From a virus, in IMG/VR virus record IMGVR_UViG_3300032731_000160, positions 1-25,773 of that record: a stretch of DNA of 25,773 nt; one strand, written 5' to 3'. This document shows, piece by piece, positions 1 to 25,773 of the stretch. Under the pieces are notes generated by a model. The model made no database searches. It had not been told where the DNA came from and saw only the letters and a list, made by a program, of their open reading frames with translations. The translations under genes and the position numbers were made by a program. The stretch's first letter is position 1, and each line of letters starts with the position of its first letter.

Positions 1-1
1 G

Positions 2-541
2 GCCGGCAACCTCGACGTGGTCTGTAGGTTCTGGATTCCGGCCGAGAACGTGGCTGAGCGGGTTCGTCGAGACCGCGTTCCCTACGACGTGTGGATCCGG
101 GATGGGTGGCTCATCGCGACCCCTGGCAACGTGATCGACTACGGCTGGATCAGGAAGGAGATCGGGGAGTTCGCCGATAAGCACGACCTGCTCGAGATCG
201 GGGTCGACCGCTGGAACGCATCTCAATTGCTGGTGTGGCTCGATCAGGACGGAATCGACACGGTGGCCACGAGCATGACCATGGGAACGCTGAGCGACGC
301 TACGAAAGCTCTCGAGGGTCTGGTCCGATCAGGTAAACTGGCGCACGGAGACAACCCGATCCTGCGCTGGATGGCCGCGAACACAGCAGTCATGGAGGAT
401 TCGAACGGCAATATGAAGCCGGACAAGAAAGCGGCCACGGAGAAGATCGACGGTATCGTGGCCCTCATCCTCGCGATCGACCGATTGAACCGGCACGAGC
501 CAGACTTCATCGACGCAACCGGGATCACGGTGGTTGGATGA
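2..541 (+). CDS. terL: Phage terminase large subunit, C-terminal (nuclease) part, 5' end outside window
   Basis: The large terminase is the packaging motor: an N-terminal ATPase drives DNA into the prohead and a C-terminal RNase H-fold nuclease cuts it. Only the last 180 or so residues are here; the frame is open from base 2, so the gene begins upstream. The segment resembles TerL nuclease domains: a V-D-R-W-N-A stretch, a G-D-N-P-I-L-R-W-M-A-A-N segment, an N-G-N-x-K-P-D-K segment and, near the end, K-I-D-G-I-V-A-L, where the Asp is the usual late metal-binding acidic residue. The order terL, then portal and protease, supports the call. Its TGA overlaps the ATG of the next gene, implying translational coupling. 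The ATPase motifs cannot be checked here. Confidence 0.9.
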   Translation, partial: AGNLDVVCRFWIPAENVAERVRRDRVPYDVWIRDGWLIATPGNVIDYGWIRKEIGEFADKHDLLEIGVDRWNASQLLVWLDQDGIDTVATSMTMGTLSDATKALEGLVRSGKLAHGDNPILRWMAANTAVMEDSNGNMKPDKKAATEKIDGIVALILAIDRLNRHEPDFIDATGITVVG

Positions 542-705
542 AGCCGAATCGCCTGGATGCAATTGTCGGCCTGGGCCTGAGTGTAGTAGGCTTGGGCCTG
601 TACCTGATCCACCCGGCGGTGCTCTGCATCGTCGGCGGCGCTCTCATCGCCGGCGTCGCAATCTGGTTGCGGATGCGGCGGTTTCCCCGCACACCGCGCA
701 ACTGA
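538..705 (+). CDS. Small two-helix membrane protein, 55 aa, unknown function
   Basis: The ATG overlaps the terminase stop in an ATGA arrangement and the gene ends 11 bases before the portal start. The product begins MKPNRLDAIVGLGLSVVGLG and has two hydrophobic stretches, roughly residues 8-24 and 27-43, separated by a His-Pro turn, then a basic tail (RMRRFPRTPR). It is therefore probably a small integral membrane protein with a cytoplasmic, positively charged C-terminus. Small hydrophobic proteins between terminase and portal occur in other siphoviruses, but I do not recognise a named family. Coding is supported by the tight coupling, the coherent hydrophobic pattern and the lack of any other use for this stretch. 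Confidence 0.6.
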   Translation: MKPNRLDAIVGLGLSVVGLGLYLIHPAVLCIVGGALIAGVAIWLRMRRFPRTPRN

Positions 706-716
706 CAGGAGGCGCG

Positions 717-2711
717 ATGCCTGGCATCGTTGAGACGCTGCTAGCGGAGGTCCGGTACCACCCGTCTAACCCACCCGAAGAATGGCTGCTGCGCGCCCTC
801 GGCGTCCCGGAGGGCGTCGCCGGCGTCGACGTCAACGAAGACACCGCTCTGAAGCACTCCGCTGTATGGGCCTGCGTCCGGGTCCTATCGGAGACGATCG
901 CTTCGGTCCCCCTACAGGTTTTCACCAGGTCTGGAGACACGGTCTCACCTGATCGAGATCATCCCCTCTACCACCTGTTGCACGACGCTCCTAATCCCCA
1001 CCAAACGAGTTTCCGCTTCCGCGAGATGCTCATGGGGCATCTGGCCCTGTGGGGCAACGCCTACATCGAGATCGAGCGCGACAGGGCTGGGCGCCCGGTC
1101 GCTCTCTGGCCCCTCCTGCCGGATCGCACCGAGCCGAAACGCAAGAGCGGGACGAAGTACCTGGTCACACGTCCTGACTTCGGCCGGGAATACGTCCTCC
1201 AGCCTGGGCGCTTCATCCACATCTGCGGCCTGGGGTTCGACGGGTTGAAAGGCTACTCGCCCATCGCATATGCGCGTATGTCCCTTGGCCTCGCAATGGC
1301 GGCGGATGAATACGGCGGCCGTTTCTTCGGGAAGGGTATGCAACCCAGTGGATACCTCACGACCCAGAACCGATTCCGGAAACCGGAAGATCTCGAGGCC
1401 GTACGCGAGCAGTTCGAGGAAGTCCACGGCGGTCTCAAGAACTCCCACAGGATGCTCATCCTGCAACAAGGTCTCGAGTGGAAACCGATCTCAATCCCGC
1501 CCAACGACGCGCAGTTTCTGGAAACCCGCGGATTCGGAGTCCTCGACGTCTCGCGGTGGTATGGGGTCCCGCCGCACCTATTGGCTCATCTGAGCGATGC
1601 GACTTTTTCTAACGTGGAGCACGAGGGCACGCGGTTCGTTACGCACACGATCCGGCCCTGGGCGGTCCGGTGGGAACAGGAGCTCGCGAAGGAGCTCTTC
1701 CCAGGATCGAACAAACGGTCGTTCGCCGAGTTCTCCCTGGATGGTCTGCTCCGCGGAGATATGACTACCCGGTTTGAGGCATACAGCAAGGCCCGGATGA
1801 TGGGCGTCTATTCGGCGAACGAGGTCCGCCGCCTCGAGAACATGAACCCGCTCGCCGATGGCGGGGATATCTACATGGTCCCGGCGAACATGATGGCGGT
1901 CGAGCGCCTGTCAGATCCCCCGCCGGCACCGATTGCGCCACCGGCCGGGGACGACGACGACGACGACGACCGGTCCGCTCCGGCCTCGCCCTCAGAGATC
2001 CGCTCCATGGCCGGCCGGCGTCGCACGATCGCATCATTCGAACCCCTCATCAGACAGGCCGCGGTTCGAATAATGAACCGGGAGATCCCGGTGGTACGTC
2101 GAATGGCGCGCGCAAATCTCCGCACGGCCTCGGTCTTCGAAGGTGAGGTCGGGGCCTGGTACCAGGGGCATCGGGATTACGTGCAGCGGCAGATGGAACC
2201 GGTGCTGCAGGCCATGGCCTCTGAGATCGTCCCGCAGGCCATCGACGAGGCCAACCGTGGCGGGGAATACGAACCGGCTCCGTTCGTTCGAAGCTACGCC
2301 GCGACCTTTGCGGAGCGCCACGCGACCCGCGCTCAGAATCAGCTGTCGAACCTGCTCACACGGACGGAACCGGACGAGCAGTTGGTGGCGATTGAAGAAC
2401 GGCTCACCGAATGGGAAGAACGCAGTCCGGATAAAATCTCGGCAGAGGAATCGGTCAAGGCCGGTTCAGCGATCGCCAGGGCCGCATGGATGGCGGTTGG
2501 GGTCCTCATCCTCGTATGGAGGGCCAACAGCAACGCCTGCCCGATCTGTATGCGGATGAACGGGAAGACGGTCAGTATCCACTCGTCCTTCCTGGTCGCC
2601 GGTGACGAGATCGACCCCAACGTCGCAGGCATGGCCAAGATGATCATCAAGAGGTCGTTCGGGCATCCTCCGCTTCACGGCGAATGCGAGTGCGGGATCA
2701 GCCCCGGATAG
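717..2711 (+). CDS. HK97-type portal protein with C-terminal MuF-like domain (fusion), 664 aa
   Basis: The portal forms the ring at one capsid vertex through which DNA passes. I chose the ATG at 717 because AGGAGG lies 7 bases ahead; the open frame runs further upstream but over the previous gene. Residues about 35-400 look like the HK97 portal family (for example the HSAVWACVRVLSETIA segment and a GNAYIEIERD segment). Residues 412-418 are seven consecutive Asp in a Pro/Ala-rich linker. The rest is helical and ends in a MuF-like minor head motif: C608-x2-C611 followed by an H-P-P-L-H-G-E-C-E-C segment at 650-659, a probable metal site. HK97 portals are near 400 residues, so this is a portal joined to the head morphogenesis protein that many phages encode separately downstream; no separate MuF gene is seen here. 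Confidence 0.93.
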   Translation: MPGIVETLLAEVRYHPSNPPEEWLLRALGVPEGVAGVDVNEDTALKHSAVWACVRVLSETIASVPLQVFTRSGDTVSPDRDHPLYHLLHDAPNPHQTSFRFREMLMGHLALWGNAYIEIERDRAGRPVALWPLLPDRTEPKRKSGTKYLVTRPDFGREYVLQPGRFIHICGLGFDGLKGYSPIAYARMSLGLAMAADEYGGRFFGKGMQPSGYLTTQNRFRKPEDLEAVREQFEEVHGGLKNSHRMLILQQGLEWKPISIPPNDAQFLETRGFGVLDVSRWYGVPPHLLAHLSDATFSNVEHEGTRFVTHTIRPWAVRWEQELAKELFPGSNKRSFAEFSLDGLLRGDMTTRFEAYSKARMMGVYSANEVRRLENMNPLADGGDIYMVPANMMAVERLSDPPPAPIAPPAGDDDDDDDRSAPASPSEIRSMAGRRRTIASFEPLIRQAAVRIMNREIPVVRRMARANLRTASVFEGEVGAWYQGHRDYVQRQMEPVLQAMASEIVPQAIDEANRGGEYEPAPFVRSYAATFAERHATRAQNQLSNLLTRTEPDEQLVAIEERLTEWEERSPDKISAEESVKAGSAIARAAWMAVGVLILVWRANSNACPICMRMNGKTVSIHSSFLVAGDEIDPNVAGMAKMIIKRSFGHPPLHGECECGISPG

Positions 2712-2721
2712 GAGGCGCCTG

Positions 2722-2964
2722 ATGCTGATCCAGAATCCACGCGACCCCAACAACGAGGGACTACTGGCCGATTTGGCCGGGCACTCGTTCTATTGCGATG
2801 GGACCTGTGCAAACTGTGAGGACCCAAAATGTCAAGGCTGTTTTGGCCGCGAACTGACCCGTGGGGCACCATGGCATTGGCGGTGGTTCGCGGTCGGCGT
2901 ATTCGGCTTTGGCCTTGTGATCGTGTGGGCCTATTGGCTAGGTCGTATACTGGCCCAAGGATGA
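2722..2964 (+). CDS. Small Cys-rich protein with one C-terminal membrane helix, 80 aa
   Basis: The gene starts 10 bases after the portal stop with GGAGG just ahead of the ATG. The N-terminal half has five Cys in the pattern C-x3-C-x2-C-x4-C-x2-C at about residues 25-40, a likely metal-binding knuckle. Residues about 55-75 are strongly hydrophobic and aromatic (start WFAVGVFGFG), so a single transmembrane helix is likely. I do not recognise the family. Its place between portal and prohead protease is where phages often carry small accessory genes. Function unknown. Confidence 0.6.
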   Translation: MLIQNPRDPNNEGLLADLAGHSFYCDGTCANCEDPKCQGCFGRELTRGAPWHWRWFAVGVFGFGLVIVWAYWLGRILAQG

Positions 2965-2980
2965 AGGTGGCGCGGCGAGC

Positions 2981-3274
2981 ATGTCAAGTTGGGAAGATTA
3001 CGACGGTCCATTGGACCCGATTACTGGGCGCCCGCCCCGGCGCATGCGCCCAGGGTGGACCGGCCCGCGACCGCTGACTCCAAGGCCCTTCACAGACCCA
3101 CGTACTATGGAACTCATCGGCCCGCCACGAATCAAACCAGATACCTTGCCGCGGCCGGAGCCGATACGCCGGGACGCCCCCCAGAACCCCTCAATCTTCA
3201 TATCGCGAGGCGTTCTTGGACTGCCCGATATCTTCGGTTGGGTACGACGCCTATGGTCCGCTATCAAAACCTGA
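2981..3274 (+). CDS. Hypothetical Pro/Arg-rich protein, 97 aa
   Basis: It starts 16 bases after the previous stop; AAGGTGG lies about 10 bases upstream of the ATG. The product begins MSSWEDYDGPLDPITGRPPR, is very rich in Pro and Arg in its first 70 residues, and ends in a more hydrophobic amphipathic stretch (GLPDIFGWVRRLWSAIK). Such composition suggests a largely disordered protein with a C-terminal helix. A second frame (2989-3291) is also open here, but the 2981 frame gives the more coherent product and a better spaced start. Not assigned to a family; it may be a minor head component or an assembly helper. Confidence 0.5.
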   Translation: MSSWEDYDGPLDPITGRPPRRMRPGWTGPRPLTPRPFTDPRTMELIGPPRIKPDTLPRPEPIRRDAPQNPSIFISRGVLGLPDIFGWVRRLWSAIKT

Positions 3275-3306
3275 GATTCGTGTGGTCGTAAGGAGAGAAT
3301 GAGGTT

Positions 3307-3918
3307 ATGGAAGAGAACCTGGAACGTCGAGCTCTCAGTCTTGGAATCGAACTTCGGGCAGAGGAAGACGGCCGCACACTGGTCGGCACCGCGGTTCCCT
3401 GGGGCCAACTCTCCTTGCCGATCGGCTTCGGATTCCGCGAGATGTTCCGCCGCGGGACGTTCCGTGAAAGTCTCGCTGAAGACGATCCCGTTGCGCTCTG
3501 GAGCCACGATCCCGGGGAACTGCTCGGCCGGGCATCAGCCGGCACGATGCGTGTCCACGAGGGGGTTTCGGGCCTTCGCTACGAGATCGACCTGCCGAAG
3601 ACAGGCCGTGGCAACGACGTCCTCACCCTGGTCGAGCGTGGGGATCTCACCGGCGTGAGCATCTCTTTCTTGGCGTCGGACGACGCCTGGGAAACGAAGG
3701 AAGATGAGGAAATCCGCACGGTCAAGAAGGCCAGGTTGCGGGAGATCTCCCTGGTCACGTTCCCGGCCTATCCGCAGACGGATGTGGCGAAGCGGTCCTA
3801 CGATTCCTGGCGCTCCGAGATCCAGTCCTTCGTCGACGCCGGGAAACAGGCGGAATTGGATCACGAGACCCGGCACCGGGAATTGGAAATGGCCGAGGCG
3901 GATGGTGTGCTAGACTAG
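3307..3918 (+). CDS. HK97 family prohead protease (peptidase S78), 203 aa
   Basis: This serine protease is packaged in the prohead, where it cleaves the scaffold-like delta domain of the capsid protein and then itself before DNA packaging. Family signatures are visible: V-G-T-A-V-P-W near residues 26-32, a W-S-H-D motif with the likely catalytic His67, a D-L-T-G-V-S-I-S-F stretch with the likely nucleophile Ser118, and a R-E-I-S-L-V segment with conserved Glu146. Length fits the family. AAGGAG at 3290 precedes the ATG with about 11 bases of spacing; no better in-frame start is seen. The last 40 residues are charged and probably helical. It lies directly upstream of the capsid gene, as expected, but is separated from it by a structured untranslated leader. 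Confidence 0.93.
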   Translation: MEENLERRALSLGIELRAEEDGRTLVGTAVPWGQLSLPIGFGFREMFRRGTFRESLAEDDPVALWSHDPGELLGRASAGTMRVHEGVSGLRYEIDLPKTGRGNDVLTLVERGDLTGVSISFLASDDAWETKEDEEIRTVKKARLREISLVTFPAYPQTDVAKRSYDSWRSEIQSFVDAGKQAELDHETRHRELEMAEADGVLD

Positions 3919-3944
3919 CGTCCACAACAGAAACGGCGGAACGG

Positions 3945-4073
3945 CGTGTCCAGCGGGACAGGGCCATTGGCCTGAGCGCCGAAACGTGACGTAGCAGACT
4001 CGTTCCATTGGGGCGCTGAGCTACCGGACTCGCGAAAGCGGGGATGGGGTTCGGCGCCTTTTTTGTTGGCGCA
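3945..4073 (+). promoter_or_regulatory. Structured mRNA leader / attenuator-like element before the capsid gene
   Basis: The 167-base gap between protease and capsid genes is dense with potential stems. In order: TGTCC/GGACA at 3947-3960 (4-base loop), GGCC-ATT-GGCC at 3962-3972, an outer 8-bp stem GCGCCGAA (3976-3983) with TTCGGCGC (4050-4057) enclosing GTAGC (3991-3995)/GCTAC (4020-4024) and a GAAA-tetraloop hairpin CTCGC/GCGGG (4029-4042). The outer stem is followed almost at once by six T (4059-4064), like an intrinsic terminator. A rival stem GCGCC (4054-4058)/GGCGC (4068-4072) uses the same bases and would break the outer stem. I infer a terminator/antiterminator or a leader that stabilises or separates the capsid message. 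The pairings are seen directly; the function is inference. Confidence 0.55.
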
Positions 4074-4085
4074 AGGGAGAGCGAG

Positions 4086-5363
4086 ATGGATATCCGACAG
4101 TTGCTCGAAGACCGCAGCCGTGCAATAACCCGCGCCCGGGAGATCCACGACGCCGCGTCCTCGGACGGCAACCGCGCGCTCACCGCGGAGGAACAGACGA
4201 ACTATGCGGCTGCGATGGCCGAGCGCCAGCAGCTGACCGATCAGATCAACCGCCAACAGGAGTTGGACACGCTCGAGGCGGAAGAGCGCACCAGCGCCGG
4301 CCGCGTCCCCGACCCTGAGACGCCCGAGACCCGCACCCCCGAGACAACGGATGAGACGGAAGTCCGGCGTCTGGCGGACGTCGACCGTCGCTTCGACCAG
4401 TTCCTGCGATCGGGCAGGGAAGGTTCGCAGGCCGAGTACCGCGGTGGCGTCCACGGCGAGTACGTCGGCGGCGAGCTCCGCGCACTCCAGGCCGATATCG
4501 ACACCGCCGGCGGCTTCACGGTGGTCCCGCAGCAGTTCATCGCCCAGCTGATCGCGGATATCGACAACGAGGTTTTCATCCGTGGCATGTCCACGGTGCG
4601 GACCCTCACCCGGGCGGAATCGCTCGGAGTCCCGACCCGCGAGACGGATATCGAAGACCCGACGTGGACCTCAGAAATCGGCTCGGCCGACGAGGACACG
4701 GCGCTCGCTTACGGCAAGCGGGAACTCGAGCCGCATCCCCTGGCGAAACTGATCAAGATCAGCAACACCCTGCTCCGGAAGTCGGCCATCAGCATGACGG
4801 ACGAGGTCCGCACCCGCATGGCCTACAAGTTCGGGACGACGCTCGAGAACGTCTACCTGAACGGAACCGGTGTGGAACAGCCGCTCGGCGTGTTCACGGC
4901 CTCGTCCGATGGGATCTCGACCGGCCGGGACGTCTCCACCGGCAACGAGGAGACGTACCCGACATTCGACGGCCTGAAGACCGCCAAGTACACCCTGCGG
5001 CGGGCCTACCGCCGGCGGGCGACCTGGATCTTCCACCGGGACGGGGTGTCGAAGCTGGCCATCCTGAAGGACGGCGAGGGCCGGTACATCTGGCAGGACT
5101 CGGTGGTTCTGAACGAGCCCGACCGCCTGCTGGCGCTGCCGGTCCGGGACTCCGAGTACGCACCGAACACATTCACGACCGGCCTGTACGTCGGCATCCT
5201 GGGGGACTTCTCGTTCTACTGGATCGTGGACGCCTTGAGTCTGCAGATCCAGCGGCTCGTGGAGCTATACGCCCGGACCAACCAGACCGGGTTCATTGGC
5301 CGGCAGGAGACGGACGGCATGCCGGTGCAGGAGAACGCTTTCGTCCGGGTGACGCTGGCGTAG
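4086..5363 (+). CDS. HK97-fold major capsid protein with N-terminal delta domain, 425 aa
   Basis: This is the main shell subunit. Residues 1-65 are charged, Glu/Arg-rich and probably coiled coil, matching the removable delta (scaffold) domain. A Pro/Glu/Thr-rich linker at about 70-92 leads to the mature part; cleavage is expected somewhere between residues 95 and 135. The mature domain has the usual capsid landmarks: D-T-A-G-G-F-T-V-V-P at about 139-148, a K-I-S-N-T-L-L-R-K-S segment, a Y-L-N-G-T-G segment followed by Q-P-L-G-V, and a P-V-x-D-S-E-Y-A-P segment. I chose the ATG at 4086 because AAGGGAGAG sits 6-8 bases ahead and the upstream in-frame extension covers the structured leader. Protease before capsid confirms the assignment. 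Confidence 0.95.
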   Translation: MDIRQLLEDRSRAITRAREIHDAASSDGNRALTAEEQTNYAAAMAERQQLTDQINRQQELDTLEAEERTSAGRVPDPETPETRTPETTDETEVRRLADVDRRFDQFLRSGREGSQAEYRGGVHGEYVGGELRALQADIDTAGGFTVVPQQFIAQLIADIDNEVFIRGMSTVRTLTRAESLGVPTRETDIEDPTWTSEIGSADEDTALAYGKRELEPHPLAKLIKISNTLLRKSAISMTDEVRTRMAYKFGTTLENVYLNGTGVEQPLGVFTASSDGISTGRDVSTGNEETYPTFDGLKTAKYTLRRAYRRRATWIFHRDGVSKLAILKDGEGRYIWQDSVVLNEPDRLLALPVRDSEYAPNTFTTGLYVGILGDFSFYWIVDALSLQIQRLVELYARTNQTGFIGRQETDGMPVQENAFVRVTLA

Positions 5364-5385
5364 CGACGTCGGTTCACTGGACTGG

Positions 5386-5402
5386 CCCGGCCATGCGCCG
5401 GG
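5386..5402 (+). promoter_or_regulatory. Hairpin just after the capsid gene
   Basis: CCCGGC and GCCGGG form a perfect 6-bp stem around a CATGC loop, ending shortly before the GTAGGAG Shine-Dalgarno of the next gene. No T-run follows, so it is more likely an mRNA stability or translation element than a terminator. Confidence 0.45.
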
Positions 5403-5419
5403 GGTAGGAGACCAAGCGA

Positions 5420-5863
5420 ATGAAGCAGCTGAGCAACGGGGTCAAGACGACCATCGCTATCACGCCGACCGAAGGGGTCGCGGCGGCAACGGATCTCGAG
5501 GGCGCAGTCCTCGATATGGCCAACTTCAACGGGGTGCGGATAAGCGTCCTCTTCGGCACGATCACCGCGGGCGCGGTGACGACGATCAAGGCTCAGCAGG
5601 GCGACGAGTCGGATGGCTCGGATATGGCCGACCTCGAGGGCACCAGTCAGACAGTCGCCGTGACCGACGACGACGAGATGTTCCAGATCGACGTCACCCA
5701 CCCCCAGAAGCGGTACGTCCAGCTGTACATCGACCGAGCCACGCAGAACGCGGTGGTCGGCGGCGCCTGGTACGACCAGTACCGCGGCCGGACGCAACCC
5801 GTCTCGCAGGGCACCGGCGTCACCGTCGAGGTCTTCGACGCACCGGACGAAGGCACCGCGTAG
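5420..5863 (+). CDS. Probable capsid decoration / head-associated protein, 147 aa
   Basis: The gene follows the major capsid gene with GTAGGAG about 10 bases ahead of the ATG. The product begins MKQLSNGVKTTIAITPTEGV and alternates short hydrophobic and Thr/Gly-rich segments typical of an all-beta protein: a D-M-A-N-F-N-G-V-R-I-S-V-L-F-G strand pair, an A-G-A-V-T-T-I-K-A-Q-Q-G segment, and a K-R-Y-V-Q-L-Y-I-D-R segment. Proteins of this size and style directly after capsid genes are common in siphoviruses and are usually thought to be decoration or head-stabilising proteins. That role is inferred from position and composition, not from a motif. A minor structural protein is the main alternative. 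Confidence 0.75.
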   Translation: MKQLSNGVKTTIAITPTEGVAAATDLEGAVLDMANFNGVRISVLFGTITAGAVTTIKAQQGDESDGSDMADLEGTSQTVAVTDDDEMFQIDVTHPQKRYVQLYIDRATQNAVVGGAWYDQYRGRTQPVSQGTGVTVEVFDAPDEGTA

Positions 5864-5873
5864 CAACCGAAGA

Positions 5874-5930
5874 GAGATCGGGGTTCTCCCGTCTCGAATG
5901 AGTAGGCAGGCCAGGGCGACCGACCTGGCC
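5874..5930 (+). promoter_or_regulatory. Two consecutive hairpins between the decoration and beta-helix genes
   Basis: First hairpin: GAGA-(bulged T)-CGGG with CCCG-TCTC around a 5-base loop (5874-5895). Second: GGCCAGG with CCTGGCC around an 8-base loop (5909-5930), a perfect 7-bp stem. Neither has a T-tract. They fill the 92-base gap and end before the GAGGGG Shine-Dalgarno of the next gene. They probably shape mRNA processing or expression level; this is inference. Confidence 0.45.
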
Positions 5931-5955
5931 CGCTGCAACCAACGAGGGGAACGAT

Positions 5956-6894
5956 ATGACGTATCTTCCGAAGGTCTACAAGGACAAAGGTGGGGACCGC
6001 ATAGTCCTCGCCTCGGGCGGATCAATCGTCTCCACCGGCGGGACCATTGCGCCGATGGGCGTATTCGGGACCGTCTTCTACGTCGACGCCGACCACGGCG
6101 ACGACGACGACGACGGGCTCAGCCCCGGGACAGCGAAGCTCACCATCGCCGCCGGCTACGCGCTGTGTACGGACGGCGATGATGACGTCCTCATCCTGAG
6201 AGGTTCTTTCTACGGCGAGACGCTGACGATCGCCAAGTCGAAACTACACGTTTTCGGCCTCCAGTCGAGCGGCTGGGACCGCAGTTACCTGACCCGCCTT
6301 CACAGCGGGGACGACGCCACGGACGGAACGATTCTGGTCCAAGCGAGGGACGTCGAACTCGCCGGGATGATCGTCCTCGGCAACCGCGATGTCGGGAAGC
6401 ACCTGCCTGCGGTCGTCCTCGACGGCGACAACAGTGGCAGCCGGTCCTACGTCCACGATCTTTTCGTGACGAACCTCACGCCATCGGCCACGAAGTACAA
6501 CATCGGGATCGAGATCAGGTCGGGCGACCGTCACACCATCGAGGACTGCGTGATCGAGTCGTGCCTGACTGGCATCGAGGTCGACTCTGCGGTGCAGACC
6601 ACCTACGAAATCCTGATGCGGCGCATCACCACCTACGCCTGCGACAAGGGCATCCACGTCAAGAACCTCCAGACCAGCACCGGCCAGTTCGGGGCGATCA
6701 TCAAGGACTGCTTGCTCTGCGGCGATGGCGCAACCGCAGAAACAGCCGGGATCGACGTGGACGCGTCGGCTCCGATGGTCACTATCGCCGGGTGCAAGAT
6801 CTCCGGCTACACGACCCCGATCGTCAACGGCGCATCCGCTGAACTGATCAACAACTACGAGCCGACCATTGGCGGGACGCTGATCAACGTCTAG
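5956..6894 (+). CDS. Right-handed parallel beta-helix (pectate-lyase-like) virion protein, 312 aa
   Basis: Residues about 40-70 carry the entry signature of pectate-lyase-like folds: V-F-Y-V-D-A-D-H-G-D-D followed by D-G-L-S-P-G-T-A-K-L-T-I. A series of roughly 20-25 residue coils with V/I-x-I/V and N/D-turn character follows up to residue 300, for example I-E-D-C-V-I-E-S-C, I-I-K-D-C-L-L-C-G and V-T-I-A-G-C-K-I-S. The start has GAGGGGAACG ahead of the ATG. Such folds in phages are usually tail spikes, but this gene sits between the decoration protein and head-tail connectors. It may be a head-bound spike or fibre that binds surfaces, or a decoration protein. No catalytic residues could be assigned, so I claim no enzymatic activity. 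Confidence 0.85.
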   Translation: MTYLPKVYKDKGGDRIVLASGGSIVSTGGTIAPMGVFGTVFYVDADHGDDDDDGLSPGTAKLTIAAGYALCTDGDDDVLILRGSFYGETLTIAKSKLHVFGLQSSGWDRSYLTRLHSGDDATDGTILVQARDVELAGMIVLGNRDVGKHLPAVVLDGDNSGSRSYVHDLFVTNLTPSATKYNIGIEIRSGDRHTIEDCVIESCLTGIEVDSAVQTTYEILMRRITTYACDKGIHVKNLQTSTGQFGAIIKDCLLCGDGATAETAGIDVDASAPMVTIAGCKISGYTTPIVNGASAELINNYEPTIGGTLINV

Positions 6895-6928
6895 GTCATA
6901 AGCGATCCAGAAGGCGCAGGGGAACCGC

Positions 6929-7318
6929 ATGAAGACGGTCAGGATGATCAATCAGCACGTCTACCAAGGGCCGCGAGGCCGCGCCATGACAGGGGAGACC
7001 ATCGAGGTCTCGGACTCGGAGGCGGCGGGTCTGATCAAAGGTGGATACGCGGAGGTTGTCGGTGCCCAACCGGACGAAGAAGAGGGCGAAGAGAGAAAGT
7101 CGGCGGGCAAAGCGGACGACGAGCCCGAACAGATCCCGCCCGAGGACGACGGCGAGGACGATGGCGCCCCCGAGACCACCAGTGACGGAGTAGACCCCGA
7201 GACCACCAGTGAGCCTGGCGCCCGGCCCCGTCGCCGACGGGATCCCGGCCACCGCGAACACACCCGGCGCCCCGAACCCAAACTGGCTAGCGGGGACCCA
7301 CCCAAGACCGAGGACTAG
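6929..7318 (+). CDS. Small head-region protein with long acidic disordered tail, 129 aa
   Basis: The first 45 residues form a compact domain (begins MKTVRMINQHVYQGPRGRAM, then a G-E-T-I-E-V-S-D-S-E-A-A-G-L-I-K-G-G-Y-A-E-V-V segment), a pattern common in small phage proteins near the head-tail connectors. The rest is low complexity: Asp/Glu-rich at about 48-75, an imperfect duplicated P-E-T-T-S segment at about 80-93, then Arg/Pro-rich. AGGGGAACCGC precedes the ATG. The next gene begins only three bases after its stop. Role unknown; probably a minor virion component or an assembly adaptor. Confidence 0.7.
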   Translation: MKTVRMINQHVYQGPRGRAMTGETIEVSDSEAAGLIKGGYAEVVGAQPDEEEGEERKSAGKADDEPEQIPPEDDGEDDGAPETTSDGVDPETTSEPGARPRRRRDPGHREHTRRPEPKLASGDPPKTED

Positions 7319-7321
7319 CAC

Positions 7322-7690
7322 ATGGCGGATCCCAAGGGTCGGAACAGTCAATTCATCCACGTCGATACCGTCACCGCGACGGTCGACAGCGGTGAGACAG
7401 TTTCGGATGCAGTCGATCTCGAGGACTACACCGAGATGGCCGTCATTACACCCTCGTCATTCGACGCTGGCGATATCCGGTTCCAAGCCTCGGACACTCT
7501 CGCCGGGACCTACGTCGCTGTCTATGACGGAGCGAACATACGAGTGCGAATCAAGGACGCGGTGGCGTCCCGTTGCTACGTGCTGCCCTATGAGAAGCCC
7601 GGAGAGATCATGGCGCTTCGGTTCCTGAAACTCGACTGTGCCGTAGCTCAGACGCCGGGTTCGGCGATCATCCTGGTCCTGAAGAGATAG
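7322..7690 (+). CDS. Hypothetical beta-rich virion protein, 122 aa
   Basis: The ATG lies three bases after the preceding stop, which implies co-translation. The product begins MADPKGRNSQFIHVDTVTAT and looks all-beta, with a G-D-I-R-F-Q-A-S-D-T-L-A-G-T-Y-V-A-V-Y-D segment typical of small beta-sandwich proteins of phage heads, and a closing L-K-L-D-C-A-V-A-Q segment. Such proteins often lie between capsid and connector genes. I do not recognise a named family. Its position suggests a head decoration or head-tail accessory protein. Confidence 0.7.
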   Translation: MADPKGRNSQFIHVDTVTATVDSGETVSDAVDLEDYTEMAVITPSSFDAGDIRFQASDTLAGTYVAVYDGANIRVRIKDAVASRCYVLPYEKPGEIMALRFLKLDCAVAQTPGSAIILVLKR

Positions 7691-7740
7691 ACAACCGAAG
7701 ACCGGCCCGACACTGAATCCGCCTCTGCGGGAGTGAGAAC

Positions 7741-8349
7741 GTGGCAATCGATTCGGCCTATGCAACGGCTGAGGAATACAGGGCGCGTCAGCACAAGACT
7801 GACACCGGCGACGACGCCACGATCCTGCTCGATCTCACGGCGGTCTCCCGGTTCATCGAGACGCACCTGGGCCGGTTCTTCACGAAGGACGCGGCCGCGG
7901 TCAAGCGGATCTTCATCGGCAACGGCCGCACACGCCTCTGGCTCTCGGACACCGTGTCTATCACGGCGATCAAGATCGACGAGGACGACGACGGCAGCTT
8001 CGCCGATGAAAGCGCCCTCGCAGCCACCGACTATGAGCTCTGGCCTCTCAACGCGGCCTACGGCCCTCTCTCCGAGCCGTATCAGGCAGTCGATCTGACG
8101 TCTTGGGGCGAGACGAACGCCTGGACGAAGGATCTCCACATCGAAGTCGAAGGCGTCTTCGGCTGGCCGGCGGTCCCCGAGGCGATCAAGGCAGCGACCA
8201 TCCATATCACCAGCATCCTGCGGATCGAATCTCCGCGCGCCACTACCCGGATCTCGGAGGGCATGCAGGAAGCGATCGGCGCGTCTCCGGAGTGCCAGCG
8301 GATCGTCTGGCAGTTGGCCAAGTCGATGCTGAGGCACCAGTACGCATGA
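7741..8349 (+). CDS. Head-tail connector (gp6/adaptor-like), 202 aa
   Basis: Connectors of this class form a ring beneath the portal and prepare it for the tail. The product begins MAIDSAYATAEEYRARQHKT; the early helices (T-A-V-S-R-F-I-E-T-H-L-G-R-F-F), a beta-rich middle (R-L-W-L-S-D-T-V-S-I-T-A-I-K-I-D) and a late W-P-A-V-P-E-A-I-K-A-A-T-I helix resemble the gp6-like connector family. The start is a GTG, supported by GGGAGTGAG just ahead. Its end overlaps the next gene's ATG (ATGA). The gene order from connector to neck to tail terminator fits the assignment. Confidence 0.85.
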   Translation: MAIDSAYATAEEYRARQHKTDTGDDATILLDLTAVSRFIETHLGRFFTKDAAAVKRIFIGNGRTRLWLSDTVSITAIKIDEDDDGSFADESALAATDYELWPLNAAYGPLSEPYQAVDLTSWGETNAWTKDLHIEVEGVFGWPAVPEAIKAATIHITSILRIESPRATTRISEGMQEAIGASPECQRIVWQLAKSMLRHQYA

Positions 8350-8858
8350 GTCCGCAGCCGACTCCCCAGCAATCGGCCGCCGGTGGAATCATCGGCAGTA
8401 TCACCGTGGAACCGGAATGGCGGTGGGAACACCTTCGGAACGCCCTGAAGAACAGCACCAGGGCGGCGAGGGAGCAGTTTCTGAAGACGGCAGGTGGGTT
8501 CGCTAAGAACGCGGTCTCCAGTGGCTCCCCTGGCACCGTGGCGAATAGCTGGATTCTCCAAACGACCTCGTACATGGCGCGAGTCTACTCGGATCAGTTC
8601 CCGCCGAAGGTCCACACGCTGGAGAGTGGCCGCGCGCAGGGCGCGCAGATGCCGAACGTCGGCGCGATCCAAGCCTGGGCCAACGCGCGAGGGATCGGCG
8701 GGTATGCGTTCGTGATCGCCCGGGCCATCGCGCGCCGCGGCCTGAAGGGGCGGTTCTTCAAGGCCAAGGCACTGCGACAGACCCGCGCCGCGATCCCTGC
8801 CATGCTGACGCGCATGGGCCGGGACGTGAAGGACCGTTTCGACAGGACGGCGAAATGA
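8346..8858 (+). CDS. HK97 gp10-like neck / tail-joining protein, 170 aa
   Basis: The ATG overlaps the stop of the connector gene; the upstream open frame lies inside that gene and was rejected. The product begins MSPQPTPQQSAAGGIIGSIT and has a long basic helix (W-E-H-L-R-N-A-L-K-N-S), a S-G-S-P-G-T-V-A-N-S-W segment, an H-T-L-E-S-G-R segment and a basic C-terminus, in line with gp10-like proteins of the head-tail interface. It ends in ATGA overlap with the tail terminator gene. Family assignment rests on pattern, size and position. Confidence 0.8.
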   Translation: MSPQPTPQQSAAGGIIGSITVEPEWRWEHLRNALKNSTRAAREQFLKTAGGFAKNAVSSGSPGTVANSWILQTTSYMARVYSDQFPPKVHTLESGRAQGAQMPNVGAIQAWANARGIGGYAFVIARAIARRGLKGRFFKAKALRQTRAAIPAMLTRMGRDVKDRFDRTAK

Positions 8859-9307
8859 TCCAGACCATCCGCGCCGCGCTCGCCGCCATCGTGTCGATCC
8901 AGGAAGCCCTCACGATCACGGACCCACTCGCGGTCACGGTCAAGAAGGCATGGAAATACTTCCCCCCGGAGGATATGGGCGCCGTGGAGACGCCCTTCTG
9001 GATGAACGCGTTCACGGCTCACCCGACGGATGTGAGGTTCGGCTATGCGGAGCGCAACTTCACGGTCCACATGATGATGCTGGTGAAGGACGCGGACGAG
9101 GAACGGGCGGCGGATATTGCCACGGCCTTCTACGAGTCTCTCGAGGACGCTCATATCGCCAATCGTTCCCTGAGTCAGACGGTCGTGGATAGTCAACTCC
9201 GCGGTGCAGAGCCGACCATCACCACGGCGATGTGGGCCGGCGTCCGGCACATCGCACTCGAGGCATTCCTTGATCTGGTCATGAAAGAAGGAGTGGAGGT
9301 TTCCTGA
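8855..9307 (+). CDS. Tail terminator / tail completion protein, 150 aa
   Basis: The tail terminator caps the tail tube at its head-proximal end and fixes its length. The product begins MIQTIRAALAAIVSIQEALT, followed by beta strands with an R-N-F-T-V-H-M-M-M-L-V segment and a helical A-A-D-I-A-T-A-F-Y-E-S-L segment, matching the alpha/beta layout of gpU-like terminators. It is coupled on both sides: ATGA overlap with the neck gene and TGATG overlap with the next small gene. Its place immediately upstream of the tail tube gene is the usual one. No sequence motif proves the role. Confidence 0.8.
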   Translation: MIQTIRAALAAIVSIQEALTITDPLAVTVKKAWKYFPPEDMGAVETPFWMNAFTAHPTDVRFGYAERNFTVHMMMLVKDADEERAADIATAFYESLEDAHIANRSLSQTVVDSQLRGAEPTITTAMWAGVRHIALEAFLDLVMKEGVEVS

Positions 9308-9477
9308 TGTGGACGTACACGGCCAAGGACGGTGAATACATCCCTGGCGTCCCGGCCCGGGATCTGACGGACGCAGAGGCGAAGCAATACGGGGTCGAGG
9401 ATTCGCCCATTTACGAGAAGGCGTCTCCGAAAGGGGATAGCAAGGAATCGCCGGTGGCTCCGGTGGAGGGTAAGTAG
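9307..9477 (+). CDS. Small protein of the tail module, 56 aa
   Basis: The ATG overlaps the preceding stop (TGATG) and the gene ends two bases before the tail tube ATG, so it fits the operon without gaps. The product begins MWTYTAKDGEYIPGVPARDL and continues with a T-D-A-E-A-K-Q-Y-G-V segment and a Lys/Ser/Pro-rich tail. The G-E-Y-I-P-G-V-P-A-R-D-L-T segment looks like a conserved short domain seen in small phage tail-region proteins; I cannot name a family. The Shine-Dalgarno of the tube gene lies inside its 3' end. Confidence 0.6.
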   Translation: MWTYTAKDGEYIPGVPARDLTDAEAKQYGVEDSPIYEKASPKGDSKESPVAPVEGK

Positions 9478-9479
9478 GT

Positions 9480-10574
9480 ATGGCGGTAGCAACAGTCCCA
9501 ACGGCCATCTCGGCAGCGCGGAAAATCCAGATCGGGATCGAAACGACTCCTGGTGCCGAGGTAAACGCCACGCGGCGGATCCTCACCAGGTCGGCCGAGT
9601 TCCACATCATCGAGGAGACGGAACCGTTCGAGAACCAAATGCACGGCACCCTTTCGCGTGTCGCTCAGGCGCCGCGGGCTACTCGGCGCGGCATGGAGTT
9701 CACGTTCACTTCGGATCTCGACTACCAGCAGGTCCTCATGCCGATCCTGTCAGGGTTGGAAGGTGGTGTTTCGTCCGCGACACCGGGTGCAGGAGAGGCT
9801 CGGACGTGGACGTTTGCGCCCTCGCCTACGGTGGATCCCCAGCCGGACACCTACACGATTGAGTGGGCGGAGAGGAACCTGGACACCGTCCCGGACGAAC
9901 TGGAATACCAGTCGCTCTATTGCTTCTGCAAGAGCATGGAGATTACGGGAGAGGCGGGCGGCGGCGTCCCGCAACTCTCCTTCACGATGGAGGGGCGGCG
10001 GGCGAAGGCTGGAACGGCAACCACGTCCCTCGCGATCCCGACCCTCAGCCCGGCAGTAAACGGCAACTGGTACTTCTACCTCAACGACACCTGGGCCGCG
10101 ATGGGCGACACGAAGATGGACGTCATGGTCTACGGGTTCACATGGCGGTTGGAGACGGGGTTGAGCGCGGGCTACTACCTGGACGGCCGGGCGGATCTCG
10201 ATTTCAACCAGTACCAGTACGGCATCCGGTTTGCGGACCTGACTATGGATCTGGTGATCGACCCGACCGCGGCCGGCGTCGTGCCTGTGGAGATCGAGAA
10301 GAAAGGCGACCGGTTGGGCACCACGGACGAGGGCCAGATGCGGTTCATCCGGTTCGAGAACTACGGAAAGGTGTTCGCAGGCGTGGATTCTGGCCTGGAG
10401 CGCACGTTGCGAATCGACGGGGCCTACTTCCACGCCAGTGACTCAATGGAAAGACTCGGCGAGGACCGCAACGGTAACGCGATCATCCGGTGGCACCTGA
10501 TGTCCGCATACGACAAGACCAACACATCGGATATCGAAATCTACGTTCAGAACAACGCGGACACGTTCCCGTAA
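9480..10574 (+). CDS. Major tail tube protein, 364 aa
   Basis: This is most likely the subunit whose stacked rings form the tail tube. The product begins MAVATVPTAISAARKIQIGI; early segments (G-I-E-T-T-P-G-A-E-V-N-A-T-R-R-I) match the opening of many siphoviral tube proteins, which often start with an A-x-x-P-G-T-A-V-x-A-T type stretch. The middle and end are beta-rich with a late L-T-M-D-L-V-I-D-P segment, consistent with tube-fold proteins. At 364 residues it is longer than the minimal 150-200 residue tube proteins, so it may carry an additional surface domain. GGAGGG about 8 bases ahead supports the ATG at 9480. The downstream chaperone and tape measure genes fix its identity. Confidence 0.88.
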   Translation: MAVATVPTAISAARKIQIGIETTPGAEVNATRRILTRSAEFHIIEETEPFENQMHGTLSRVAQAPRATRRGMEFTFTSDLDYQQVLMPILSGLEGGVSSATPGAGEARTWTFAPSPTVDPQPDTYTIEWAERNLDTVPDELEYQSLYCFCKSMEITGEAGGGVPQLSFTMEGRRAKAGTATTSLAIPTLSPAVNGNWYFYLNDTWAAMGDTKMDVMVYGFTWRLETGLSAGYYLDGRADLDFNQYQYGIRFADLTMDLVIDPTAAGVVPVEIEKKGDRLGTTDEGQMRFIRFENYGKVFAGVDSGLERTLRIDGAYFHASDSMERLGEDRNGNAIIRWHLMSAYDKTNTSDIEIYVQNNADTFP

Positions 10575-10596
10575 GAAGGTCTCAGTACGACGCTAA

Positions 10597-10623
10597 GGGA
10601 CCGGCCGAACGTCGGCGGGTCCC
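10597..10623 (+). promoter_or_regulatory. Strong hairpin after the tail tube gene
   Basis: GGGACC, a G-G mismatch and GCCGA pair with TCGGC, G and GGTCCC around a 3-base loop: eleven base pairs with one symmetric mismatch. It lies in the 70-base gap before the tail assembly chaperone. No T-run follows. It could protect or end the abundant tail tube message, or lower expression of the chaperone and tape measure genes. Confidence 0.55.
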
Positions 10624-10644
10624 ACACATGGGAAGGAGGGCGTT

Positions 10645-11022
10645 ATGCCGCTCAGTGGACAGAAGGAGAAGCACCCGATCCCTGGCGAACCTGGCGAGTG
10701 GATCGAGACTCAGCACCTCAGTTGGAGGCAACTGGAACAGGTTCGCATGGCTGGCAGGAAGGTGGCGATCGAGGCCGGCAGCGATATCCCAGCCGAGCTC
10801 ATGGAAAGGATGCGGGAACAGGTGGCTGAGGGTCCACCCTCGGAACCCACGGACCTGCTGGATATGGGCACCATGCTCGCACTGGCGGTCACGGAATGGA
10901 GTTACGGAGAGGACCTCGACGTCGAAAGGCTCGACGCGGCGACGGCCGAATGGCTCTTCGAAGTGGTGAAGTCGGAGAACATTAGGGACACGGTCTCAAA
11001 AAACGTATTGACGACCAACTGA
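10645..11022 (+). CDS. Tail assembly chaperone, short (zero-frame) product, 125 aa
   Basis: Siphoviruses express a short chaperone and a frameshifted longer form that bind the tape measure protein during tail assembly. This gene lies exactly where expected, between tail tube and tape measure genes. The product begins MPLSGQKEKHPIPGEPGEWI, is helical and acidic, and its last codons include the slippery stretch at 10998-11004. GGAAGGAGGG precedes the ATG. The zero-frame stop is 15 bases beyond the slippery site, so most ribosomes would make the 125-residue form. Confidence 0.88.
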   Translation: MPLSGQKEKHPIPGEPGEWIETQHLSWRQLEQVRMAGRKVAIEAGSDIPAELMERMREQVAEGPPSEPTDLLDMGTMLALAVTEWSYGEDLDVERLDAATAEWLFEVVKSENIRDTVSKNVLTTN

Positions 11023-11207
11023 CCAGTTACCAGATTCGCGTGAAGGACGGCAAACCTGGGAACTGGCCGGCGGAGCTCGTCTACATCCCCCTCATGGAAC
11101 GGCTCCGCTGCTCGTACGCGGAAATGATGGAGACGCCAGCGTGGGTGATCGAGGACATGCTGCAGGTCATGCGGGTTGAAGGGCGGATGAATCGTGGCCG
11201 GCGCTGA
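10645..11207 (+). CDS. Tail assembly chaperone, long -1 frameshift product, about 187 aa
   Basis: A -1 slip at A AAA AAC replaces the last five zero-frame residues with 67 residues from the overlapping frame, ending at TGA 11205-11207. The extension reads like a real domain: it begins RIDDQLTSYQIRVKDGKPGN and continues with W-P-A-E-L-V-Y-I-P-L-M-E-R-L-R-C-S-Y-A-E-M-M-E-T-P. This frame has no good independent start at its beginning, which favours the fusion. Its last 14 bases overlap the GTG start of the tape measure gene. The family (gpG/gpGT logic of lambda) is established; use of this particular site is inferred from position, heptamer and the coherent extension. Confidence 0.85.
10998..11004 (+). 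other. Programmed -1 ribosomal frameshift slippery site (A AAA AAC)
   Basis: The heptamer is in the correct phase (zero-frame codons AAA-AAC). Downstream, CCAGTT at 11023-11028 can pair with AACTGG at 11061-11066, and a rival short hairpin AACT/AGTT exists at 11017-11028; either may act as a stimulator. Confidence 0.87.
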
Positions 11208-14154
11208 ACTTGCCATCCTGATCCGGGCGCGCGACGAAGCATCGCGGATCCTCGGCGACGTCGCTAAGGCGGCTCAGACCACTCAGAGCCGCATGGCGAG
11301 CGCCTCGAAGTCCTTGACTCAGGTCGGGCGCACCGCGGGGCTCGCCGCCGGCATTGGCGCCGCGGCGATCGGCACGATGGTCAAGGGCGCGGCCGACTTC
11401 GACAAGGCCATGCGCGAGGTCAACACACTGGTCCAGTTGACCGAGCCGGAACTGTTGGCACTGAAGGACCAGGTATCCGGTCTCTCGCAGGAGATGGGTG
11501 TCGGCGCGGTCGACGCAGCTGGCGCGCTCTATCAGGCGATCTCGGCCGGCGTGCCGGCGAAGAACGCCTTCCAGTTCCTGCAGGACGCGGCGAAGCTCGG
11601 GATCGCCGGCGTGGCCACCACCGAAGAGGCGGTCAGCGCCCTGACCGGCGTGATGAACGCCTTCCAGTCGGAGTCCCTGTCGGCGGCGGAATCGGCCGAC
11701 GTCCTTTTCACGACGGTGCGCCTCGGCAAGACGACCTTGTCGGAATTGGCACCGGCGATGGGTATCGTGGCCCCCGCCGCCGCCGCGGCCGGCGTCAGTC
11801 TGCGCGAGACCGCCGCGGCCCTGGCCAGTGTCACGAAGATCATCCCGAACGTCAGCATGGCATCGTCGTCTCTGCGCCAGGTGTTCGGAGAGGCGGATAA
11901 GGCGGGATCCAAGTTCAACAAGGCCCTGAAGGAGCTCGGGGCCGACACGATGGGAGAGGCGGTCGGGCAGTTTGGCTCCTTCCAGGCCGTGCTCCAGACC
12001 GTCTACGAGGCCACCGGTAACAGCGACGTCGCTTTCAAGAACCTGTTCGGCAGCGTGGAGGGGGCCAACGCCGCCCTGACCCTCGTCGGGTCGAACGCGG
12101 CTACGGCAGCATCGGATCTGGCCTCCATGAACGACGCCACTGGTGCTTCGGAGACGGCGTTCGTGGAGATGAGCAAAGCGGCTTCGTTCCAGTTGGACAT
12201 TGCTCGTCAGGGTATGGAGGCTCTGCGCCGGGAGATCGGCGGCGCGCTGATGCCAAGCGTCCTCAGTCTTATGAGGGGAATCACGAATCTGCTGAAACCG
12301 GTGATCGCCTGGATACAGCAGAACCCGGAACTGACGAGGACGATCGGGACGGTAGTCGTCGCGGTGGTCGCGCTGACGGCCGCAGTTTCGGTATTTTCGT
12401 TTGTGGCGGGCACCGCTCTGGGAGCGGTAGCCGCGCTGATGGGCCTGGCGAGCAAGGTCGTTCTTCTGACAAAAGCATGGACGGCCGCACAATGGCTTCT
12501 CAACGTCGCGCTGGGGGCGAATCCGATCGGCGCGGTGATCCTACTGATCACAGGTTTGATCGCCGCACTCACGGTACTGGTTGGTTGGATGATCTGGGCG
12601 CGGAAGGGGCAGGAGGATCTCACAGAAGCAACGGACGAATATAGCGGGGCGGTAGTCGAAGCCAACAAGGTCATTCTAGAGCGAATCGCGGCCTTCGAGG
12701 CACTCGCGGACGCGGAGGCGGAAGCGGCGGAAGCTACTCGAAAGCACCTCGAGAATCAGGTCGAGTGGTCAAGAGACGCCCTTCTAGCAGTGGAGGAACT
12801 GCGGGACGCGTCTGCCGGTGCTTCTGCCGCCCACGTCAAGTACCTGGACGATCTGGTGGCTACGGCGAGGGTGGAACTCGAACTGGCAGAAAGGGTGGCG
12901 GGAGTAAAGAAGGAAATCGCGAATAAGGACATGATCGGCCTCAAGAAGATGCTGGACGACACGCAGGCACTTCATGAGGCGCGCATTGAGACCTATATCA
13001 GCGGTCTTCAGAAACAGGCAGATCGAGCCGGGAGGGTTCGGGTCTGGGAACTCGAGCAGCACACGGAGGCATACACAGCGGCCCAAAAGAGAATCGCCGA
13101 GGCCCAGCATTTCTGGTACGAGAAGCGGCTCGCAGCCCGCAAAAAGCTATTCGCCGACTCCCGGGCCATCGCAGAGGAACAGGACACGATCATCGAGGCT
13201 CAGAACCAAGCCGCAGCCGCCGACGCTGTGGCGTGGGCGGAAGCCTTCGTCGCTGGTGAGGAACAGAAGTACGCCGCCATCAAGACCGCCCGGGATGCAG
13301 ACCTCGCCGATTGGAAGGAAACGCAAAAGGAGAAACGGGCGATCGCGGAGGCTGTCGCGGAGGAGGAGATGGTATGGCTGCTGCTGGCGGCCAAGGAGGA
13401 AGCGCGCATCCTCGCCGAGCGCACGATCACCGCCAAGGAGTTCGCTGACTACAAAGTACGTCGGATAAAGGAGCTGGAAGAGGCAGAGCTCAGATTGAAG
13501 AAGGTAACGGTGGGGTTGGCCGCCGAAGAGCGCGCACGCCTGAATACTCTCATCGCCAGCGCGGGAGGCGGCGTCAGTCGTGAACTCGCTGAGCGCGAGG
13601 CGTTGCGGGCTAAGGAAAATTTGACGGCGTTGGAAAAGCTCCGGTTGCGGCATCTCAACGACTACTTCAATGCGTACGATGCGAGGCTGGCGTTGTCCCA
13701 GGGTGCTCGGGAGAGCGAAGCAGAGGCTCGGCTCGCGGGGCTGGATAAGCCCAAGTTCGGAAAGGTGCCGGAGGGCTTCGTTCCGGGTGGTGATATGCCC
13801 CCCGGCTTCGGCATCTTCGACGCCACCGTGAACGAGATTGCAGCTGAGTACAACCGGCTGCTTGATCGGCTCGAGAAGATAGGTAGTCTTACCGGCTCGG
13901 AGCAGCAGTACCTCTTCGGGTCGTCGTTCAACATGGCTCGCGGTGGTGTCATCCCCGGGCCGATCGGCTCTCCGCAGGTGGGGATCCTCCACGGCGGGGA
14001 AGAGGTCATCCCGGCCGGTCGTGCCGGCGGCGCTCAGTACGTCTTCCACTTCCCGAACTATGTCGGAAACCACCGCGATCTGGAAGAGGCCATGGCCAAG
14101 GCAATGACGCAGCTCGAGCGGAAGGGCCGACTCAAAGCCGGCACCACGCGATAG
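11194..14154 (+). CDS. Tail tape measure protein, 986 aa
   Basis: The tape measure sets tail length, occupies the tube lumen and helps DNA entry. This is the longest gene in the window. The product begins MAGAELAILIRARDEASRIL, followed by the TP901-type pattern (D-F-D-K-A-M-R-E-V-N-T near residue 70 and repeated S-A-L-T-G-V-M-N-A-F-Q and G-I-V-A-P-A-A-A-A-A-G-V-S segments). Hydrophobic, probably membrane-active segments lie at about residues 385-420 and 445-475. Residues about 480-860 are a long Ala/Glu/Lys-rich coiled-coil region. The C-terminal part holds an A-R-G-G-V-I-P-G-P-I-G-S-P-Q-V-G-I-L-H-G-G-E-E-V-I-P motif typical of tape measure C-termini. The start is GTG, overlapping the end of the frameshifted chaperone. 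Confidence 0.93.
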   Translation: MAGAELAILIRARDEASRILGDVAKAAQTTQSRMASASKSLTQVGRTAGLAAGIGAAAIGTMVKGAADFDKAMREVNTLVQLTEPELLALKDQVSGLSQEMGVGAVDAAGALYQAISAGVPAKNAFQFLQDAAKLGIAGVATTEEAVSALTGVMNAFQSESLSAAESADVLFTTVRLGKTTLSELAPAMGIVAPAAAAAGVSLRETAAALASVTKIIPNVSMASSSLRQVFGEADKAGSKFNKALKELGADTMGEAVGQFGSFQAVLQTVYEATGNSDVAFKNLFGSVEGANAALTLVGSNAATAASDLASMNDATGASETAFVEMSKAASFQLDIARQGMEALRREIGGALMPSVLSLMRGITNLLKPVIAWIQQNPELTRTIGTVVVAVVALTAAVSVFSFVAGTALGAVAALMGLASKVVLLTKAWTAAQWLLNVALGANPIGAVILLITGLIAALTVLVGWMIWARKGQEDLTEATDEYSGAVVEANKVILERIAAFEALADAEAEAAEATRKHLENQVEWSRDALLAVEELRDASAGASAAHVKYLDDLVATARVELELAERVAGVKKEIANKDMIGLKKMLDDTQALHEARIETYISGLQKQADRAGRVRVWELEQHTEAYTAAQKRIAEAQHFWYEKRLAARKKLFADSRAIAEEQDTIIEAQNQAAAADAVAWAEAFVAGEEQKYAAIKTARDADLADWKETQKEKRAIAEAVAEEEMVWLLLAAKEEARILAERTITAKEFADYKVRRIKELEEAELRLKKVTVGLAAEERARLNTLIASAGGGVSRELAEREALRAKENLTALEKLRLRHLNDYFNAYDARLALSQGARESEAEARLAGLDKPKFGKVPEGFVPGGDMPPGFGIFDATVNEIAAEYNRLLDRLEKIGSLTGSEQQYLFGSSFNMARGGVIPGPIGSPQVGILHGGEEVIPAGRAGGAQYVFHFPNYVGNHRDLEEAMAKAMTQLERKGRLKAGTTR

Positions 14155-14169
14155 CCAAGGGGAACGATA

Positions 14170-14838
14170 GTGGCGAACGAACTGAAACACGCAGACTATG
14201 GCGTCGGCCTTTCCCGGGCGGAATGGGAAGCCGTCGGCGCCCATATCTTCGATTCTCAGGCGACCGGCGACCTGCCCTATGCGTCGTCGGCGGCGCAGTT
14301 GTCGCGACTGGCGAAGGGCGCGGCCCGCCGCCTGCTACAAATGAACGCCGGCGGAACCCTTCCCGAGTGGGCCGAAGATATCGACGTTCCCGGCACAGTC
14401 ATGGCGCAGGCGCAGCCGTGCTTCCTCGCGTACAACAGTGCTTCCGATCTCAATGTGACAGGTGATGCGACAGCAGTTGACCCCGTAGACTTCGACACAG
14501 AAGTGTTTGATATCGGCGGCAACTTTGCCGCCGATACCTTCACGGCACCCGATACCGGCAAGTACATCTTCTCCGGACTCATTGGCCTAGCCGGACTAGA
14601 CGGGGTAGCCCACGATGTCAACATATTCGTTGACGCCAGCAACCGGATTGTACGCACTGCGTACTGGAAGAACGTAGCTACGGACAGCGCTTACTTTCCC
14701 CTCTTCACCTTAGTAGACATGGACGCTAACGATACGGTCACGGTTCGGCTCGTCGTGACAGGCGGTGCCAAGACTGTGGATATCGAGGGCTCGGGCACGG
14801 TCGGTGTTTGGTTCGCGGGTTACTTACTCGCTTCATAA
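14170..14838 (+). CDS. C1q/TNF-like domain protein in the tail module, 222 aa
   Basis: The start is a GTG with AAGGGGAACG ahead. The N-terminal 75 residues are helical (begins MANELKHADYGVGLSRAEWE). Residues about 85-222 look like a C1q-like jelly roll: P-C-F-L-A-Y-N-S at the start, then F-D-T-E-V-F-D-I-G-G-N, the hallmark F-T-A-P-D-T-G-K-Y-I-F-S-G-L-I-G segment, and a closing V-G-V-W-F-A-G-Y. Such trimeric domains occur at tips of phage fibres and receptor-binding proteins. The place between tape measure and tail-tip genes is unusual for a receptor-binding protein. A tail tip or side-fibre role is inferred. It has more A/T-ending codons towards its 3' end than its neighbours, which may mark a swapped cassette. 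Confidence 0.8.
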   Translation: MANELKHADYGVGLSRAEWEAVGAHIFDSQATGDLPYASSAAQLSRLAKGAARRLLQMNAGGTLPEWAEDIDVPGTVMAQAQPCFLAYNSASDLNVTGDATAVDPVDFDTEVFDIGGNFAADTFTAPDTGKYIFSGLIGLAGLDGVAHDVNIFVDASNRIVRTAYWKNVATDSAYFPLFTLVDMDANDTVTVRLVVTGGAKTVDIEGSGTVGVWFAGYLLAS

Positions 14839-14849
14839 GGAGGAAAGAC

Positions 14850-15131
14850 ATGAGAATCACAGTTGACATACCGGACGCTGACGCTCTGGCGCTCAAGAAC
14901 GACCTGGTAGACATTGACGACTGGGTACAGAAGGCCGTCCGAGGCAAGGTGGCGAACTGCCGCTCCCGCATGGTGACGGAGTGGCTACCGCGTCTGATGG
15001 GAGACCCTGCTGTTGAGACAATCCCTGCCAACGAGGACGATATGCTTGCTCTTGTAGCGGCTCGTCCTGACTACTTGGATCGAGTGGCACGCGATGTTAT
15101 CCCAGAACTGATAGTACCCATCGCAAAGTAG
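14850..15131 (+). CDS. Small conserved-type phage protein of the tail region, 93 aa
   Basis: TAAGGAGGAAAG just ahead of the ATG is the strongest Shine-Dalgarno in the window and fixes this start over the longer open frame. The product begins MRITVDIPDADALALKNDLV, then D-I-D-D-W-V-Q-K-A-V-R-G-K-V-A-N-C-R-S-R-M and a helical end with A-R-P-D-Y-L-D-R-V-A-R. The overall pattern resembles a small protein seen beside tail or fibre genes in many phages, but I know no function. The lone Cys and the compact helical make-up suggest a small adaptor or chaperone. Confidence 0.75.
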   Translation: MRITVDIPDADALALKNDLVDIDDWVQKAVRGKVANCRSRMVTEWLPRLMGDPAVETIPANEDDMLALVAARPDYLDRVARDVIPELIVPIAK

Positions 15132-15142
15132 AGGAGGACTAG

Positions 15143-16633
15143 ATGCCCTTCCCCTACGTCTTCCCGTTCGACTTTGACACGGCGAGCGGTGCCTGGCCCT
15201 TCTATCAGGTCCTGGTCGATCTGAACCAGGACGGCGTCTTCGTGGGCGCCAGCGAACGGATCCAGGGTGATACCGAAGTCGGTCCAGCAATCGGGATCGA
15301 TATCGTTCGCGGCCGGGATCCGTCTCGCATCCTCGCACCGCCGCAGGCCGGCTCGGCCGCGTTCGAGTTGAACAACAGGGCAGGGACCTACTCACCCGGG
15401 GGTGACGTCGTCGCCGGTCTGCCGGTCCGTATCGATGCCGACTGGGACGACACGATCTATAACCTGTTCACCGGGACACTCGACAAGCCGCAGCAGCATC
15501 CCGACCAGCGGTTCGTCAGCGTCAGTATCGAGGCGATCGGGCTGATGGCACGCCTGGCCGGCAAGAACGTGTCCACCGCGCTCTACTCTTCGATCACCAT
15601 CGACGTGGCGATCGGCTACCTGCTGGACGCCGTTGGGTGGTCGGCCACCGACCGCGCGCTAGACACAGCGCAGATGACGCTGGACTGGTGGTGGCTGGAC
15701 GAACAGGACGCGTTCGAGGCCCTGATGGAGTTGCTGGCCACGGAGGGTCCGGGCGCATCGGCGATCGAGCGGGGCGATGGGTACTTCGTTTTCCACGATC
15801 GCCATCACATCTTGACGGATACCCGTAGCATCGCGGAACAGGCAACATTCCGGGGTCTTGGCGCGTCGCCGGTCTACTCGTTGCCCTGGGGGTACGACGA
15901 TGGCCAGCGGGACGTTATCAACACGGCCACGATGTTGGTCCGGACCCGGGCAGCGTCAGGGTCGGCAGTCGTCTGGACCCTTGGTGAAACCCTCACACTC
16001 GGGGCCGACGAAGTACGGAAGTTCCAGTGCCGCCATGTGGACGGGGATCCGTTCAACACGGCACTGACACCCGTCGAGGACACGGATTACACGGTCGCCG
16101 CGGGCAGCGTGACGCCTTCGCTGGATCGCACCAGCGGGGCCTCGGTCACACTCACGATGACCGCCGGCGCCGCCGGCGGGACGGTCACTGGCCTGCAGTT
16201 GCGCGCCAAGTTGGTCCCCATAACGTATGAGACACAGATCGGCTCCACGGTGGACACCACCACCAGCCGGACGAAGTACGGCGTCCAGACGTCCGGCCAG
16301 ACCTTCCGCGCGGAGGTCGCCGTCGCGGAGGCTCAGAACCTGCTGAACGCGATCGTCGCCTGGTTCTCGGACCGGCGGAAATCCGTCTGGTTCACGGTCG
16401 AGAACATCGACACGACCTGCCTCGAGGCGTGCCTGCAACTGCGCGAGGACGACCGAATCGGCTTGATCGAGGCCACCCTACCCCTGGATATCGAGTGCTG
16501 GATCCAGGAGGTCAGCCACACCGTCAGACAGGGGAAACACAGTACCCTGTTCCGGTGCGAAGAGGCCCTGGACACCGGCATGTTTGCGGTGTGGGACCTG
16601 GGCATATGGGACGAGTCACGGTGGGGGTTCTAA
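15143..16633 (+). CDS. Large tail-tip / baseplate-hub type protein, 496 aa
   Basis: GAGGAGG-ACTAG precedes the ATG. The product begins MPFPYVFPFDFDTASGAWPF. Residues about 15-130 have the layout of distal tail or hub N-terminal domains: V-L-V-D-L-N-Q-D-G, a I-V-R-G-R-D-P-S-R segment, F-E-L-N-N-R-A-G-T-Y-S-P and a N-L-F-T-G-T-L-D strand. Later regions include a W-W-W-L-D-E-Q-D-A-F-E-A-L-M-E-L-L segment and a beta-rich C-terminus ending in an I-Q-E-V-S-H-T-V-R segment. This fits a protein that closes the tail tube and carries the fibres. I see no lysozyme or peptidase motif. Its stop overlaps the next ATG (TAATG). Confidence 0.8.
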   Translation: MPFPYVFPFDFDTASGAWPFYQVLVDLNQDGVFVGASERIQGDTEVGPAIGIDIVRGRDPSRILAPPQAGSAAFELNNRAGTYSPGGDVVAGLPVRIDADWDDTIYNLFTGTLDKPQQHPDQRFVSVSIEAIGLMARLAGKNVSTALYSSITIDVAIGYLLDAVGWSATDRALDTAQMTLDWWWLDEQDAFEALMELLATEGPGASAIERGDGYFVFHDRHHILTDTRSIAEQATFRGLGASPVYSLPWGYDDGQRDVINTATMLVRTRAASGSAVVWTLGETLTLGADEVRKFQCRHVDGDPFNTALTPVEDTDYTVAAGSVTPSLDRTSGASVTLTMTAGAAGGTVTGLQLRAKLVPITYETQIGSTVDTTTSRTKYGVQTSGQTFRAEVAVAEAQNLLNAIVAWFSDRRKSVWFTVENIDTTCLEACLQLREDDRIGLIEATLPLDIECWIQEVSHTVRQGKHSTLFRCEEALDTGMFAVWDLGIWDESRWGF

Positions 16634-17061
16634 TGCCAGTTCGGGAAACCCGCGAAATCATCGACGGGCAGGATTACTTCGGCGCCCCGTACGGCGAATA
16701 CGTTCGCGGCGTGATGGCCCTGCATGCGCGCAGACAGGGGTTGCTGTTGCCGGATCTCCGGGAAGTCGCGGTAGACGCCCCGGTCCAGGCTCACATTCGG
16801 CATGGCCGATGGATGGTCGAGTGCGACCAATCCGACTGCAAGACGATCCAACTCGCCTGGCTGGAGTCAAAACGGTTCATGTGTACGGACTGCTGGAACC
16901 GTGAGAGTGGTGGCGTCTTCCGCCCGGTCGCAATCCCCGAGGAACGGGATCGGATCGAGGCCGCGCTGGTCGTGCGGCCGAAGATCGAATCCCGTAGTTG
17001 GCTTCCCGAAGAGACGGTCGAGGATCTGTGGCGTGAGAACGCCGAGCATGGGGTCGTGTGA
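16633..17061 (+). CDS. Tail-region protein with two CXXC-like pairs, 142 aa
   Basis: The ATG overlaps the stop of the tail-tip gene (TAATG); the longer open frame upstream lies inside that gene. The product begins MPVRETREIIDGQDYFGAPY. In the middle, R-W-M-V-E-C-D-Q-S-D-C and F-M-C-T-D-C-W give C-x4-C and C-x2-C spaced by about 18 residues, a probable zinc knuckle. The end (I-E-A-A-L-V-V-R-P and W-L-P-E-E-T-V-E-D-L-W-R-E-N-A-E-H-G) resembles a small conserved protein found beside tail fibres in actinobacteriophage-like genomes, whose role is not known to me. It probably helps fibre attachment or assembly. Confidence 0.75.
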   Translation: MPVRETREIIDGQDYFGAPYGEYVRGVMALHARRQGLLLPDLREVAVDAPVQAHIRHGRWMVECDQSDCKTIQLAWLESKRFMCTDCWNRESGGVFRPVAIPEERDRIEAALVVRPKIESRSWLPEETVEDLWRENAEHGVV

Positions 17062-17354
17062 TGGCGTGGGGTTTGCCTGATCGAGCCGTAGTCGGGGACG
17101 TCATGACCGTTGTATGGGGAACGGCCGTCGCGGATTCCCTGGCTGCCGCGTCCCTGCACGCCCATGGCGGCGCGGCCGGGGCCGGGGACGATCAACTCGT
17201 CGGTTCGGACTCAATCGACATGGACGATATCGCCGCTCCGGATGCGCCCGGCGCGGGCAAGACGATCATCAGCGCGCAGTCCGGCAAGCTGAATCAACGG
17301 GCGGGGGCAGCAGGCACCAGCGAAGAGCTTTCGGTCACGACGCACACCCACTAA
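17061..17354 (+). CDS. Short fibre-type protein, paralogue of the next gene's N-terminus, 97 aa
   Basis: The ATG overlaps the previous stop (TGATG). The product begins MAWGLPDRAVVGDVMTVVWG. It aligns without gaps over its whole 97 residues to the N-terminus of the following gene, with about 60% identity by eye, including the shared S-L-H-x-H-x-G-A-A-G-x-G-D-D, D-S-I, G-K-L-x-Q-R-A-G-A-A-G and final H-x-H. The Gly/Ala/His pattern suits a fibre shaft or attachment module. It stops exactly at the H-x-H where the longer paralogue continues, so it is either a truncated copy after tandem duplication or a deliberate short form that lacks the receptor-binding end. Confidence 0.75.
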   Translation: MAWGLPDRAVVGDVMTVVWGTAVADSLAAASLHAHGGAAGAGDDQLVGSDSIDMDDIAAPDAPGAGKTIISAQSGKLNQRAGAAGTSEELSVTTHTH

Positions 17355-17367
17355 GGAACGATCGATC

Positions 17368-18132
17368 ATGGCATGGGATCTGCCGTCCGCACCAACGACC
17401 CTGACGGTCATCACGCAGGCATGGGGCCAGCAGGTGTCCGACTCTCTCGCTGCCCTTTCCCTGCACACGCACAGCGGCGCGGCCGGCGACGGCGACGACG
17501 AACTGGTTGGCGTCGACAGCATCGAGTTTGACGATATCTCCGATCCCGCGGCGCCGGGTGCAGATGACACGATCATCTGGTCCAACACCGGCAAGCTGCA
17601 CCAACGGGCCGGCGCCGCCGGGGCGGCCGAAGAGTTTTCCGTCGAGGGCCACGTCCACACGCTGTCCGAAATCGCACAGGACGACCTGCATACGTGGGCT
17701 GCGGAGTCCGGGGCCATCGGCAACGTGGGGGCGAACCGCCGAGAGAGCAACACCGCGAACAACACATGGGATCTGCAGGAGCGCGTCACATATACGCCAA
17801 CGACGGCGAAGGCCGCGCTTGTCATCTCAGGCCATGCATGCGGGTTCATGAACCTGGCCAGCGACCCAACGCATGAAGGGTTCCATACCCGCATCGTTGT
17901 CGGTGCTGTAGAGAAGGCGACGACGACAATCGACAACGGGGGTTCGCAGGACAACGTCGAGGCCAATTCGCATTGGGTCGACGTATCTCTCGCGTACACG
18001 ATGATCGATGGCGCGGCAGCTGCAACGAACTACGATTTCGAACGCAAGATGGAACACTGGGCAACATCGCCAGATACTGGCGCCGCGTGGTTCCTGCACG
18101 TCGGCCTCTCAGTTCAGGAGATCGGATTCTAA
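17368..18132 (+). CDS. Tail fibre-type protein, 254 aa
   Basis: AAGGAACG lies about 12 bases ahead of the ATG. The first 97 residues (begin MAWDLPSAPTTLTVITQAWG) repeat the whole of the preceding gene product. Residues about 98-130 form a short linker (T-L-S-E-I-A-Q-D-D-L-H-T-W), and residues 131-254 are Thr/Ala/Gly-rich and probably beta, with a closing W-F-L-H-V-G-L-S-V-Q-E-I-G-F. I infer an N-terminal tail-attachment/shaft module and a C-terminal tip that could touch the host receptor. No enzymatic motif is visible. Its stop overlaps the next ATG (TAATG). Confidence 0.8.
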   Translation: MAWDLPSAPTTLTVITQAWGQQVSDSLAALSLHTHSGAAGDGDDELVGVDSIEFDDISDPAAPGADDTIIWSNTGKLHQRAGAAGAAEEFSVEGHVHTLSEIAQDDLHTWAAESGAIGNVGANRRESNTANNTWDLQERVTYTPTTAKAALVISGHACGFMNLASDPTHEGFHTRIVVGAVEKATTTIDNGGSQDNVEANSHWVDVSLAYTMIDGAAAATNYDFERKMEHWATSPDTGAAWFLHVGLSVQEIGF

Positions 18133-18647
18133 TGCCGTCGATCGATATCGTTCTCCCATACCGTGGCAAGCTGACCCGCCTTGAGCGTTTCATCAGCGCG
18201 CACGATGGCCGAGACAAGATCCGAGTCTACGGGGACGACTCTGCCATCCTCGAACCGCCGGGGCTCGAACAGATCTTCGACCTTGTCGGCTACCAGCGCC
18301 CGATCGGATGCCGCGTCGATATGGTCGAACTCGAGGTCCTGGATGATGGCGACGCGTCGATCCGGCGCGTGACCGGGCCGAAGGATCTGATCGATGCGCT
18401 GGCCTCTTACTTCCCGGGACGGACGCCGCAGGATATCCGTCAGGCCCTGCGTTCCCGGGCTGCCGAAGTGGCGGCCGAAGTGGCCGTTGCCCTGGCGTTC
18501 GCCGAAGGTAAGCCGCCGCCTGAGACGGCATCCATTCAGGAGATCGCCAGGGCAGCAGCGATGCCGGACATTGATCGGAGCCAACTAGAGATCGTGGACC
18601 TACGCCCGGCCAAGGTGCTCCCGGTCGAGGAAGGACGCCAGTCGTGA
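18132..18647 (+). CDS. Hypothetical protein behind the fibre genes, 171 aa
   Basis: The ATG overlaps the fibre gene stop. The product begins MPSIDIVLPYRGKLTRLERF; the first 80 residues look alpha/beta, and residues about 105-140 are a long Ala/Arg/Glu-rich helix (R-S-R-A-A-E-V-A-A-E-V-A-V-A-L-A-F-A-E-G-K). The end contains S-Q-L-E-I-V-D-L-R-P-A-K. I do not recognise the family. A fibre assembly chaperone or a virion-associated protein is plausible from position. Its end overlaps the next gene in GTGA form. Confidence 0.7.
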   Translation: MPSIDIVLPYRGKLTRLERFISAHDGRDKIRVYGDDSAILEPPGLEQIFDLVGYQRPIGCRVDMVELEVLDDGDASIRRVTGPKDLIDALASYFPGRTPQDIRQALRSRAAEVAAEVAVALAFAEGKPPPETASIQEIARAAAMPDIDRSQLEIVDLRPAKVLPVEEGRQS

Positions 18648-19015
18648 CGGACGAAGAACGCGACCGCACCCTCACGACACTGCAGATCAGTGTGGCCAAG
18701 ATCGAGACGGCCATGATCGGGCCGGATGGACAGTCGGGTTTCATCGCGCGCCACCGTGAAGACGCCCGCGCACTCCATGCCAGGATCGGCGGGGTAGAGA
18801 CAACGATCGCCAGCCGCTGCGCTTCGCACGCGCAATCGATCGAAAGCAACCGCACCCGGGCAGAGGCCATCGCCGGCGGGATCGAAGTCCTCCGGGATAA
18901 GTTGCGGCGGGCGAACGGCGGGAGATCCACTCGGTCGGTCGCCGGCTGGAGCGGCGTGGTCGCGGCGGGGGTCTACGGCATCGCCGAAGGGGTCAGGTGG
19001 CTCGCCCGTATGTAG
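18644..19015 (+). CDS. Coiled-coil protein with C-terminal hydrophobic helix (holin/XhlA-like?), 123 aa
   Basis: The start is a GTG overlapping the previous TGA, with GAGGAAGGACG upstream. The product begins MTDEERDRTLTTLQISVAKI. Residues 5-90 are charged with regular hydrophobic spacing, likely coiled coil, and residues about 98-120 (S-V-A-G-W-S-G-V-V-A-A-G-V-Y-G-I-A-E-G-V-R-W-L) form a moderately hydrophobic helix. This layout, and the position after the fibres, resembles XhlA/holin-like lysis accessory proteins. No endolysin gene is visible nearby, so the lysis role is only a suggestion; a tail-associated coiled coil is the alternative. Confidence 0.7.
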   Translation: MTDEERDRTLTTLQISVAKIETAMIGPDGQSGFIARHREDARALHARIGGVETTIASRCASHAQSIESNRTRAEAIAGGIEVLRDKLRRANGGRSTRSVAGWSGVVAAGVYGIAEGVRWLARM

Positions 19016-19194
19016 CGGCGCAGTTCGGCGTAAGCCGGCCGGCGCCCACCTTCCCGGCCCTCGGTCCGCAGGCGATGGCGGGCCGGGGGCTTCCCACATC
19101 TGGCCCCGGCAATTTCATACAGCCGCTCCACGACTCGAATCCATATATATCCTCATCCGCGACGCAACCAGACGCTCTACGAAATCGGATATGA
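18997..19194 (+). CDS. Doubtful small ORF between holin-like and HNH genes, 65 aa
   Basis: A GTG start with GAAGGGG four bases upstream would overlap the previous gene by 19 bases; its TGA overlaps the HNH gene ATG. The product (begins MARPYVAAQFGVSRPAPTFP) is rich in Pro, Ala, Gly and Ser and shows no motif. The well placed start signal and stop coupling favour coding; the composition is weak evidence. If it is not translated, this stretch is a 175-base leader for the HNH gene. Confidence 0.4.
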   Translation: MARPYVAAQFGVSRPAPTFPALGPQAMAGRGLPTSGPGNFIQPLHDSNPYISSSATQPDALRNRI

Positions 19195-19592
19195 GTCCGC
19201 AGAAGCCACTCGGTCGATGCAACGCACCTGGGTGCCCGGCACGCACGGCCACCGGCTATTGTCACGACCACATGCACCTGGCGCAGCGCAGGAGCCCCCG
19301 TCCGACCGCAGAGGCCCGAGGCTATGGCGCGAGGTGGGCAGCGGTCTCTGCGCGGTTCCTGAAGGTGAACCCGGACTGCCACGTCTGCGGCGGTCCGGCC
19401 ACGATCACGGACCACATCGAACCGGTGACAGGCCCCGAAGACCCGCGCTTCTGGTGGTGGATCAACTGGCAGCCGCTCTGCAGCCTCTGCCACGGCCGCA
19501 AGACGGTCAGGGACAACACCCGCCCGCGCCCGCCGGCACCGGTCCTGCCGAACCGCCATGCGCGCACGATCCGAGAGGCGCTCGAGGGGTAA
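19191..19592 (+). CDS. HNH endonuclease, 133 aa
   Basis: The product starts MSPQKPLGRCNAPGCPARTA. Two N-terminal Cys-containing segments (C-x4-C and C-x3-H) are followed by a Y-G-A-R-W-A-A-V segment and the HNH core: N-P-D-C-H-V-C-G-G-P-A at about residues 60-70, then the catalytic D-H-I-E-P, F-W-W-W-I-N-W-Q and C-S-L-C-H-G-R-K-T. The Cys pairs bind a structural zinc and D-H / N / H form the nuclease site. In HK97-like phages an HNH protein helps the terminase cut packaged DNA and lies near the terminase genes. Here it lies at the end of the late region, which could still be near the packaging end of the genome. A free-standing homing-type nuclease is less likely given the intact operon context. 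Confidence 0.92.
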   Translation: MSPQKPLGRCNAPGCPARTATGYCHDHMHLAQRRSPRPTAEARGYGARWAAVSARFLKVNPDCHVCGGPATITDHIEPVTGPEDPRFWWWINWQPLCSLCHGRKTVRDNTRPRPPAPVLPNRHARTIREALEG

Positions 19593-19644
19593 TTCGCCCA
19601 CCTGGACAACACGGCATAGCGGTTCAGCGCGGCCGATCTGATGC

Positions 19645-19682
19645 TGTCAACACTTGACAACAAGGCCACGGTTTGACAGAAT
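19645..19682 (+). promoter_or_regulatory. Sigma70-like promoter with palindromic operator
   Basis: TGTCAA-CAC-TTGACA (19645-19659) is a perfect 6+6 inverted repeat. Its right arm is a consensus -35 box, and 17 bases further lies CAGAAT (19677-19682), which matches 4 of 6 positions of TATAAT. A further TTGACA occurs at 19673-19678. The element lies in the only long gap between the late and early blocks and directly before the first early gene. I infer a regulated early promoter whose -35 can be covered by a dimeric repressor. Confidence 0.6.
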
Positions 19683-19722
19683 GTAGGTGTACCAAAAGAC
19701 CATCTCAGCACAGGAGACGGCA

Positions 19723-19953
19723 ATGACAAAGAAGGCCCATTCCAGACAGCTGGCCCGCTGGCTCGGCCGTATCAACCGGACTGAGATCCTCGACCCCACG
19801 ATCCGCGAGATGCCCGCAATCGGTTGGGGTTGTAGGGTGCGGACAGACGACGATGGCATAGCGGACGATCTAGACCACCAGATCAGCGACCAGTACGCAG
19901 AGGCGCAGGCACTCATCGGACACGGTGAGTTGGCCGGCGCCTTCGTCGCGTAA
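19723..19953 (+). CDS. First gene of the early block, unknown protein, 76 aa
   Basis: CAGGAGACGG lies just before the ATG and the promoter/operator is 40 bases upstream, so this is likely the first translated gene of the early transcript. The product begins MTKKAHSRQLARWLGRINRT: a basic, possibly helical N-terminus, then an acidic segment (D-D-D-G-I-A-D-D-L-D-H) and a short C-terminal helix. No family recognised. First early genes of phages often act on host transcription or on defence, but nothing in the sequence shows this. Confidence 0.65.
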   Translation: MTKKAHSRQLARWLGRINRTEILDPTIREMPAIGWGCRVRTDDDGIADDLDHQISDQYAEAQALIGHGELAGAFVA

Positions 19954-19967
19954 GGAAGGAAACGGAG

Positions 19968-20327
19968 ATGGACAGGCCAACAGAACGGATCATGGCTTAC
20001 CACCGCGAAGTCGCAGGGCACGAGAACGAGCTAGCCCGCATCCACGGCACGGAAGTCTTCCACGACGAATACTTCAGGGAGATCCCGCCCCGGCTTGCAG
20101 CGACTCTCTCAAAGCGGGCGTCCCTGATGCCTGGCTTCTCATACGCAGAGCTCCCGCAGTTTCCGTGGACCGGCAACGATATCGCGAAGGTCTTCTCCCG
20201 CCTGTTCGAGCACTCGGTCGAACGGGACGAAGAATTGAAGATTCTCCGTGGGAAGGCCGAGTTGCTCTCCGACGTCGCTCGGCGGGTCAACGATCTGGTC
20301 AAGTTCGCGGACAACGAAGGCAGCTAG
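19968..20327 (+). CDS. Hypothetical early protein, 119 aa
   Basis: AAGGAAGGAAACGGAG precedes the ATG. The product begins MDRPTERIMAYHREVAGHEN and appears mainly helical and charged, with an F-P-W-T-G-N-D-I-A-K-V-F-S-R-L-F segment and a final E-L-L-S-D-V-A-R-R-V-N-D-L-V-K-F helix. No motif allows a functional call. It is flanked by other short early genes in the same direction. Confidence 0.7.
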   Translation: MDRPTERIMAYHREVAGHENELARIHGTEVFHDEYFREIPPRLAATLSKRASLMPGFSYAELPQFPWTGNDIAKVFSRLFEHSVERDEELKILRGKAELLSDVARRVNDLVKFADNEGS

Positions 20328-20332
20328 CCACC

Positions 20333-20358
20333 AGCACCCGGGCGCGAGCCCGAAGGAG
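20333..20358 (+). repeat. Hairpin/Shine-Dalgarno leader repeat, copy 1
   Basis: This 26-base segment differs at one base from 20528-20553. It contains CGGGC-GCGA-GCCCG (a 5-bp stem with a GNRA-type loop) followed directly by AAGGAG, the Shine-Dalgarno of the gene at 20365. Confidence 0.75.
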
Positions 20359-20364
20359 CCGAGG

Positions 20365-20529
20365 ATGACGAAGGATGAGATAACCCGGAGCCTAGCTCCT
20401 TTCTACTGGGAATACTTGGATGCGGGCGACTACAGAAACGGGAACACATTGAGGCGCATTGTCGCTGCGCTTCGTATCTCACCTGCCAAGTGGGGGAAGG
20501 CAACCAGGTTTCGGAACACAACCGCCTAG
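20365..20529 (+). CDS. Small hypothetical early protein, 54 aa
   Basis: The ATG lies 6 bases after the GAAGGAG of leader repeat copy 1; the longer open frame upstream lies inside the previous gene. The product begins MTKDEITRSLAPFYWEYLDA, continues with a Y-R-N-G-N-T-L-R-R-I-V-A-A-L segment and ends basic (K-W-G-K-A-T-R-F-R). It may be a small helical DNA- or RNA-binding protein, but no family is recognised. It is bracketed by the two leader repeats. Confidence 0.65.
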   Translation: MTKDEITRSLAPFYWEYLDAGDYRNGNTLRRIVAALRISPAKWGKATRFRNTTA

Positions 20530-20553
20530 CACCCGGGCGCTAGCCCGAAGGAG
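20528..20553 (+). repeat. Hairpin/Shine-Dalgarno leader repeat, copy 2
   Basis: Same 26 bases as copy 1 with a single G-to-T change, which lies in the loop (GCTA instead of GCGA), so the CGGGC/GCCCG stem is unchanged. It begins on the stop codon of the previous gene and ends in AAGGAG, 8 bases before the next ATG. Confidence 0.75.
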
Positions 20554-20561
20554 TAGGAAGC

Positions 20562-20951
20562 ATGAGGATGCAGGAATTGGAAGAGATCTTCGGCCCCCCG
20601 ATCCACGTCTACACCCGGGCAGAGGCCATCGCGGACGGCGTCCTGGTGGACGTGAGCGAGTGGGCCAGAGAGAAGGGCATCAACGCCCCGACCGTGTTCT
20701 CGCAGCATCTGTGGAACGTGGTGGACGTTGACGGCAAGAGGAACAGGGGTTGCCAGAGCACCCGCTGCCGGGCCGACGACGTTCTGTTCATGGCCCTGCT
20801 CTGCCTCGGTAGGGCGAACCGGGCCGGCAAGTTGGTCGATGGCCCGCACCCGTTCGATCTGCTTCTCAGCCACGGCCGGAAGAAGAAGGCGACGCTATAC
20901 GTCGAGGTCGACGGCGACGGCGTGACGATCATGTTCCCGGAGGACCGCTGA
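20562..20951 (+). CDS. DUF6573-like phage protein, 129 aa
   Basis: The product begins MRMQELEEIFGPPIHVYTRA and continues A-E-A-I-A-D-G-V-L-V-D-V-S-E-W-A-R-E, which matches the hallmark of the DUF6573 family (an I-H-x-Y-T-R-A-x-A-I-x-D-G-x-L-x-D-V type start). A central Q-H-L-W-N-V-V segment, a C-x4-C segment and a D-V-L-F-M-A-L-L-C-L segment follow. The family is common in phages and plasmids and has no known function to me. The start follows leader repeat copy 2. Confidence 0.82.
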   Translation: MRMQELEEIFGPPIHVYTRAEAIADGVLVDVSEWAREKGINAPTVFSQHLWNVVDVDGKRNRGCQSTRCRADDVLFMALLCLGRANRAGKLVDGPHPFDLLLSHGRKKKATLYVEVDGDGVTIMFPEDR

Positions 20952-20953
20952 GC

Positions 20954-21145
20954 ATGAAATGCGAAAGTTGTAAGCGGCGGCGAGCACACGGGCGATATCG
21001 CACTCTGTCGGGCGTGCATTGGCTGTGCGAAATCTGCGCCGAACGCTTCCCCAATCGACAAGTGATCGACTTCGCACCGGGCGTTTCAGGCGCCCGGCCA
21101 GCCGAACGGTTGGCCCGGCGATTGAAGCACAGGAGAAGGGAGTAG
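20954..21145 (+). CDS. Small zinc-ribbon-like basic protein, 63 aa
   Basis: It starts two bases after the previous stop, with GGAGG about 10 bases ahead. The product begins MKCESCKRRRAHGRYRTLSG; C3-x2-C6 and C25-x2-C28 form a classic four-Cys zinc ribbon. The C-terminus is strongly basic (R-L-A-R-R-L-K-H-R-R-R-E). It may bind nucleic acid or a host protein. Its 3' end contains the next gene's Shine-Dalgarno within an AGCACAGGAGA motif that recurs in this region. Confidence 0.7.
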   Translation: MKCESCKRRRAHGRYRTLSGVHWLCEICAERFPNRQVIDFAPGVSGARPAERLARRLKHRRRE

Positions 21146-21148
21146 CTC

Positions 21149-21379
21149 ATGTCCATACCCCAGGTACGAATCGAAGTGACTGGCGGCATCGCCGAGTTGA
21201 CCGAGAAGCCGCAGGGCGTGCGGGTGATCATCGTGGACTACGACGCGGACTCGCGGGACCCCGTGGTGGCGCAGGAATACGACGCCGAGTGGATCATCAA
21301 CCACGAAGAGTGCGGGTGCTTGAGGCCGAATCACCGGGGCGAGATCGACTTCGTGCCGGCGAGTTGGGAGACCGCGTAG
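21149..21379 (+). CDS. Hypothetical early protein, 76 aa
   Basis: It starts three bases after the previous stop, with GGAGAAGGGAG ahead. The product begins MSIPQVRIEVTGGIAELTEK, forms beta strands with a V-R-V-I-I-V-D-Y-D-A-D segment and ends with an acidic segment holding two Cys (E-E-C-G-C). Short alpha/beta proteins of this sort with an I-I-x-D-Y-D pattern occur in many phage early regions; I know no function. Confidence 0.65.
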   Translation: MSIPQVRIEVTGGIAELTEKPQGVRVIIVDYDADSRDPVVAQEYDAEWIINHEECGCLRPNHRGEIDFVPASWETA

Positions 21380-21389
21380 TCCAGCTTCT

Positions 21390-21412
21390 GCCGGCAAGCG
21401 GTGTTTGCCGGC
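21390..21412 (+). promoter_or_regulatory. Perfect 8-bp hairpin in early intergenic gap
   Basis: GCCGGCAA pairs with TTGCCGGC around a 7-base loop. It follows the stop at 21379 by 10 bases; no T-run follows. It may be a weak terminator or an mRNA stability element. The 82-base gap also holds AGCACAGGAGAC and two more GGAGAC/GGAG-type sites before the next ATG. Confidence 0.5.
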
Positions 21413-21461
21413 GGTGGCGGGCCGAAGTGGTCCGAGCACAGGAGACGAAAGGAGACGGAGA

Positions 21462-21947
21462 ATGAGTGCGTTTGTGGTCGACAAGGCCCACATAACGGCG
21501 CTGATCGACGCGGCGATGGCCAGCCACTACAAACCGTTCGGCTGGTACCACGGAGAGCGTGCGGATCACCCCGGGTGGCCGCAGCGTCACGAACTGATCG
21601 GCAGGCAGGACGAGGTTGGCCAGATGCTCTTGGACCAGTGCGTCGAGAGCGTCGGGTGCAGGTACAAGGATTCGACCCACACGAACCTGCCTGGCCCCGG
21701 AAACGCCGAGTGGATGGTGCCCTACGTGTGGCGCCGACCGTTCAACAGTCCCCGCAGGATGCCCACGCCGGTCGAGGCGCTGAAGGCGATCCACTGCTAC
21801 GTCTACCAGTCGTGCGAGGATCCCGAGTGGGAGAAGTCGGAGTCGTACGCCTTCTGCCTCGCCCTGGAGCATGATCTGGCCCAGCGACTCCCCGGCTACG
21901 ACGACGCGCCCTGGGACTGGACCGAGAGTCAGGCGAGCGTCGCATGA
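21462..21947 (+). CDS. Hypothetical early protein, 161 aa
   Basis: AAAGGAGACGGAG sits directly ahead of the ATG; in-frame starts further upstream lie within the hairpin gap and were rejected. The product begins MSAFVVDKAHITALIDAAMA and includes a G-W-Y-H-G-E-R segment, a R-Q-D-E-V-G-Q-M-L-L-D-Q-C-V segment and W-M-V-P-Y-V-W-R-R-P. A later part is helical (E-A-L-K-A-I-H-C-Y-V-Y-Q-S-C). This has the look of a phage/plasmid DUF protein whose name I cannot give. Its end overlaps the next ATG. Confidence 0.72.
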   Translation: MSAFVVDKAHITALIDAAMASHYKPFGWYHGERADHPGWPQRHELIGRQDEVGQMLLDQCVESVGCRYKDSTHTNLPGPGNAEWMVPYVWRRPFNSPRRMPTPVEALKAIHCYVYQSCEDPEWEKSESYAFCLALEHDLAQRLPGYDDAPWDWTESQASVA

Positions 21948-22120
21948 TCAAGTCAGCGGCCTGCTACCGGGGCAACGATAGGAAGCTCTGGCTCAGCATC
22001 AAAACGACCGACGCCGAGATCATCGAGGTTCGGATCGACTCACTGGCATGTGCTGCGAAGATCCGAGTCGCTCTGAAGCGCGGCATGAGGAGGACCAACG
22101 ACGATGGTTCTAGACCCTGA
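21944..22120 (+). CDS. Small hypothetical protein, 58 aa
   Basis: The ATG overlaps the previous stop (ATGA) and the end overlaps the next gene by 17 bases. The product begins MIKSAACYRGNDRKLWLSIK, followed by a T-D-A-E-I-I-E-V-R-I-D segment and a basic end. It resembles a small alpha/beta protein. The tight coupling supports coding. No function inferred. Confidence 0.55.
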   Translation: MIKSAACYRGNDRKLWLSIKTTDAEIIEVRIDSLACAAKIRVALKRGMRRTNDDGSRP

Positions 22121-22442
22121 GGTCCAGGCCGGCTTGCGGCGGATCGAGATCGCCGAGATGCGGGCCATCATCGCCAACCCTGAGGCATGCAGAGAAGACC
22201 GGCGGTTCGCCCGCCGGCGGCTCCACGAGGCACTCGGCGAGGCGGTGATCGTCATGAAGCTGGATCCGGACGGTATGCCCCGGGCATGGGCCTCGGGCAA
22301 GGCCGACGAGCTCGCCGCGGTGCGCGAGCGTGCTGAAGCGGAGCTTGCGGCCTACCAGATTGAGAAGGATGCCCTCGGAGATCCCTTGGGCAAAGCGGAG
22401 TACACGACACAGACCCGGTTCGTGAGGGGGAAAGATGGATAG
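22104..22442 (+). CDS. Hypothetical helical early protein, 112 aa
   Basis: An AGGAGG lies upstream at 22088-22093, about 10 bases before the ATG. The product begins MVLDPEVQAGLRRIEIAEMR and is nearly all helix, with charged heptad-like stretches (R-E-R-A-E-A-E-L-A-A-Y-Q). It overlaps both neighbours. No family recognised. Confidence 0.68.
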   Translation: MVLDPEVQAGLRRIEIAEMRAIIANPEACREDRRFARRRLHEALGEAVIVMKLDPDGMPRAWASGKADELAAVRERAEAELAAYQIEKDALGDPLGKAEYTTQTRFVRGKDG

Positions 22443-22836
22443 CAATTCAGAGTTCAGAGGGCACCCGTCTATGTGCCCGCGGTGCCACGCTGAGGACTGC
22501 GAACACGACCCGATCCAGGTCGTCGACAAGATGATCGAACAGAAGGCCAGGTGCATTCACTGCGAGTTGGAATGGCTGGAGGTCTACACGTTGGCCGGCT
22601 ACGTGGTCACGCACTCCCGATCGGAAGCCGCTGTCTTCACCTTGATGGACCTGGCGGTCGGAGCATTGGCCACCGCGGAGGAACAATGCGAGGGATGCGG
22701 AGAAGACTGGAAGTTCCTCGAAGGCGACACGTCCGAGCACGTCAGTGGCCTCGATGGGGAGGGCCTCCCGATTACGCAGGGCTGCACGGCATCTCTGGCC
22801 CGAGATGTTGTGGAAGCGATCAAGGTGATCAAGTGA
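22435..22836 (+). CDS. Hypothetical protein with several CXXC pairs, 133 aa
   Basis: AGGGGGAAAG lies ahead of the ATG, which overlaps the previous gene by 8 bases. The product begins MDSNSEFRGHPSMCPRCHAE; C-x2-C at about 14-17, C-x2-C at about 40-43 and C-x2-C at about 85-88 suggest two zinc sites. A hydrophobic V-F-T-L-M-D-L-A-V-G-A-L segment lies between. The end is helical. It may be a zinc-binding adaptor. Its stop overlaps the GTG of the next gene (GTGA). Confidence 0.68.
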   Translation: MDSNSEFRGHPSMCPRCHAEDCEHDPIQVVDKMIEQKARCIHCELEWLEVYTLAGYVVTHSRSEAAVFTLMDLAVGALATAEEQCEGCGEDWKFLEGDTSEHVSGLDGEGLPITQGCTASLARDVVEAIKVIK

Positions 22837-22940
22837 ACGAGATCCCCTGGCCGATCGCTCTCGTCTTCTGTGTCATCGCATGCGCGGCGGGATGGGTGGC
22901 CGGGATGCTGGTCGGCTGGTATCTCGGGAAGCGAGACTGA
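22833..22940 (+). CDS. Tiny single-span membrane protein, 35 aa
   Basis: A GTG overlapping the previous TGA opens a 35-residue product that begins MNEIPWPIALVFCVIACAAG and ends in K-R-D. Residues about 6-30 form one hydrophobic helix with G-x3-G-like spacing (G-W-V-A-G-M-L-V-G). The topology would put the charged end on the cytoplasmic side. Small phage membrane peptides can act in lysis timing or superinfection exclusion; nothing here decides between them. Confidence 0.5.
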   Translation: MNEIPWPIALVFCVIACAAGWVAGMLVGWYLGKRD

Positions 22941-23099
22941 TTTGACTACTCAACCTGGCGGGGTGAACGTCGGCGGGCGCCTCTCAAGGGCAAGCTCATT
23001 TCCGGCTTCCAGCCCGCTAAGGGCGGTGCCCATCGGGGAGGCCATTGGCCCCGATGCTAGTCCGCTCTCCCGTCAGGTTTCTCACAGAAAGGAACGGCG
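22941..23099 (+). promoter_or_regulatory. Structured untranslated leader, 159 bases
   Basis: I see no gene in this gap. TTGACT at 22942-22947 could be a -35 box, but no good -10 follows. Potential stems: GCGGGC (22973-22978) with GCCCGC (23012-23017); GGGC-GGT-GCCC (23021-23031); and a perfect 8-bp CATCGGGG (23031-23038) with CCCCGATG (23049-23056). Inside the last one lies GGCCATTGGCC (23040-23050), the same 11 bases as at 3962-3972 in the capsid leader. AAAGGAACGG precedes the ATG at 23100. It may be a small RNA or a cis-acting leader. Confidence 0.4.
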
Positions 23100-23300
23100 A
23101 TGCCCTGGTCACATGAGCGGCTGGTGCGTTGGATGCGCGCCCGCTTCAACGGGCAGGTCAAGATCATCCACGACAATCGTGGGCGCTACCGGTACAGATG
23201 TGAGGCTTGCGGTCTGAGACTGGATCTCGAGCAGTCGTCCGGGATGGCGCAGCATGTGGAAAACGAACACCCGGAGATCTGGCAAGAAGGAGAAGCATGA
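23100..23300 (+). CDS. Small zinc-finger-like protein, 66 aa
   Basis: GAAAGGAACGG precedes the ATG. The product begins MPWSHERLVRWMRARFNGQV and holds a finger-like Y-R-C-E-A-C-G-L segment followed by an H-V-E-N-E-H segment: C-x2-C ... H-x4-H, the spacing of a C2H2 finger. The N-terminus is basic. It may bind DNA or RNA. Its stop overlaps the next ATG (ATGA). Confidence 0.68.
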   Translation: MPWSHERLVRWMRARFNGQVKIIHDNRGRYRYRCEACGLRLDLEQSSGMAQHVENEHPEIWQEGEA

Positions 23301-23731
23301 GCAAGGCCGAGAAGATCTACGTGGCCTCGTCCTGGCGGAACGAGATCCAGCCTTACGTCGTGGCTGCACTGCGATTGGACGGCTTCGCGGTGTACGACTT
23401 CAAGGAGTCCCGGGCGGTTTTCGATTGGGCGGATATCGACGCTGGTTACGAACGCTGGACGCCCGAGAAGTTCATCGAGAGCCTGGCCCACCCGCGGGCT
23501 CGCGCAGCGTTCGAGTCGGATCTGGCGGCTCTCGACTGGTGCGAGGCGGGGGTGCTTCTCCTGCCTTGCGGCCGCAGCGCACACCTGGAATTGGGTCAGC
23601 TGATCGGCGCCGGGAAGAAGTCCGCGGTCCTGATCCCCGGCGTGGAGTTCGTTCCTGAGCTCATGTATTGCATGGCCGGCATCGTCACCGTCTCGCTGGT
23701 GGAGACGGTCAAGTACCTACGGGAAGGATGA
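23297..23731 (+). CDS. Nucleoside 2-deoxyribosyltransferase-like protein, 144 aa
   Basis: Enzymes of this family swap or release bases of deoxynucleosides and belong to nucleotide salvage. The product begins MSKAEKIYVASSWRNEIQPY; the I-Y-V-A-S-S-W-R-N start is the usual first strand and loop. A D-L-A-A-L-D-W-C-E-A-G-V-L-L-L-P segment follows, then G-R-S-A-H-L-E-L-G, where the Glu matches the position of the catalytic nucleophile, and I-G-A-G-K-K, the usual ligand-binding turn. Length is typical. The ATG overlaps the previous stop and GAAGGAG precedes it. Whether it acts as transferase or hydrolase cannot be told. Confidence 0.82.
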   Translation: MSKAEKIYVASSWRNEIQPYVVAALRLDGFAVYDFKESRAVFDWADIDAGYERWTPEKFIESLAHPRARAAFESDLAALDWCEAGVLLLPCGRSAHLELGQLIGAGKKSAVLIPGVEFVPELMYCMAGIVTVSLVETVKYLREG

Positions 23732-23733
23732 TC

Positions 23734-24192
23734 ATGAGAGCGATCACACTCTGGCAGCCCTGGGCCAGCGCCATCGCCTACGGCCACAAGCGGATCGAGA
23801 CGCGCGGCTGGAGGCCATCGGAGAAGGTAATAGGCGAATGTCGACCGATCGCGATCCACGCGGCTCAGCGGATCGACTTCGGTGGCGTCCCCAACTCGGT
23901 GCGCGGTCTCCTTGCCATTCCAAGTTTTCCCACCGGCGCCATTATTGCGATCGCGGATATCCGGTGCGTTCTGCCGGTTGAGGACGCTCTAGAACGATTC
24001 GGGTATCTCGAGCATGAACGCGCTCTTGGAGACTTCAGCGAGGGCCGTTGGGGATGGGTATTGAGCGGCATCCGACGCCTGACAGCGCCGCTATTCATCG
24101 GTGGTCGACAAGGCATCTGGAAGGTGCCTGACCGGTACGACGAAACGATCGCAGACCTCGCGCGCAGAGGGACAGGAGTAAACGTCGGATGA
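23734..24192 (+). CDS. ASCH-domain protein, 152 aa
   Basis: ASCH domains are small RNA- or modified-base-binding beta-barrels related to PUA. The product begins MRAITLWQPWASAIAYGHKR, and I-E-T-R-G-W follows: the L-W-Q-P-W-A-S and K-x-I-E-T-R-x-W motifs are typical. I-A-I-H-A-A, G-A-I-I-A-I-A-D and G-R-W-G-W-V-L complete the barrel. An ATG at 23728 is in frame too, but the GGGAAGG lies right against it; at 23734 the spacing is better. Phage copies often lie beside replication or nucleotide metabolism genes, as here. The ligand is unknown. Confidence 0.87.
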   Translation: MRAITLWQPWASAIAYGHKRIETRGWRPSEKVIGECRPIAIHAAQRIDFGGVPNSVRGLLAIPSFPTGAIIAIADIRCVLPVEDALERFGYLEHERALGDFSEGRWGWVLSGIRRLTAPLFIGGRQGIWKVPDRYDETIADLARRGTGVNVG

Positions 24193-25649
24193 CTGAGAAG
24201 AAGAAGAGGGCTCCCCGCCAGCGACGTCCGGCGAAGGCCGTTGCGAAACCGACCCCGGAGGGTATCGAAAACGATCCGGATGCTTCCACCGAAGGCCCTG
24301 AAGTAGTGCAGGGACCCTCGGATCCCACACCGGAGCCCGCAGCGGCTCTGGAGCCTGAAGTGATCGCGCCAGACGGCGCGGTCGTGGGTCTCCCGACACC
24401 GTCCAGCGGTTCCCCGTTCGGCATGGTGCTGAGCGATGCAATCACGCTCGGGAAGATCCTCGCAGGCTCAGGATTCTTCAAGGACGTGACCACCGAGTAT
24501 CAGGCGGTTGCGAAGATCCTGGCCGGGATCGAGCACGGCATCGCGCCGATCACCGCCATGAGCAACCTGTACGTGATCGACGGCAAGGTGTCGATCATGG
24601 CCGGCCTGGTCGGGGTCCTCATCCGGCGGAAGGGTTTCGACTACCGGGTCGAGGAACACGATGAGCTCGGCTGCAAGATCCAGTTCTACCGCATCCGGTC
24701 GGACGGAGAGCGGGAGCATCTCGGCGAGTCGACGTTCACGATGGTCGACGCTGAGAAGGCCGGTCTGCTCACAACGGCCGGCGGCAAGACGTCGCGCAAC
24801 TGGAAGGCGTTCCCGAGGAACATGCTGTTTGCGCGCGCGCTGACCAACGGCGCCCGGTGGTACACGCCCGACGTCTTCGGCGGGGCGATCTACACGCCCG
24901 ACGAGCTCGGGGCCACGCTGGAAATCGACGCAGAGGGCAGGGAAGCGGTTGCGGCCCTCCCATCCCCTACCCCTGGACGCCCGCGGGGGCGTAGCGAAGG
25001 CTCAGGCGGCGGCAGGGAGCGATTCCGATCCGGGCAACCGGACATGGAGTGCCAGTTGCACCGCGGATGGTTTTTCGAGGAAGTCGGGAAGGGCAAGAAC
25101 CTGGCCCATGCGATCCCGGCCGGGGAAGGCAAAGATCGGTGGTGCAACGCCCGGGACGTCGGCACGGCATACCCGGTGGGCACGAATTGCCCATCGCACC
25201 CCAAGTCCCGGTTCTTCGCAGTCGGGAAGGGCAAGAACCGTCACGGCCACAAGTACGTCAACGAGAACGGCGAAGAGAAGTGGTGCATGTACGAAGATCT
25301 CCTGTCGGGGATGCAGGACACGGTTCGGCAGGAACTGTCCCGCACGGCCAACCCAGGGGAATGGTTGCTCAAGCACGTCCCGGACGTAGCTGAGCGGAAG
25401 TCGAACATCTGGACGCTGACAGACTGGTACAAAGTTGCACTGGTGATCCTTGAGATCAACCCGGAGGTAGATGGACTTGACGATGAAGAGAACGGAACAG
25501 CGGGTTCGGGCGGCGGCGATCCTGAAGCTGTACCACCTGAATCCGCAGGCGACCTATCAGGAGATAGCGGACACGTTCGCGAAGGTGATGGCGCCGCCGA
25601 TGCGCCGGCAGAGGGTGGCGCAGATCGTGTCGGAGACGATGCGGTCTAA
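24189..25649 (+). CDS. RecT-like single-strand annealing protein with duplicated C-terminal Cys/His module, 486 aa
   Basis: The ATG overlaps the ASCH gene stop. Residues 1-80 are a basic then acidic, disordered leader (begins MTEKKKRAPRQRRPAKAVAK). Residues about 85-265 carry RecT-type signatures: A-K-I-L-A-G-I-E-H-G-I-A-P, N-L-Y-V-I-D-G-K-V-S-I-M-A, then a F-T-M-V-D-A-E-K-A-G-L segment, W-K-A-F-P-R-N-M-L-F-A-R-A, and Y-T-P-D-V-F-G-G. A linker follows, then two copies of a 46-residue module starting at Cys288 and Cys334. Each has C-x2-H, F-x-x-V-G-K-G-K-N, His and W-C (Cys319, Cys366). The tail from about 427 is acidic and disordered. It probably anneals single-stranded DNA in phage recombination; the module may bind zinc or DNA ends. 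No exonuclease partner is in the window. Confidence 0.83.
   Translation: MTEKKKRAPRQRRPAKAVAKPTPEGIENDPDASTEGPEVVQGPSDPTPEPAAALEPEVIAPDGAVVGLPTPSSGSPFGMVLSDAITLGKILAGSGFFKDVTTEYQAVAKILAGIEHGIAPITAMSNLYVIDGKVSIMAGLVGVLIRRKGFDYRVEEHDELGCKIQFYRIRSDGEREHLGESTFTMVDAEKAGLLTTAGGKTSRNWKAFPRNMLFARALTNGARWYTPDVFGGAIYTPDELGATLEIDAEGREAVAALPSPTPGRPRGRSEGSGGGRERFRSGQPDMECQLHRGWFFEEVGKGKNLAHAIPAGEGKDRWCNARDVGTAYPVGTNCPSHPKSRFFAVGKGKNRHGHKYVNENGEEKWCMYEDLLSGMQDTVRQELSRTANPGEWLLKHVPDVAERKSNIWTLTDWYKVALVILEINPEVDGLDDEENGTAGSGGGDPEAVPPESAGDLSGDSGHVREGDGAADAPAEGGADRVGDDAV
25082..25239 (+). repeat. Internal direct repeat in the recT-like gene
   Basis: A stretch of 20 identical bases occurs at 25082-25101 and 25220-25239, 138 bases (46 codons) apart. 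It encodes the V-G-K-G-K-N core of both C-terminal modules. The exact match implies a fairly recent in-frame duplication or strong selection on this core. Confidence 0.85.
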
Positions 25650-25773
25650 AGATCCGGGTTGGGAGAAGCCGCGTCCGCTCTATACCTGCAGCGTCTGCAA
25701 GGTGCAATTCCCCGGCGAAGACGGCTACACTGGCACACACGCACGGCGGTGTCCCAAGCACAGGAGACAGAGA
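25471..25773 (+). CDS. HTH / zinc-finger-like protein, 3' end outside window
   Basis: This frame is open for 101 codons to the window end and overlaps the last 179 bases of the recT-like gene in another frame. GGAGG at 25463-25467 leaves a short gap of 3 bases to the ATG at 25471; an ATG at 25483 is the alternative. The product begins MDLTMKRTEQRVRAAAILKL and has an H-L-N-P-Q-A-T-Y-Q-E-I-A-D-T-F-A segment that resembles an HTH helix pair, followed by R-Q-R-V-A-Q-I-V-S-E. After a linker comes Y-T-C-S-V-C-K-V-Q-F with a later H-A-R-R-C-P-K-H, a C2HC-type finger. Third codon positions are much richer in G/C here than in the recT-like frame, so this frame looks well selected. Possibly a DNA-binding regulator. 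Confidence 0.7.
   Translation, partial: MDLTMKRTEQRVRAAAILKLYHLNPQATYQEIADTFAKVMAPPMRRQRVAQIVSETMRSKDPGWEKPRPLYTCSVCKVQFPGEDGYTGTHARRCPKHRRQR

Follow-up and report, generated by a model that had tools for sequence, protein, structure and literature searches.

A predicted transcription terminator and probable RNA switch in front of the major capsid gene of a tailed phage, with a similar leader in one clade of capsid relatives

Transcription-attenuating riboswitches and the leaders of ribosomal-protein genes are built from a structured domain, an antiterminator and terminator with one strand in common, and then the gene. Among phages, HK022 possesses the put RNA, a cis-acting structured RNA that affects termination but acts on early genes and on the polymerase itself. 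In phage lambda the tR' terminator between promoter and late genes must be passed; Q is a DNA-loaded protein, and switching is not done by the leader RNA. Terminators within a head/tail gene cluster that limit transcription are described for the Caulobacter gene transfer agent, where the terGTA elements (a set of three 150-bp repeats downstream of the first gene) are bypassed by the promoter-loaded protein GafZ (PMC11150451).

The window analyzed here is the whole stretch of 25.8 kb (63% G+C) of an IMG/VR record, and its left part contains genes of terminase, portal, head maturation protease and HK97-type major capsid protein (Table 1). The protease gene (end at 3918) is separated from the major capsid protein gene (mcp, ATG at 4086) by a gap of 167 nt. 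The mcp reading frame is open as far back as an ATG at 4044, but 4086 was taken as start because of the Shine-Dalgarno sequence at 4073-4079 and the agreement with the starts of homologues. The best cultured relative of this capsid protein, from Streptomyces phage Chymera, is about 45% identical, and the protease-capsid gap of that phage comprises about 57 nt without a T-run.

Like the riboswitches and ribosomal-protein leaders, the RNA of this gap shows a structured domain, a strand-sharing antiterminator and terminator and then a gene; in contrast with them it is located before the capsid gene of a tailed phage, and no known aptamer or protein site was recognised in it. As with HK022 put, this would be a cis-acting phage RNA affecting termination, but the pairing partner is an arm of the terminator. 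With lambda it has in common a terminator to be passed before late genes, although here the leader RNA itself is the proposed switch, and with terGTA a terminator within the head/tail cluster that would limit transcription, whereas the window has a single hairpin directly before mcp and a predicted RNA antiterminator. The original prediction had suggested a comparison with Rfam; at both gathering and permissive thresholds no credible match appeared, and the leader matches no riboswitch family described there. We group it with the attenuators, as a probable variant that stands before a tailed-phage capsid gene and is absent from Rfam. No attenuator in this position was found in the literature searched, from whose scope most subscription journals fall out.

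Table 1. Genes and predicted RNA and promoter elements around the protease-capsid gap of the window.
Feature	Position	Strand	Basis
Head maturation protease gene, upstream neighbour	3307-3918	+	PHROG 80, E 2.5e-45
Weak extended -10 promoter candidate (speculative), TGTGCTAGACT, end of protease gene	3906-3916	+	read from sequence
Three-way junction: P1 3942-3947/3976-3981, P2 3948-3951/3956-3959 (loop AGCG), P3 3961-3965/3969-3973 (loop ATT)	3942-3981	+	minimum-energy fold; geometry as in L117, L119, L121, L057; descriptor search
Switching strand: P1 3' strand, or rival stem with 4050-4057 (terminator 3' arm)	3976-3983	+	exact 8-bp complement
Antiterminator 5' strand, CGTAGC; pairs with 4020-4024	3990-3995	+	motif and pairing common to L024, L027, L117, L057; changed in L119
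Inner hairpin of antiterminator, CGTTCC ATT GGGGCG	4001-4015	+	folding of 3986-4026 and of transcripts of increasing length
Predicted intrinsic terminator: hairpin 4011-4059, GAAA loop 4034-4037, T6 4059-4064	4011-4064	+	dG -34.8 kcal/mol, z -6.26
Shine-Dalgarno of mcp, AAGGGAG	4073-4079	+	read from sequence
Major capsid protein gene (mcp)	4086-5363	+	PHROG 10, E 1e-68; Pfam PF05065, E 1.5e-55

The most prominent element is the hairpin 4011-4059, which as a stable stem with an immediately following T-run is a predicted intrinsic (Rho-independent) terminator. The stems and the T-run are found where the original prediction had placed them: the hairpin with the GAAA tetraloop is exact (4029-4033/4038-4042), and the outer stem (4011-4022 with 4048-4059) leads directly into the six T. 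Compared with shuffled sequences the region 4010-4065 has a z-score of -6.26 (none of 200 shuffles was as stable) and the whole of 3945-4073 one of -3.3. No other strong hairpin on either strand of the window abuts at least five T in a row; the internal loops of this one caused a simple terminator scan to overlook it. Its 18-mer GTTCGGCGCCTTTTTTGT was followed to other loci and dismissed as a lead, since at L086:421-480 it belongs to an ordinary terminator before an apparent tail-tube gene; it also occurs in an A+T-rich region of L087.

By itself the upstream half (3919-4005) has no unusual stability (z = +0.6), and the folds located there must therefore be argued from comparison with relatives. 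This value is also what would be expected from a plain, unregulated intrinsic terminator with upstream folds arising by chance, which could trim readthrough from upstream, reduce capsid mRNA by a constant proportion or be ignored by an antiterminated late polymerase. Bare terminators without a leader are indeed present in short gaps before mcp at three related loci (L076, L157, L176), and the terminators of the Caulobacter gene transfer agent are bypassed by an antiterminator protein (PMC11150451). Against this explanation, one clade conserves both junction and antiterminator, and the window repeats their layout with a chance probability of about 1e-4 (see below); we regard a plain terminator as unlikely.

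For the comparison, viral contigs supplied capsid-protein relatives (40-68% identical), to which further relatives of three of these were added, giving 123 distinct loci; under a single strict definition, a terminator was a compact hairpin of at least six pairs, at -12 kcal/mol or lower, with a T-run behind it. Such a terminator lies within the last 100 nt before mcp in 17 of the 123 loci. As about 14% of the sampled relatives have one there, the earlier view that this structure is unusual between two morphogenetic genes needs some qualification. The density amounts to 1.39 per kb in these last 100 nt versus 0.09 per kb in 2.6 kb on each side (about 15-fold), and similar enrichment is seen in the first 80 loci alone (1.14 versus 0.06 per kb). 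The terminator-bearing loci occupy about ten places in the capsid-protein tree, as counted by eye, and their stems are mostly unrelated in sequence.

Several further arrangements were observed in this collection. Four loci (L049, L056, L058, L060) have in common a terminator-like hairpin (AAGGGTCGC..GCGGCCCTTTTT and variants) within the head operon, about 750-780 nt before mcp. In the last 170 nt before mcp (2486) of L101 the terminator 5' arm GGCGTCGCGGGCTG is found in two copies, and the upstream one could pair with the terminator 3' arm instead, giving another possible switch. Within the last 75 nt before mcp, L043, L065 and L089 exhibit an apparently conserved second stretch (GGCGCCCGCC..GCGGACGCC) between terminator and mcp, perhaps another type of leader. 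The 302-nt gap before mcp (1045) of L019 is packed with direct and inverted repeats of CACGAATT(T/G)CACGAATT.

A structured leader is conserved in one clade of the capsid tree, formed by L024 (leader incomplete at the contig end), L027, L117, L119, L121 and L057. It contains a three-way junction, in which P1 encloses a P2 of four pairs (loop AACG, AATG or AGCG) and, after a single base, P3, with one or two further bases before the closing strand of P1. The terminator follows the junction, and in five of the six members an antiterminator hairpin lies between them. Predicted separately for each sequence, the junction is the minimum-energy fold in L117, L119, L121 and L057; in L027 it is not, though P1, P2 and P3 can all be written. 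The sequence of P1 differs completely among the members but is paired wherever both strands are present. After the junction all members except L121, in which no clear antiterminator was found, show TCGTAGC (TCGTGGT in L119), which pairs with GCTGGCGA (GCTAGCGA, ACTGGCGA) in the terminator 5' arm with one base bulged, i.e. the 3' side of the antiterminator is the 5' arm of the terminator. Outside the clade L327 possesses an analogous hairpin of different sequence, TCGAATCAC with GTGATCCGA, which encloses the same inner CGCCGATGCG.

The original prediction was to be judged by covariation. A composite alignment (A10) of seven members including the window was assembled by hand, as MAFFT misplaces the stems when L057 or the window is included. 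In it 12 of 20 pairs are changed on both sides (mean of shuffled alignments 5.0, none of 500 as high); since it was made to fit, the percentage of paired cells means little, but the changes themselves are real. Compensatory changes occur in P1, P2 and P3 and, in part, in the antiterminator. For the clade the expectation is thus borne out, with junction, antiterminator and terminator kept by compensatory changes, but the window's own nearest capsid relatives (about 51% identical) are without such a leader.

A short hairpin, GCCGATGC, is found in the leaders of L024, L027, L117 and L327 in P3 and again within the antiterminator (slightly changed in L024 and L117), and its counterpart in the window, CCATTGG, occurs likewise in both. 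This repeated hairpin might serve in both places as a site for binding a protein.

In order of elements and in junction geometry the window agrees with the clade: P1 of six pairs, P2 as GTCC-AGCG-GGAC, one base, P3 of five pairs and two bases. Both the geometry and the P2 loop pattern ARYG agree if a three-base P3 loop is permitted. In 5.1 Mb, counting both strands and redundant loci, a descriptor with a four-base P3 loop detected nothing but the clade; with three bases allowed the window was the sole addition, a relaxation chosen with knowledge of it. With a broader descriptor four unrelated sequences were added in 5.1 Mb, which corresponds to a chance of about 1e-4 per 167-nt leader, and a stricter one matched none of 20,000 shuffles of the window leader. 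A covariance model (R1) built on three clade members finds L119 and L024 and misses the window; as it misses even the clade member L057, it is too narrow for judging membership. Pattern scans of viral contigs with the P2-P3 core or the antiterminator gave no convincing new members, the match to L201 being borderline (E 0.0037). In the capsid tree the window is neither sister of this clade nor near it, and its neighbours there have no leader. This means that the leader moved between phages or was often lost, or that the likeness is convergent. On balance we favour, with moderate confidence, a common origin of the window and clade leaders, and the former presumably works like the latter.

In the window the antiterminator would form by pairing of 3991-3995 with GCTAC at 4020-4024 inside the terminator 5' arm. 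It therefore shares a strand with the terminator and would exclude it, as in an attenuator, and this relation is kept in five clade members. Its stability shows no excess over shuffled sequence. Folding of growing transcripts gives junction plus antiterminator up to 4026-4046, and from 4059 on the terminator prevails. The rival stem that had been proposed to use the terminator 3' arm exists as exactly 8 bp, GCGCCGAA (3976-3983) with TTCGGCGC (4050-4057), and if the antiterminator is forced in folding seven of its pairs (3976-3982 with 4051-4057) form unprompted. Since this stem consumes the 3' strand of P1, junction and readthrough state compete in the window, as in known riboswitch designs. 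By eye it was not recognised in L027 or L119, and it may be special to the window.

These alternative pairings also bear on the role of the hairpin. It ends 27 nt before the start codon of mcp, beside the Shine-Dalgarno sequence, and capsid mRNA must be abundant; thus it might serve the messenger, protecting its 5' end after processing or, with the U-rich stretch, loading ribosomes, while termination would be incidental. A stabiliser, however, needs no T-run directly abutting the stem, as seen in the relatives with up to nine T, and the clade conserves a pairing that breaks the hairpin, which makes such a role quite improbable. Still more remote appears the explanation that the junction is a put-like RNA modifying the RNA polymerase to pass terminators, rather than pairing with the terminator. 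A structured RNA does lie immediately upstream of a terminator within a late operon here, and HK022 put is a precedent, but there is no Rfam match whatever, and the conserved antiterminator hairpin would be superfluous.

We return to the attenuator and consider it rather probable that this gap attenuates transcription of the capsid gene in cis. The original reading as attenuator or switch is supported in part, by the enrichment of terminators at this spot and by the clade-conserved junction and antiterminator, and an attenuator is the reading with most support. The element is probably switch-like, as hairpins occupy the same spot in other phages and one group has a nearly identical folded design. 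Polymerase that has passed through the protease gene, or that started at a promoter close to the end of this gene, would transcribe the leader, which would fold first as three-way junction and then as antiterminator hairpin. Once 4011-4059 is made the terminator could capture the 3' side of the antiterminator, and polymerase would leave at 4059-4064, before mcp; such termination presumably occurs in vivo. If the antiterminator persists, aided by pairing of the P1 3' strand with the terminator 3' arm, readthrough would yield capsid mRNA. Some signal, perhaps a phage protein, would set this balance; our guess is that a protein made by the phage tips it.

Concerning the origin of the transcript, no consensus sigma-70 promoter was found in the gap of the window. 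Sigma-70-like promoters between protease and leader are present in two of the 17 terminator-bearing loci (L025, L327), compared with one of 107 loci without terminator and none of 655 random windows; in some phages this may therefore be where capsid mRNA begins. Upstream of the junction, about 190-235 nt before mcp, L027, L117, L119 and L121 have in common the motif GGAAACA, possibly the -35 element of a phage or ECF-type promoter.

A particle needs hundreds of capsid subunits but little protease, and both are made from adjacent genes. If the proposed attenuator is real, a terminator switch just before mcp would be a simple control of timing or dose, and capsid production could respond to a signal. 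It is possible, if doubtful, that these leaders constitute an undescribed class of structured RNA in distantly related tailed phages, which would sense a phage or host factor and antiterminate capsid transcription. The recurrence of terminators at this position makes it a testable idea that the protease-capsid junction acts in these phages as a gate for capsid transcription.
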